From positions 254,501 through 318,500 of the forward strand of contig CAUYUJ010012158.1 of assembly GCA_963575745.1 (NCBI GenBank): a DNA stretch of 64,000 nt, read 5' to 3'. The translations under genes and the position numbers were made by a program. Below the pieces are notes generated by a model. The model made no database searches, had not been told where the DNA came from, and saw nothing but the letters and a program-made list of their open reading frames with translations. This document shows positions 1 through 64,000 of this stretch, piece by piece (the stretch's first letter is position 1; each line of letters starts with the position of its first letter). Origin of the DNA: Prorocentrum cordatum (taxonomy: Eukaryota; Sar; Dinophyceae; Prorocentrales; Prorocentraceae).

Positions 1-933
1 GGCGTCCTCGACGGCGCGCGTTCGCGACGTTTCCATGGAGAGGGCGAGAGAATTTGTGATACCCGTCTCCCCCCGTTCAGGAGAAGGCAGCACTGTTTCC
101 CTCGCGGCTGCACTGGGGGAGTTTCTACCTGATTCTCCGCTGCTGCCGCCGCCGCCCGCGCGCGCTCGCACACCGACGACCTCGCGACAACGGCTGGATT
201 CGCCGCCCGCGGCGCCCGAGACTTCCGTGTCATGCGCGCCGGTGGCAACACCTGCGGTTGTCCAGTTTGCCGTCGGAGCCGCGGCTGGTTTCGCTACGCC
301 TGCATCGTTTCGTCCTACCTTCGCTGATACGAAAGGCGTCGGGGGCAACGCCCGCAGCGGTGGCGCTGCGAACGTGTATCCAGACTTCACTTCCGCGCGC
401 AGCCGCCGCTGGGCTCAGGTCACGTCGCCCACTACTGTGTCTGTCTCTGAACATGTGCGGGTCATCGAGAACCGTATTAGGTAGACATCTCAGCGCAAGG
501 TTCCTGAATGGTTTCACAATCGCTCTCCTACTCGGGGCGCCAGCCGCAGCCCCTCCCAGAGACGCGCCCTGCATGGCTTTCAACAGTGCGACATTGTGTC
601 GCATCCGTCTCCCGCCGCCAGTGACACGGCGGAGCTTCGAGACCAGATTGGAACTTATTCGGCCCAACAGTTGTCGGGTCTGGCCACGCAGACGGCTACC
701 ATCAGACAAGAGCTCCAACGCGCTTTTGCCGCGGTTGGCACTCGGATCTCCGTCCAGCGTCACCTTGACCAGATGGAGTCACACCGGGGTTCCGACTCCA
801 GAACGATCCAGACGTTTCACGACTACCTCCTCCGGATGGAGGCCCTAGTTGTGAGCGTCCGAGACAGCGGGGTTGCTCTCATCACATCAGGATGTTGCAC
901 GTTGAGCTCCTGATGGCCTGACAGACCCCGCCT

Positions 934-2870
934 GTGGAGGTGCGCGGGCCCACGGATTCACAGTTGCGTGAGGGCGCCAACGCTCTTCGTACCCAGGTCG
1001 AGCTTACCGCTGCCACGATGCGATCCCACCATGCCGCGCTCACGTCAGAGTTGGGCGGAAAGCTGCGCAGTGCAAAAGTAGCCCTCGCTCAACGTCTTGA
1101 CGCTGCTGGGGGGCGCGCGCCAACGCTTGAGAACCGAGTCTCCACGGTCGAGCAGCAGTTACTTGATATAAGGACTGCGCTGGCTGAGTTGCGTGTTGCA
1201 CGGGCTCAGGCTGATCAGCTGGGCACCCCGACTTCGGCTTGCGATTCCGCCTCCCGCGAAGCCCGCGCGGCCGAGGCGCAGATGGCGGCGGGCCGCGCGC
1301 AGGTCGCGACTCACCCAGATCTCCTGAGAAAGAGACGCCGACAAAGGCACGGGCGGAGGAAGCGCGCGCCCACTTGGGACAAGAGCGCGAAGCACCCCAC
1401 CGACGAATTCAGGATTTAGAGCAACGGCTGGACAGGCACCCCCAGCGAACCTGCGACTCTTACGTCGAGATACGTGGCCTTCAACAGAACGCCCAGAAGA
1501 TGCAGCGCGACGTCGCGACCAACGAAGTTACTATGACCGCCCACGTGAGCAGCGCTCAGATCCACCATCCACCCCCCGATCATCGACAAGACAGAGTGCG
1601 CGCTCGCCGATGGTGACGCCCGCGCAGGCCCTACGCGACGCGCATCGCCAGGTACCGCTTTTGCCACGGCTTCTACGCAGACGCGTAGCGTTTCCCCTTT
1701 GCGACCTCATTCGTCTACCCAGCCAGTTCCATCGCAGGCGTTGCCGCGCGTCTCACATCCCAACGCAACTCCAATCAAGGAGTCAGACACCGCGTGCGCA
1801 CCACGAGTGCCACGCATTACACAACTACAGAAGTGGCAACGTATGTTTCGCAACATATGTGGTAGCGCTTCTGGGCGCCCCGCCACAGCCTGCGCATTCC
1901 CGCGCGCCGCAGAACAACCCGCCACAACGTGCGAGGACCTCCAGGACAGCTGACTTCGAGGGTATCGACTGCAAACTTGCAGCTGGTCTCACCGCCGCCC
2001 TCAACTCTGAGCGCTACCGCGTCAAGAACCCCGCAGCTCAGGAACGCAAGCTAAACTGGCCGCGTGCTGAAGGGTTGGCAAATCTATTGGACGATGCTAC
2101 CATCATGCAAGGTCATGGCAGTCGACGACGCAGCGCGCGACTTTGAACGTGCACAACTGATGCGCATGCGGGGCGACGGCCTCAACCGGTTTATCGTGGA
2201 TTGGGACACTGTATTTTGAATGCCGCGAACCGCCCGACACGCGCGTCCCCGCGCCATTATTCCGAGCCCAGATGCGACGACACTACCTCGCGAAGCAGGA
2301 TATGCACGACTGCAACAGGATGGCGAATAACGACCCAAACAAAACATACGAGTGGTTTCGGCAACGCGTTCTCGCCAACCTCGACCTCCACCGACTTGAG
2401 CGCAACCGGCGCGACCTCAAGAACGAATCGAGCCGTCGCGACTCTGTGATTTATGCAGCGTTGAAGTTTGGACGGCGCAAGAATGGCGAACGGCGCAAAA
2501 TGCCCCGCCCCGCACCACGACCCACAACGATCCTCTATTAATTGCAGGGGCACCCGTGGCAGACGACCTTCCACTGGCCGCTCCTCCGGCCAGCCGACGA
2601 AGGATAAACCTAGGCAGAACTTCTGCTGTGCTTTCGATCAATGCGGATCCTGCCCACTCCAAGATTGGTGCAATCACCCGCGCATGCCGAAATTCATCTT
2701 CCATGCGGGCCCGAAGTTGACGTGCAAGCACGGGAACAGCTGCCGCAGCGCGCGCGTTGACCCTGGCGCTAAGACCCCCGATCGGAGCCCTGTCCGGCCT
2801 TCCAGCCGCGACGGTCGCACAGGGGCGCGCTCCCCGCGACGCGCGGGGGGCCAGAAGCCGCAGCCCTACT
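934..2870 (+). pseudogene. Gag-like region of the copia element
   Basis: Frameshifted open segments (934-1419, 1239-1616, 1610-2146, 2272-2541, 2468-2872) read as one broken protein. The first part is charged and helix-prone, with many Ala, Gln, Glu and Arg residues, and could form a coiled coil. Around 2620-2690 there is a Cys/His cluster (FCCAFDQCGSCPLQDWCNH) followed by basic residues, resembling the zinc-binding part of a nucleocapsid. A position upstream of a copia protease fits gag. The assignment rests mainly on context and on the Cys/His cluster, because gag sequence is poorly conserved. Confidence 0.4.
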
Positions 2871-3379
2871 AGGGCCGGCGCCGCTCCCGTAGCCCAGGGG
2901 GCGCGCTTTGGTCACGACGAGGCTCGCCGTCTCCACGGCGCGGGGGGCGCTCCGACTCGCGTGGCCTGGGATGTCGCGGCTGGTCGCCCCGCCCCCCGCC
3001 GCGCCCCTGTTCCCCGTCGCGACGCTCCAATCGGGAACGCTTCCGTGGGCGCCCCCCTACCAGAAGTGATCGGACCGGCAGCCGTCCTATTCCCCATCGC
3101 AACAGCCGATCGCCATCCACTCGCGATCGTGTCAGATCTCCCGCGGCAGGTCGATGCGAACGTCGCCGTGATCGCACGTGTCCCGCGAGCGGCCCCTGCT
3201 CTTGTCTGACCTGGCACGACGGACGATCCGCTTCGACCTCGTCAATGTGGACACCACCACCTACACAGTGAGGCGTAAAATGCACGAGTGGACCGAATCC
3301 TCATACAGCAGAGGAGACAAAGTCGAGGCGCCCTACGTTATACCCGATTGGTGGTTGCACGCTAGCGCACGTGCGCTCC

Positions 3380-3920
3380 GCGCCATGCACAGGGGGGGGG
3401 GGGGGGCGACGCTTGCACGGCGAGGTCGCGCGTCCCTCCCCTTCAACTGCGGTGTCAGAATTGTCTCCGACTCATATCAGTGCGTCGGTGGCAGCGCCTG
3501 CGCTGACGGTCCAACGGTCTACAGCGGCGCCGTCGCGGACATGGATCTTGGAACGCGGGTCTGCCCATCAAATACAAGGCGAGTCCGACATCCAACCGCG
3601 CGAGGCCATTCGAGCACGACGTGGGCGGGGGGTCATCCTCGATGCAGCCAACGGCGACCGCGTCGTGATCGAGCACATCCAGCTTTCACTACCGCATATT
3701 GGACTCAAGCTCGGCGCTGGCTATCGCAGATTGCCCATCGGCACTCTCCGTGGAACAATTGGTGCAGGAAGACGTTTTCAGACAGCTCTGGGATCTACAA
3801 CTCGGCTACCTTTTGCAAGACCCTCGTGGTCAATGGCACAACGTCAACGTCAACGATCGAGTCCCCGAGCTCGACTTCAACAATCTGCATGAGTTTCCGC
3901 CCCCCGACTTGCGTCCATGA
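3380..3920 (+). pseudogene. Copia aspartic protease relic
   Basis: The segment TWILERGSAHQI at 3537-3575 matches the copia protease active site, normally W-(I/L)-(L/I)-D-(S/T)-G-(S/A). The catalytic Asp is replaced by Glu and the next residue by Arg. Downstream, after a frame change, the piece at 3699-3920 (ALSVEQLVQEDVF, then NVNDRVPEL) matches the spacer that follows protease in these polyproteins. A run of 12 G residues at 3391-3406 lies just upstream and probably disrupts the frame. The protease is inactive. Confidence 0.6.
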
Positions 3921-4814
3921 TTTCTGTTACATCTTTGCAACGCTCATCCTCGCGAAGCGGATAGGGCGTCCGCGAGGGCGCCGTGCAGCCAATTGCAAGT
4001 AGCTTTGCAACATCGGGAAGCCCGTGCTTGCCTTGGATGTGGGACACGCATTCCTCCGCGTTCGCATCCAGGGTTCGAGCGTCGCCGCGTAACGAAAAGG
4101 TTTCGTTGTGGAAGACCCGTGCCCTTGCTCCTTCTTCCTTTTTCATTTCTCCCGATTGGCGTCGTCCAGTAGCGCTCTGCGTCGGCGCATCTGCGCTGGT
4201 GCTCCAGCAGAGGATGCGTCGCCGCGCTTCCCGCTAACGGGAGGCCGCGCAATCCCCGCGCCGCGGCGGCCAACTGCGTCGCGCGCCCCCTGCCGGGGGT
4301 TCGTCGGGGGGGCACTGCGCGTTATCGGCAATTCGCAATCCACCAGGGGCAATCGAAATCCCTTCAGCGCTTTCAGCCGCACGACGTCTGACTATCAAGG
4401 AAGGCCTCGCGGGGGCGCGACATCTTGTCGGCATGGCTGCTATTATTTATCACGGATCGTGCCCGTTCCCGATCCGCGAACGTCGGCCACTCTGGGTGCC
4501 TTGCTTGCTCTGCATGCGCGCAAAGGCGTTCACTTTTGCGCGCGGCGCGCCGTGCGCGCGTGCTGCGTGTCTCTGAACGCGCGTGCGCTGCGCGCGCTGT
4601 GCCGCGCGTGGCGCCGCGCGCGCAGCGATCGCGTAGGCCGCGCCCATGGCGCGTGCCGCGCGTCACGTGCCGTGCCCCCGCGTTTGGCGCGAGCGTTTCT
4701 GCGTCGTGCCGCGTGCGCTTTTGGCGCCGGACCGCGAGCGCCGTGTCTCGCCCGCCATGGCGCCTGTGGCGCAGCGCCAATTTCTGCGTCACTCCTCGTC
4801 CCCCTCCTTCCCTT
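3921..4814 (+). other. Spacer without a recognisable gene
   Basis: This GC-rich stretch has alternating CGCG-type runs around 4520-4760, and reading frames are open only because of composition. No domain, splice pattern or repeat partner was recognised before the tandem units that begin near 4815. Confidence 0.5.
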
Positions 4815-5271
4815 GGCTCCCCCTCTCCCCCCTCTCCCATCCACGTGCAGGGGGGCCCCTGAGAAGGAAGGCAGGAGGGGGGAGATGCAACGGGAAGGGA
4901 CAGGATGGAGGAGGGTGAGAAGGAGGAGGAGGCGGAGACGGAGCGGCGGAGGGAGGAGAAAGAGGGGGGACGGATACGATATAATAGGAGATAACGGTAA
5001 CGGAGGCAGGATCGACGCACGAGCCCCCCTTCAGAGATTTTTAGGAAGGCGCGCGCATAGGTCTTGTTCCGTGAGTGGGCCTGGAGAAGGCTGATGTCGG
5101 TGCAGAGGTGGCCTCCGAGGCATTCGTTCCCATGGGTTCACAAGATCTCGGGGGTCTTTGGGGCGTGCCTGCAGCTGCCGTCTGTTGATATTGTCCTTGC
5201 GTGTGATATCCATCCAGCGCTCCGCCCTCTATGATTTCAAATTCTGTTGTTTCTTAGCTTGCATATGGAGG

Positions 5272-5515
5272 AACCAGCTCCCAGGAGCACATGACTTCCT
5301 AAAGAGCAGCGACAAGGGCTGCGCTTGCGTGTGGGCCTTGCAATCCACGCAAGTCTTCTGGGGTCCTTCGCCGTGCAAGCCGCGCCGCAGGCCGCGGCGC
5401 CTCCCGCCGTGCCCGCGCCTTCCAGGCGGCCGCCGGCCAGCCGGCAGCCGGGGGCCTGCCCGTCGGGAGCCTGCCCATCGGGGGCCCCCCCTTTCCCCCC
5501 CTCTCCCCCCTCCCA
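5272..5515 (+). pseudogene. Exon-like segment, truncated copy 1
   Basis: This holds only the second half of the repeated segment, from the NQ-PG motif through SSDKGCA, ALQSTQVF and the Pro/Ala-rich tail. It begins immediately after the pyrimidine tract, so the first half found in copies 2-4 (GDLAKAASKDKGG and LLEDE) is missing. It is frameshifted and unlikely to be functional. Confidence 0.5.
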
Positions 5516-5927
5516 TCTAGATGCAGGGGAATTCCTGGGAAGAGGGGCAGGGGGGGGAAAGGCAGCGGGGAGGTGAAGGAGGGGGGGGGATGAGATGGAA
5601 GAGGGGAAGGAGACGGAGGGGGGGAGGGGGCAGAAAGGGGGCGAACCCTATAATATTAACAAAAATAATTGAGGCAGGGTCGACGCGCGGGCCCCCCTCA
5701 GAGATTTCCTGGAAGGCGCGTGCAGAGGTCCTGTTCCGTGAGTGGGCCTGGAGAAAGCCGGGGTCGGTGCACAGGTGGCCCCCGAGGTGTTCGATCCCAT
5801 GGGTTCACAATTTCTCGAAGGTCCTTGGGGCCTGCCTGGGGCTGCTAGTTGTTGATTTTGTGCTTTTTTGTGTGATATCCATGCAGTGCTCCGCCCTCTA
5901 TGGCTTCAAATTTTGTTGTTTCTTAGC

Positions 5928-6270
5928 TTACATATGTGGGAACGGTTCGGTGACCTCGCGAAGGCCGCCTCGAAAGACAAGGGTGGCGCTCTCCGCTTCC
6001 AGCGGGTCCTGCTGGAGGACGAGAGAAGCGCGCCTGCCCAGGACATGCTGCTGCGCCAGTGGGTGGAGAGTACTAAAAACCAGTTCCCAGGAACACAGGG
6101 CCTCGGAGTGAGCAGCGCCAAGGGCTGCGCTGGCGTGTGGGCATTGCAGTCCACGCGAATCTTCCCCGGGGAGTTCGCCGCGCAAGCCGCGCCGCAGGCC
6201 GCGGGGCCGCCCGCCGTGCCCGCGCCTGCCGGGCGGCCGCCCGCCAGCTGGCAGCCGGGAGCCTGCCCGT
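5928..6270 (+). pseudogene. Exon-like segment, copy 2
   Basis: A pyrimidine-rich stretch ending TTTCTTAG precedes an open segment that reads GDLAKAASKDKGGALRFQR, then LLEDE, then NQFPGTQ, SSAKGCAG, ALQSTRIF and a Pro/Ala-rich tail. The acceptor-like start and the amino-acid conservation among four copies suggest an exon of an unrecognised gene or repeat-borne ORF. No family was recognised. It may equally be a repeated non-coding unit that happens to be open. Confidence 0.45.
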
Positions 6271-6291
6271 AGGGCCGGGGTTCAATGGAGG

Positions 6292-6360
6292 GAGCACTGC
6301 AATGCAAAATGTCGTCGCCGCGGCTAGGCCGCGGCGACGACATTTTAAATTGCAGTGCTC
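6292..6360. repeat. Near-perfect hairpin, 33-bp arms, 3-nt loop
   Basis: The left arm 6292-6324 pairs with the right arm 6328-6360 around the loop TAG, with two mismatches (TGCAA against AAATT near the outer third). The inner 20 bp are perfect (GTCGTCGCCGCGGC pairs with its complement). The hairpin sits between plus-strand copy 2 and minus-strand copy 3 of the exon-like segment, at the centre of a larger inverted repeat. Confidence 0.9.
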
Positions 6361-6369
6361 GCCCGCGCG

Positions 6370-6735
6370 CGGCCCATTGGGCGAGGCTCCTATGGGCAGG
6401 CTCCCCGCTGCCGGCCGGCCGGCAGTCGCTGGAAGGCGCGGGCACGGCGGGCGGGCCCGCGGCCCGTGGCACGGCTTGCGCGCGGCAAACTCCCCGGAGA
6501 AGACTTGCGTGGACTGCAAAGCCCACGCGCCAGCGCAGCCCTTGTCGCTGCTCACTCCGAGGTCCTGTGTTCCTGGGAACTGGTTCTTGGCGCTTTCGAC
6601 GAACTGGCACGGCAGCGCCCTCTGGGCAGATGCGCTCTCCTCGTCCTCCAGCAGGACCCGCTGGAAGTGCAGAGCGCCACCCTTGTCTTTCGCGCCGGCT
6701 TTCGCGAGGTCACCGAGCCGTTTCTCCATCTGTCA
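6370..6735 (-). pseudogene. Exon-like segment, inverted copy 3
   Basis: Read on the minus strand, a pyrimidine tract ending CCCTGACAG is followed at 6729 by ATGGAGAAACGG. The protein has the same landmarks as copy 2: GDLAKAGAKDKGGALHFQR, LLEDEESASAQ, NQFPGTQDLGVSSDKGCAG, ALQSTQVFSGEFAA, then a Pro-rich tail. The sequence before the ATG differs from copies 2 and 4, so its upstream boundary has been rearranged. Confidence 0.5.
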
Positions 6736-6759
6736 GGGAGAGGGGAGGGCAAGGGGAGG

Positions 6760-7135
6760 CCCCCGATGGGCAGGCTCCCGATTGGCAGGCCCCCTGCTGC
6801 TGGCGGGCTGGCGGCCGCCTGGAAGGCGCGGGCACGGCGGGCGGCGCCGCGGCCTGCGGCGCGGCTTGCGCGGCGAAGTCCCCGGAAAAAACTTGCGTGG
6901 ACTGCGAAGCCCTCCCGCCAGCCCAGCCCTTGTCGCTGCCCATTCCGAGGTCCTGTGTTCCTGGGAACTTGTTCTTGCTCTTGGCGCTTTCGACCTGCTG
7001 GCGCAGCAGCATCTCCTGGGCAGACGTACTCTCTTCTTCCTCTAGCATGACCCACTGGAAGCGGAGAGCGCCGCCCTTGTCCATTCGAGGCGGCTTTCGC
7101 GAGGTCGCCGAGCCGTTTCCCCATCCGCAAGCTAA
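6760..7135 (-). pseudogene. Exon-like segment, inverted copy 4
   Basis: On the minus strand a TTTTGTTCCTTAG acceptor-like tract precedes GKRLGDLAKAAS. After a one-base frame change it continues with DKGGALRFQWVMLEEEES, then NKFPGTQDLG, SDKGWAGG, SQSTQVFSGDFAAQAAPQ. It lies head-to-tail with copy 3, so the two minus-strand copies mirror the two plus-strand units. Confidence 0.5.
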
Positions 7136-7329
7136 GGAACAAAATAATATGAGACCGCTGGGCCCTCCCAGGGGTTTCTTGGACCGTTTTCGGAGATCTC
7201 GGGCTCGTTCCCCAGTTTGGAGCGTTGGACACTCGAACTGCCGAGATCGCTCAGCACTGTCCGAACCAACATCAAAGTCTGTATGTGTTGTTTCCCGAAG
7301 CCCTGTGGGTGCCTTCTCGGATCATTATT

Positions 7330-7480
7330 GAGGCGTCTTGGGGGCCGTCTGGCCCGTCCTGAGGCCGTCTTGGGTCGTCCAGCCGCGATCCGGAGCTGTC
7401 TCGGGGCCCTTTTGGACTGTCCGGGGAGCCTCCTGGGGCCTTTCTGGCCCGTCCTGGGGCCTTCTTTCGTGTTCCCGCTT
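7330..7480. repeat. Degenerate TCTTGG/CCTGGGGCC-type short repeats
   Basis: Irregular 10-20 bp units of the form GCCGTCTTGG, GCCCGTCCTG and GGGGCC follow one another. The same style recurs at 43690-44260, 44930-45000 and 62580-62950. Confidence 0.5.
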
Positions 7481-7499
7481 TGCTTATATCCTGTCCCTC

Positions 7500-8570
7500 T
7501 CTCCTCGCTTCTCCCTCCCGTCGCCATCATCAATCTAATTTTTTCCGCCCGCGAAGGGCGGCGATTCGAGTGGGCGCGGCGCGGGCCAGAACCAGGCGCG
7601 CCGGAGGGCCCCTCGCAATGGTAGCGGAGCTGCTTGCGTTCAGCGGCCAGCAGGCGGCCGCGGTATATGTGAGCACGGCGCGAGCATTATCTACAGCTTT
7701 GGATCCGACCCTTCGGCGGGGGTGGCGGCGCGCCGAGTCAATGTCTTTGCAAAGCGATGGCGTTGGTGAGGTCGAGGCGCGCAGGACCAAACCACCAGTG
7801 AAGCTTCGCATTGACGTCGGTACATGGCCGCATGGATCGGCGCGCTGTCCTGCGTATGCGAAAATCTCGGACGTTAGGTTATGGAGGGCGTCGCGCATAT
7901 CTAAGAGACGGCGCCCGCATGTGAACGAGCGGCACATCGTCGCTATCGCCGCGTGGTCACCGCCGAAAGTTTGCATGTAAGCGCTTGTTCGTGGATTGGG
8001 CGGCATTGATCGGGTGGGGGCGGCCAGATAAGCGCGGGGAGAGAGGGCCTCCCCGCGCCGCCACGGGGCGGCCCGCGTCGAGTTCCGAGCCCGCTCAGGG
8101 TTCGCGTGGCGTCGGGGCTTCGCGCCCCGCGCCGCTCAGCTGAAAACGAGCGGCTTTGCGCGGCGCCCCCCCCCCCCCCCCGCGTCGGATCTCATCCTGG
8201 ATCCCCCGCCCTTTCGGCGCGGATGTCTCGGAACCGACGGCGCGCCTTTCTTGGCGCGGGGGCCGCGCGGCCGAGCGTTCCGGGAGCCCCGCGATTCGCG
8301 CAGGCGGGGGCCGATTGCATTGGAGCCCGCCACGATGGCCCGAGCGTTGTAAACATGTTTTTTCTTAGTAGTATTGTGCGCTGCATCCCCCGCATCGCGA
8401 CGCAGCTGACGTGCGCGGCAACGGAATAATGACAATCCGACCCTATTCGCATGCACGCGCCGCGACGGTGCTCCGACGGCGCCGGTTGACGCACCTGCAT
8501 CGACTGCGGATCGGATTGGTTCGACTCCGAGTACAGTTGCTCCGACGGTTACAACAGCACCTGAACTACT
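7500..8570 (+). other. No convincing gene between repeats and integrase
   Basis: An open segment at 7618-7980 begins MVAELLAFSGQQAAA, but no family is recognisable. The rest is GC-rich, with a C-run near 8167-8180. It could include decayed copia sequence upstream of the integrase. Confidence 0.4.
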
Positions 8571-8574
8571 TGGC

Positions 8575-9480
8575 AGACCACCTCCACCCATCGATCCGTC
8601 GCACTACATCACTCACAGTTCCCAGCACCCTGACTGCGAGATCTGTGCACGCATCCTGGTCCGCAGTGCACCGTGTCGACGCTAGCGCCGACCCATCCCG
8701 CCTACTTACCCTACTGCTGCTGACATTCAGTACGAGGCGTTCGTGCCGCAACGATTCGGGGGAGCTGGAAGCTCTGACTGCAGACCACACCGTCCTTGCG
8801 GCGGATGAGGCCGCCGACAAGCATTGTGACAAATGCGTCCTGGTTGTGCTGGATAAGTTCGCGGGCGCCATCGCAGCGTGCCCGGCGAAGCACTCGGGCG
8901 CCGAAACCACTGAGACATCATTCCTGGAATCCCTTGCCCCGATCGACGAAGCCAAGTGCATTTACGCATGCAATTCTGGGGGGCTACAGAAAGCGCGCCG
9001 ACAACTGGGGCGGCGACGCGACGCCAACGCACCGCGCCGGCCACAGACCAACGGCATGACCGAACGCGCGGTCAAGTCGGTCATACAGGGCACACGAGTG
9101 GCACTCCGCAGTTCGGACGGAAGGACGCTCTGCAGGGATGGTGCGCTCGACCATCTCACGGCGATGCTGCCACCTTGGATGCATGCGAACTCGCATCTTC
9201 TTGAAATGTCTGAACTTGGACCTCGGCAAGTCCGCGGCGAAGTTTGACGAGACCACGCGGGAGACTTGCTCATGGGTTACCACCTCCACTTTGGGCGTTG
9301 GTCGGGTGACTACCTCGCCATCGACGCGGCCGCGTGCGCTGAGAACCCAGCCGGAGAACATCGCCACGTCCATCGCGTTAAGAACACCGTGCTTCTGGAT
9401 GGGCGACCGGTCTTTTTCCAGTCCGAGAAGGTCTTCCGACGCCGCAGCTCAGAGAACACACTCGTTAATCTCGTCCCAAT
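8575..9480 (+). pseudogene. Copia integrase relic
   Basis: The zinc-binding N-terminus is visible at 8596-8640 as HYITHSSQHPDCEIC (the H-x3-H...C-x2-C type, with the pre-integrase spacing). In a second frame follows the catalytic core: VLVVLDKFAGAIAACPAKHSG holds the first Asp, YACNSGGL sits where the second Asp should be (now Cys), and QTNGMTERAVK carries the Glu. The C-terminal part (GDYLAIDAA, HRVKNTVLLDG, FFQSEKVF) matches the usual sequence between integrase and RT. Frames change at about 8650-8750 and about 9250, so the enzyme is dead. Confidence 0.7.
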
Positions 9481-9486
9481 CATCCC

Positions 9487-10742
9487 GACCCCTGGGCGCA
9501 TCCGCGCAGGGCGACCCTGTGCTCCTGTACCCAGCGGAGTGGGGTGATCCCAGTGCATCGGAAACTTTCACACCTGAACCACTTGAGGTTTCTGGCCCTG
9601 GAGCACGGCTTCCCAAGGCCCTTGAGCCTGCGGCTCCTGCTCCTGAGCCCGACTATTTGGAACAGCGCGGTGAGGCTATCCTACGCCGCGCCCGGACACC
9701 GCGGACTCAATTTTTCCGTCCAGCTCCAACTGGCGACGTCATCGGGATTCTTGTCCGGGTAGACAAGATCGACGTTATCCGCAGCTTTGAAACCGCGTCA
9801 ACTTTTAATGGTTAATGGGTGCGAAATGCTTCCGCGACTGGGATGGCTCCGACAACGGCCGCCACCTCAGTGAACCTTGGACTGGCATAGTACGTGCGCT
9901 TCTACAGGCGGCCTGAGATCACCACCGACGGTGAGCTCAATTTCCACGGCCGCCAGACTCGCTCCCAGGCTACCTTCCGAGCAGACCACGTAGTACCATC
10001 ATTTCGGAATAGCATGTCCAGAGAAGAAGACTGGCGGAGAGAGACTTCGCCATGGACGTGCTTCGCGCACGGGTGACCCGCCACAACTCCGCTCTTCGCC
10101 TATGGACACGCGCAGACCCCTGGGCGCACTCGCGCAGGGCAACCCTGTGCTCCTGTACCCAGCGGAGTGGGATGATCCCAGTGCATCGGAAACTTTCACA
10201 CCTGAACCACCTGAGGTTTCTGGCCCTGGAGCACGGCTTCCCAAGGCCCTTGAGCCTGCGGCTCCTGCTCCTGAGCCCGACTATTTGGAACAGCGCGGTG
10301 AGGCTATCCTACGCCGCGCCCGGACACCGCGGACTCAATGGTTCCGTCCAACTCCAACTGGCGACGTCATCGGGGTTCTTGTCCGGGTAGACAAGATCGA
10401 CGTTATCCGCAGCTTTGAAACCGCGTCAACTTTTAATGGGTGCGAAATGCTTCCGCGACGTCTGGGATGGCTCCGACAACGGCCGCCGCCACCTCAGTGA
10501 ACCTTGGACTGGCATAGTACGTGCGCTTCTACAGGCGGCCTGAGATCACCACCGATGGTGAGCTCAATATCCACGGCCGCCAGACTCGCTCCCAGGCTAC
10601 CTTCCGAGCAGACCACATAGTACCATCATTTCGGAATAGCGTGTCCAGAGAAGAAGACTGGCGGAGAGAGACTTCGCTATGGACGTGCTTCGCGCACGGG
10701 TGACCCGCCACAACTCCGCTCTTCGCCTTTGGACACGCGCAG
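9487..10742 (+). repeat. 628-bp tandem duplication inside the copia element
   Basis: 9487-10114 and 10115-10742 are highly similar and abut exactly at CGCAGACCCCTGGGCGCA. Copy 1 carries a 7-bp insertion (GTTAATG) that ends its reading frame at 9815. Copy 2 has two extra triplets. The duplicated piece encodes the linker between integrase and RT (PEPDYLEQRGEAILRRAR). Confidence 0.9.
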
Positions 10743-10754
10743 ACAAGAACGCCC

Positions 10755-12130
10755 GTCACATTCAAACCTCACACGGCGACGGACCACCCTGGGCCACGGT
10801 GGAACGCCGTCTTACTTACGACCTGCACGACAACGCCGTCATCATAGACGAGATGTGTCGGGGACCACGGACAAGGGCATTGCGCATGCTTTGCTTCCTG
10901 ACGGACCTCGACATCGTCGCAGCACTTTACTACCATCCAGCGCCGGATGCAATTCCTGCAAGCTGTGCACGCTCGCGCGTGCTGATGGACAAGTCCAAAT
11001 GTTTCCCACGACGCCACAGCGTCTATCCGACCACCCGCTGGAAACGACCATGCACCGCCACTCGCAACCTCGCTACATGCAACCTTACCAAGAAAGAAGT
11101 TGCGGCCGAACCTCGAGCACAGGATGCGCTTCGTAAAGATTACGAACGCATGAAAAAGAAGCGAACGTGGATGCTCGATGCGGTTATGGTACGTGACGAT
11201 GCTGTACGCAACGCCTATACGGAATCCAATATTGTCCACTTCGCGAACATCCCGGGGCCTTTTTCTGTCAAACATGCCGGACTACATCTTGAATTCCAGA
11301 TGTGCAAGGAGCGCGTCGCGGTCCAGGGCGACAGCGTGAAAGACGAGAGTGGTCTGGCCGCCGCGTTCGCCGACGCCGTTTCCAGCGCCTCCCTCATCGA
11401 GGCCTCCGAGCTCTGCGATGCCACGGCATTGTTGCCGGGCAGCGGCGGTGAACAGAGTGAGGCCCCGGGCGCGTGCACTCAGGCCCTGCTCTGCGGTGAC
11501 GGTCGCATTGACCCAGTGGACACGTGGATTATTTTACCTACGTGGAGACAACCCCTTTCTTGGGCACAATGCAAGAATCCGGCATGCTGGTTGCGCCTGG
11601 CTTTGCGCGGGCGCCCACTAGCCGGTGTCTTCTGGGAACGTCGCTGTCGTGCCAGCCTTGAGTCGGCGGGCTTTCACCCCGTGCCTGGTTGGGAATATGT
11701 CTGGGAACGCGACGAGCTGAATCTCATCCTGTCCGTCTATGTTGACGACTTTAATGACCGGGCCCCGTGGCGACCTCAAATTAGGATGGGGCCTTATACG
11801 GCACAGTGGTATCGAACTTGACCCGCCCACGCAGTGCGACCATTACCTGTGGCGGCCCAGGGCGCCTGGCAGGTGCCGCAGGACGTCTTCGACACGCGCG
11901 CAACTACGATCCGACCCGCGCTCCCTGAGCATGACCACAAGCAAGGCACTTCGGCGTCCAACGTGCGCGGGGTCCGACACGACGTGCCTGGCTTTATTGA
12001 CCAGTGCATCAAGCGATATTTGGAATTTGTCTCCAAGTTGTCCGGGGCGCCGGGATCCCGCCGAAAACGGCCATCATCGCCCAGGCCTCGTGCGACCAGG
12101 CCTCGATCTAATGCGCCGGTTGGCTAACCC
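10755..12130 (+). pseudogene. Copia reverse transcriptase relic (RVT_2 type)
   Basis: The frame at 10679-11821 shows, in order, a variant of the conserved VVFQGNNVKDE block (RVAVQGDSVKDESGLAA), EQSEAPGACTQ (motif A, with the catalytic Asp changed to Glu), LRLALRGRPLAGVFWE (the copia L-x-K-A-L-Y-G-L-x-Q-A block) and the intact YVDDF box near 11740. After frame changes at about 11820 and about 11950, KRYLEF and neighbouring residues continue the thumb. The match to copia RT is clear, but the copy is frameshifted and lacks a motif A Asp. Confidence 0.75.
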
Positions 12131-12289
12131 GCATCTCGATCCTGCGCGTCGGCTGCAAAACCCACGCACGACGCCCCTGGCGTTGCCTGCGACGCCCTCC
12201 CACGCGCCAACACCCCTGGCAAAGAGGATATTTCATTTACCGACACGGACTATGAGGACGCCGGCGTCCTCGGCCCAGACGCCGCCAGC

Positions 12290-13143
12290 TTTCTCATGAA
12301 GACCTTGTATCTTGCCCGACGCTGCAGATCTGATATTATGCACCCTGTTCGCATGCTCGCACGGGAGATTTCGAAGTGGAACTACGCTTGTGACAAGCGG
12401 TTACGTCGCTTGGTATGTTACTTCAAGTCAACGCGCCTCCTTGCCCACACGGATGGATTGCTGATGCGTCGGCTCGTATTTCGATCGTGTTTTTCATTGA
12501 TGCTTCGTTTAAGGACTGCGTTGACACGTCGCGCTTGTGGCGTCTTTGTCGCGCTGGTGGGGCCGAACGCGTTCTTCCCTCTGAACTCTGCATGTCAGAA
12601 GCAGGCCGTGGTCTCCCACTCCGCCAAATCGTGGCACTTGACGCGGCTCTACGTACAGAGGGTCTGCCTTCCTTTGTCATTATGGGAGGCGGTGGCACGC
12701 GACGCATCCAGCGACGCCCTCTGGCGGCCAAGAAGAAGCGTCGCAAACCACCGCCACGACGGGCTTCGCCCACGCGCGCTTCTTCTTCCCGCACTCGGAC
12801 ATCGGCACGAGCTCCACCACCATCGCCACCATCATCCGACAACATCATGTATGATGACATCGTGCTACATGCTCCTCGTTCTCCACCCACTACGACGCCA
12901 CCCCCGGTGGTCAATCTTATTGCGACAGAGGGAAACGAGGTTGTCATCACGATCGTACACAAGGGACGGACACCAGCGCTCCGCCATCTACACCGTGCAC
13001 ATCGTATCAACTTAGATAGGACTACGGACACATGTCAGCAGGAACACATACAATTAGATCACGTGGGCACAAGGTTGCCGACATGAAAACCAAACAGTTT
13101 GATCCTAAGAAGGCTCTCCTCTGGCAAGAGTTATTAGAGTTGT
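12290..13143 (+). pseudogene. Copia RNase H and C-terminal tail relic
   Basis: MKTLYLARRCRSDIMHPV and CDKRLRRLVCYFKST at 12296-12431 match the start of the copia RNase H region. After a frame change, RRACGVFVALVGPNAFFPL and QKQAVVSHSA match the copia S-x-S-G-x-F...K-K-Q-x-x-V-x-x-S-x-x-E core, with the Glu-bearing part out of frame. The element ends with ADMKTKQFDPKKALLWQELL (about 13078-13143), equivalent to the A-D-x-x-T-K tail, then a TAA. Low-complexity Pro/Ala/His codons at 12750-12900 look like an expansion. Confidence 0.7.
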
Positions 13144-13149
13144 AACTCA

Positions 13150-14390
13150 AGCTTCCCGCTGCTGCGAAGACCGCGAAGACGCCGGATATCGCCGAGAACG
13201 CCAGCTAAACGGCTCTCGTGGCCAACGGCGTCTCTGTCGCGACCGTCCTTCGCGCGCGTGTGCATGTTGCCCGATCCAGGAGGACCTATCAGGTGCGTCA
13301 CGCTGACGCATGGTTGGTCTTCCAGCCGTTCATCGACAAGATCAAACTGCAGGCGCGGTCAGAGCGAGTGAGGTGGCTGGGGTGCTCGATCGAGCGCTCG
13401 ATGTCAACGCCGACTACATCGAGGAACTTGCCGCATGGTCTCGTGGCCACGCTGATTTGCAGCTGGATGCGCCGCCGGATCCTCCTTCGGCGGCGCCCGG
13501 CGCCCCCCCCACTGCATCCGCGCCCGCGCCGCCGCCTCCGCCTACGCGCCCGCCGCCGCCAGTGGCTGCTACTGCTACGAGTGCGACATCCAAGCGGGCC
13601 ACCACCACAGCCGCCTGCCCCCCCTGCGTCGGTGGCAACACCCGCGCCCCTACCAGCGCCGCCGCCGCCACCTCCTGTTACCGCTCCGACGGGGCCGCCT
13701 ATGCCACTGCGACTTCCGCCGCCGGTTCCGGCCGTGGACGTTTGCGCGTCGGAGGCAACCCCCGCAGGTGCACGCGCGGTCCGCGGAGCCCGCGAATGTC
13801 AAGGTCGCGGGCGCGTGCGATTGTTGCGCCAGTTCGCAGCGCGAGGCCGTGGACACGCTGGAAGACGATGACCACATCGCACCGAGAGAGTGCGCCATCC
13901 GCGAGAGGATGCCTGACCCTTCCCCTTGGCCCCCCCCCTTCTGCGCGGACACGGTCGATTCAAATTGCCCCAGGATATCGCAGAGTACGCGCGCAGTCTT
14001 CGTCGCGACGACTGCGTCATCAAGCGCGCCCCCGATTTGCACAGCAGCCGCTGTTTTCCCGGCCATGCTTGGGTTATTCTTTGCAATGCGAATGCCAAAC
14101 AGTTGGGGCCTTCCCTCCTCGCTGGCCCGCGCTACTCTGGTCGCAGCCCGGGGGCGCCGACGCACTTCGGTAAATCTACCTCGGCAGCCCTCCGATGCGA
14201 AGACAGCGGCGCGGACGGTTTGAATCAGTTCGTGGGCCGCCGTGTCAACATGTGGCCACGTGGCGATGTCGAACGATGGGCTGCGGAAGTCCGCTCCAGA
14301 TCCTTCGGCGCTATCGCGTCGGAGGTGCTCGCGCGGAGCATCGGCGGCCCCTGCGCGGCCGCGGGCCGCGCCCACATGCGCCAGGCGAGG
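13150..14390 (+). other. Open but unrecognised sequence; Pro/Ala-rich core
   Basis: Several overlapping frames are open on both strands. The plus frame at 13310 reads IEELAAWSRGHADLQLDAPP and then a Pro/Ala-rich stretch (13480-13680). No catalytic motif or repeat partner was recognised. It may be the 5' part of the broken gene that holds the KptA-like domain. Confidence 0.35.
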
Positions 14391-14396
14391 GGTCTT

Positions 14397-14925
14397 GGTC
14401 AGCCGTGACGGAGTGCTCGCGAGCATTGCGCGATCGCTGTCCTTCGCTCTCTCCAACTTCATATCGATGGCGAGAAGGCCCGCTTCCAGGTCTTTGTCCG
14501 CCGCCCTGATCCATGTGCTCTTTCTCCGACTTTGCGCGGGGCCAGGCGCTGGCCATTCGGGCCGTTGGCGGACGCAGCGCCGTGCACGACATGAGCAAGC
14601 CCTGGGCCGTGGGATGGAGACGCCTGCCATGGACGGATGTTAATTACCTGCATGATTCTACTGCCCGAGATGCATGGACGGGCATCCGCAAGGCCGGTAT
14701 CATCCCAGGTCATGGCGCCGAACGCCAGACACGCAAGAAGACGTGCTCTTTCGTCATCGGAGACGCGCAGGACCCGCGCGCCATGGCCCCGGGCTACAAG
14801 TTCGAGCGCAAGAGAAAAACAGGTCGATGCGCTTATTGACACGCACGCAATGTCCGCGGCAGGCTATGAGGTCTGGCCTGGCAAGCAGGGTGCCGTCATG
14901 CGCCCCCAGACTATTCCTCCGATGG
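14397..14925 (+). pseudogene. KptA/Tpt1-like RNA 2'-phosphotransferase domain, frameshifted
   Basis: KptA/Tpt1 enzymes remove a splice-junction 2'-phosphate from RNA using NAD+. Pieces in three frames follow the order of the family: DGEKARFQVFV (14463-14495; family K-x-R-F), ALAIRAVGGRSA (family I-R-A-x-Q-G-H-S), YLHDSTARDAWTGIRKAGI (family Y-H-G-T...I...G-L), TCSFVIGDAQDPRAM, and, after a one-base shift near 14825, ALIDTHAMSAAGYEVWPGK and GAVM. The signature Q-G-H is G-G-R and the H-G-T is H-D-S, so catalytic residues are lost. The call rests on several blocks in the right order and spacing. Confidence 0.5.
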
Positions 14926-15081
14926 CCACTCTGGCCATCCGGTTGGTCGGGTCGTCCTCTTTTCCCAGGCCCCAACGGGCCATGGATCTATCCTTCTTTG
15001 GCCCGGCTTCCTGCGCCGAGCAGTCAATGCGAGGTCTGCGAGATTGTGCCGGTGGTGACACCTGCAGCAGATCGGCTGAGA

Positions 15082-15927
15082 ATGCGCACGTGCGCGCCGC
15101 CTCCGCGGCCTACGCCTCGTGGTTCGGTGGCCGCTGCGGTTGCACTAAGTTCTTCCTCTGGTGCTGCATCATGCATGTCTGAGTCGCGTGTGCAGTCTGA
15201 GGCTGCTGATGACTTGCGCGACGTCTTCCTTTTGGAAACGTTCCTGTCTGTCTCGGCGCCGGTGGACACACTTGCACCGACATCGGCTAACCAGGGCATC
15301 CAGGAGACGCAGGAGTGCATCGATTGGTGGAAGATCATGGAGAATTGCAAGAAGCAGCACTTGGAACCTCACGTCCAGGCTCTTCCTCCGGGCACATGGG
15401 ATCGCACCCCGCGATGCGGGGGCATCCGTTACGGTGATTTCATCGAGTCGCGTCTGCACGGTTCCGCTCGGTGCCGAGCTGTTGATCACGTGTGCCTTGC
15501 TCACGAGGAAGTGTCAGTCATCTTGGCCAAAGAGGAGATCTTTGGACCCATCGTCGTCGTCGACCACAGCGGAACCTGCGTCAGCGTGCACATCCCATGT
15601 CGTGGTTGCGGCCCATTTGTGGTCAACATTTGGTATTGCGACCAGGGCAACGGCCGATGCGGCTGTCCCTCCGCGGGCCTAATTCGCGCCGGCATGCCGC
15701 CGGCTTTCTTTGACCACTTCGGCATTTATGACCTCGACGAACACTTGGGTCTCCCTGGCGGTGACATCGTTGTCGGGAAGTCGGCGGGAACACCTGCGCC
15801 CAAAAGCGACGACAGTCGCGCCGTCAGGAACGATGAAACGATGGTCCTGACCACGATCCAAGTCATTGAAGACTCAGGCACTGTCTTCGCCACTTTGTCC
15901 GATGACACTCTTCGGAGCATTCGTTAG
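15082..15927 (+). CDS. Hypothetical protein, 281 codons
   Basis: This is an uninterrupted frame from ATG 15082 to TAG 15925-15927. The open frame extends further upstream, so the start is uncertain. The protein has an acidic, Ser/Ala-rich N-terminus, then CIDWWKIMENCKKQH, EEVSVILAKEEIFGPIVVV, and a Cys-rich block (IPCRGCGPF, YCDQGNGRCGC) that could bind metal. It ends DDTLRSIR. Composition is less biased than in the flanks, which favours real coding. No family was recognised. It lies just downstream of the KptA-like relic in the same orientation and could be the 3' part of the same gene or of an unrecognised element. Confidence 0.35.
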   Translation: MRTCAPPPRPTPRGSVAAAVALSSSSGAASCMSESRVQSEAADDLRDVFLLETFLSVSAPVDTLAPTSANQGIQETQECIDWWKIMENCKKQHLEPHVQALPPGTWDRTPRCGGIRYGDFIESRLHGSARCRAVDHVCLAHEEVSVILAKEEIFGPIVVVDHSGTCVSVHIPCRGCGPFVVNIWYCDQGNGRCGCPSAGLIRAGMPPAFFDHFGIYDLDEHLGLPGGDIVVGKSAGTPAPKSDDSRAVRNDETMVLTTIQVIEDSGTVFATLSDDTLRSIR

Positions 15928-16166
15928 CCTGGCGGGGGCGTCGAGGGCATCCCACTGTTGGTCACCCCGCTCTGCGAGGTGGAACATGCATGTACTGCGA
16001 CGTACGCGGACAACACTTGCCGGTGCAGCAGCCACCTCGATATCAAGTTCCGATCCGACACCGCCTCGAGTTGGTGCCACATGTCCTTCGACCCGTTCAG
16101 CCCGTGGGCCAAACCGTTACCCGTTTGTTACCCGTTGCTTGTGGTCACAATCGCTTAATTTCTACA

Positions 16167-16524
16167 ATGCTGGCGGATGTGAATTGGAACGATGATGACG
16201 ATTTTGTGTTCTCCCGCTGGATCCCGCGCCTCTTTGCCCTTATCCAGAACGACGCCACGCAGCGCCTCGTGGAAACGACGGCGTCAGACATCCTTAACAA
16301 CCATCCTGCCCTGGAGCCCTTGCTCGATCTCTGGGAGAAGAACGCGCTGTGCGATCCGAAGTACAATGGCGTTGTGCACGACCAGATGAAAGACAATATC
16401 AACCTCAGGGCTGACGCCATCCCGCCGCCCATCGACGCCCCTGGCCCCGCTGCCGACCTCGGTGGCTCAGCGTCCGCCGTTGCTCCAACCCAGGAACAAC
16501 TATTGCGCGCCTTGCGTTCCGACT
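16167..16524 (+). pseudogene. 5' part of an ORF split by a retrocopy insertion
   Basis: From ATG 16167 the frame reads MLADVNWNDDDDFVFSRW, an aromatic and acidic N-terminal region, then DILNNHPALEPLLDLWEK, a Pro-rich linker, and QEQLLRALRSD up to the insertion. The interrupted frame resumes beyond the retrocopy at 18140 (VRSDYDDGLQGGERVARD). The present fusion reads in frame into the inserted SL. No family was recognised. Confidence 0.4.
16513..16524 (+). repeat. Target-site duplication, left copy (retrocopy)
   Basis: TGCGTTCCGACT directly precedes the inserted spliced leader. It matches TGCGCTCCGACT at 18140-18151 with one mismatch. Confidence 0.75.
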
Positions 16525-16546
16525 CCCGTAGCCATTTTGGCTCAAG
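16525..16546 (+). other. Dinoflagellate spliced-leader sequence in DNA
   Basis: CCGTAGCC, ATTTTGG and CTCAAG occur contiguously at 16526-16546, identical to positions 2-22 of the conserved leader that is trans-spliced onto dinoflagellate mRNAs. The first base is C rather than the usual A, G or T. It is not next to a donor GT, so it is not an SL gene but a leader copied from an mRNA. Confidence 0.9.
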
Positions 16547-16610
16547 CCATTGGGCAGGAGTCGGCGGCGGCTGGCCTCCCCGCGGGAGGCCCTCGGCTCC
16601 GCCGCGCGCG

Positions 16611-18299
16611 ATGGAGGCCACGCTGGCGAGCTGCCCGGCGGCAGCAGCGGCGGCTTTCGGGGCGATCTCGGCGGCGTTGGAGTCGGGCCTCGCGGGCAAG
16701 GCCCTGCGCTCGGCGGTCGCTGCTGCTGCGCGAGGCGCAGCTTCCGCGGCGGGGGCTTCCCAGCAGGATGCTGGAGCTCAGCAAGCGGACGGGCTCTCAC
16801 ACATCGTCCTCTTGGAGCGCGCGTTTGGCGTCATCAAGAGGTCGTTGGGCGTCGAGGCCACGCCGTCGCTCGCTGCGGCGAAGCGCGCCCTGCGAGACCG
16901 TGGAGGCGCGGCGCTGGCGTCGCGGCTTGGGCGTTTCAGCAAGCTGCGGAACGCCAAGGCGCATTTGGACGTGGTGCTCGACAGCGATCTGCAGTCGTTC
17001 TTTGAGTGCCATGTGGACCGCGACGGCGCGCAGGGCGGCGCCCCCAGCGTCGAGCGCGGACATGCGGCTGAGCATTTCGACATCGGCTACGCGAGCGCCG
17101 ACGCGCTGAGCACCGTGGGCGGGGGCCTGCAGGGGATCATCGGGGACATGATGGGCGACCTGAAGGCGCTGCAGTACACGGTCAGGGCGGACATCATGCA
17201 ACTCGGTGGCGCAGTCGTGCCGACAGGCGATGAGATCGAGAAGGAGGTGCGAGTCAGCTGCGAGGACACGGAGTCCGAGGGCATCGTCAAACCGATCTTG
17301 ATGAAGGATGGTGGCAATACGATCGAGAAGGCGGCGCAGGCCAGCTCCGAGGACAAGCAGAAAGACTTCGAGAGCATCGTCAACCCGATCCTGATGATGG
17401 ACGGCGGCAATGAGATCGAGACGATGGTGCAGGCCAGCTCCGTGGGGGAGGAGTTCGAGAGCATCGTCAAGCAGAATGGGCTTGAGAGCATCGTCAAACT
17501 GATCTTGATGAAGGGTGGTGACAAGCAGATCGGTACGGCGGTGCATGCCAGCTCCGAGGACAAGCAGAAGGAGTTCGAGAGCGTCGTCAACCCGATCCCG
17601 AGGAAGAGCGGTTGCATGGAGATCGGGACGGCGGTGCAGGCCAGCTCCGTGGACAAGCGGAAGGAGCTCGAGAGCATCGTCAACCCGATCCTGATGAAGG
17701 ACGGAGGCAAAGAGATCCACACGGCGGCGCAGGCTAGCCTCGAGGACATGCAGAAGGAGGTAGAGAGCATCGCCAACCCAGTCCTGATGAAGGATGGTGG
17801 CAAGCGGGCGGAGCTGGAGGGCATCGCCAAACCCATCTTCAGGAGTGAGTTTTCCCTTGGGGCAGTTTTGGAGGGCGGCGCAGCAGCTACCTTCGAGGAG
17901 CGGGTGCTGACTCTCATGGCGGAGAAGGGCGTGACGCGCAGTGTGGCGACGCTCATCGCGGAGGCCATGGCTGAGGTCGACGCCCGCAAGGCGCGCCGTG
18001 CTCGGGGGCGGCCTGTCGCTCATCCTCGGCGCTCCCCTCCTCCCTCCTCCTGGCCAGCGCTGGAGACGGCGTGGCGAGGCTCGTCGGAGGGTTGCGTGGG
18101 GTGGACAGGTTCGGCCAACGGTGGCCGAACAAAAAAAAGTGCGCTCCGACTACGACGACGGTCTGCAGGGCGGCGAGCGAGTAGCGCGGGACAAGGAGCT
18201 CCGCGCCACAGCGGACCGGCCTTTGACGGAGCATCAGGGCACGGCCTCAGCACACCATGCTCGCGATCAGATCTCGGCGGGGGATCTCCGATCCGATGA
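16611..18299 (+). CDS. Hypothetical protein with HSP70-tail-like repeats (retrogene)
   Basis: The ATG is 64 nt after the SL, a normal distance for a dinoflagellate mRNA. Residues 1-75 are Ala-rich. A helical block follows, including IVLLERAFGVIKRSLG, LASRLGRFSKLRNAKAH and FFECHVD (about 65-140). Near residue 170 is LQGIIGDMMGDLKALQ, and from about 205 to 410 come seven related units. The tail TFEERVLTLMAEKGVTRSVA looks like a small helical domain. The frame has no stop before the A-tail and runs into target DNA, ending at 18299, so the original stop is lost or lies in another frame. Upstream the frame is also open to 16167, giving a possible 710-residue fusion. The conserved open frame suggests recent origin. 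Whether it is expressed is unknown. Confidence 0.5.
   Translation: MEATLASCPAAAAAAFGAISAALESGLAGKALRSAVAAAARGAASAAGASQQDAGAQQADGLSHIVLLERAFGVIKRSLGVEATPSLAAAKRALRDRGGAALASRLGRFSKLRNAKAHLDVVLDSDLQSFFECHVDRDGAQGGAPSVERGHAAEHFDIGYASADALSTVGGGLQGIIGDMMGDLKALQYTVRADIMQLGGAVVPTGDEIEKEVRVSCEDTESEGIVKPILMKDGGNTIEKAAQASSEDKQKDFESIVNPILMMDGGNEIETMVQASSVGEEFESIVKQNGLESIVKLILMKGGDKQIGTAVHASSEDKQKEFESVVNPIPRKSGCMEIGTAVQASSVDKRKELESIVNPILMKDGGKEIHTAAQASLEDMQKEVESIANPVLMKDGGKRAELEGIAKPIFRSEFSLGAVLEGGAAATFEERVLTLMAEKGVTRSVATLIAEAMAEVDARKARRARGRPVAHPRRSPPPSSWPALETAWRGSSEGCVGWTGSANGGRTKKSALRLRRRSAGRRASSAGQGAPRHSGPAFDGASGHGLSTPCSRSDLGGGSPIR
17230..17850 (+). repeat. ~93-bp coding repeats (about seven units of ~31 residues)
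   Basis: Units have the consensus SSEDKQKEFESIVNPILMK followed by DGG, an I-x-T-A-V-Q stretch, then A. The core K-Q-K-E-(L/F)-E-x-I-x-N-P-I is the pattern at the end of HSP70 proteins, after the substrate-binding lid. Seven NPI/KPI-type centres are seen: KPILMK, NPILMM, KLILMK, NPIPRK, NPILMK, NPVLMK and KPIFRS. The third unit is interrupted by a short extra copy. No HSP70 ATPase domain accompanies them. Confidence 0.7.
18140..18151 (+). repeat. Target-site duplication, right copy (retrocopy)
   Basis: TGCGCTCCGACT lies one base after the A8 tail and is the partner of 16513-16524. Confidence 0.75.
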
Positions 18300-18625
18300 C
18301 CGACAAGGGGTTGGAATCTCTGGCCGACGATCTGGCCCCCATCGCGCCCACCTCGTTCCGGATCGTGCTGTCCATGATCTGGGTCGGTCGTTGAGCGCCG
18401 GTGGCGACGCCCGCAATCGCGTTCAGGTGTTGGTCCAATCTGGAGATGCCGATTTGCAGACCGCGCGACGTCATTGTTCGAGCTTCTACCGAGATCTCCC
18501 CAGCAATGGCCGCGATGACATCTGCCGCGCATGCGCTGAGTCACAACAAGAGCATGGGGGGCCGGCGCCGTTCAGATACAGTTCCCGGCGGATGTGCGCG
18601 CGTGGGTGCGTATTTCAATGAATGA
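18152..18625 (+). pseudogene. 3' part of the split target ORF, disrupted
   Basis: The frame resumed after the TSD is open, but a different plus frame looks more protein-like: TMLAIRSRRGISDPM, GLESLADDLAPIAPTSF, one stop at about 18394, then ATPAIAFRCWSNLEMPIC and ASTEISPAMAAMTSAAHAL to the stop at 18625. The mixture of frames suggests decay after the insertion. No family was recognised, and minus-strand coding is not excluded. Confidence 0.25.
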
Positions 18626-19375
18626 GAACATCGTTCGACAGCTCGTGCGAGCTCACGTTCAGCTTCGCATTCAGGGCGCGCGCTCCGACACCGCCTTGCG
18701 GCAAGATTCCTTTCGCCGATTGGCTGCCAAAGCGGAGAAACGCTACTGCGGGCGGCTGGGCGCGGGTTGCCCGCCCTCCAGTGCATGCCGAATCGGCGGG
18801 GAAGAGGGCGCTGATAAGGATGGTATTGTTCTTGATCACCCATGTCCCGACATCGCGGCGCGTTTTGAGAAATATCCGATATTCTATGACCAAATGATTG
18901 AAGCCGGGAGACTGAAGAACGAACGGCCTCTCACACTCGATGATATGCGCGACGGCGTGCAATGCCATCGTGACAGTGCGAGTTCTGGCTGCGCGCGCCG
19001 ACGGGCGCGCGCTCCTGGCGCGCTCAGCCGCGGCGATCGCATTTACCGCGGGCCTTTCGCGCCCTCAGCTCCCTCTGGGAGAGGTCAATGTCTGATGGGC
19101 CGGGCTGAGGAGGCCCGGGCGAAAAATGCCCCCCCCAAGTGTAATCCGAACAGGAACAAAGCCGAAATCCAGCTGACCCCACCCGTACTCTTGCACATCT
19201 TTGCTCCTTGGTTTTTCCCAACCAACCTGTGTTGTTGGGTCCTCGTTTTGAAGAGACGGTCCCCGCGTTCCTTCCTCCTTCCTCCTTCCTCCTTCCTTCC
19301 TTCCTTCCTCCTCCTCCTCCCCCCTTCCTCCTCCTCCCTTTCCTCCCCCCTCCTCCCCCTCCCACGCCCATTCTG
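18626..19375. other. No recognisable gene; pyrimidine-rich at the right end
   Basis: Frames are open on both strands without identifiable motifs. From 19260 the sequence becomes CTTCCTCC-type low complexity leading into the minisatellite. Confidence 0.5.
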
Positions 19376-20737
19376 GCCCCATAGGGAGCTCCACCGAAGG
19401 CCCCAGTGGCTGCGCCCGCATGCGGTTCCACCCCCCATTCTGGCACACCCCTCACACGTTTCGTGGCCCCATAGGGAGCTCCACCGAAGGCCCCAGTGGC
19501 TGCGCCCGCATGCGGTTCCACCCCCCATTCTGGCACACCCCTCACACGTTTCGTGGCCCCATAGGGAGCTCCACCGAAGGCCCCAGTGGCTGCGCCCGCA
19601 TGCGGTTCCACCCCCCATTCTGGCACACCCCTCACACGTTTCGTGGCCCCATAGGGAGCTCCACCGAAGGCCCCAGTGGCTGCGCCCGCATGCGGTTCCA
19701 CCCCCCATTCTGGCACACCCCTCACACGTTTCGTGGCCCCATAGGGAGCTCCACCGAAGGCCCCAGTGGCTGCGCCCGCATGCGGTTCCACCCCCCATTC
19801 TGGCACACCCCTCACACGTTTCGTGGCCCCATAGGGAGCTCCACCGAAGGCCCCAGTGGCTGCGCCCGCATGCGGTTCCACCCCCCATTCTGGCACACCC
19901 CTCACACGTTTCGTGGCCCCATAGGGAGCTCCACCGAAGGCCCCAGTGGCTGCGCCCGCATGCGGTTCCACCCCCCATTCTGGCACACCCCTCACACGTT
20001 TCGTGGCCCCATAGGGAGCTCCACCGAAGGCCCCAGTGGCTGCGCCCGCATGCGGTTCCACCCCCCATTCTGGCACACCCCTCACACGTTTCGTGGCCCC
20101 ATAGGGAGCTCCACCGAAGGCCCCAGTGGCTGCGCCCGCATGCGGTTCCACCCCCCATTCTGGCACACCCCTCACACGTTTCGTGGCCCCATAGGGAGCT
20201 CCACCGAAGGCCCCAGTGGCTGCGCCCGCATGCGGTTCCACCCCCCATTCTGGCACACCCCTCACACGTTTCGTGGCCCCATAGGGAGCTCCACCGAAGG
20301 CCCCAGTGGCTGCGCCCGCATGCGGTTCCACCCCCCATTCTGGCACACCCCTCACACGTTTCGTGGCCCCATAGGGAGCTCCACCGAAGGCCCCAGTGGC
20401 TGCGCCCGCATGCGGTTCCACCCCGCATTCTGGCACACCCCTCACACGTTTCGTGGCCCCATAGGGAGCTCCACCGAAGGCCCCAGTGGCTGCGCCTGCA
20501 TGCGGTTCCACCCCCCATTCCGGCACACCCCTCACACGTTTCGTGGCCCCATAGGGAGCTCCACCGAAGGCCCCAGTGGCTGCGCCCGCATGCGGTTCCA
20601 CCCTCTATTCTGGCACACCCCTCACACGTTTCGTGGCCCCATAGGGAGCTCCACCGAAGGCCCCAGTGGCTGCGCTCGCATGCGGTTCCACCCCCAATTT
20701 CGGCACACCCCTCACTCGTTTCGTGGCCCGGGGGCGC
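19376..20737. repeat. 90-bp minisatellite, about 15 copies
   Basis: The unit, landmarks GGCCCCATAGGGAGCTCC, CCCAGTGGCTGCGCCCGCA and CACACCCCTCACACGTTTCG, repeats with exact 90-bp spacing. The first copy lacks 23 bp. The next ten or so copies are identical. The last four carry scattered substitutions (for example CCCGCATTC, CGCCTGCATG, CATTCCGGC, CCTCTATTC). Because 90 is a multiple of three and the unit has no stops, two plus frames and two minus frames stay open for the full array. None has independent evidence of being translated. Confidence 0.97.
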
Positions 20738-21539
20738 CACCGAGGAATAGATCCACAATTGCGGTATTCACAACTACGTATGGTTGGGTCTTTCGTCAGG
20801 CTATTTTTTTCCTTGCGGCTGGCTTTTTGGAATGCGCGGTTAGCGCGGCTATGGCGCGGCAGTCTGTCGCGCGTTCTTGCGCCAGGTTATTGCAGCCAGC
20901 GATGGCGTCGTAGCGAACGGCGCCGAATCGTTGCGATTGCGCCCGCTTCGGGGCCGTTCGTGCGCGCTGCGTAATTCGAATTTGTCGAGCTTTCTCCGGT
21001 GTGTTTCGCGCGCGCCGGCCCTGGCGCCGACGCTGCCGTTCGTCGCGATGAACATGCGGCGGCCCAATAACGTTGCACCCCACTGCGGAGGTCCACATCG
21101 AACCAACAACGCCCATTGAAGTATGTTATGATTTGCTTCCACTATCTCTATCGTGTTCGTTGTCGCCATCAGTTGTCTCTCCTTCTTCACGTCGCTGGTA
21201 TGTCTTCCCAGGTCTGCGCATGCCCAACCTCTTATTATCTCCCCCCTGCCCTTGTCCCCCTCACTGTCTTCCTCTCTGAATCCTCATTGGTGTTCCCTCC
21301 TCCTTTCCTTTTCCTGTCTTGCGTTGTCTTCCCTCTAGCCTCCCTCATCCGTCCTCCTTCCGCCTCTCCCCTCTTCCTTCCTCTCCCCCGTCGCCTTCCC
21401 GCCTTCCCTTCGCGCCCTCCTTGCCGTTCCTCCCGCCCTTCGCTCCCGGCGGCCTGCCTTCTCCCGCCTGCAGCCATGCTCCTCCGTCGCGTTCCTCTTG
21501 TGCCCCGTGGCGCCCCTCCTTCCTGCGAGGTCCCATGAG
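20738..21539. other. No gene seen; CT-rich from about 21210
   Basis: The first 400 bp have near-neutral composition and no recognisable ORF. The remainder is strongly pyrimidine-rich on the plus strand (CTCCC, CTTCC and CCTCC runs). Confidence 0.5.
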
Positions 21540-21830
21540 GCCACGTTGGGGCCCCGAGGGCCCGCGGCTGGGGCGCGGCTCGGCGGCGGCTGGGCGGCGG
21601 CGGGGCCGCGGCGGAGCCGCGGCGGGGATTCGGCTGGGATTTTGCTGGAGGCGGCTTTTTATAAAGGGGTGGCAGCTTTTTGGGGGGGGGCGGCGGCTGG
21701 GCCGCGGCTGGGCGGCGGCGGGGCCGCCGCGGGGCCGCGGCGGGGATTTGGCTGGGATGTTGCCCGGCGGCGGCCGGGATTTGGTTGGGATTGTTGCTGG
21801 GCGGGGGGCCCGCGGGCCTCGGAAGCGCGC
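21540..21830. repeat. GGC/GGGC-rich degenerate repeats
   Basis: Units such as GGCTGGGCGGCGGC, GGGGCCGCGGCGG and GGGATTTGGCTGGGAT recur. On the minus strand they read as Pro/Arg/Ala-rich low complexity. Confidence 0.6.
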
Positions 21831-21968
21831 CCGCAGCGAAGTTGTGGATCGCGACTTGCATTGGTCAGGGCCCCTTCGGCTTATGCTCGCGCCCGGCGCC
21901 CTCGCATCGTAGCGGGCTTCGTATTCTGCGTACTTTACATAGGAATTTCGCATATGTTTGGCACTTGT

Positions 21969-22212
21969 GCTTCGGCTTCGCAGTCGTTCTGCGCTGTGGC
22001 GGCATCGCCATTTCGACGCATTTTGTCTGCTTCGCAGTCGTGCTGCGCAGCGCGGCGGTATTCTTGTTGCGACGCGCCCCCGTTTTGCCTCGCAGTCGCG
22101 CTGCGTTGCGTGGCGGCGTTTTCGCGTTGGCGCGCGTGCGTGTTTTCTGCTTTGCAATCGCGCTGCGTTGTGCGGCGATATCTTCGTTTCGACGCGTGGG
22201 CCGTTTTTTTTT
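21969..22212. repeat. Four degenerate ~60-bp tandem units
   Basis: Each unit runs from a CTTCGCAGTCG-type start through GCTGCG, a GTGGCGGC block and TTTCGACGCG to a T-rich end. Starts are near 21972, 22029, 22088 and 22150. Sequence between units varies, so the array is old. A run of 15 T residues at 22368-22382 lies downstream. Confidence 0.6.
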
Positions 22213-22673
22213 CCACGTGCGCGCGCGTGCGCGTGGCTATCCCATCGCAGTGGCAGCGCCCTCGTTTGTCGCGCCCGGGGGGATGCGTTGCCTCCCCGTT
22301 CGTTCGACGCGGCCGGTTTTCACTCGCCGCGGTCGCCCGCGCGCGCGGCGCAGCGTAGCGCTGCAGCTTTTTTTTTTTTTTTGCTCTGCCACGCCGCGGC
22401 GGGCGGCGAAGGGCCTCGCCCCCGCCTGTCTACGCAGTTCGCTCGCGGCCGACATTCAGCGCCGCGCGGCAAGTTGCGCCCTGCGAGCGCGCGTTATTAG
22501 GTTGGGCGCTGTCCGAGACCGCGCGGCCCTGCTCCTCTGCCACCCCCCAATTCCCCTCCCCTCCAACCGTCCCCTCTCCATCCCCGCTCCTTGTCCTTTC
22601 CTCCAGCTGCCTCGGCGCTTCGCCGCCGCTGCGCTGGCGCCTTTCCCCGCGAGGCCGGTGTTTTCGGGGCCCC

Positions 22674-23141
22674 CTATCGCTTCGGGGGGGCTGTTCCGCG
22701 GCGGTTCTGCGGCCGCGCGAGCGCCGTGCCGCTCCCAGCTTTTCTCTTTGGGGGGGCCTTTCGACGCGCCTTTGGGCCTCCTCGGGCCGGGTCGCGCTGG
22801 CTGAGCTGCGCCAGCAGGTCCCCGAAGGTGCCGCGACAGGTAGCAAAGGTGAGAACCCAGTTCCCACCATTGAGCCTGTCCGTCTCGCCCCCGCGCCTGC
22901 ACTCGCGCGCCGCGATGGCCCTGTCGGCGGCCGCGCCCATGGCGGCGACGCTGGCGGCGCTGGCTGGACTGGCGGCGCTGACTCTGCGTCGAGTTCGCGG
23001 CGCCCCACCGCGCCGCCAAGGCGAGCGCTTCGCGAGACGGAGATCCGAGGCCGCAGCCTGAGCGCCGCGCGCGAGCGCCGCAACGTGTATACATGGTGGC
23101 GCCGCGACCTCCAGCATTACCAGCGCGATGCATATTGTCAT
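22674..23141 (-). CDS. Possible minus-strand ORF, unrecognised
   Basis: The minus frame from 23141 begins MTICIALVMLEVAAPPC, then is Ala/Arg-rich, includes LNGGNWVLTFATCRGTFGDLL near the middle, and ends in a basic Lys/Arg-rich tail. The less biased central segment is the only hint of real coding. Long open frames are expected by chance at this GC content. No domain was recognised. Confidence 0.15.
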   Translation of the reverse strand: MTICIALVMLEVAAPPCIHVAALARGAQAAASDLRLAKRSPWRRGGAPRTRRRVSAASPASAASVAAMGAAADRAIAARECRRGGETDRLNGGNWVLTFATCRGTFGDLLAQLSQRDPARGGPKARRKAPPKRKAGSGTALARPQNRRGTAPPKR

Positions 23142-23629
23142 TGGTCACGCTGGGCTTATGTCGACAGTGACGATTGCGAGTGCATATGGTCTTTTTGACA
23201 ACGACAGAACCTACACTATCAGTTGATTCGATGAGTATGATGATAGAGTCTGGGGCGAGCGCAACTGCTAATTCATATTTCTAGATGCGCACAGCGGTTC
23301 GTGCTGGCTTGCTGAACTTTGGTCTTAGCATGTCATTCCGATCTGCATGATGATCTACACGCTTTGGTTTTCGTACTTTCCCTGTCTTGTAGATTTACAT
23401 TTCGCGCGCTACAATCTGGCATTCGGGCGCGAGCGCACCCGGGCAGGTCGTCCGCCAGCAATCTTGTCCAATGTCATCGCATTTTCTTATATCTTGGGAA
23501 GGCGTCTGGGCACGACCGATGCTTAGCATTGTTCCAATGCTTCCCGTTTAGACGTTGGCATCACTCTTCGTGCATATCTCAGCTGCACAGGATGTTCTTT
23601 TTGGGCCTGGTACCTCGCCACATGCATGA

Positions 23630-23631
<2 letters not shown>
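23142..23631. other. No gene seen
   Basis: This stretch has more balanced base composition than its surroundings, with no long open frame and no repeat partner noticed. Confidence 0.5.

Positions 23632-23676
<45 letters not shown>
23632..23676. repeat. (TA)n microsatellite, 45 bp
   Basis: This is an uninterrupted alternating TA tract. A short direct repeat (GGGCCTGGAGAGCCCCGTG, twice between 23721 and 23767) lies just downstream. Confidence 0.98.
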
Positions 23677-23679
<3 letters not shown>

Positions 23680-24139
23680 GATCTGTTGCCATCACGATTA
23701 TCTTGCCACGTGCGAGTTTGGGCCTGGAGAGCCCCGTGGGTCTGTCGGGCCTGGAGAGCCCCGTGAATGAGACATCCTTTTCTTTTGATCGAGTTGTCGT
23801 CGCAACCCCCGGTCCATTGATTTTTACGCATTGTCAATCGGCGTCGGCGGAAACACCTGCGTCGAACGATGCGTTTCCGCCCCCTCTGACCCTCTCTTTC
23901 TCTTGCCCCCCCCCAGCCTCGTCACCTGTGGTGACGGGGGGTCGTCCAGGAGCGCCGAAGCGTTTTTTGGGGGGCCTCCGCCCGCTGGAACTTGCGAGAA
24001 ACGCTGCGCTAATCCAGCGGCGCTGCCGCGCGATCCCGCCGCCGCGCTCGGTCGGGCGCCCGCGACAGGAAGGGGGGGGGCGCCCGGGGAGGGGGGGGGG
24101 CTCCCGGGGGGGGGGGGGGGGCGGGGGGGCAGGGTTGGA

Positions 24140-24460
24140 ATGGGCCAAGCAAATCGTGATGCTGCCCAGGATGTTGCCCGTCACGCACATTGGAGCCCAT
24201 GAGATCCCCTGCCTGATCTCCGGGGACTGGAACGTCATCCCTGAGGGCCTTGAGAAACCCGTGAAGTGGTTTCATCGGGTCAAGGGGGGTTGTCGCCGTC
24301 CCACATAACACTACGCGGACGCGATGGAATGGGCACCGTTTGTTGGATTGCGCTGTCATTGACCAGCGGCTGGCGCTCGACGCCCCCTTCGCGGCAGTCC
24401 TGGAAGGCCCGCGGAGATCTCGCCTCGGGGCGGCGGGAGTTTTGGCCCGTTCGGTTGGAA
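24140..24460 (+). pseudogene. LINE-C endonuclease fragment
   Basis: The frame at 24140-24306 reads MLPVTHIGAHEIPCLISGDW followed by NVIPEGLEKPV. GDWN corresponds to the G-D-F/W-N motif of APE-type endonucleases. After a frame change, HRLLDCAVIDQRLALDAPF matches the D-Y-F-V...region near the end of the domain. Upstream EN motifs are not visible and a G-run (24070-24127) precedes it. Confidence 0.55.
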
Positions 24461-24529
24461 ATCCCGGCGCGCAGTCGGGTAGCCCCCCTTCGCAGAGCGT
24501 GCGATGGGGCCGAGAAGTCTCGGGAATAT

Positions 24530-24670
24530 CACCGTCTGCAGGCCGAGGGGGAGGGGGAGGGGGAGGAGGGGGAGGAGGAGGAGGGGGAGGAGGACAAGGA
24601 GGAGGAGGAGGACAAGGAGGACAAGGAGGAGGAGGAGGAGGAGGTGGAGGCGGAGGGGGGGCGATGAGGA
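24530..24670. repeat. GGA/GGGGGA purine tract
   Basis: The plus strand is almost purely purine, with GAGGGGGAGG changing to GGAGGAGGAGGACAAGG. It falls between the endonuclease and RT relics of LINE-C. Confidence 0.9.
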
Positions 24671-25354
24671 GGGGGGATATGGCCTTTCACCCCCCCCGCC
24701 CCGTCTGCGCCCAGCATGCCTGCTTCCGGATCTCTGGGGGCCACGCCGTCAGTCGCGCCCTGGAGTTGCAAGAGGCGCAGCAAAGTGGGGAGGCAAGGGC
24801 CCCCCGCGGCGAGGTCCGTGCGCTGTTCTCGTTCGCCGACCGCCGCTGCCCCCCGCGCCTAAGAAAGGGTGCGCCGCCAGCTGCGCTTGCAGGTGGCAAA
24901 TGGGAGTTGCCCGAGCCCGAGACCGCGATCATTTTCTGCGGCGGCAGCTCAGCTCCTCCTGCTTCGGCGATCCCTTTGCAAGCTCTGCTCAACGCCATCT
25001 GCCCGCCCTCAGCTGCCCAGTGCATGTCGACAGCGAGCTCAAGCATGTCAGAGTCTAGTATTGCACATGCCATTTCTCGGATCTAGAGGTTTTCGATGCT
25101 AATTTCCACAATTGGTTTGGCGTTTCCCTGGGGGAGTGCCTGGAAGGCGTTCGGCAGCGGCCCCAGACGGCAGAGCGCCAAGCGCCCCGGAAGGCTTTCA
25201 AGTAATGGATCGAGGAGGACTTGAGGAAAGGAGTGACTCGCTCGCGCGAGTGCCAAAAGTCGCCCAGCCCCCCCCCCCCCGAAGAACAGGACGTCACCCC
25301 CCGTCGACGGGGCCCTCTCGGATGAGCCCATCTCGGTCACGCAGCGCAAGCTCA

Positions 25355-26560
25355 CTTACTTGGAGAGGCACTGGAGCCCCAAAGGACCTGGGAAATGCCC
25401 CGGAGACTTCGCCTGGTTTGTCGAGCTCCGCAGGGCTGCCATCCAGCGCGCCGCCCAGGAGCCCGACCATGTCGAAGCCGAAGCTCTTTATATTGTTCGC
25501 AGGTGTAGCCCTAGCTCTGCACGTGGGGCCGACCTGCGGGGCCCTCGGGAGCTGGGCGCCCTGCCGCCGAAGGGCCGAGCGGCCTTCGCCGACCTGATCA
25601 ACCAGACTCAGAAGACGTTTAAGTGTCCTACCCAGGTGCTACTAAACATGGTTCGTCTCCCCCGAAGAACGTTGAATCCGAGAATCCGACCGACCGATCA
25701 CCCGCGCCAACATCTTCGCTCGGATCCGGGTACAGCTAGACCGTCAAGCATGGATTGCCGCGGCGTCAACAAAGCAGGTTTCTGGGGCGCGGCGATCCGA
25801 GGCTCGCCCTGTCTCCGCACCGCCCGCACGAGCGCGGTCTTAGCGGAGCTGGCCGCGAGCGTGCAGATCCCGCTAGCAGAGGCCCCAGCTTACATTGAAA
25901 AGTTTGTTCGATGCGACTTGCGCCAGTTCTGAGTGCGGAGTGGTCACCAGAGTCGAGTGCCCCACCGCGCCTCTGTTGCTAGGCCTCATTGTCCACCTGG
26001 CCAGTCTTTGTTTGTCACCCTCGTCGCTCGGCGGGTCGTCGCCTCCCTGTCCGACAGAGGGCGTCTTGCAAGGGCGCGCCCAGTTCGCCTCCCTGGCGCG
26101 CACCTGCCTCTACAACATCATGGAGGAGCTGCGTTCTCATGTTCCAGAGGTGCGTTTCCGTACTTGGGCGGGCGACCCGAGGCCCCGTGCTTGCGGGTCT
26201 TCAAATGAGGTCTTGGAGGTTGCCCCGCAGGCCTTCGCGTTCCGTGGCGAGAAGCTCCAAGGCCGCGGATGCAAGCCCTCCCCAAGTCCGTCGCCCTTGC
26301 CTCTGTGCCTGGACTTTGGGGCCAGATCAACCAGAAGGCTGGGGAGCTAGGTTGGGCCGCCAAAATCTGCGCGCGGGGGGGGGCTCGGCCTAGACGCCGC
26401 CCCGTAGAAGGCACAATCTCGTAAAGAACGCATTGAGAAGGGGCCCCAGAGGCAAGAGAAGATTACCCAGCTCACCAGGACCACCAACCGCTTTGGGAAG
26501 TTGGTGAACGCTGGAGCCAGGCCGCAGCTCGTCTGGGGACGTCAGGGACAGGGGATCGCA
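25355..26560 (+). pseudogene. LINE-C reverse transcriptase relic
   Basis: In order: ELGALPPKGRAAFADLINQ and KCPTQVLLNMVRLP (RT N-terminal block), FWGAAIRGSPCLRTA, ASVQIPLAEAPAYIEKF (motif A region; the D of D-I-E-K-F is replaced by Y), LGLIVHLASLCL, GVLQGRAQFASLARTCLYNI (motif B region), VRFRTWAGDP where the V-D-D box should be, PKSVALASVPGLW, and GARPQLVWGRQGQGIAPSIL (thumb). At least four frame changes occur. Both catalytic motif positions are damaged. Confidence 0.65.
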
Positions 26561-27159
26561 CCGTCCATCCTGAAGCAGGTCCGTGGCAGACCCGTGCGAG
26601 GAGTAGACTACGCCCCAGATGTGGATGCACCACCGCAGGTTGTGCTTTGTCTGCGCGAGGCCAGCGGCAGGAAAATCCTCTGCATCTTGTGCCATGCAAG
26701 TGGTGGCCGCATGGTTTGGGCTCGTCAACCAGCAGCCCGGGTTGCACAAGGCCATTGTCAAGAGGTGGTACCCAACAGTCGAACGGCTGGCGGGCAAGAC
26801 CCTCTGGAGTAAGGCCCCCCCCCCTACTCCGCCCTCGTCGCCGTCTTCCATGACTTCAACGCGCGCATGTCAGGGCCCTGGGGGTTGCGCCCTTCCAGGG
26901 GGCAAGCGCTTCAAGTTACTTCTTAGGGCAAGCCGAGTTCCAGGAGGCCTTCGGTATCCATGCTTCGCAGACGCTTTGGGGGAGGGCCTCGAATTTCCAG
27001 CTTTGGGGGGGAGCAGAGTTCGGCGCTGGCGCCTGCCAGTCTCAGGCTACCTGCCAACTGTTTCGGAGGGATGAGCAGCCCACGAGGGCCAGGGCATTGC
27101 GCGCCATCGGGAAGGGGTCGATCAGGACCACCGCCCGGGTACACCAGCGCATGCCCTGC

Positions 27160-27300
27160 CAGCCCTCCCGATGTTTCAGATGCATTGCGGCGGTGGAAGA
27201 CGACCTGCACCGTTTCTGGATTTGCCCTGTCTTAGGTCGGAGCCCCGACCCCGCCGTCAGCGAGTCCCAGCGCTTGGTGGCCATAGCAGTGGGGCGAGGA
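27160..27300 (+). pseudogene. LINE-C C-terminal CCHC zinc knuckle
   Basis: CFRCIAAVEDDLHRFWICP is a C-x2-C-x8-H-x4-C knuckle like the one after RT in LINE-A/B (C-x2-C-x7-H-x4-C). It is followed by AVSESQRLVAIA, a typical continuation in dinoflagellate LINEs. The frame then runs into Gly-rich and GAT-type sequence. Confidence 0.55.
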
Positions 27301-27557
27301 CGAGGTGGTGGAGGATGAGGACATACGATACGGAGGATAAGGAGCATGAGGAGGAGGCGGATGCTTATGATGATTGTGTTGTGATGGTGGTGATGACGGT
27401 GATGATGGTGGTGTTGGAGATATGGAGGGATGGGGATGATGAGGATACGGAGGAGGCTGACGATGATAAGCTGACGATTGTGATGGTGGTGATGCTGATG
27501 AGGAGGGTGCGGATGATGACCATGCTCATGTTGATGATGGTGGCGCTGGTGATGCTG
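27301..27557. repeat. GAT/GGT-rich degenerate trinucleotide tract, left part
   Basis: The sequence is dominated by GAT, GGT and GAG triplets on the plus strand. It is continuous in character with 33981 onward. LINE-A separates the two parts, as the matching TSDs show. Confidence 0.85.
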
Positions 27558-27571
27558 ATAGTGGTTGTGAT
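27558..27571 (+). repeat. Target-site duplication of LINE-A, left
   Basis: ATAGTGGTTGTGAT is identical to 33967-33980. Confidence 0.93.
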
Positions 27572-27624
27572 TTTGTACTGACAGAGACTGACCGCAAGCG
27601 AACCAGCCTTCGTTTGAAAAACAG

Positions 27625-30600
27625 CTAGCCAGCGCAGGGGACGCATTCGACCCGACCCCACGCACCTTGGGATGGGTCGCCGTCGTCCTCCTCTACGCTG
27701 GCAATGGGAAAGCCAGAGAGGCCGTCCCACAAGGCCAGATCGGCCTGGAAAGCGGGCGGCGGAGAGCACTCCTGCCCCGTCCACCCCACCCCCACCCCCC
27801 CACTCCCAGTCCCGACAGGAGGAGAAAGAGCAGGCAGAGGCGGCAGTTCGGCCGACTCCAGCAGCCTTCGCTTCCGCAGCAAAATCGGAGGGCCCACAAA
27901 ATCGCGGGCCCGTAAAGGATGGCAGCCTCGCATGAGGTTGCGCAGCCTGTAGTATCTCGAGTCTCTCACCAGGACACCCTGCCTACGATTCATCGGTAAG
28001 CAATCCTGCGAAAGACCCTGGCTCTTCTTTTCCGAAAATGCCCCGCACAGAGAGCAGAACAGGAAAGGCCCCGCGCGGTGAAGTGCGTGGGAGCTGGACC
28101 TGTCGCCACATCGAAGCTGGCGAAGCACCGAGCGTGTCCTCGCTGATCGAAGGCACACCATGCATCGGAACCTGTGCGCAACCACCGTCACTGCAGGGTC
28201 GAAACGCGAGTGCGGCTTCGGGGGACCAAGTCCCCCCTCAATCGTGCCTATGGCACGGCCGAGTATTTGCGCTTGGGCGTCACGTGGCGTGATGGTGCCG
28301 ATCCGAGCGACCAGCCTGGTACAGAACTGGGCAACAAGGCGGATGGCGCTGCGCGACGCGCCATGCGCAGATCGCAGCTGGAGGGAATCACTATGCATGG
28401 CGGCACCCCATTTAGCCGACTGATCAGCCTGGGCATTGCCGACACGCTGCCATTCTGAAATCCGTCCCTCTGCTACGGCAGAGGCAGGAGTATGCGCTTT
28501 GACGTGAGAAACCTCCACCGACTCACCCCCACGGTCAGACACAAGCCTCCAAACCTCCCTCCAAAGTAAGGCAAGCGGGTCACTCGCAGCGGTGCCCGCT
28601 CCAACGCCTTGGCGCCAGACATCCACGAGCGGCTTGCAATCCGTATAAAACTTCATCTGAGCTCCCATATACCTCAGCGCCATCAAGAAACTGAAAAGCT
28701 CAGCCGCTGGCACAGATTGAATGAGGCAGGGCAGAGGGCCATGCAGGCGAGCAACCACTCGCTTGCTGTCGTCAAGCGAACAGAGTCCCCATCCGCAGCG
28801 CCGTAAGCGAGAGAAACTTCCGTGCCTCCCCGACCCATCACCGAACACGTGCACGTCGAGCAGCAAGTCGGGAGACCGCACCGTCCACACGACTCGCTCC
28901 TCGAGGCAGGGGCTCGGGAAGAGCCAAGCAGGGTCAGGGACAAGAAAGCGCGTGAAAAGCAAGGTATCCACCGCAGCAGCTCGAGCCATGTCTAGCATTT
29001 GACCAGCCATGGCACTGCCAGCTCTGTAATCCCGACGGAACTCGGTATGCAGGGGGCAATCGTAGAATCGGTGCCAGGTAGATCCAGCACTCTGACAGGC
29101 AAGGCAGCTCGGGTTGACGGCTCCACCTGACTCGTACAGTCGCTCCTGCGACCAGAAACCTCCTGCAAACAGGCACCGCAGCAGTCCCTGATGCCTTGGG
29201 GTCCAGTCAGGGCCTCGGACAGAATGAGGCTGGAGGAGGGACCTCAGGGGCTCCACGAGAGGAGGATGAGGGCAGGGCGAGACCCACGAGGGATGCTTCG
29301 CGAGAACCTGGCGCCACACCCACCGCTCGGTGGCCTCATCAACTAACCTACCTCCATCCTTCGGGGAAATCTGTTCAATTGCAAGAGGACCTCGGTGGGT
29401 CTTCCAATGAAAAGGGTCAGATACAGACCAACCCAACCGCAAAATTGTCGCAACTAGCGCAGAAGCAGGTCCGCGAATGTCAGACCAAACTTGAGACACA
29501 GGAACTCTAGACAGGCGTGTCCATGCTCCACTCAGAAGTCGCGCCATATCTGCTCTGGGGGCCCATCCGTCCCACAGCGCCTGCAGCCAGAGGAAGATCG
29601 GGCTCCTGTTGCACTCGAAGGCGGGGTCGACCTGCGGCCCAGCCAGCATGAGGTCCAATGAGAGCGACCTGCCCGTGTGCCTGTAGACCATGCCCGCGCG
29701 CGCCAGTTGCCTGGCGCTCAGTAGGTGCGTGTTGCTGATGCCGTGAACTCCCACTGCCCAGAGCATCCCAGGCTTGAGGCCAGTCTGCACCAGCTTGATC
29801 GTCTTGCCCCCAGCTTTCGCGAGCCGCTTATACCGAGGGATCCGAGACGCCATCCTGCCCAGCCGCTGTGCACGAACCGAATGAGAAAGCCGATTTCCAC
29901 CGCCAAAGTCCAGCCCCAGGTTCCGAACCGAGCGTGTGAGGAACCTCGACGAGGACGGGTTGACTTTCCTAAACACCTTCCGTATGCCTTGGCCGATGAC
30001 CACCTGGTGCTTCTTGGGCAGGGAGAGAGTCAAGCCGATCTGCGTAAGCTCAGCCGCCAATAGGTCCTCGGCCCCCTTGAGTTCCCTGGCGACTTCCCAT
30101 GCCTCGCCAATACGTTGCAACTGCAGATCATCTACCACGACCGCCACCTCGACATTCACGAAGCGAAGAGAGACGGCATCCACTGGCGACAAGAGCACCA
30201 GACGCAGCAGGGAAGTCGCGCAGCTGCAGCCCGCGACAATCGTGCGGTGCGTCACCACCACCTGCGTGGCGATGTTCTGGAAGAGCACCATTCTGTCGAG
30301 GCAATATGATGCGAGCAGGAAGCGAAGGGTCTTACCTCGGAACTTGTGCCGACGGGCTGCTGCAGCTAAAACATGGTGGGGCACGTGCTCATATGCTTTG
30401 ACCAGGTCGAGCAGGGTTGTCCCTGCCGCTCTGCCCTGGTCTCTGGCCAACTCCGCCTTGAAACTCTGCTTCCAAACGCAAATGTCACATGAGGCCCCTG
30501 AGTCACCATACCAGAACCCGCGAGGGTTTGCCTTTTCCCAAGGGCCAGCAACTTTCCATCGGGCCCAGCGGGACCACAACCGAAGAGGCGTCGCGAAGAT

Positions 30601-32568
30601 CCCAATAGGACGATCTCCCCCTTCAGGCGGCGGCTTCGGTAGAAGAGCAATAAGCAGCAGAGCCCAGCACCTCGGAATGTGAACCAGGCGCTGCATCTCG
30701 GCCCAGATCCGAAGGAAAACCGCGACAGCGCCGTCGTCGAGGAAGGACCAGTGACGGGGATGCAGGCCACAGACTCCGATGGCCGTGTGCGTGCTGTAGG
30801 TCCTGGTAAGGGCTAAGAGCTCCTCATGGGTGGGGGCCTCCAGCTCTGGCTCGTCATCGCACCAACCAAAATCAGGCTCTGGGAAAACTTGTCCGACACC
30901 CCAATGCTGATGCCACTTTTGAGCCCGAAGATCGGCTTCAGCAGCAATCCCCAGAGGCTCACCAGACGGCCCCGAGAAACAAGAGAGCCCAGATGCAGCC
31001 CACTTCGGAACCTCTTTGGTGAACCGGTGGCCCAGTCGAGCGCTCCCAGATAACGCATCTTGAACCCACTCACGCCAGGCTCGGGCCCGCTCCGAGGCCG
31101 CATGATGCTCGTGCTGAAGGGCCCACTTTCGGACCTGCCAGATCAACTCCTGGAGCTCCGAGACGTTGGCAGGGTTGACGGCCAGAACCCGAACTCGCCA
31201 AGAAGCCCAATGCTTGCAATCGGTGAAGGGGGACAGGTAGTTCACGAGCTTCCGCAAGAGGATCCCCGCTTGTTTGATCCCCCCCAAGGTGGGCGCAGGC
31301 CCATGCCAGAGATACACGATGTCCTGGAGTCGCCTTTCCAAGACACGCCACATACGGCCCTCCCCAATAGCCCTGGGGTGAGTGGAGGCAGGGGGGCCGA
31401 GCAGAGGGACTTGCACCACCTTGGGGGGGCCTCCTCGGCCTCGGTATCGTGGATCCCCATCGACATGAAATACGCGAGAAAGCGCCACCTCAGCCCTTTG
31501 AACCCACAGAGAAGTGACAGCATCCAAACGGTCCTTGGTACAATCCCCCTGGGAGAGCTGATCACGCAAGTCGTCCCACTCCAGGGGGCGAGGGTCGCAT
31601 CCAACAGGGCGGTGGAGAGGGAACGCCGACGGCTTCTTGAGCCTGGGAACTGTCACCTGCCGCGGGTGGCCAGACATGCTCAACACCACAGGGCGGTGCG
31701 GTCTGGTACTGGTAGACCATGTCGCAACTGAGCAGCTCACCACAAACTGCTTGAGCGAGGAGGAGAGGACAAAGTAATCGATGGACGACCGAGACGTACC
31801 CAACTGACAGGTCCAATTCGAGACGTCAGAGACCACCTCAGCCTGAAGATCCCCAATCCAACCAGACTCGACCAGTTGCTCCGCTGAAAACTGAAAATCT
31901 CCACCCAGAATAAACGGCATGCCATACGCCCTCAGGACCTCCCCAATACTGTGCAGCAAGGAAAGATTTTGACCGCGGCAGCCGATTCCAGTGTGCAGGT
32001 AAACCGATCCGACTAAAACACCTCCAGTACATAACCCACTCCAGAGCCCCAGACGAAATCGACATCCAGGAGGAACCGCGATACCCTCAGGCAAATCATC
32101 GAGTCCTTTGAGGCCCCAGAGCTTCGAAGTCGCAATGCCCACTCCTCCAGTGGTGCCAGCCTCTGAACGACCTGAGGGGGCAGCAGGAGTGAGGAGTGAG
32201 ACCATGCCAGCCTTGACCAGCGCCTGCTGAACGTCCACCAAACGTAGCTCCGTCTGGTGGTGCTCTTGGAAAACGTAGATGTCGGCATCCACAGAGTCGC
32301 AGAGCTCCAGGAAGGGCCTTCTCGTGACCTTACCCCTGTCCCCGCACTCGATGCCCCACGAGGTGATGTTGGCCGTACACAGCTTCCATACCTCAGGCCG
32401 ACGGGCCGCAGGAGTCTCCTCCTGCACCGCAGGAGTCTCCTCCTGCACACTCTCGCCTCGAACTCGTCGATGGCCAGTAGCCCCAGCCCGCGCCGCCAGG
32501 GAGCGCCACCTGCCTCGGTGTGAGGCGGGCGCAGGCAGGCGGCGTCCAGCAGCTGCAGCGCCGACCCC
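27625..32568 (-). CDS. LINE-A ORF2: endonuclease / RT / zinc knuckle / RNase H
   Basis: This polyprotein makes the first-strand nick and copies LINE RNA at the target. The frame is open from ORF1's end to TAG at 27625. The APE-type endonuclease (TANITSWG, QEHH, GGVGIA, GDFQFS, SIDYF, PHRPV) is followed by an RT with motif A LLDLVKAYEHV, motif B VAGCSCATSLL and motif C VVVDDL, then a CCHC knuckle (CLACQSAGSTWHRFYDC), RNase H (FGDGSG, AAELFSF, YTDCKPLVD, KAHTP, NAQADQSAK) and a C-terminal Cys pair region. No in-frame ATG lies between the ORF1 stop and the endonuclease, so the start shown is the first codon after ORF1. Translation may use a +1 frameshift, a non-AUG start, or re-initiation. The linker here carries a 21-bp tandem duplication (32408-32448, reading VQEETPA twice) absent from LINE-B. 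Confidence 0.9.
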   Translation of the reverse strand, partial: GVGAAAAGRRLPAPASHRGRWRSLAARAGATGHRRVRGESVQEETPAVQEETPAARRPEVWKLCTANITSWGIECGDRGKVTRRPFLELCDSVDADIYVFQEHHQTELRLVDVQQALVKAGMVSLLTPAAPSGRSEAGTTGGVGIATSKLWGLKGLDDLPEGIAVPPGCRFRLGLWSGLCTGGVLVGSVYLHTGIGCRGQNLSLLHSIGEVLRAYGMPFILGGDFQFSAEQLVESGWIGDLQAEVVSDVSNWTCQLGTSRSSIDYFVLSSSLKQFVVSCSVATWSTSTRPHRPVVLSMSGHPRQVTVPRLKKPSAFPLHRPVGCDPRPLEWDDLRDQLSQGDCTKDRLDAVTSLWVQRAEVALSRVFHVDGDPRYRGRGGPPKVVQVPLLGPPASTHPRAIGEGRMWRVLERRLQDIVYLWHGPAPTLGGIKQAGILLRKLVNYLSPFTDCKHWASWRVRVLAVNPANVSELQELIWQVRKWALQHEHHAASERARAWREWVQDALSGSARLGHRFTKEVPKWAASGLSCFSGPSGEPLGIAAEADLRAQKWHQHWGVGQVFPEPDFGWCDDEPELEAPTHEELLALTRTYSTHTAIGVCGLHPRHWSFLDDGAVAVFLRIWAEMQRLVHIPRCWALLLIALLPKPPPEGGDRPIGIFATPLRLWSRWARWKVAGPWEKANPRGFWYGDSGASCDICVWKQSFKAELARDQGRAAGTTLLDLVKAYEHVPHHVLAAAARRHKFRGKTLRFLLASYCLDRMVLFQNIATQVVVTHRTIVAGCSCATSLLRLVLLSPVDAVSLRFVNVEVAVVVDDLQLQRIGEAWEVARELKGAEDLLAAELTQIGLTLSLPKKHQVVIGQGIRKVFRKVNPSSSRFLTRSVRNLGLDFGGGNRLSHSVRAQRLGRMASRIPRYKRLAKAGGKTIKLVQTGLKPGMLWAVGVHGISNTHLLSARQLARAGMVYRHTGRSLSLDLMLAGPQVDPAFECNRSPIFLWLQALWDGWAPRADMARLLSGAWTRLSRVPVSQVWSDIRGPASALVATILRLGWSVSDPFHWKTHRGPLAIEQISPKDGGRLVDEATERWVWRQVLAKHPSWVSPCPHPPLVEPLRSLLQPHSVRGPDWTPRHQGLLRCLFAGGFWSQERLYESGGAVNPSCLACQSAGSTWHRFYDCPLHTEFRRDYRAGSAMAGQMLDMARAAAVDTLLFTRFLVPDPAWLFPSPCLEERVVWTVRSPDLLLDVHVFGDGSGRHGSFSRLRRCGWGLCSLDDSKRVVARLHGPLPCLIQSVPAAELFSFLMALRYMGAQMKFYTDCKPLVDVWRQGVGAGTAASDPLALLWREVWRLVSDRGGESVEVSHVKAHTPASAVAEGRISEWQRVGNAQADQSAKWGAAMHSDSLQLRSAHGASRSAIRLVAQFCTRLVARIGTITPRDAQAQILGRAIGTIEGGLGPPKPHSRFDPAVTVVAHRFRCMVCLRSARTRSVLRQLRCGDRSSSHALHRAGPFLFCSLCGAFSEKKSQGLSQDCLPMNRRQGVLVRDSRYYRLRNLMRGCHPLRARDFVGPPILLRKRRLLESAELPPLPALSPPVGTGSGGVGVGWTGQECSPPPAFQADLALWDGLSGFPIASVEEDDGDPSQGAWGRVECVPCAG

Positions 32569-32569
32569 G

Positions 32570-33814
32570 CTACCCCGACGGGGGTGGGGCACCAGCGACA
32601 TCGCGGTCAGCAGGCATAGGCATAGGAACATCAGCAGGAACATCAGCAGCCGCAGGGCCAGGCGCGGCCGAGGGGGCCGCCGCCGCCGCAGCCTCTGGGC
32701 CTGGCGCGTCCCTCCTGGGCCTCTTGCTGAGGGCTGAAGGGTTCTGCAGGAAATCGAGCATGGTCCTGTAGAGACCTTCGTACTGCCCTGCCTGTCCGCC
32801 CTCCAGCAACTCAGTAAGTTGCTGCTTGCAATCCTCCGCCACACGTGAGTCCGAGGGTGCCGCTGGGGCTGGCGAAGGGCCGCTGCCCGACATGGCACGC
32901 TGCGCGGCCTCCTCGGCCTGTGCCTTCCGCCGTGCTTCCTCCTGCTCCTGGAAAGAGGCCCCAGCAGCAGCCAGGTCGCCCAGGAGGTCCACCGCGGTGC
33001 GGAGCTGGTCCGCCTTCGCCACTCTGAACGACTCGGGCAGATGGCCGAACAGCGTCTCCACCAGCCCGTTGACAGCCGCCTTGCAGTCATCACCAGCAGG
33101 GTGAAGAGCAGCACGTCGATGGAGCCTCTGGAGCTCCTCCTCTTCCTTCTTGACCAATTCCGCCAGAGCCGCCTGGGATGCAACGCAGTCCTCCAGGTCC
33201 TGCTCCAGCTCCGTGATCTGTTGACGGAGGTTGGCCTCCGTCGCCTTCGACGCAGTAAGCTGGCCCTGGAAGTGGGCCAGCTTGTCCTGATGGGACCGAA
33301 CTCGCATCCATGGCGGTGGGCCACGTTCGTCAGGCTGAGCAGCAGCAGCGGAGGGCACCTGAGCCTTGGCGGCCACCATGAGCGGGTGGTCGTCTGCCAG
33401 TCCAGCAAGCGTGAGCTGCTCCACTGCAGCCGCGAGGTAGTCGCGCTGCGTCTGCTTGCCACCTGCGTCCGATCCTTTGCCACTGCGCTGTTGGGCCGAG
33501 CCGCCCTTCCCACTCCCAGACTGGGACTGGTCAGCACTCGTGCCTGGGCTCGACTTGGCCTTGCGGCGCGTGGACTCCACCTGTTGCCATGCATCCTTGG
33601 ACTGCTGCTCGCCTGTCCAAGGACGGGGGGGCCCCTTGACCGTGTCCCGAACCGGGTCGTCGCGGAGCCACTTCTTGCAACGATAGCAGCGAGCCCAATC
33701 CACCAGATTATACTGATAGCCACATGAGCTCTTGCCATAGCACGTCTTGTAGCCGCTCTGGGAGCGGGTCTGGTGTCTGCTCTGGGAGCGGGGCTGCGGG
33801 GGCGCGGGGACCAT
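32570..33814 (-). CDS. LINE-A ORF1 (RNA-binding/coiled-coil protein), 414 aa
   Basis: The ATG at 33814 lies about 150 nt after the SL. The N-terminus is Ser/Arg/Gln-rich. CYGKSSC and ARCYRCKKWL (about residues 25-50) form a likely zinc-binding Cys4. A Gln/Gly/Ser-rich linker follows, then a coiled coil (HQDKLAHFQGQLTASKATE to QEQEEARRKAQAEEAA, about 170-310) and an Ala/Pro-rich tail ending PPPSG. This organisation fits LINE ORF1 proteins that coat the RNA. It has two more residues (Met-Pro) than the LINE-B copy. The overlapping ORF2-phase frame is also open throughout, but this frame is the conserved one. Confidence 0.85.
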   Translation of the reverse strand: MVPAPPQPRSQSRHQTRSQSGYKTCYGKSSCGYQYNLVDWARCYRCKKWLRDDPVRDTVKGPPRPWTGEQQSKDAWQQVESTRRKAKSSPGTSADQSQSGSGKGGSAQQRSGKGSDAGGKQTQRDYLAAAVEQLTLAGLADDHPLMVAAKAQVPSAAAAQPDERGPPPWMRVRSHQDKLAHFQGQLTASKATEANLRQQITELEQDLEDCVASQAALAELVKKEEEELQRLHRRAALHPAGDDCKAAVNGLVETLFGHLPESFRVAKADQLRTAVDLLGDLAAAGASFQEQEEARRKAQAEEAAQRAMSGSGPSPAPAAPSDSRVAEDCKQQLTELLEGGQAGQYEGLYRTMLDFLQNPSALSKRPRRDAPGPEAAAAAAPSAAPGPAAADVPADVPMPMPADRDVAGAPPPSG

Positions 33815-33921
33815 GCCACAGCAGCTCGAGAGCAGGAGAAGCCAAAAACCCTCGTCTGGCCTGGCAGACGAGGAGGAGCACTGTGGGGGCCGCTGCTCCC
33901 CCCTTGCCAGTGAGGCCAGGT

Positions 33922-33942
33922 CCTGACCCGAAGGGCTACGGA
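33922..33942 (-). other. Relict (older) spliced leader in LINE-A
   Basis: Directly downstream of the intact leader on the minus strand lies TCCGTAGCCCTTCGGGTCAG followed by G. It is one base shorter than the equivalent in LINE-B and keeps most positions of the leader. Confidence 0.75.
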
Positions 33943-33964
33943 CTTGAGCCAAAATGGCTACGGA
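33943..33964 (-). other. Intact 22-nt spliced leader at LINE-A 5' end
   Basis: The minus strand reads TCCGTAGCC, ATTTTGG, CTCAAG without interruption, a perfect match to the dinoflagellate leader with T at the variable first base. Only two T residues separate it from the TSD. Confidence 0.96.
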
Positions 33965-33966
33965 AA

Positions 33967-33980
33967 ATAGTGGTTGTGAT
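33967..33980 (+). repeat. Target-site duplication of LINE-A, right
   Basis: ATAGTGGTTGTGAT is identical to 27558-27571. Confidence 0.93.
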
Positions 33981-34741
33981 GGTGGTAGCGGTGGCGATGG
34001 TACTGCTGTTGTCAATGATGAGTATGGTGTTGGTGATGGTGACGATGATGTTGATGATGCTGGTGATGGTGATGGCGGTGGTGCTGAACATGGTTATGGT
34101 GATGTTGGCGATGACGCTTCTGCTGATGATGCGTTTGTTGATGACGTGGTCGATGACGATGGCGGTGGTGATGATGTTGGTGACCATGTTGGTGATGATG
34201 ACGATGGCGATGATGATGATGATGGTGATGATTATGATGATGATGATGATGATGATGATGATGCTGATGACGATGATGATGATGATGATGATAATGATGA
34301 TGATGATGATGATGGTCATGGTGATGGTGACTGTGATGCTGTTGTTGGTTGGTGGTGGTGCAGAAGATGATGATACTGATGCTGATGATTTTGCTGGTGC
34401 TGATACTGCTGATGATGTTGGCGATGGGGGCGATTCTTATACTGGAGATGATGCTGGTGCAAGTGATGCTGATGATGGTGGTGGTGCTGGTTGGTGATGA
34501 TCATTATGGCTATGACTATGATGACGATTACGATTACGATGCCGATGCTGATGATGATGATCGTGCTGATGTTGATACCGATGCTGCTGCTGATTGTGAT
34601 GATGATGATGGTGATGATGATGACGATGATTCCGATGATTGCGATTAATACTGCTGTTGGTGAGGATGATGATGGCGACGATGACGATGATGATGATGAT
34701 GAGGATGATGATGCTGATGCTGATGCTGATGATGATGATTG

Positions 34742-34793
<52 letters not shown>

Positions 34794-34892
34794 GCTGATG
34801 ATGGTGGTGATGCTGGTAATGGTGATGGTGTTTCTGTTTATGATTATGATGATGATTACGTTGACGATGGCGAGGACGATTATGATGCTGAT

Positions 34893-34923
<31 letters not shown>

Positions 34924-35135
34924 ATGATGATGGTGATGGTGATGGTGATGGTGATGGTGATGGTGATGGTGATGGTGATGGTGATGGTGGGGGTGACGGT
35001 TACGGTGATGGTGACGGTGATGATAATGACGACGACGATGATATTGGAGGAGGAGGAGGAGGAGGAGGAGGAGGAGGAGGAGGAGGAGTTGGAGGAGGAG
35101 GAGGAGGAGGAAGAGGAGGAAGACGAGGAGTTGGC
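33981..35135. repeat. (GAT)n tract passing into a (GGA)n tract
   Basis: About 1.05 kb of GAT/GGT/GCT triplets, with pure GAT stretches near 34230-34320, 34740-34790 and 34900-34930, changes near 35040 to pure GGA. All apparent long reading frames here (Met/Asp-rich on plus, Ile/His-rich on minus) are products of the triplet repeat. Confidence 0.95.
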
Positions 35136-35413
35136 GGAGCGAAGAGAAGGAGGAGGAGAACGGGGGGGAGGAGGATGAGCGAGACGGGGGCGCATGCGGA
35201 TGTGGAGGATGCGCATGAGGGGGTCGAGGAGTGCGCAAGCGTGCGGAGGAGGAGGCGGAGTGGAGACGTGGAAGAGCTGGCGGAAGAGATGACTCGACGG
35301 GACGCTTGGGACGCGAGGAGTCGGAGCAGCAGCCGAACCGCCTGCACCGAAAGGGGGTCAGGATCTGCTCGGAGGAAAGGTTTGCTTGGAGGAAGGAGGA
35401 GCGACTCCACCAC
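35136..35413. other. GA-rich transition, no gene
   Basis: The GGA tract decays into mixed GA-rich sequence. Frames are open, but no motif is recognisable. Confidence 0.5.
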
Positions 35414-35600
35414 CAGCAAGGGTCCATTCCGATCCGATGGATCCGATTCGATATCGATTCCAGCTGGCCCGATCCAATTCGGTTCTGATCTTCCGACGAT
35501 CCGATTTGGCCCGATGTTTGCACGACGTTGTTGTGCATTCTGGCGCGGCCGATCCGACTCGATTTCGACTCCGCACAGGTACAGACCGACTCGACGCACA
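35414..35600. repeat. GATTCGATCC-rich dispersed repeat, copy 1
   Basis: This shares with 47285-47520 the ordered landmarks CCGATTCGATATCG, GGCCCGAT, TTCCGACGATCCGA (TTTCGGACGACCCGA in copy 2), TTGTGCATTCTGG (TTATGCATCCTGG in copy 2) and TCGATTTCGACTCCG (TCGATTCCGACTCCG in copy 2). A more distant copy is at 61825-62045. Confidence 0.75.
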
Positions 35601-35638
35601 CCCGATTTTCGGGGGCCCCCAAACGGGGTGGTGACCAA

Positions 35639-35800
35639 ACCGTGCGGTGAGTTGGTGGGGATTCGGGGTCACCGCACGGTTTTGGCACTCGGGTCGTTCT
35701 CCGAGGACGTCTTGGGCGACTGGGGCATCCGAGGTGCCAAGACCGTGCGGTGACGGACCGTGCGGTGAGGTCTCTGGGGGTTTCGAGGTCACCGCACGGT
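35639..35800. repeat. 12-bp motif ACCGTGCGGTGA in direct and inverted pairs
   Basis: Forward copies lie at 35639-35650, 35742-35753 and 35757-35768. Inverted copies (TCACCGCACGGT) lie at 35669-35680 and 35789-35800. The forward/inverted pairs at 35639/35669 and 35757/35789 can form 12-bp stems with loops of about 18-20 nt. Confidence 0.9.
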
Positions 35801-36631
35801 CTGCCACCGCACCGCTTCGGGACTCCAAAGATTTCGATCTGAGGGCCGCTCAGGGCCAGCAGGGCCACTCTTGGCGAGGAGGGCCACGCTACCTCCCCGT
35901 GCCCGGGGCCAGAGATGCCTCGGGGCGGAGTACTGAGAGCAATGCGGCACGACGCAGCCTCTTGGACCCCACGCTGCCCCTTGACCACGGTGATTGTGTC
36001 GAGGGAAGAACCCTCAGATCCGACGCTCCAAAAAAATCGGAGCGGCGGGATTTCAACAGTTTTCGGCCTCTGGGGGCCCTCGCCGGGCCTCGGGAGCGTC
36101 AAACAACGACTCGGGACGAGAAGGCGGTCCCGGGAAGTGGTCTGGACTTCCGGGGCACACGCATCGAAAAAATTGGAGCAGCCGGATGTCTGGGAAGGAC
36201 GATGACTATGTCCGAGATGTCGCGGGACTTTGTCGACGCCGATCTCGGTCATGGTCCATGCCGAACGTCGCAGGTTCGCGAGGATGATCCACGAATTGAC
36301 GATGACCACGATCGACGCCGACGTTTCCGCGTTTAGGCTTGGTCATGATTATCGTTTTTTCCATCCATGGTTGTGGTGCCGTTTCTTTGATGCCTTCGCG
36401 TTGCTGCTCGCCCTCGCGCCAGTTGCGTGCGCGCCTCCCCCCCCACGCGCACAGACTTCGATGCCACGTGCCTCCTCTTTTGTCAGCTCGCGCCACCGCG
36501 CCAATTGCGTAGCGCAGGCTGGCTTTAGGGAGGGTGCTCAGCTCCAAGTTTGCCTCCGCGCGGTTACGCGCGCGGACCGATTGTAGGGCCTGCTCAGTTC
36601 CAAGCTCGAGCCCACACTCAGCGCGCAGTGC
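35801..36631. other. No recognisable gene
   Basis: The phrasing GGCCTCTGGGGGCC, then GGTCTGGACTTCCGGGG, then TCGAAA resembles 61640-61760 and may be part of the same dispersed family. No domain was recognised on either strand. Confidence 0.4.
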
Positions 36632-36898
36632 CACCGCTGACGTCGTCGCTGTCTTCACTTACAGTCAAGACGCATAGAGAGTATGAGCGACTTTCCCAGG
36701 TTACCCTTGCATCCGTCCCGTTCGGCCCGTCCTTGTCCGCTTGCGCTGGCCGCGCCCCGCTCGCAACGTGTCGACGTGTCCTTTCCAGGCCCTTGCATCA
36801 TTATCGTGCGTCATGTGCGTCATGTGCGTCATTATCATGCATCATTACTAGACGGACTGATTGTTGTGTCACCGCTGACGTCGTCGCTGTCTTCACTT
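36632..36898. repeat. Short insert flanked by 29-bp direct repeats
   Basis: The sequence CACCGCTGACGTCGTCGC with its continuation TGTCTTCACTT occurs at 36632-36660 and again at 36870-36898. The 209 bp between begin ACAGTCAAGACGCATAG and include GGTTACCCTTGCATCC and TGGCCGCGCCCCGCTCGCAA. The first ~155 bp are homologous to 50842-51000. The geometry suggests a SINE-like or other mobile insertion, although 29 bp is long for a TSD. Confidence 0.7.
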
Positions 36899-37133
36899 CA
36901 TCTCTTCATTCCTCTGCCTTGTCTTGCCTTCCGCCTTCGTCTCCTCCGCCTCCTCCGCAGGCCACCAGAGGCCCCTGGGAGGTCCCCGGAAGCATCGGAA
37001 GGTCCCTGAGGCCTCCCCATTACCCTCCAAGAAGAGGTCACATCTTAAAAGCCCCGATCCGTGATCCTCGATCCTCATCGCTGTCGTCCTCCTCCGCCAA
37101 AATTCGTTCAGATTCTTGAACGCCTCGCGTTTC

Positions 37134-37148
37134 CCCAGCAGCCCATCC
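37134..37148 (+). repeat. Target-site duplication of LINE-B, left
   Basis: CCCAGCAGCCCATCC is identical to 43628-43642 and directly adjoins the spliced leader. Confidence 0.95.
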
Positions 37149-37170
37149 TCCGTAGCCATTTTGGCTCAAG
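37149..37170 (+). other. Intact 22-nt spliced leader at LINE-B 5' end
   Basis: TCCGTAGCC, ATTTTGG and CTCAAG occur contiguously, a perfect match to the dinoflagellate leader, with no base between it and the TSD. Confidence 0.97.
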
Positions 37171-37192
37171 TCCGTAGCCCTTTCGGGTCAGG
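37171..37192 (+). other. Relict spliced leader in LINE-B
   Basis: TCCGTAGCCCTTTCGGGTCA followed by GG matches the leader at 18 of 22 positions. Such degraded leaders downstream of a fresh one are known in dinoflagellate genes and are read as traces of an earlier retroposition round. Confidence 0.8.
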
Positions 37193-37299
37193 ACCTGGCC
37201 TCACTGGCAAGGGGGGAGCAGCGGCCCCCACAGTGCTCCTCCTCGTCTGCCAGGCCAGACGAGGGATTTTGGCTTCTCCCGCTCTCGAGCTGCTGTGGC

Positions 37300-38538
37300 A
37301 TGGTCCCCGCGCCCCCGCAGCCCCGCTCCCAGAGCAGACACCAGACCCGCTCCCAGAGCGGCTACAAGACGTGCTATGGCAAGAGCTCATGTGGCTATCA
37401 GTATAATCTGGTGGATTGGGCTCGCTGCTATCGTTGCAAGAAGTGGCTCCGCGACGACCCGGTTCGGGACACGGTCAAGGGGCCCCCCCGTCCTTGGTCA
37501 GGCGAGCAGCAGTCCAAGGATGCATGGCAACAGGTGGAGTCCACGCGCCGCAAGGCCAAGTCGGGCCCAGGCACGAGTGCTGACCAATCCCAGTCTGGGA
37601 GTGGGAAGGGCGGCTCGGCCCAGCAGCGCAGTGGCAAAGGCTCGGACACAGGTGGCAAGCAGACGCAGCGCGACTACCTCGCGGCGGCAGTGGAGCAGCT
37701 CACGCTTGCTGGGCTGGCTGACGACCACCCGCTCATGGTGGCCGCCAAGGCTCAGGTGCCCTCCGCTGCTGCTGCCCAACCTGACGAACGTGGCCCACCG
37801 CCATGGATGCGAGTTCGGTCCCATCAGGACAAGCTGGCCCACTTCCAGGGCCAGCTTACTGCGTCGAAGGCGACGGAGGCCAACCTCCGTCAACAGATCA
37901 CGGAGCTGGAGCAGGACCTGGAGGACTGCGTTGCATCCCAGGCGGCTCTGGCGGAATCGGTCAAGAAGGAAGAGGAGGAGCTCCAGAGGCTCCATCGACG
38001 TGCTGCTCTTCACCCTGCTGGCGATGACTGCAAGGCGGCGGTCAACGGGCTGGTGGAGACGCTGTTCGGCCATCTGCCCGAGTCGTTCAGAGTGGCGAAG
38101 GCGGACCAGCTCCGCACCGCGGTGGACCTCCTGGGCGACCTGGCTGCTGCTGGGGCCTCTTTCCAGGAGCAGGAGGAAGCACGGCGGAGGGCACAGGCCG
38201 AGGAGGCCGCGCGGCGTGCCATGTCGGGCAGCGGCCCTTCGCCAGCCCCAGTGGCACCCTCGGACTCACGCGTGGCGGAGGATTGCAAGCAGCAGCTTAC
38301 TGAATTGCTGGAGGGCGGACAGGCAGGGCAGTACGAAGGTCTCTACAGGACCATGCTCGAGTTCCTGCAGAACCCTTCAGCCCTCAGCAAGAGGCCCAGG
38401 AGGGACGCGCCAGGCCCTGAGGCTGCGGCGGCGGCGGCCCCCTCGGCCGCGCCTGGGCCTGCGGCTGCTGATGTTCCTGCTGATGTTCCTATGCCTGCTG
38501 ACCGCGATGTCGCTGGAGCCCCACCCCCGTCGGGGTAG
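37300..38538 (+). CDS. LINE-B ORF1, 412 aa
   Basis: The ATG at 37300 is the first in this frame after the leader. The architecture matches LINE-A ORF1: Cys4-type segment, Ser/Gly-rich linker, central coiled coil and Ala/Pro tail. Between the two copies this frame shows only about eight substitutions and a two-residue indel. In the block covering RDYLAAAVEQLTLAGLADD to PDERGPP there are several nucleotide differences and none changes the protein. The same differences alter many residues in the overlapping frame. That marks this frame as the selected one. Confidence 0.87.
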   Translation: MVPAPPQPRSQSRHQTRSQSGYKTCYGKSSCGYQYNLVDWARCYRCKKWLRDDPVRDTVKGPPRPWSGEQQSKDAWQQVESTRRKAKSGPGTSADQSQSGSGKGGSAQQRSGKGSDTGGKQTQRDYLAAAVEQLTLAGLADDHPLMVAAKAQVPSAAAAQPDERGPPPWMRVRSHQDKLAHFQGQLTASKATEANLRQQITELEQDLEDCVASQAALAESVKKEEEELQRLHRRAALHPAGDDCKAAVNGLVETLFGHLPESFRVAKADQLRTAVDLLGDLAAAGASFQEQEEARRRAQAEEAARRAMSGSGPSPAPVAPSDSRVAEDCKQQLTELLEGGQAGQYEGLYRTMLEFLQNPSALSKRPRRDAPGPEAAAAAAPSAAPGPAAADVPADVPMPADRDVAGAPPPSG

Positions 38539-38539
38539 C

Positions 38540-41500
38540 GGGGTCGTCGATGCAGCGGGACACCGCTTGCCTGCGCCCGCCTCGCTCGATGCAGCGGGAC
38601 ACCGCTTGCCTGCGCCCGCCTCGCACCGAGGCAGGTGGCGCTCTCTGGCGGCGCGGGGTGGGGCTAATGGGGCTGCTGGATCCGATGCTCAGGTTCCTGG
38701 GCCAGCAGACCCGCGGGCGCCGCCTCCTGATGCTGGGTCGGGCTCGAAGGTCTTGGAGCCTTCTGCCCGTGTCGCTCGGCGGCCTGAGGCGGCCCGTCGG
38801 CCTGATGTATGGAAGCTGTGTACGGCCAACATCACCTCGTGGGGCATCGAGTGCGGGGACAAGGGTAAGGTCACGCGACGGCCCTTCCTGGAGCTCTGCG
38901 ACTCTGTGGATGCCGACATCTACGTTTTCCAAGAGCACCACCAGACGGAGCTACGTTTGGTGGACGTTCAGCAGGCGCTGGTCAAGGCTGGCATGGTCTC
39001 GCTCCTCGCTCCGGCTGCCCCCTCAGGTCGTTCAGAGGCTGGCACCACTGGAGGAGTTGGCATTGCGACTTCGAAGCTCTGGGGCCTCAAAGGACTCGAT
39101 GATTTGCCTGAGGGTATCGCGGTTCCTCCTGGATGTCGATTTCGTCTGGGGCTCTGGAGTGGGTTATGTACTGGAGGTGTTTTAGTCGGATCGGTCTACC
39201 TGCACACTGGAATCGGTTGCCGCGGTCAAAATCTTTCCCTGCTACATAGCATTGGGGAGGTCCTGAGGGCGTATGGCATGCCGTTTATTCTGGGTGGAGA
39301 TTTTCAGTTTTCAGCGGAGCAACTGGTCGAGTCTGGTTGGATTGGGGATCTTCAGGCTGAGGTGGTCTCTGACGTCTCGAATTGGACCTGTCAGTTGGGT
39401 ACCTCTCGGTCGTCCATCGATTACTTTGTCCTCTCCTCCTCGCTCAAGCAGTTTGTGGTGAGCTGCTCAGTTGCGACATGGTCTACCTGTACCAGACCGC
39501 ACCGCCCTGTGGTGTTGAGCATGTCTGGCCACCCGCGACAGGTGACAGTTCCCAGACTCAAGAAGCCGTCGGCGCTCCCTCTCCACCGCCCTGTTGGGTG
39601 CGACCCTCGCCCCCTGGAGTGGGATGACTTGCTTGATCAGCTTACCCAGGGGGATTGTACCAAGGACCGTTTGGATGCTGTCACTTCTCTGTGGGTTCAA
39701 AGAGCTGAGGTGGCGCTATCTCGTGTATTTCATGTTGATGGGGATCCACGGTACCGAGGCCGAGGAGGCCCCCCCAAGGTGGTGCAAGTCCCTTTGCTCG
39801 GCCCCCCAGCCTCCACTCATCCCAGGGCTATTGGGGAGGGCCGTATGTGGCGTGTCTTGGAAAGGCGACTCCAGGACATCGTATATCTCTGGCATGGGCC
39901 TGCGCCCACCTTGGGGGGGATAAAACAAGCGGGGAGCCTCTTGCGGAAGCTCGTGCACTACCAGTCCCCCTACACCGATTGCAAGCATTGGGCTTCTTGG
40001 AGAGTTCGGGTTCTGGCCGTCAACCCTGCCAACGTCTCGGAGCTCCAGGAGTTGATCTGGCAGGTCCGCAAGTGGGCCCTTCAGCACGAGCATCATGCGG
40101 CCTCTGAGCGGGCCCGAGCCTGGCGTGAGTGGGTTCAAGATGCTTTATCTGGGAGCGCTCGACTGGGCCACCGGTTCACCAAAGAGGTTCCCAAGTGGGC
40201 TGCATCTGGGCTCTCTTGTTTCTCGGGGCCGTCTGGTGAACCTCTGGGGATTGCTGCTGAAGCCGATCATCGGGCTCAAAAGTGGCATCAGCATTGGGGT
40301 GTCGGCCAAGCTTTCCCAGAGCCTGATTTTGACTGGTGCGATGACGAGCCAGAGCTGGAGGCCCCCACCCATGAGGAGCTCTTAGCCCTTACCAGGACCT
40401 ACAGCACGCACACGGCCATTGGAGTCTGTGGCCTGCATCCCCGTCATTGGTCCTTCCTTGACGACGGCGCTGTCGCGGTCTTCCTACGGATCTGGGTCGA
40501 GATGCAGCGCCTGGTTCACATTCCGAGGTGCTGGGCTCTGCTGCTTATTGCTCTTCTACCGAAGCCGCCGCCTGAAGGGGGAGATCGTCCTATTGGGATC
40601 TTCGCGACGCCTCTTCGGTTGTGGTCCCGTTGGGCCCGATGGAAAGTTGCTGGCCCCTGGGAAAAGGCCAACCCTCGGTTGTTCTGGTATGGTGACTCAG
40701 GGGCCTCATGTGACATTTGCGTTTGGAAGCAGAGTTTCAAGGCGGAGTTGGCCAGGGACCAGGGCAGAGCGGCAGGGACAACCCTGCTCGACCTGGTCAA
40801 AGCATACGAGCACGTGCCCCATCATGTTTTAGCTGCAGCTGCCCGTCGGCACAAGTTCCGAGGTAAGACCCTTCGCTTCCTGCTCGCATCATATTGCCTC
40901 GACAGAATGGTGCTCTTCCAGAACATCGCCACACAGGCGGTGGTGACGCACCGCACGATTGTCGCGGGCTGCAGCTGCGCGACTTCCCTGCTGCGTCTGG
41001 TGCTCTTGTCGCCAGTGGATGCCGTCTCTCTTCGCTTCGTGAATGTCGAGGTGGCGGTCGTGGTGGATGATCTGCAGTTGCAACGTATTGGCGAGGCGTG
41101 GGAAGTTGCCAGGGAACTCAAGGGGGCCGAGGACCTCTTGGCGGCTGAGCTTTCGCAGATCGGCTTGACCCTCTCCCTGCCCAAGAAGCACCAGGTGGTC
41201 ATCGGCCAAGGCATACGGAAGGTGTTTAGGAAAGTCAACCCGTCCTCGTCGAGGTTCCTCACACGCTCGGTTCGGAACCTGGGGCTGGACTTTGGCGGTG
41301 GAAATCGGCTTTCTCATTCGGTTCGTGCACAGCGGCTGGGCAGGATGGCGTCTCGGATCCCTCGGTATAAGCGGCTCGCGAAAGCTGGGGGCAAGACGAT
41401 CAAACTGGTGCAGACTGGCCTCAAGCCTGGTATGCTCTGGGCAGTGGGAGTTCACGGCATCAGCAACACGCACCTGCTGAGGGCGAGGCAGCTGGCGCGC

Positions 41501-43573
41501 GCGGGCATGGTCTACAGGCACACGGGCAGGTCGCTCTCATTGGACCTCATGCTTGCTGGGCCGCAGGTCGACCCCGCCTTCGAGTGCAACAGGAGCCCGA
41601 TCTTCCTCTGGCTGCAGGCGCTGTGGGACGGATGGGCCCCCAGAGCAGATATGGCGCGACTTCTGAGTGGAGCATGGGCACGCCTGTCTAGTGTTCCTGT
41701 GTCTCAAGTTTGGTCTGACATTCGCGGACCTGCTTCTGCGCTAGTTGCGACACTTTTGCGGTTGGGTTGGTCTGTATCTGACCCTTTTCATTGGAAGACC
41801 CACCGAGGTCCTCTCGCAATTGAACAGATTTCCCCGAAGGATGGAGGTAGGTTAGTTGATGAGGCCACCGAGCGGTGGGTGTGGCGACAGGTTCTCGCGA
41901 AGCATCCCTCGTGGGTCTCGCCCTGCCCTCATCCTCCTCTCGTGGAGCCCCTGAGGTCCCTCCTCCAGCCTCATTCTATCCGAGGCCCTGACTGGACCCC
42001 AAGGCATCAGGGTCTTCTGCGGTGCCTTTTTGCAGGAGGGTTCTGGTCGCAGGAGCGACTGTACGAGTCAGGTGGAGCCGTCAACCCGAGCTGCCTTGCC
42101 TGTCAGAGTGCTGGATCTACCTGGCACCGATTCTACGATTGCCCCCTGCATACTGAGTTTCGTCGGGATTACAGAGCTGGCAGTGCCATGGCTGGTCAAA
42201 TGCTTGACATGGCTCGTGCTGCTGCGGTGGATACCTTGCTTTTCACGCGCTTTCTTGTCCCTGACCCTGCTTGGCTCTTCCCGAGCCCCTGCCTCGAGGA
42301 GCGAGTCGTGTGGACGGTGCGGTCTCCCGACTTGCTGCTCGATATGCACGTGTTCGGTGATGGGTCGGGGAGGCACGGACGTTTCTCTCGCTTACGGCGC
42401 TGCGGATGGGGACTCTGTTCGCTTGACGACAGCAAGCGAGTGGTTGCTCGCCTCCATGGCCCTCTGCCCTGTCTCATTCAATCTGTGCCAGCGGCTGAGC
42501 TTTTCAGTTTCTTGATGGCGCTGCGCTATATGGGAGCTCAGATGAAGTTTTATACGGATTGCAAGCCACTCGTGGATGTCTGGCGCCAAGGTGTTGGAGC
42601 AGGCACCGCTGCGAGTGACCCGCTTGCCTTACTATGGAGGGAGGTTTGGAGGCTTGTGTCTGACCGTGGGGGTGAGTCGGTGGAGGTTTCTCACGTCAAA
42701 GCACATACTCCTGCCTCTGCCGTAGCAGAGGGACGGATTTCAGAATGGCAGAGGGTCGGCAATGCCCAAGCTGATCAGTCGGCTAAATGGGGTGCCGCCA
42801 TGCATAGAGATTCCCTCCAGCTGCGTTCTGCGCATGGCGCGTCGCGCAGCGCCATCCGCCTAGTTGCTCAGTTCTGTACCAGGCTGGTCGCTCGGATCGG
42901 CACGATCACGCCACGGGACGCTCAAGCGCAAATACTCGGCCGTGCCATAGGCACGATTGAGGGGGGACTCGGTCCCCCGAAGCCGCACTCGCGCTTCGAC
43001 CCTGCTGTGACGGTGGTTGCGCAAAGGTTCCGATGCATGGTGTGCCTTCGGTCAGCGAGGACACGCTCGGTGCTTCGCCAGCTTCGTTGTGACGACAGGA
43101 CCAGCTCCCACGCACTTCACCGCGCGGGGCCCTTCCTGTTCTGCTCTCTGTGCGGGGCTTTTTCGGAAAAGAAGAGCCAGGGTCTTTCGCAGGATTGCTT
43201 GCCGATGAATCGTAGGCAGGGTGTCCTCGTGAGAGACTCGAGGTACTACAGGCTGCGCAACCTCATGCGAGGCTGCCATCCGCTTCGGTCCCGCGAGTTC
43301 GTGGGCCCTCCGATTTTGCTGCGGAAGCGCAGGCTGCTCGAGTCGGCCGAACTGCCGCCTCTGCCTGCTCTCTCTCCTTCGGTCGGGACTGGGAGTGGGG
43401 GGGTGGGGGTGGGGTGGACGGGGCAGGTGTGCTCGCCGCCGCCCGCTTTCCAGGCCGATCTGGCCTTGTGGGACGGCCTTGCTGGCTTTCCCATTGCCAG
43501 CGTAGAGGAGGACGACGGCGACCCATCCCACGGTGCGTGGGATCGGGTCGAATGCGTCCCCTGCGCTGGCTAG
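38540..43573 (+). CDS. LINE-B ORF2: endonuclease / RT / zinc knuckle / RNase H
   Basis: Numbering from 38540: variable linker 1-88, APE-type endonuclease about 89-330 (LCTANITSWG; QEHH; GGDFQFS, with Gln where Asn is usual; SIDYFVLS; RPHRPV in place of S-D-H), RT about 680-950 (GDRPIGIFATP, LLDLVKAYEHV, VAGCSCATSLL, catalytic VVVDDL at 841-846), CCHC knuckle at 1185-1201, RNase H about 1270-1415 with the D-E-D-D residues (Asp1274 in GDGSG), then CMVC and CSLC pairs near 1500 and 1535. It is in +1 phase relative to ORF1 and has no ATG before the endonuclease. The linker contains a 39-bp tandem duplication (38548-38586 and 38587-38625) absent from LINE-A. Confidence 0.92.
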   Translation, partial: GVVDAAGHRLPAPASLDAAGHRLPAPASHRGRWRSLAARGGANGAAGSDAQVPGPADPRAPPPDAGSGSKVLEPSARVARRPEAARRPDVWKLCTANITSWGIECGDKGKVTRRPFLELCDSVDADIYVFQEHHQTELRLVDVQQALVKAGMVSLLAPAAPSGRSEAGTTGGVGIATSKLWGLKGLDDLPEGIAVPPGCRFRLGLWSGLCTGGVLVGSVYLHTGIGCRGQNLSLLHSIGEVLRAYGMPFILGGDFQFSAEQLVESGWIGDLQAEVVSDVSNWTCQLGTSRSSIDYFVLSSSLKQFVVSCSVATWSTCTRPHRPVVLSMSGHPRQVTVPRLKKPSALPLHRPVGCDPRPLEWDDLLDQLTQGDCTKDRLDAVTSLWVQRAEVALSRVFHVDGDPRYRGRGGPPKVVQVPLLGPPASTHPRAIGEGRMWRVLERRLQDIVYLWHGPAPTLGGIKQAGSLLRKLVHYQSPYTDCKHWASWRVRVLAVNPANVSELQELIWQVRKWALQHEHHAASERARAWREWVQDALSGSARLGHRFTKEVPKWAASGLSCFSGPSGEPLGIAAEADHRAQKWHQHWGVGQAFPEPDFDWCDDEPELEAPTHEELLALTRTYSTHTAIGVCGLHPRHWSFLDDGAVAVFLRIWVEMQRLVHIPRCWALLLIALLPKPPPEGGDRPIGIFATPLRLWSRWARWKVAGPWEKANPRLFWYGDSGASCDICVWKQSFKAELARDQGRAAGTTLLDLVKAYEHVPHHVLAAAARRHKFRGKTLRFLLASYCLDRMVLFQNIATQAVVTHRTIVAGCSCATSLLRLVLLSPVDAVSLRFVNVEVAVVVDDLQLQRIGEAWEVARELKGAEDLLAAELSQIGLTLSLPKKHQVVIGQGIRKVFRKVNPSSSRFLTRSVRNLGLDFGGGNRLSHSVRAQRLGRMASRIPRYKRLAKAGGKTIKLVQTGLKPGMLWAVGVHGISNTHLLRARQLARAGMVYRHTGRSLSLDLMLAGPQVDPAFECNRSPIFLWLQALWDGWAPRADMARLLSGAWARLSSVPVSQVWSDIRGPASALVATLLRLGWSVSDPFHWKTHRGPLAIEQISPKDGGRLVDEATERWVWRQVLAKHPSWVSPCPHPPLVEPLRSLLQPHSIRGPDWTPRHQGLLRCLFAGGFWSQERLYESGGAVNPSCLACQSAGSTWHRFYDCPLHTEFRRDYRAGSAMAGQMLDMARAAAVDTLLFTRFLVPDPAWLFPSPCLEERVVWTVRSPDLLLDMHVFGDGSGRHGRFSRLRRCGWGLCSLDDSKRVVARLHGPLPCLIQSVPAAELFSFLMALRYMGAQMKFYTDCKPLVDVWRQGVGAGTAASDPLALLWREVWRLVSDRGGESVEVSHVKAHTPASAVAEGRISEWQRVGNAQADQSAKWGAAMHRDSLQLRSAHGASRSAIRLVAQFCTRLVARIGTITPRDAQAQILGRAIGTIEGGLGPPKPHSRFDPAVTVVAQRFRCMVCLRSARTRSVLRQLRCDDRTSSHALHRAGPFLFCSLCGAFSEKKSQGLSQDCLPMNRRQGVLVRDSRYYRLRNLMRGCHPLRSREFVGPPILLRKRRLLESAELPPLPALSPSVGTGSGGVGVGWTGQVCSPPPAFQADLALWDGLAGFPIASVEEDDGDPSHGAWDRVECVPCAG

Positions 43574-43627
43574 AGGTTTTTCAAACGAAGGCTGGTTCGC
43601 TTGCGGTCAGTCTCTATCAGCAAAAAA

Positions 43628-43642
43628 CCCAGCAGCCCATCC
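43628..43642 (+). repeat. Target-site duplication of LINE-B, right
   Basis: CCCAGCAGCCCATCC follows the six-A tail and is identical to 37134-37148. Confidence 0.95.
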
Positions 43643-43689
43643 AGGAACGATGCCCAGGAGAGCTGCCCTTGTCGTGGGAGTGTGGCATC

Positions 43690-44260
43690 ATTTGGGTATA
43701 GGGGAGCTTCATCGAAGTAGAGGCCTTTTGGATGCCTCTGGGAGTCGCATGGTATGTCTCCCTGGGCGCTCTTGGTGGCCTCTTCGGGCGTCTTGGGGCC
43801 TCTCGGGGGCTTTTGGGAGCCGCTTGGGCCTTCGCGGGACCCTCTTGGGAGCCTCTTAGTTGCCTCTTGGGGACTTTCGGGTCCCGCTTGGCACCATCTT
43901 GGAGGACATCGATCGAAGAAGGGGGGGGTCCCCCATTAGGGCCCCCCTCTGGAACCCCGAAGGCCGCCCCTGGCGCCCTCTCTGAGACGCTCTGGTGCTC
44001 TCCTGGCCGCTCTTTCGGCTGTCTTGGACCCCTCTTGGGCCCCTCTTGAGCCATATTTGGAGCCATCTTGAGGCCTCAGAAGGCCATCGTAAGTGAAAGT
44101 ATGACAAGGAACAAAAACATGTGGTTCCCCGTGGGTTTTGGAAGGATTTGGGCCTCTTGGGGGCCTCCAGGGGGTTCTCCAAAGCCACTTGGGTTTCTGT
44201 TGGAGCTGTCTTGGGACCTCTTGGAGTACGCGCCGGTCGTTGAAAGTAGGTATTTTTGGA
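43690..44260. repeat. Degenerate CTCTTGGGAGCC-type short tandem repeats
   Basis: Runs such as GCCTCTTGGGG, TCTTGGGAGCC, TCTTGGACCCCTCTTGGG and GCCATCTTGAGGCC follow at irregular spacings of about 10-22 bp. The short ORFs here are artefacts of the repeat. A G8 run lies at 43921. Confidence 0.65.
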
Positions 44261-44354
44261 TTCACAGCTCCCGATCTGCTTCAAGCGCCTTCCTACCACG
44301 AGAGTGGTATAATTTTGCTGTGTTTTGTTATTCTCTGGGAAGGCCTGAACCCAA

Positions 44355-44419
44355 TCCTCTCCTCCTCCTCCTCCTCCTCCTCCTCCTCCTCCTCCTCCTC
44401 CTCCTCCTCCTCCTCCTCT
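44355..44419. repeat. (CTC)n microsatellite
   Basis: A near-perfect CTC/CCT tract of about 65 bp. It is opposite in strand to the GGA tracts elsewhere in the window. Confidence 0.97.
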
Positions 44420-44639
44420 ACTTCATGCTTTTACCCACTTCTTCCGACCGACGGGTAGCCCTGGAATCATACGGGGAGGCCCCCCGCCCCCGCGTCCTCT
44501 CCTCAAGGGGGGCAGAGCGCTGCCGGCGGCGAAAGACTTTTTCTCCTTCCCCCGTCAGCAGCGCAACCCCCAGCTGGCGCCCGTGGACTCCGCCACAGGC
44601 GCAGCCAAAAAGCATCGCCCCCGGGGCGTCTGAGGCGGC

Positions 44640-44790
44640 TGCCCCCGCTGCTCTGGCCGCGGCGGCTCTGGCGTTTTCGGCGAACGCGGCGGCGGCGGCT
44701 AGGGCTGCGTCGGCTGCACGGGCTGCGTGGGCTGCGTCGGCTGCAGCGGCTGCGTCGGCTCCGGAGCTGCGGCGCTTCAGGTTTTGCTGC
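44640..44790. repeat. GCTGCGTCGGCTGC-type Ala-coding repeats
   Basis: Short units GGCTGCGTCGGCTGCA, GGCTGCGTGGGCTGCG and similar repeat about five times. In the plus frame from 44068 they encode AARAASAARAAWAAS. No gene context was found. Confidence 0.7.
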
Positions 44791-44894
44791 CTGCTGTGAT
44801 TCGCGTGATGTCGAGACGTGGGGCGATCTTGGGCCGCTCGAGCATTTTTGATTCGTGGCGCCTATGTTTTTTGTATGGGAGATCTTTTGTTAAA

Positions 44895-45059
44895 CACCTG
44901 TTATTAGACACATCCTGAGCGACGTCGCGCTTTCTTGAGCTATCTCGGAGGCCCTGGAACCCTCTTGGAGCCATCTTGTAATATCTTGGGCGCTCTGACC
45001 AGTCGCCGCCACCCCCCGTCCAGACCAACGGGTAGGGGGTACGGGTAGGTGTCAAGACA
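44895..45059. repeat. Short TCTTGG-type block and spacer
   Basis: GAGCTATCTCGGAGGCCC, CTCTTGGAGCCATCTTG and ATCTTGGGCGCTCTG continue the style of 43690-44260. They grade into the start of the satellite. Confidence 0.5.
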
Positions 45060-47225
45060 CCCATCCGCCCGCATGCCATCTAGCTCACTCCCACCAGCCC
45101 TCCCTACACACGAGCAACACCCGAGCCTGAGCATGTTCAGCGGTCATCGTTGGATGGACAGCTACTGGGAACCAAAGCCGACCCCAGGTGCGCGACGTTT
45201 GGGCGAGGTGTGCCACGCGTGCCAGGGGCGCCACGCGCGCCAGGCACCCCTGGGGCCCGAGCGTGCCAGGCACGCCTGGTGCGCCAGATGGGCCACGTGC
45301 TCTGAGTGCGCCGTGCCGCACACTTCAGCCGCGCCAGGTGTGCCGCATTTGGGGCATGTGCAGAGTGCGTCAGGTGCGCCTGCGCACGTGACAGCACAAA
45401 TCGGGAAACATGTCGGCCCCCCCATCCTTGTGACATGTCGAAAACCGATGCCCATCATTGTGTCTGCTGGGCCTGCGCACAGCAGGCCACGCGCCACCAC
45501 CCCCGCCGTCCCTGTCAAAAACCACTTGACAGTGATCGCGGGATGGCCGCGCATGATCCAGATTTAGCCGCGAGATGCATTTTGTATGGTTTTTTGTCAG
45601 GGATGGTAGCCCTGCGCGCAGCAGGGACTATGCTGACACCCCCGCCGTCCTTGTCGAAAACAATACGATGTGCTCGCGGGCCTCAAGAACATGACTCAAG
45701 ACTTTGCCCCAACATGCACTTTGCATTAACTTTTCAGAGGGATGGTGTGGGGGGGCCGCATCGGGTTGGCCGCGCATGGGTGGGCATGGTGTCGGCATGG
45801 TGCCTGATTGGCCCCCGGTCGCCTGGGGGAGGGGGTGTATATCAATAAGGAACAGTGATCAAGCTTCCTCAGCGCTAATTCTCACCCACCCTCCCACTAA
45901 CTAAGGAGCAGTCGAGTATCAGCATGGGTGTGGGCCGCCATCGACACCCGTCGGGGGACAATGCAGACGCCAGCCAGGTGCGCGACCCCCGCGAGATGCA
46001 CCGCGCGTGCCATGGCACCCCATCGTCCCTTTATAAAAAACAATGCGAAGGGATCGTGGGGCTCCTGCGCATGATCGTTACCGGAAAGTATATTTCGTAT
46101 TGTTTTTGACAGGGATGGGTTCTGCGCGCAGCCCGCAATATGCCGGCACCCCCCCCTCGTTTTGGTCAACAGACAATGCTACGTGATTGCTTTGTGCCCG
46201 CGCATGACCAGATTTTGCCGCAACGTGCGTTTTTAGTCAGGCATGGTTGGGGATTGCTTGCATTGCATGCAGCAGGAAATATGCTGGCCCCCGCCTTCCT
46301 GGTCAAAAAACAATGCAAAGTGATCGCGGGGCGCCCGCGTATGATCCTGATTTCGGTGCAGCGTGCACGTTGCCTTGTTTGTTGCAAGGGATGGTTGGGG
46401 GTGTTGTCATTGCACACCGCAGGCAATATGCTGCCCCCCACGCCGTCCCTATCAAAAATCAATGCACAATGATCGCTGTGCGTCCGCACATGATCCTGAT
46501 TTTGGTCCCAGTGCAGTTCATATTGTAGTTTGCAAGGGGTGGTGGGGTGGTGTCGTCATGGTCGGGTTTGTCGCCGGTCGGGTGGGCGAGGGTGCGTATT
46601 TCAATAAGGGGCAGTGATCAAGTTCCCAGCGGGAACGCCGCAAGCTGTTTCGCTCACTCCCACCCGCCCTCCCACCCGCACAGGCAGGGGCCGCTATCGA
46701 CAGACGACGGCCAGGTGCGCGACGCCCGCGAGGTGCGCTGCACATGCAGTGTGCGCCACGCACACTTGGTGCGCCAAATTGGGCACCCATCAGGCAATAT
46801 GCCGCCCCCCCGCCGCAGCCCCTGGAAAAATGCACTTGGTATTCTTGTTGGCAAGGGACGGTGGAGCTACAGACAGCCGGCAATATGCCGACCCCCCCGC
46901 CGTCCCTGTCAAAAACCGATTGACATGAATTCGCGGTGGTCCGCACATGATTCTGATTTTGGTACAGCTTGCATTGTTTTTGGCAGGGGATGGTGGGGGG
47001 TGTTGGCATTGCAAGCAGCAGGCAATATGCTGCCCCCCCCCGCCGTCCCTGTCGAAAAACACTGCACAGTGATCGCGGTGGTCCGCACATGATCCTGATT
47101 TTGGTGCGAGGAGTGCTTTTGTACTGTTTTTGCAAGGTACGGTTATGGCGGGTGTTGGCAGTGTCCCAGGTTTGTCGCCCGTCAGGTGGGGGACGGGGTG
47201 CTCATGAACCAGGAGCAGTGATGAA
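45060..47225. repeat. Higher-order satellite: three blocks of ~140-bp monomers
   Basis: Each block starts with a header (CTCACCCACCCTCCCACTAA type, then a CATCG and CCAGGTGCGCGAC stretch with GTGCGCCA repeats). It continues with monomers containing GCAATATGC, CCGCCGTCCCTGTCAAAAA, ACAATGCACAGTGATCGCGG, CGCACATGATCCTGATTTTG and GCAAGGGATGG. It ends in a footer (GTGCGTATTTCAATAAGG, then GCAGTGATCAAG). Blocks cover roughly 45060-45850, 45860-46625 and 46630-47225. Monomer centres are near 45518, 45655, 46035, 46165, 46300, 46450, 46908 and 47050. Confidence 0.8.
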
Positions 47226-47284
47226 TTTTCCCCGAAGAGGAAGAAGGGGGCCAGAAGGTTTCGATCCCGGACCCCTCCTAGAAG

Positions 47285-47520
47285 TCCATCCTGGCAGGCT
47301 CAATTTCGATCCGATCGACCCGATTCGATATCGGACCTTGCCGGCCCGATTCGATTCGATCCAGATTTTCGGACGACCCGATGCGGCCAGATGCTTAGCA
47401 TGGCGCTGTTATGCATCCTGGTGCCGCCGAGTGGGCTCGATTCCGACTCCGAGCCGATGCGGTTGATTCGATGCACATCCCGCTCCGATCCGATCTCCCG
47501 GTTCGATGCTGGCTGGTTGT
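47285..47520. repeat. GATTCGATCC-rich dispersed repeat, copy 2
   Basis: The landmarks are in the same order as at 35414-35600. It follows the satellite footer directly. Confidence 0.75.
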
Positions 47521-47607
47521 CCCTACCTGGTTTGCTTCTCACCCTGGAGGCCGAAACCAACAGGAATTTTCACGCGCAATTTACTCCCATCCCCACGAGC
47601 AGTGAAC

Positions 47608-47745
47608 ATGTCTGTCTCTATGCGATCGCGGTCTGGATACCCAGGCGCGACTCCATGGACGCGCGATCATACGCACGCGTTGCTTTGGGGGCTCGCGGGG
47701 CAAGCCCGCTCTGTTTCCGCGGGGTCGCGGCCGAGGAGTCCAGAT
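47608..47745 (+). repeat. Exon-like segment with inverted partner at 48758-48905
   Basis: The plus strand reads AIAVWIPRRDSMDARSYARV and later FRGVAAEES. The minus strand of 48758-48905 reads LAVWIPGRDPADARSHGYV and later LGVAAQGLAGEAAD. DNA and protein similarity both persist, so this is either a duplicated exon or a dispersed repeat. No family was recognised. Confidence 0.55.
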
Positions 47746-48757
47746 TGCGAGTCCGTGCAGATTTACATGTCTCCTGCCCGCGAGCCCTCGCGGCGGCGCG
47801 GCAGGTGCAGTCGGGGTCTGCCGCGGCTGACCAAATTGCTTTGCCGCCACCGCCGCTGCCGTCGCCGCCGCCGCCCCAGCCGAGGTCTCCGTCGCCGTGG
47901 TCGTGGTGGCGGTTGGTGGTGGTCCAGGGGTCTCCAAGGGGCCTCTGGCCGTCCCCTGGGGCGTCTGGAGGCCCTGGGAGTCCTCTTTTGGAGCCGAAGT
48001 CGTGGCCGCCGTCGCCACCATCGCCGCCGCCGTCGACGGCGCCGCCGCCGTTGGCTGCACCCGGACTGGAACCTCTAGCCCACCGCCACCGCCGCCTTGG
48101 CCGCCTTCGCTTTGTTGTCGTCGCCGCCGCCATCGTCCTCCTCGCTTCGTCAGGAAGGAAAGGCGTCCTACGGGAAATCTCACCCCAGGGGGCTTTCCCC
48201 AGGACCAGCTTGTTACCCCGAGCATTGAGCCGTTCTTTGACGGTCCCGGAGCCAGTGGGGGGCCCGAAGGGGACCGAAGGCGTCGAAGATTTTCCAGGAG
48301 CCGCTTCCTTTCTGCTGATTGTTCCTCATGTCTCCGTCTTTACAGGCCCCCTGACTGGCATCGCTCCATCCAGGTGCCGATCTCGAGGATCCCCATGGCT
48401 TCTGAGGGCAGATCCTTGGGATCGTCATCGCCTTGGGAGTGTCGATCTTTGATACAGGGATGAGCTTTGGAGCCGGGTGGGTTGGCCCAGTATCGGTTCT
48501 GGCCAGCAGGAAGGGGGACAGGTTCGAGGTTCTGGGTTCGAGAAGGTTTTTTGCCATCTCGGTCTCTAGGGGCCGTTTATCGGACCACCAAACCAAAAAC
48601 GGATCCGGGATGAAAAGCTGCACCAGATGGACCCCGGGTGGGGTCCAGGGAACGATTTTTGAGCGGATGTGGTTTTCTCCCCCATTGACAGAGCTTCTCG
48701 GGGCGCAGCCAGCTCAGACACCTTGTCGTTGGCGAAGAACGTATCCGTATCCGCGGC
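47746..48757. other. No recognisable gene; GCC/GTC-rich first half
   Basis: From 47830 to 48140 the sequence is rich in CCGCCG, GTCGCC and GGTGG triplets. The rest is mixed and open in several frames without identifiable motifs. Confidence 0.45.
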
Positions 48758-48905
48758 TTCGCCGGCCAGGCCCTGGGCCGCGACCCCGAGGGTACGGAGC
48801 ATTTTTTTCGCGGATGCCCTGCGTGGAACGTATCCGTGTGACCGCGCATCCGCGGGATCGCGCCCTGGAATCCAGACCGCGAGGGAGCTGATACGGATCT
48901 GTTGA
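48758..48905 (-). repeat. Exon-like segment, inverted partner of 47608-47745
   Basis: On the minus strand it starts near GATCCGTATCAGCTCCCTCG and reads SLAVWIPGRDPADARSHGY. An ACGTATCC repeat (TCCGTATCC and TATCCGTGT) is an extra feature of this copy. Confidence 0.55.
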
Positions 48906-49127
48906 TTCTGTTCCCTGCTCGTGAGACCCGAACGGCCGTTGGAGGCCCGAAGCCTCGCCCGAAGACAGCTGGAGGGAGGCCGGTAGAGGCAGCGGCGGCC
49001 GCGCCGCGGCCTCGAAGCTCGATCGGAGATCGATCGATGGGAGATCGCCCTCGGCCGCCTCAAAGATGAGCTCAAGGCTGGTCGCTGCGCGCGGCGCGTC
49101 GCGCGCGCCGGCACCACGCTGCCGCTT

Positions 49128-49216
49128 GCCGCCGCCGCCGTCGGCGTTGGCGTCAGCGTCGGCGTCGGCGTCTTCGTCGTCGTCGGTCTCGGCGTCGTCG
49201 TCGTCGGTGGCGTCGG

Positions 49217-49251
<35 letters not shown>

Positions 49252-49264
49252 TCGCCGCCGACGT

Positions 49265-49298
<34 letters not shown>

Positions 49299-49380
49299 GT
49301 CGCCGTCGCCATCGCCGTCGTCGCCCTCGTCCTCGTCGTCGCCGTCGTCGCTGTCGTCGCCCTCGTCCTCGTCCTCGTCC

Positions 49381-49429
<49 letters not shown>

Positions 49430-49452
49430 GGCCGTCGCCGTCGCCGTCGGTT

Positions 49453-49486
<34 letters not shown>

Positions 49487-49530
49487 TCGTCGTCCTCCTC
49501 GTCCTCGACGTCGCCGTCGTCGCCGCGCGT
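49128..49530. repeat. (GTC)n/(GCC)n trinucleotide tract
   Basis: About 400 bp of GTCGTC and GCCGTC triplets. The minus strand reads as Asp/Gly or Ala/Thr-rich low complexity. No coding evidence. Confidence 0.95.
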
Positions 49531-49835
49531 GGCCGCCCGTCGCCGCCCCGCGTGACGAGGCAGGGCAGCATCGGCGGCTCCGACGGGGAGGTCCGCGGCG
49601 CGCGGCCGGCTCCCGCGACCCCGCGGCCTGCTCTCGCGCTGCTCCCACTGCCTCCCCTCGTCGTCGCCGCTCAACCCCCCCCCCCGGGCTCACCGCCGAG
49701 TGACGGCGGGGGCCTGCTGCGGGGCGTGGGGCCCGCTGGCCGCCGTCGCGCGCGCGGCGCGCTCCGGGCGTGCTGGGGCGGCGCATCCAACGCGCTGGGT
49801 AGACGGGGCGGCAGCGTTGGTCGTGGCGTCGTACA

Positions 49836-49905
49836 GTCAACGCGCCCAGTAAGGACGCGCGCCGTCATCTAGGGTACCCTTTTGCCCTTGTCTCTGCGGC
49901 CCGTC
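49836..49905. repeat. Diverged relative of the 36661/50842 repeat
   Basis: ACAGTCAACGCGCCCAGTAA, GGACGCGCGCC and TAGGGTACCCTTTTGCCC echo the first part of the 50842 copy. A similar fragment (AGCATAGGAACCC, GAGGGTTACCCTTTTGGCCC) is at 56047-56085. Confidence 0.45.
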
Positions 49906-50202
49906 CTTCGCTGTTTTCACTGGTCGCCTGCGGCAGAAAAAAAATCCCAGCTTCGGCCTCCAAGAGCCTTGCGTCCTTACCACCCGTCCTCGATAACACG
50001 TTTTGACTGTACCAGCTGACCTTCGTGGAGGGTATCTTCCTGCTCGACGCGCTAGGCGCCTGTTCGTGGAGGGCTATCTACCTGCTGACGAAGATTCGTG
50101 GCACGCCCTTGCCTGGGTCAGCGCCGTCAACACTGTTAACACCGTCTTCAACTGCCCGCAGGTTGCATTCCTCTCTGGCCTCGCCAGTCCGCGGTCGCGA
50201 CC

Positions 50203-50812
50203 TTGCGGCGCTTGGCGGTGCAGGCCCTCGAGCGCATCAGCTGTGACAGCGCGGAGGAGTTGCATCAGTTGCAGGGGCTGTTCCTGGCATTCCTTGGCGA
50301 CGCCCAGGTCAAGTGGGTCCAATTCGGATATCCTCGGCGTGTTGCTGAATCAGTTCCCGCCGCCGAGGCCGTCATCGGCCGTCTGGGATTTCTGGACGAC
50401 AAGGTTGGTGCCAAACACAGGTTCCTCCTGTCGCACTCCTGGCTGTCGAAGGGGCACCCAGATCCCAGCGGAGCGCAGCAGCAGATGCTGGCGCGACAGA
50501 CGACTTCCTCCATGGCTCCACGGCTCGACCCGCCCAAGAGGCCCAGAGATGGAACATGCATGGTTTTTCTTCTGACCTTTCTCCGTAGGATCCCAACTGA
50601 GGCGCAGATAGCTTCAATCGTCCTCAAGAGGCTCCAGGATCCGACACGGACCTGCAGCCTTCCAGGACGGCCCAAGATGGAGGAGGCGGAGCCGCTGCAC
50701 CAGAAGGCCCTGGAGGCTTGCGTGCGGGCGCTGGGGCCGGAGCACCCCGACACGCCGGCCTCCGCCGCCAATCTGGCCAGGTCGATGCGTGCCCGCGGCC
50801 GTTTGATGACTT
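50203..50812 (+). CDS. Exon fragment with a kinesin-light-chain-type TPR
   Basis: The plus frame reads MEEAEPLHQKALEACVRALG followed by PEHPDTPASAANLARSMRARG (50676-50805). This is one full tetratricopeptide unit of the kinesin light chain/nephrocystin kind, Y-x-E-A-E-x-L...A-L...LGPEHPDT...NLA...G. It is preceded by a pyrimidine tract and CTTCCAG at 50661-50668, a plausible acceptor. The upstream open part (50203-50570; LEHQLQGL-like helices and KGHPDPSGAQQQ) may be another exon or intron. No further TPR units follow; a dispersed repeat begins at 50842. It is probably a gene fragment. TPRs of this type mediate protein-protein contacts. Confidence 0.4.
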
Positions 50813-50841
50813 TGCGTTGCAGGGGTGCACGTTGCACTTCA

Positions 50842-51000
50842 GGTACAGTCAACCCGCATAGGAAGGATGAGCGACTGTCCAGGGTTACCCTTGCATCCTT
50901 CACCTTCGGCCCATTCTTGGCTGCTTTTGCTGGCCGCGCCCCGCTCGCAAGGTGTCGACACGGCCTTCCAGGGCCCTTGCATCCTTCTCGTGCATCCTCA
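50842..51000. repeat. Dispersed short repeat, homologous to 36661-36815
   Basis: ACAGTCAACCCGCATAGGAA, GGATGAGCGACTGTCC, GGGTTACCCTTGCATCC, CTGGCCGCGCCCCGCTCGCA and CAGGGCCCTTGCATCC occur in the same order and spacing as in the 36.7-kb copy. No flanking direct repeat was noticed here. Confidence 0.75.
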
Positions 51001-51467
51001 TTATACGGGTTGGTTGGATCCCCTTGCGACATCGGATGCAGTCGATGGTGACTGCTTGTCTGCCCGTCCTCGTATCGCCCCCCTCGGTCGCTCCTTCGCC
51101 TCCGCGGGGGGCTCCCGCCAGCCACCTGGCCGGCTGGCGGGCACCGGGAGGCCGCCTCCTCAGACCCCCACCCCCTCAATCGGAGGGAGGCGTCGATGTC
51201 CACAGGTCTTCGGAGAGTTCGGTGCCCGCAGCTCCAGGCCTCCATAATGAGCAAGAGGATGGTTGTAAGGAGGAGCGGCAGGAGGGATGAGGGCGAAGAG
51301 GCCAAGGAGGGGTGGGCAAGCGCAGCAGGAGGAACTCGGAGAAGAAGGAGGACAAAGGATACGGCAAGACAAGGCAGCACACTGGAGCTCCCCGTCGAAG
51401 TCGTCTGGCGATCGAAGAACCTCTTCGCGCTGCAGCTGGACCTCGAGGAAAGGCAGGAAGAGGTAGG

Positions 51468-51470
<3 letters not shown>

Positions 51471-51522
<52 letters not shown>

Positions 51523-51557
51523 CGACGATGGCGATGATGATGATGCTGCTGCTGATA

Positions 51558-51591
<34 letters not shown>

Positions 51592-51604
51592 TGATGATGA
51601 TGAC

Positions 51605-51666
<62 letters not shown>

Positions 51667-51815
51667 CGATGATGATGATGATGATGATGATGCTGATGAT
51701 GCTGATGCTGATGAGGATGTGGTGATTATGATGATGAAGCTGATGATGTTGCTTATGCTGATGATGCTGATGCTGATGCTGATGATGCTGATGATGATGC
51801 TGATGCTGATGCTGC

Positions 51816-51847
<32 letters not shown>

Positions 51848-52075
51848 CTGATGATGATGGTTGTGGTGGTGGTGGCGGTGGTGGTGGCGGTGGTGGTGGG
51901 TGAGGAGGAGGAGGTGGAGGAGGAAGGAGGAGGGAGGAGGATGAGGAGGAGGAGGAGGAGGGGGAGAGGGAGGAGGAGGAGGAGGAGGAGGAGGAGGAGG
52001 AGAAGGAGGAGGAGGAGGAGGAGGAGCCCCAGGAGATGATGTGGAGGAGGCGGAGGGAGGAAGGAGGAGGAGGAG
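51471..52075. repeat. (GAT)n tract passing into a (GGA)n tract
   Basis: Pure and degenerate GAT/GAC/GCT triplets to about 51860, a short GGTGGTGGC stretch, then GGA to about 52075. The Met-, Asp- or His-rich frames are products of the repeat. Confidence 0.96.
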
Positions 52076-52208
52076 CATTAGGAGGAGCTGATAAGGCATG
52101 ACGCCCACTGAGAGCGCGTCCGAGTCGAACACGCCTCAGGAGTGAGAAAACCCTGAGGGGGGCGCGCAGCGGCCAGAAGTGAAGCTGGGAACCTGAGGCG
52201 GGGGCAGG

Positions 52209-52399
52209 GAATGGGCAACACACGCGCTCTGGCGACGATGATTGTAATGACCTCCGGCCAGTGCCGCCGATCCCGGAGGCTCCGGATTCGATGATCTTCG
52301 CGGCTCTGTGGCCTCCTCCTTCCTCGATTCTTCCGGTCCTCTTTCTTCTCCTTTGGGGGGGTGCCTGGGCAACACACACGCTCTGGCGACGATGATTTT
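52209..52399. repeat. 32-bp direct repeat, 158 bp apart
   Basis: GGGCAACACACGCGCTCTGG then CGACGATGATT at 52209-52240 recurs as GGGCAACACACACGCTCTGG then CGACGATGATT at 52367-52398. Confidence 0.85.
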
Positions 52400-52639
52400 A
52401 TGCTCGGCCAAGACTCTGCAACCTTGGCCGTACCCTTGCTTGCTCAGCGAGTTCGACCAAAGACACTACTGTGTAGAGATGCTTTGCCTCCCGTCGACGC
52501 TGTGGCTCTGATGCCGAGAAGACAGCGCAAGACAATGCAAGACATGCATCCATCAACCAGCCCCAACCAACCAACCGCTGTCGAGTCGCAGTGCGGCCTC
52601 GACTCAGCCCTCTTCATCAAGAGAGCTGTTTTACACCTT

Positions 52640-53880
52640 GAGAATCTGGACAAGATGCCATGCGACGCTGGTGGAGGAGAAACCTCCGTGTTGCGAGCGC
52701 CATGGCTTCACAACGTGATTAACTACTACACGCTGCGCGCCCACAGCATGCCACTGGCTGCAACACGGCATTACAATGCGAGTCAAAGGTTGTTGCCTAT
52801 GGGCAGTTGCGCCAGGGATGCGAAAAATGGGAGGCCACACCCCCAAGATCTGCGGTACTTGTGCTACGTGTGAGGAATGTTGACGTAATATGCTGCAGAA
52901 TTTCTTGATCTCACTGTCGGCGTGCCGCTCCGAACACTAAGGGCGTACGCGTAGCGCGTGGGCGAGCGGCCACGCTCGGGGCACGCCGGCGGGATGCATG
53001 CTGCGATCGTTGACGGGGATTCACAAAGACGACCGCTTAATGTGGATGCGATGGTCTATGAAGCCCGTGGAGCGCCAACGGGGCCCCTGGTTGAACACGA
53101 CGTCGAGCATCTGAATGTCATCGGAGGCGATATTCTCAACTTATAGCTTAAACACCGTTGACAGCTCTCGTAGCCTGCCAGTGATGGCACCCAGCTGTGC
53201 TCTGGAGCCCCCGAGTGCGCCAGCATAATGTCGTCTCGATACCTAATATGAGCTAGAATGCCGTGCAAATCTCGGAAAGTCGGAAACGATCTTGAGACAT
53301 GTTGTCGCGCTCAACTTGATGCACGCTGCGTCAGCAACCTCCCCGCTACAAGGGAGTCCCATGCCAGCATCAACGTTGACCTTCCAGACCTTGTCCGGCG
53401 CTGTAGTGCACGACACGCACTGGGAATCCGAAATCGCAGATAGCAGCTTGGCGTATACATCTTTTTGGACACCGTCGAAAACAACTGAGGAATGCTTGAC
53501 AAGATCGGCATGCAAACTGGACAAGATCGGCAGGTCTATTTTGATTAGGTGGCAATCGGCTGGCACAATTGTGCACGACATGATCTGTAATATTTGCTGG
53601 GTGTCGCGAGCCAGGAACGGAACGCGCCGAACATGAGGGAGCAACGCGTGGGATATTCACCGCGTTGCCGGAGCCATCGGATTCCGAACGCTACAGTGGA
53701 GGAGACGCATTCCACCCTGCTAGGAGGCTTGTGCGCCTTGACGGTGGCTCCAACGCGTGACACGATGTCTTCGCATCGGCTCGCGTCCACGTCTGAAAGC
53801 AAGGCTCGCTCGAACGCCTTGCCGTTTAGAACCCTGCACGTTTCACGAACAGTCTCGATAACATCAGTTACCACCACCAC
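52640..53880 (-). pseudogene. Reverse transcriptase relic of a third retroelement type
   Basis: Read on the minus strand across several frames: VGATVKAHKPPSRVE (53.76 kb; the T-V-K-x-H-K-x-P block), PADCHLIKIDLP (motif A region, normally with F-Y after the D-L-P), DAGMGLPCSGEVADAAC (motif B), IRYRDDIML (motif C box, 53.23 kb), IASDDIQMLDVVFNQGPRW, STGFIDHRIHIKRSSL, HPAGVPRAWPLAHALRVR and MPCCSQWHAVGAQRVV. This block order matches a divergent RT family often seen in dinoflagellate genomes; a Penelope-like affinity is possible but not established. At least three frame changes and stops make it non-functional. It differs from the LINE-type RTs in the window. Confidence 0.6.
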
Positions 53881-53984
53881 CACCCCAGGAGTTAATATCA
53901 GGAGGAGATGGAAGGGGGGAGGAGAAGGAAGAGAAGGAGGAGCACGACAACGAGGATATAGTAGGAGGTCGGAGCAGCTTGGAA

Positions 53985-54575
53985 GAGGTAGGATGAGGCA
54001 GGAGGATGTCGGAGAAGGCAGGATGATGCTGCTGCTGATGATAATGTTGACGATGGTGATGATGATGCTGATGGTGATGACGGTGACGATGATGAGGATG
54101 ATGATGGTGATGATGATGATGATGGTGTTGATGAGGATGGCGATGATGTTTATGATGATGATGACTATGGTGATGATGATGCTGATGGTGATGGCCATGT
54201 TTATGACGATGATGATGGCGACTGTTCTGACGATCATGTTCGTGATTGTGACTCTGATGATGATGATGATGGTGGTGATAATGACGATGATGATGATCGT
54301 GATGACGATGCTGATGCTGATGCTCATGCTGCTGATGATGATGATGATGATGATAGTGATGGTGGTGGTGGTGATGGTGATGATGGTGCCGATGATGAAG
54401 AGGATGATGAGGAGGATGACGAGGATGCTGATGATGAGGAGGAGTAGGAGGAGGAGGGGGAGGAGGATGAGGACGAGGAGGAGGAAGAGGATGAGGAGCA
54501 GGAGGAGGGGGAGTGCGATTCAGGAGGAGGGCGAGTCAGGAGGAGGAGGAGGAAGCGGGAGGAGGGCGTCGTCGT
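53985..54575. repeat. (GAT)n tract passing into a (GGA)n tract
   Basis: GAT/GGT/GCT triplets run from about 54020 to 54430, then GAGGA and GGA triplets to about 54565. Same polarity as the other tracts. Confidence 0.95.
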
Positions 54576-54821
54576 CGGACCGAGGCAGGAGCAGCGTGCT
54601 GACATCCGTCGCATTGTGTGCGATCAAAAAATGACAAGAGGCAGAAGTCGAGAGAAGACCGCCCCGCCTACACTCAACCTTGATTCGTAGGTCGACCCTG
54701 CCAAGTCAAGGGTCACCTTGTGTCCTGTCTTCATCAGAGGCCCGTGCCTTTTACATTCCCATGGCAGTGTAGCCGTCGGAAGGGTCTTGTGTCCTCTCGC
54801 AGAGGCCCTTGCTGATCAGAC

Positions 54822-54953
54822 GGCCCTTTGGGCGGCCCATGGGGTGCGGCGAACGAGGTTCTCGCGGGCGCGCTCCTTGGCTCTGGCCTTCTTGCCGCGG
54901 AGGGCTTCCGCTCTTTGCAGGGCGAGCCTCGCCCTCTGCTCCTCGGAGAGCTG
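54822..54953 (-). CDS. Possible minus-strand exon behind a TCC-tract acceptor
   Basis: On the minus strand the GGA block 54955-54990 reads as (TCC)n and ends CCTCCCCAG, an excellent polypyrimidine tract with a 3' splice site. The following codons read LSEEQRARLALQRAEALRG then KKARAKERARENLV, a charged helix of the E-E-Q-R-A-R-L...A-L type that also occurs in nucleic-acid-binding proteins. The frame stays open to 54816. No donor or neighbouring exon could be fixed, so this is a candidate only. Confidence 0.35.
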
Positions 54954-54998
54954 GGGAGGAGGAAGAGGAGGAAGAGGAGGAGGAGGAGGAAGGGTAAG

Positions 54999-55395
54999 AA
55001 TCATCATAATATACGAATACTCATAATATTAGTAACACGCATAAGGCTAATACTAACAGACATATTAATAATAATGAAACTAAAACAAAGCGAGAGTAAC
55101 ACCAGTCGTAATAAGAAGGGTAAGACGAACACACATACGAGTCATATTAGCAATCGTAATGTTACGAATGCTAATACCAGTAGTAATCATACGAAGACTA
55201 ATACTACGAAGGCTACTAAGACTACGATTATTAGTGCGAACGGTACTACTCGTCGTAATCGTAATGCGACCAGTAATTATAAGGATGATAGTATGACGAA
55301 TAATGGGCAATGAAAACAATAATGCGAACCACACAAGTAATATTATGAAGAATAATCACCACATTATTAGAACATACTAATAATAATAAACAATT
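54999..55395. repeat. AT-rich island of AAT/ACT/AGT/CGT triplets
   Basis: About 400 bp made of irregular triplets such as AAT, ACT, ACG, AAG and AGT, far richer in A and T than any neighbour. The plus frame is open to 55313 and reads Asn/Thr/Ser/Lys-rich (NTSSNHTKTNTTKATKTT). It is more likely a decayed trinucleotide array than a gene. Confidence 0.75.
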
Positions 55396-56100
55396 GAGGA
55401 TGAGGAAGACGACAACGAGGAGGAGACGGGGTCGGAGGCGGAGGCGAGGGGACGAGGGGAGACCTCCAAAGCCCACTGCTCGGTCGAGGACGTCCGGCTT
55501 TGTGGGGTCGTGGTCATGCCAGGAGGGGTCCGACGGAGCCTCTTCCTGAGTAGGGGGCTGCGGGAAAACTCCATCGCCGCCCATATCTAAGACAAAAGCG
55601 GTGAATTTCTTGGTCCCCCTGAATTTCTGGGTCCGCCTGAATTCCTCGGCGAGGCAGGAGGAGGGCGAGGCAAGAGGTGGGGGAGGCAGGAGGAGCCAGA
55701 TCGGCAACAGACGGAGGGGCGGCAGCGGCGTCGGCGGCGGCGGCAGCGCCGACCCCGCGCGCCCGGCGCAGTGACCGATGGCGCTGGTGTGGGGGCGTTT
55801 TCGGCGTCCTCCGCGCGGCTGGCGCGGGCCTCGGAAGCGGAGAGCGGGGAGGGCCCTCGCCAGGGGCAGCGTGAGGGGGGGATAAAGCCCGGGAGGGGTG
55901 GAGGCTCGAGGCCTGTGGACGTGTTCGTAGGCTCTCTCGGCGGTTTTTCCAGCCTCGGGGTTCTTTCCAGCAGCCGCGCCTCGCCGAGAGCGTTCCGGTG
56001 CCCAGATCGCCCTGGGCGGCCACATGATGCCCGAGTTAAGACCCCAAGCATAGGAACCCTTCGCGAGGGTTACCCTTTTGGCCCACATGGGGCCCACATG
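55396..56100 (-). other. Open minus-strand sequence, unrecognised
   Basis: A minus frame from about 56097 is open and Pro/Arg-rich, with a less biased piece near 55550-55640 reading KFRGTKKFTAFVLDMGGDG. This could be an exon, but no splice sites or domain could be assigned. Confidence 0.2.
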
Positions 56101-56335
56101 TCAGGAGCAACGTTTGGGGGGATAGGCCCAGGGGGGATTCATCGACCTCGAATCTTGATCGGGGACAGGGGCCCGATGGCCACTCCGCCGAGGAACGTGC
56201 GGTTTTGCTATCGCGGGCCTATCGCCGATTCCAGGGTGATGTTCCCCCCCTGAGCCGGTTCCCCCTAGGCCAGTATTGTCTGAGCCACCTAATGCTACAG
56301 TTTCAAGCCCAACCAACAGAACTACGACATTGACC

Positions 56336-56701
56336 ATGGCCCATGTTCAGTCGCCTGCTCTCTTACTATACTGGCGGTGGGAGGGGAGTTTGGAGTATGG
56401 ACTGCAGGCGGTGAGATTGGTAGAGCACCAACTGCGTCAGCCTCATGAGCTTACAGCTGCCTGTCTTGCACTAGGGGCCCGAGCCCACAGGGATCAACGC
56501 CCAACTCTAAGCAGGCACGCCTTCCTTCCGTTAGCATGTATGTTGCACGTGTATTTCGATCTCTCTTCATGTCCATGTATGTTATGGTCATATGTTCCTC
56601 GCCCCCCCTCGCACCTCTCGGCACCTAGTATTATACAAGTTCTTCTGGCCCTACTTGCGCTCGAACTGGCAGCAGCCTTACTTTGTGTGACACAGTGCTA
56701 A
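56336..56701 (+). CDS. Small hypothetical ORF, 121 codons
   Basis: ATG 56336 starts MAHVQSPALLLYWRWEGSLE. The middle holds HQLRQPHELTAACLALGARA, and the end is a hydrophobic stretch (IIQVLLALLALELAAALLC) that could span a membrane. Base composition is more even than in the flanks. There is no recognised family and no splice evidence. Confidence 0.2.
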   Translation: MAHVQSPALLLYWRWEGSLEYGLQAVRLVEHQLRQPHELTAACLALGARAHRDQRPTLSRHAFLPLACMLHVYFDLSSCPCMLWSYVPRPPSHLSAPSIIQVLLALLALELAAALLCVTQC

Positions 56702-56839
56702 GTCGGATTTGAGGAGGGGGAGGAGGAGGAGGACGAGTAGGGATGAGGAGGAGAGACAGGGAGGACGGCGGAGGACAGGAAGACGGAGAGGAAGGGCAGG
56801 GAGAGGAGGAATAGGACGAGGAGGAGCATGATAACTCGA

Positions 56840-56963
56840 ATTAATGATACAAATGTGATGATGATGATGATGCTGAATATGATGATGAAAGTGATGATGA
56901 TGGTGATGATGATGATGGTGATGATGTTATGATGATAATGCCGATGATGATGATGATGCTGAA

Positions 56964-56996
<33 letters not shown>

Positions 56997-57181
56997 GATC
57001 ATGTTATGATGATGTTATGATGATGATAATGCCGATGATGATGATGCTGATGCTGATGCTGATGATGATGGCACTGATGATGTGACTGATGATGATGATG
57101 ATGACACTGATGATGATGATTATCATGATGATGACGATGCTGCTGATGATGATGATGGTGGTCATAATGATGATGAAACTT

Positions 57182-57221
<40 letters not shown>

Positions 57222-57288
57222 GGCTGATGATGATGAGGCTGATGATGATGAGGCTGATGACGAAGCTTCATGCTGATGATGGTGATAC

Positions 57289-57320
<32 letters not shown>

Positions 57321-57345
57321 TCAATGATGATGATGATGATGATGC

Positions 57346-57419
<74 letters not shown>

Positions 57420-57525
57420 CTGATGCTGATGCTGATGCTGATACTGATGTTGATGATGAGGATGCTGATGGTGATGATGATGATGAGGAGGAGGAGGAGG
57501 AGGAGGAGGGTGAAGAGGAGGTGGA
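56840..57525. repeat. (GAT)n tract passing into a (GGA)n tract
   Basis: Nearly continuous GAT/GCT/GGT triplets to about 57482, then (GAG)n to about 57512. Confidence 0.97.
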
Positions 57526-57689
57526 AATGATTTTTGGAAAGCTGGAATGCGTGAGGCATGCTGAGTCGGAGGAGCAGCAGCGGGGACTGGGAGCAGGAGC
57601 GTGAGCAGAACGAGCAGGAGGGGCAGGAGGAGGAGGAGGAGCATGAGAAGGGCCTGGTGGGTGTTGTGGGGGGCAAGATGGGATGAGGA

Positions 57690-57945
57690 GGGGGAGGAGT
57701 TGTATGGCGATGACGATGGCGATGCTGACGACGACGACGACGAGACGACGGTGAGGATGTTTTGATGATAATTGTGACGATCATCATAATCATGATGATG
57801 CTAATGATGACGATTGTGACGATAATGCCGATGATGATGAGGCTGACGATGATAATGCTGATGCTGATGATGCTGATGATGATGGTGATGATGATGATGA
57901 TGATGATGATGATGACAATGTTGATGATGATGCTGCAGCTGCCAT
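57690..57945. repeat. GAC/GAT triplet tract
   Basis: GACGACGACGACGAGACG at about 57729 leads into GATGAT runs to 57930. It ends at a GCTGCAGCTGCC palindrome. Confidence 0.9.
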
Positions 57946-58660
57946 TTATATAGGGTAATAATAGAGTGGTGCTGCGGATTATGTTGATGGCGTTGGTGAT
58001 GACGGGAGTCGGATGAGGTGGTGATGTTTGTTGTGATGGTAGTGCGGTGATGTTGATGTCTCTGTTCTACTGTTGATTTTGAGGATGATGGATCTGACGA
58101 TGACTGATGATGGTGAGCATGCTGACTTTGAGTATGAGCATGATTCGGTGGTTATGGTGACGATAATGATGACATGGTGACTGCACGGACTGGGTATGCG
58201 ATGCGTACTGTGATTCAGATGGTCACGGCTGGGATGCTACTCTTTCTCATGATAATGGAGATGATCACCATGAGCATGAGGAGGCCGGTGTTGTCAATTG
58301 CGGCGATAGGGTTGCCCGATGATGACGGCGATATCGATGACGATGACGACGATGATAATGCTATTGATGATGATGGTGCCAATGCGACAGCTAATTCCGA
58401 AGCATTAGATTCAAATGGGCAGACGTGGCACAAGACAGGGAAGCGTTGATTTCCAATCGCAAAGAGTGGATCGAACACATGCTGGGTTCAAGGGCAAGCT
58501 CGACTTTATTTGGTCCTGTGTGAGGCGCAGTATCGCAGTCTGAATGGTGTTGAGCCCTGTGACGTATTGTAGTTAGTTTCCATGCCTCCCCTTTCCTCAT
58601 TGAGTGTGAGGCTGGCGGTAGAAGGGCCAACTCGCATACAGCGCCGCATATTGCATTATG
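57946..58660. other. Mixed GAT-derived sequence, no gene
   Basis: Degenerate GATG/GTGATG triplets to about 58370, then about 250 bp of neutral sequence without a recognisable ORF. Confidence 0.5.
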
Positions 58661-59740
58661 TGCGATGGTGATGGTGATGATGAAACTGATGATTACGGGG
58701 GATGAGGGCGATGATGATGAGGATGATGAGGATGATGAGGATAAGGAGGAGGACGATGATGATGTGGATGACGATGACTATGACGATGGCAATGCGATGA
58801 TAACACCGACGACGACTCATGCCGTTGAAAGGGATAGCGATGACGACGGCGATGATCTGGGTAATTACGCGTGAGCATCAGGGGCCTCGTTCGCATATGG
58901 TTGCGCAACGTGTTTATGATGATGACGGGAGAAGGAGGAGGAGGATATGGAGGGGGAGGAGGCGCAGGAAGAGAACTAATGAGGAGGATTTGGAGGATGA
59001 GGAGGCGGAGGAGGATGAGGAGGAGAAGAGAGAGAGAGAGAGAGGAACAACAAGAAGGGGAGGTGGGGGAGAAACAAGGAGGTGGATGATAGGGGAGGTG
59101 GAGGAACAGGGGAGTCAGGGGAGGAGGGAAACGATGAGGAACAAGGAGGAACGAGGAAGACGGACGAGGTGAAGGACTTGACGCGGAGAGCAGGACGAGG
59201 GAGGAGGAGGAGGAGGAGGAGGCTGACGAACAGGAGGAGGAGAGGTGGAGGAGGAGGAGGAAGAGGAGGAGGAGGAGGGGGAGGAGGAAGAGGAGGAGGA
59301 GGAGGAAGAGGAGGAGGAGGATAAGAAGGAGGAGGAGGTGGAGGAAAGAGAGAGAAATAATGAGAGAGAGAGAGAGACAGAAGGGGAGGGGGAGGATGGG
59401 GGGGTTGGGGAGGAAGGGGAGGAAGGGAAGAATGGGGGGGGAGAGGAGGAGAGGGGGAGTTGGGGAGGAAGGGACGGGGGAGGAAGGGGGAGGGAGGATG
59501 AGAAACAAGGAGGTGGATGAAAGTGGAGATGGAGGACAAGAGGAGGAAGTGGCGGAGGAACAACGATGAGTAAGGAGGAAGACTGAAGAGCGCGGACGAG
59601 GTGGAGCAATGGAGGCGAAGGAATGGAGGTAGAGGAGGAATCAGGAGGGGGAAGGGAGGAGGGAGGCGGGAGGAGGGAGGAGGCAGCAGGAGGAGCAGGA
59701 GGAGGAGGATGCTGAGGACGCTGATGACGCAGAGAGCTCC
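58661..59740. repeat. GAT tract followed by ~0.8 kb GGA/GAGA purine tract
   Basis: GAT triplets dominate to about 58800. After a short unique piece (58805-58910), almost pure purine sequence (GGA, GAGAGA at 59028-59042 and 59345-59375, GGGGA) runs to about 59740. The Leu/Pro/Ser-rich minus-strand frames are its translation products only. Confidence 0.95.
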
Positions 59741-59780
59741 GAGCTCCCTCTGGCACGCTGGCCGAGCGCGCCCTGGGCCT

Positions 59781-59922
59781 ACGCCGAGGCACTTTTTCGA
59801 GCCGCACACCGCAGAGGCGACGAAGGAGGGCCCAACGACCCCGAAGCCTCAGGCCAACGCCGAGGCACAAACGAGTCGCACCCGCAGAGGCGACGAAGGA
59901 GGGCCCAACGACCCCGAAAACG
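59781..59922. repeat. ~66-bp direct repeat, 76-bp offset
   Basis: ACGCCGAGGCAC...GCAGAGGCGACGAAGGAGGG then CCCAACGACCCCGAA occurs at 59781-59844 and again at 59857-59920. Confidence 0.85.
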
Positions 59923-60007
59923 AGACGGCACCAGCACCGGCGACGAGGCACGGCCCAAGACACACCGCGCCGCCCACGCACAGCCGAACACACTCAGACG
60001 CCAGCCT

Positions 60008-60345
60008 TCACGATGACGACTTTGCCGAATCGCCGAAAATCCTATGATTCTGGACCTCGGTCGTCTTCTTCTGGCGGTTCTTGATGATCACAGCGCTCGG
60101 GATGACATTGCCCGCCTGCACCGTATCGACTTTGCTGGAAACCCCATGGTTCCCGAACTTGGTCGCCTTGATCTTCACCTGGGGGGTCTTGGTCATCACG
60201 ACGCCCTTGACCATGACGACTGTGCCGAAGATCCTATGATTCCCGACTTTGGTTACTTCCGCCTTCAGAATGACGACTTTGCCGAACATCCAATGGTTCA
60301 CGGCCTGGGTCTCCTTGTTTTGGCGGGTCTGGATCATCACAACAC
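60008..60345 (-). repeat. Four degenerate tandem units reading NHRIFG-type motifs
   Basis: Plus-strand landmarks GATGACGACTTTGCCGAA, ATCCTATGATTC and GGTCATCACGACGCC recur at about 60-105 bp spacing. The minus strand is open across all units and reads NHWMFGKVVILKAEVTKV, then GNHRIFGTVVMVKGVV, then GNHGVSSKVDTVQAGN, then NHRIFGDSAKSSS, so the amino-acid pattern persists. It may be a coding repeat. No family was recognised. Confidence 0.5.
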
Positions 60346-60424
60346 ATGCAACGCCATGGCTCTGCCGAGCTGCGCCCCCTCGAAGTGCGCCCGGCCACCC
60401 TCGGAACCCTCGAGGCGAAAGGAC

Positions 60425-60530
60425 GAGCAGGAGGAGGAGGAGAAGGAGGAGGAGGATGACGACGAGGAGGAGGAGGAGGAGGAGGGGGAGGGAGGAAGGA
60501 CGGAGGGAGGGAGGGAGGGAGGAGGCATGG
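60425..60530. repeat. GGA purine tract
   Basis: GGAGGAGGAGGAGAAGGAGG passing to GGGAGGGAGGAAGG-type sequence. Confidence 0.93.
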
Positions 60531-61191
60531 AGGAGTCGGCCTGCGAGCCTTCTGGCAGCAAAGAGGCGTGGGCGCCGTGGATGCGACCAGCGCACGCCCA
60601 CCGAGGGTGCCTTGAACCCCCCCAGGCGCGGCGCCCGCTCGACAGCCTTCCGGGGGGGGGGGCAGGGGCTGCGCTGGCTGCTCATGCGCCTCCCTGGCAT
60701 CTTCTCCCGCATCTCCCTCTCTCTCCCGCATCCTGCTCCCTCCTCCCTTGCTCCTCCTCCCTCCTCTTTCCATTCTCACCTCCGCACCCTCTCCCTCACT
60801 CCTCTTCCTCTGCGTGGCTTCTAGGCTGGCAGGGAGCCAGGACGGGTAAGCGGGATGCGGCCTGCTGGGATGATCAGGGGTCTCCTGGCTCTCTTTTCTT
60901 GTCCCACCGTTGTCTCGCACAGTGCTTGCCAACGCAGGCTGACGACGAGCCTTCAGGAGTCCTTGAGTTCTTGGGTCCTTCCTTCCTTCCTTCCGTCCTC
61001 CTCCTCCTTAGCATCTACCCGCCAGTCCCCAGCAGTGATGGCCAATTGTATGGCCCCCGTCAGCTGGGAGCCTAGTAGGCTCCGTACCAGGGCCCCGAGA
61101 AACCTTAGGTCCAAGTGTCACCCGCGAACGGGGATTCCCCTAAGTGGTGACACCCACGCGGCTTCGGGATGGCCGTGTTTCCTAATCGGTT
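60531..61191. other. No recognisable gene; CT-rich 60690-60810
   Basis: Open frames on both strands without motifs. A C/G run (60650-60662) and a CCTTCCTTCCTTCC stretch (60978-60995) are present. Confidence 0.45.
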
Positions 61192-61662
61192 GTGGCCCTC
61201 TCGTTTCCTCGGCGGGGTCATTTGAGTCGCGTGTCGTCCCCCTCCCCCCTTGCCCTGCTCCTCTCACTTCCTCCCGACCCCGCTGTCCTGCCTCCTCGCC
61301 CTGCCGCCGCTGCCGCCGCTGGAGCCGTCGGCGCTGCCTGCGCCGTGGCTGTGTTCGAGGGACCTCTGGCTCCGAGCAATCGAAGGGCCCTCAAGGAAGC
61401 TTTCGGGGCCTCCCATGAGAGTTCTTCGTCGCCGCATCTAGAGTCGCCCCGAGATTCTCTGGTCAGAGCGCACCCCAGGAGAGTTTCGACCCCCGTGACC
61501 GGGACATCAACGACGTCTTGCACATACCAAGACGTTTTGTTTGTCGTCGGTCGTCCTCTGGGCGGCGGTTTCGGGCTTCGGGACCGTCAGAGAGCAGCTC
61601 AGAAGGATGTGCCAGCCATAGGGAGAGGGTCGGGACTTCCGGGGGACCCCGCTTCGAAATAA
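61192..61662 (+). CDS. Weak hypothetical ORF, 156 codons
   Basis: The frame is open from a non-ATG codon at 61192. The N-terminal half is Pro/Ala/Leu-rich. The second half (AVFEGPLAPSNRRALKEAFG, ASHESSSSPHLESPRD) is less biased. No domain is visible. Chance openness at high GC is the main alternative. Confidence 0.15.
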   Translation: MALSFPRRGHLSRVSSPSPLALLLSLPPDPAVLPPRPAAAAAAGAVGAACAVAVFEGPLAPSNRRALKEAFGASHESSSSPHLESPRDSLVRAHPRRVSTPVTGTSTTSCTYQDVLFVVGRPLGGGFGLRDRQRAAQKDVPAIGRGSGLPGDPASK

Positions 61663-61824
61663 TCCAGACATCGGGTCTTTGAGCATCCGCGTCGCGAAAT
61701 GTCGCGACGGGAGGTCCTTCGTCATTCTCGACCTCTGGGGGCCGCTTCCACGCCCCAGGACGGAATGCGAGACGACGGGTGGTGTCGGAGAGCCCTGTGG
61801 GGCCCTCGCGAGCAAAAGCGCAAC

Positions 61825-62045
61825 GGTCCGATTGGATCCGGTTCGATCCCCAGACTTCCATTCCGATCTTGATCCAATCCGATTTGGCACGTACGGTACC
61901 GACTCCTTCTCCAGCTTTCAGGGGCCGAGCCCGATCCGTGTTCCCAGACAATCTGCCCACAGTCCAATTCCGCGCCGATTCAAGCGCGATCCGACCCGTC
62001 TCCGATCCCATCGGATAAAGCGATTCGATCTGGCTCAGGCCTGCC
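61825..62045. repeat. GATTCGATCC-rich dispersed repeat, diverged copy 3
   Basis: GTCCGATTGGATCCGGTTCG, TTCCGATCTTGATCCAATCC, GATTCAAGCGCGATCCGA and GGATAAAGCGATTCGATC share the word content of the copies at 35.4 and 47.3 kb, but the order is less well preserved. Confidence 0.5.
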
Positions 62046-62100
62046 TGGATGCTCGGGTCGGACACGAGGGTGGCTCAGGGGGGGTTTTGTTTTCTTGATA

Positions 62101-62124
62101 AAACCAGCTGCGTGCAGCTGGTTT
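62101..62124. repeat. Perfect 11-bp-arm hairpin
   Basis: AAACCAGCTGC pairs with GCAGCTGGTTT around the loop GT. Confidence 0.9.
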
Positions 62125-62579
62125 CGGCCCCGCCGCCGGGCGCTCTTCTCGATACATCCGACGCCTCTGGCGCCGGGAGGCGCCAGGAGAACCAGCTACG
62201 TGAGCTGAATCGAAAACCCCATCCTCACTACCCCCCACTTTCGTCAAGAGGGAAACAGACAGACACAAATAATAGTAGATTTCTTGGAAAATATGGGAAA
62301 CTATGGAAAGTGGGGGAGAAGACGAAAATCGTGCAAGCATGGACAAATATGGGGGAATCCTGGGTTTGTGTGTAGTTATTTGTGTGTCTTTGGGCCCCTT
62401 GATTTCACCCGACCCGGGTGCGAAAACGCCGTCCCAAGTCCCACCAGCTCATCGGGGGTGGAATTCCAAAGTCCGCGGCGGGCTGGGGGCGGAGCCCGTG
62501 GGGTGGTCTCTCCTCGAACAACAATATATTCTTAACGCTTCGCATACCCCACGAGCCCACCGAAGACTTTCATCATGCG

Positions 62580-62950
62580 AGTTCCCTTTCCCTCTAAGGC
62601 GGCACATCTCGGGGCCCTCTTGTGGCGCGCTCGGGGCGCTCTTCTTGGAGCTCTCTCGGGCCATCTGGGAGCAATCGTCAGACCTTGGAAGGTCATCGGA
62701 AGCGATCAGGAGAGAATGCAACAGCCATTTGGTCCTTGTTTGGTGTTGGAAGGTGTCGGAAGGATTCTGGCCTCCCAGGCAGGTCTTTGGGAGGCTCCGC
62801 TGCTACTCGGAACCATCTTGTGGTGCTCACGGGGCTTCTTGGAGGCATTGTGGAAGCTACCTTAGTCCATCTCGAGCTATCTTGTGATATCTTTCAGGCC
62901 ATCTTGGGCCGTCTGTGGCCGTCTTGGGGCCATCTAGGGCCATCTCGATT
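62580..62950. repeat. Degenerate GCCATCTTGG-type decamer repeats
   Basis: The right part is clearest: AGGCCATCTTGGGCCGTC, TGTGGCCGTCTTGGGGCC and ATCTAGGGCCATCTCG occur every ~10-20 bp. It is of the same style as 43690-44260. Confidence 0.65.
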
Positions 62951-64000
62951 TCTCCAACGGTCTGCGAAAAGGCCTCCTCCAGACTCAGGGAGAGGGCGTG
63001 CACCTTTCCCCGAAGGGGGCGAAGGAGGCTGGAATATATGTCTCGCAAGCAGCCTGCGCCCAACGGTCTTTTGGGACAAGACCGTATCCTTCGACTCCAT
63101 GCGAGCGACGCAGAGGAACGGTATCGTTTGTATTGACATTGGCACTTAAGTTGCCCGCGTAAGGTCGCTCGTAGGCGCTCTCGTTTCCGATGTGGCGTGC
63201 CGCGCTGGGGGCCCGCGTCAGCCACGGCGCAAGGTCGCTATGTCCTTTCGCGTAAGACCAGATTATTTTCGTCGTTCATGTCCCTGCAGGACCTCTGCGG
63301 CCGGCTCCATCCCCGAGGGCCTGCCAGGGCCCCATAATCGGAGACCTTCGCGGCATTTCTGCGACGTCCAGGTCTCGGGGGTGGGGCCAAGCGGGGGGGG
63401 ATGATTCGAGGGTGGGCTGGTGGATATCATGGCGGAGGCCATGATATTACCCCGCCCCCTCTTCTTGTTTCAGTAGTTCCCTTGGTTCCCCCCTCGTCCG
63501 CGCACGTGCTTCCGGCCATGATTTGCGAACCCCCCTCTCGGACGCACCGCTTTCGGACGCCCCCGAAGATCTGCAGACGATTCCCCCTTGCAGAGGGTGC
63601 CCTCCTGCTGGCTGCCAGAGCGGCTGGGCCGCCCGTGGGGCGCGAGGATGATGGCGCCCCCCTTCCAGTCCGGAAGCCCATTTTTTTCAGGAGGCGGCGC
63701 GAGAGTGCTTTCTCACGAAGGTCGCTCCTCTCCACCGTCCCCTCCTTCCCCCCCTCTCCTCGTCGCCAAACTTCAGCGGAGACGAAATGTATCGGTAGCG
63801 CCTTGTTTCCGCTTCTTGGGGCCTCTCGGGAGGTCCTCGTCACCACGGCTGGATTCGCTTCGAAATTCTGGTCAGAACGAACTCCGCGAGAGGTCCCTAG
63901 AGTAACGGTGTGGGTAATTATCTCCTGGTTTCCCCCAAGCTCCTCCGTTTACCGCCCTCCTGCTCCCTTCGAGCCTCCCCCAAAACCTCCCTCCTCTCGT
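62951..64000. other. No recognisable gene to the end of the window
   Basis: GC-rich sequence with open frames but no motif. It contains a 10-bp-arm hairpin (63424-63447, ATATCATGGC and GCCATGATAT around GGAG) and a CT-rich last 80 bp. Confidence 0.45.

What the first reader, a model, noticed from the sequence alone, without database searches (positions are those of the whole stretch)
37134..37192. LINE-B integrated with an intact spliced leader abutting its TSD, followed by a relict leader
The sequence shows a 15-bp TSD, then with no gap the full 22-nt dinoflagellate leader, then a second leader-like 22-mer with 18 matches. Established: the SL is added in trans to nuclear mRNAs, and genes with tandem relict leaders are read as recycled mRNAs. 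Inference: this LINE's own RNA is trans-spliced and the mature form is the transposing template. Each cycle can then add a new leader at the old one's CTCAAG acceptor. The SL would supply cap and translation signals to an element with no visible promoter.
Basis: partly seen in the sequence, partly recalled or inferred. Interest (0 to 1): 0.9.

Follow-up and report, generated by a model that had tools for sequence, protein, structure and literature searches.

The report
Jumping gene reborn through trans-spliced leaders
In a dinoflagellate alga, nearly all the full-length copies examined of three LINE-type jumping-gene families begin with the short leader that the cell splices onto its messenger RNAs, which points to the trans-spliced messenger itself as the form that jumps.

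Summary
LINE-B has a 15-bp target-site duplication (37134-37148), then the 22-nt DinoSL (37149-37170), then an 18/22 leader-like unit (37171-37192). LINE-A (minus strand) has the same head and a different duplication. The genome matches Prorocentrum cordatum. All 54 genomic places with an exact LINE-B 5'-UTR 32-mer (SL not in the query) were read: they are 51 distinct insertions; 49 start with the intact SL, 2 start inside it, and none extends upstream. In two other LINE families 21 of 22 and 37 of 38 junctions read carry the SL with at most one mismatch. One LINE-B copy carries a new SL joined exactly after the TAG of the second unit, 3 insertions carry SL plus the 15-nt remnant of a previous SL, and a copy of a second family repeats the first case. 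Trans-splicing of LINE RNA at AG acceptors, then target-primed reverse transcription, explains this; an inherited DNA leader alone does not. Corrections: splicing at CTCAAG replaces the old leader rather than adding one, and the second unit is conserved, not decaying. No RNA was examined; absence of a promoter is inferred. No trans-spliced LINE template was found in the papers searched.

The parts
37134..37148 (+). 5' target-site duplication of LINE-B, cccagcagcccatcc
37149..37170 (+). intact 22-nt dinoflagellate spliced leader, first 22 nt of LINE-B
37171..37192 (+). second leader-like unit (18/22), identical in nearly all family copies read
37193..37299 (+). 5' UTR of LINE-B; the 32-mer anchor used for the census lies at 37193-37224
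37300..38538 (+). ORF1, 412 aa, CCCC zinc-finger-like motif near the N terminus
   Evidence: motif read by eye
38507..43573 (+). ORF2 (start codon is a guess; the frame is open from 37295): APE-type endonuclease motifs by eye from about 38813, RT 40739-41260, RNase H 42344-42796
43574..43627 (+). 3' UTR and short A tail of LINE-B
43628..43642 (+). 3' target-site duplication of LINE-B
27572..33964 (-). LINE-A, second copy of the family, inverted relative to LINE-B, open frame of 2064 aa
33943..33963 (-). intact SL (21-mer) at the 5' end of LINE-A; its T is at 33964
33922..33942 (-). second leader-like unit of LINE-A with one base deleted
33967..33980 (-). 5' target-site duplication of LINE-A, atcacaaccactat
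27558..27571 (-). 3' target-site duplication of LINE-A

Best explanation
LINE-B belongs to a young non-LTR retrotransposon family whose transposing RNA is a mature, SL-trans-spliced, polyadenylated mRNA. Shown from DNA: insertions run from nt 1 of the SL to a short A tail between target-site duplications, and new SLs have been joined at AG dinucleotides inside older leader units. Inferred: a copy is transcribed from upstream (read-through of a host unit); the spliceosome joins a new SL at an AG within the copy's own leader units, usually the terminal CTCAAG (old leader replaced seamlessly), sometimes the internal TAG (a 15-nt remnant stays, or the second unit is cut back); ORF1 and ORF2 proteins are translated from this mRNA and copy it by target-primed reverse transcription up to the SL end. 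The SL carried in the DNA thus serves as a portable 3' splice site, so a new copy lands with a fresh 5' end and needs no promoter of its own. Two further LINE families in this genome have the same 5' ends.
For: Census without SL in the query: the exact 32-mer downstream of the second unit has 54 places in the genome; all 54 5' junctions were read. Three pairs share flanks, leaving 51 distinct insertions: 49 with the exact SL, 2 starting inside it (L029, L042), 0 extending upstream. A T precedes CCG in 47 of 47 distinct exact-SL insertions outside the window and in both window copies. Of 37 outside places with exact SL and a readable 3' end (45 regions fetched), 32 have a TSD of 9 nt or more within 6 nt of the SL, 27 of these 32 at gap 0 or 1. 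Re-addition: L117 has SL|CCCTTTCGGGTCAGG, joined exactly after the TAG of the second unit, with its own TSD; L036, L057 and L064 have SL|CCATTTTGGCTCAAG|second unit; L010 (about 70% aa identity to LINE-B; found through its SL) has SL joined after the TAG position of its family's second unit, one base substituted, with a 15-bp TSD abutting the SL; L184 has SL|near-complete older SL|second unit. Other families: 21 of 22 junctions read of the L010 family and 37 of 38 of the L009 family start with the SL at one mismatch or fewer. Weak support: in the L009 family SL changes are mostly private to one copy while body variants are mostly shared (2 informative columns to 8 private changes against 58 to 31, P 0.013; without the truncated L153, 1 to 5, P 0.028).
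Against: No RNA was examined. Most copies could come from few masters, so 49 SL heads are not 49 proven splicing events. SL conservation alone does not discriminate: in the L010 family the second unit is as invariant as the SL (0 of 22 and 0 of 21 informative columns); the private-to-shared contrast is not significant there (P 0.15) nor, in the L009 family, against the first 100 nt of body (P 0.16 without L153; informative columns alone P 0.53). L134 starts at the second unit without a separate front SL. Five of the 37 TSD tests found no duplication of 9 nt or more within 6 nt; three of these five have a TSD at a longer gap and two, among them L036, only a 7-nt match. Copies with a diverged anchor were not counted (one search had 273 first-look candidates, 40 scored).
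Confidence: 0.87

Rival explanations
1. Encoded leader: one ancestral LINE RNA acquired an SL once; since then the SL is an ordinary part of the element, copied from DNA, with an internal promoter that starts transcription at SL nt 1.
For: The second 22-mer, which is not renewed, is conserved too; many copies may stem from few masters; the simple SL|second-unit head is shared by most copies; the private-versus-shared test for renewal is weak.
Against: Five insertions in two families carry a new SL joined at an AG of an older unit (L036, L057, L064, L117, L010). The SL is the exact host leader in families so diverged that the LINE-B profile does not hit L009 or L022.
Confidence: 0.09
2. Template switching: during target-primed reverse transcription the enzyme jumps from the LINE RNA 5' end to the SL exon of SL RNA or of another mRNA.
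For: 5' template jumping is known for other LINEs (recalled, not tested here).
Against: In the junctions read only the exon is present, no further SL-RNA or mRNA sequence, and the joints in L117, L036, L057, L064 and L010 lie exactly after AG, as splicing and not jumping predicts.
Confidence: 0.02
3. DNA duplication of one SL-containing master with its flanks, or insertion into SL genes as in SLACS/CZAR elements.
For: 3 of 54 places are second members of flank-sharing pairs; the window holds two copies close together.
Against: 51 distinct flanks, and the TSDs differ from copy to copy.
Confidence: 0.01

Closest known systems
SL-tagged retrogenes with tandem relict leaders in dinoflagellates (Slamovits and Keeling 2008, as described in PMC3229502 and PMC7245778; passages seen, original not seen)
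   Same: Processed SL-mRNA reverse-transcribed into the genome; relicts cut after the AG near nt 7 of the SL, as in L036, L057, L064 and L117.
   Different: There host genes are passive passengers and the responsible element was said to be unknown (PMC6050394, passage). Here the element encodes the reverse transcriptase, and most copies show intact SL heads without a truncated relict.
Trypanosomatid LINEs L1Tc/ingi (PMC8190864, passages seen)
   Same: LINEs in a host with SL trans-splicing and polycistronic transcription.
   Different: They carry the internal Pr77 promoter, and a ribozyme in L1Tc, and make unspliced transcripts; here the template carries the SL.
Cer1 LTR element of C. elegans (PMC3315495, passages seen)
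   Same: A retroelement transcript that receives an SL.
   Different: The spliced 2.4-kb mRNA occurs with and without SL1; the 8-kb genomic RNA was not trans-spliced at that site.
SL-gene-targeted LINEs of trypanosomes (SLACS, CZAR, CRE; recalled)
   Same: LINE physically next to SL sequence.
   Different: Those insert into SL genes; here the SL is the element's own 5' end and the flanks are unrelated.
Endogenous dinoflagellate RNA virus sequences with nearby dinoSL, LINEs suggested as the integrating machinery (PMC10235124; passages seen)
   Same: Links host retroelements such as LINEs with retroposition of SL-bearing RNA.
   Different: The passengers are viral; the passages do not describe SL heads on the LINEs themselves or a TSD census.

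Membership tests
Non-LTR retrotransposon (LINE) | reverse transcriptase domain in a long ORF | tested here: met
   LINE-B: RVT_1 E 1e-4, below Pfam's cut-off; above the cut-off in other SL-headed elements L009, L011, L014, L016, L022
Non-LTR retrotransposon (LINE) | APE or RLE endonuclease | tested here: inconclusive
   LINE-B: Pfam silent, APE motifs seen by eye; Exo_endo_phos above cut-off in L009, L014, L016
Non-LTR retrotransposon (LINE) | no LTRs, A-tailed 3' end, TSDs of varying sequence and length | tested here: met
   no long direct repeat at the two ends
Non-LTR retrotransposon (LINE) | assignment to a named clade (I, Tad, R1, L1 and others) | not tested
   RNase H at its cut-off suggests the RNase H-bearing group; the one homologue search gave 1 hit at 23% identity; no tree made
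SL-tagged processed retrocopy | SL at the 5' end abutting the TSD, A tail at the 3' end | tested here: met
SL-tagged processed retrocopy | relict SL cut after the internal AG | tested here: met
   only in a minority: L036, L057, L064 and L117 of 51; the main second unit of the family is full length, so it is not of this type
SL-tagged processed retrocopy | passive copy of a host gene | tested here: not met
   the two window copies encode RT and RNase H
SLACS/CZAR-type SL-gene-specific LINE | insertion at a fixed site in SL genes | tested here: not met
   51 distinct flanks
Trypanosomatid ingi/L1Tc | unspliced RNA from an internal promoter at the 5' end | not testable with these tools
   no transcripts here; the SL heads argue against unspliced templates

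The most novel reading that the evidence does not exclude
LINEs of several unrelated lineages in this genome have given up a promoter: the SL carried at their 5' end is a portable 3' splice site that is exchanged for a fresh SL on each round, so the 5' end is supplied anew by the host in every cycle, and the same machinery is the source of the SL-tagged retrogenes of dinoflagellates.
Probability: 0.6. Interest if true: 0.9.

Novelty: new variant of a known kind. Interest (0 to 1): 0.85.

Why it matters
A LINE must carry its promoter downstream of its own start or lose it. A trans-spliced template that regenerates its 5' end would be a different solution, available only in organisms with spliced leaders, and could help explain LINE success in a 4-Gb genome. 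It names a candidate machinery for the mRNA recycling of dinoflagellates; one review states that the type of element responsible is unknown and favours LTR elements (PMC6050394, passage). It also gives a DNA record of trans-splice acceptor use: each scar type reports which AG was used. Practical consequence: an SL in this genome is often a LINE start rather than a retrogene (RT or endonuclease downstream of 15 of 21 sampled sites), so counts of SL-tagged retrogenes may need LINEs removed first.

Tried and rejected
Rejected: chance match; DNA duplication of one master and SL-gene targeting (flanks); template switching (joints after AG, exon only). Weakened by my own test: the argument that the SL is renewed because it is better conserved than the body. 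In the L010 family the second unit is just as invariant; the first comparison (without L010 and L134) was distorted by two copies whose downstream part is another family (L143, L144), which I then dropped too. In the L009 family (L177, L181 and L182 left out before counting, L009 and L022 kept) 4 of the 8 private SL changes come from L153, whose head is cut short rather than mutated; without it the contrast is P 0.028 against the whole body and P 0.16 against its first 100 nt. So I rest re-addition on the AG-joined copies.

Led nowhere: PDB search (0 hits); homologous proteins (1 hit at 23%); viral contigs (1 contig, not read further); the third leader at 16526 (no LINE profile hit, no TSD of 10 nt or more within 9 kb). 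Not done because the genome machine did not answer: SL-inclusive queries for three more LINE families. A genome count of SL|full-second-unit and a tree of the families were not made.

Full report
WHAT IS THERE. In the window, LINE-B occupies 37149-43627 between 15-bp target-site duplications (37134-37148; 43628-43642). Its first 22 nt are the dinoflagellate spliced leader, the next 22 a leader-like unit with 18 matches. LINE-A (27572-33964, minus strand) is a second copy, 97-98% alike over arms of 4839 and 1318 nt, with the same head, a different 14-bp TSD and two extra T between TSD and leader. Both carry a long open frame with RNase H at or above Pfam's cut-off and RT below it; an ORF1 precedes it in LINE-B. 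A third exact leader (16526) has no LINE downstream by profile and no TSD of 10 nt or more within 9 kb.

THE GENOME. The window lies in an assembly of 4,128,499,153 bases and 21,875 contigs; contig C1 has 3,562,531 bases. The published P. cordatum assembly has 4.15 Gb, 22,724 scaffolds and a longest scaffold of 3.56 Mbp (PMC10666404, passages), so the host is very probably P. cordatum. The exact 21-nt leader occurs 14,218 times there (7,201 + 7,017; reversed-pattern control 0); 1,202 places have it followed at once by the 15-nt leader remnant.

The anchor, a 32-mer downstream of the second unit, contains neither leader; it has 54 exact places. All 54 5' junctions were read: two in the window, 39. 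Three pairs share flanks (identical last 20 nt), giving 51 distinct insertions. 49 of 51 begin with the exact 21-mer, after a T in 47 of 47 outside the window and in both window copies. L029 begins 11 nt inside the leader; L042 lacks the first nucleotides and has one substitution. None extends further upstream. Head types among the 51: 41 SL|second unit, 4 SL|G|second unit (L051, L105, L106, L107), 3 SL|CCATTTTGGCTCAAG|second unit (L036, L057, L064), 1 SL|CCCTTTCGGGTCAGG (L117), and the 2 short ones. Of 45 3'-end regions fetched, 37 belong to places with an exact SL and a readable tail; 32 of the 37 show a TSD of at least 9 nt within 6 nt of the leader, 27 of these 32 directly (gap 0, or 1 = the leader's own T); 29 of the 32 are 11-17 nt and three 23-26 nt (one flank-sharing pair is in the 37). 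Five of the 37 fail: three have a TSD at a longer gap, two (L036, L043) only a 7-nt match. L117 has its own TSD. The census counts only copies with an exact anchor; 5'-truncated copies and copies with a changed anchor are outside it.

WHY TRANS-SPLICING. In target-primed reverse transcription (established for LINEs) a full-length insertion ends at the 5' end of the RNA. The RNA therefore began with the complete leader. In L117 and L010 the leader is joined exactly after the TAG position of the second unit, and in L036, L057 and L064 exactly after the TAG of an older leader: the acceptor position described for relict leaders of dinoflagellate retrogenes (PMC3229502, passages). This shows leader addition to LINE RNA after a leader-headed copy already existed. 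The simple SL|second-unit heads are best read as splicing at the terminal CTCAAG, which exchanges the old leader without trace, but copying of an inherited leader cannot be excluded copy by copy.

OTHER FAMILIES. L010 (about 70% aa identity to LINE-B): query after the leader, 40 of 111 candidates scored; 24 hits besides L010 reach the query start, 22 of these were read. 15 have the exact SL, 6 one mismatch, 1 (L134) starts at the second unit itself; no flanks are shared. L184 has three units. L009 (RVT_1 and Exo_endo_phos above cut-off; L009 and L022 not hit by the LINE-B profile): 40 of 295 candidates scored; the 38 besides L009 and L022 were all read: 29 exact SL, 8 with one mismatch, 1 (L153) with only the last 15 nt of the leader (L176 and L177 share flanks). 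Together 110 of 114 places read without SL in the query carry the leader with at most one mismatch; the other four start inside it or at the second unit. From the leader side, 21 of the first 23 places listed were fetched with 8-10 kb (1:639 and 1:426146 left out): 15 have RT or endonuclease downstream, 9 by an iterated LINE profile built on these same regions (L028 by a partial hit; antisense control 0) and 6 by Pfam (L020 by endonuclease below its cut-off). The other 6 had no RT or endonuclease hit among the ORFs tested.

A CORRECTION ABOUT THE RELICT. In the LINE-B copies read, the second unit is identical except in LINE-A and L117; in 17 clean L010-family copies it has 0 of 22 informative columns, against 10 of the first 100 body columns. 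It retains the TAG. This looks like a maintained element, possibly a reserve 3' splice site, rather than a decaying relict. It also means that SL conservation by itself is no proof of renewal; the tests of private against shared changes are weak.

LITERATURE. Six full-text searches (a seventh was for the genome) and passages of twelve papers showed no report of LINEs that start with the dinoflagellate SL; subscription papers are mostly missing from the library, so this is no claim of absence in print. Trypanosomatid LINEs make unspliced transcripts from Pr77 (PMC8190864); the Cer1 genomic RNA is not trans-spliced (PMC3315495); retrogene papers leave the enzyme open or favour LTR elements (PMC6050394, PMC12014239); PMC10235124 suggests LINEs as integrators of SL-bearing viral RNA; PMC8045281 describes Symbiodiniaceae LINEs as old remnants, unlike the 99-100% alike LINE-B heads here.

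VERDICT. What is missing is RNA.

Noticed in passing
L009 family junctions, L145-L182: 36 of 38 copies have CCT-rich tracts (at least half of the trinucleotides in the 40 nt upstream), SL following the CCT strand: a microsatellite-preferring LINE.
   Followed up: partly
window 33922-33942 and 37171-37192; L125-L142: The second leader-like unit is conserved within families and keeps its TAG; it may be a functional 3' splice site.
   Followed up: partly
L051, L105, L106, L107: Four insertions with different flanks carry one extra G between SL and second unit, perhaps a subfamily or a second acceptor choice.
   Followed up: no
L134: A copy that starts directly with the second unit, whose end reads GGCTGCACGAG: perhaps a fusion of leader and second unit or an older single-leader state.
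   Followed up: no
window 16526-16546: Third exact SL in the window, inside an ORF, no LINE profile hit and no TSD found; perhaps a host retrocopy.
   Followed up: partly
window 19284-20843: Tandem array with a 90-nt period, its middle copies identical.
   Followed up: no
L185 (IMG/VR contig): The only viral-collection contig with the exact SL, two copies 147 bases apart.
   Followed up: no
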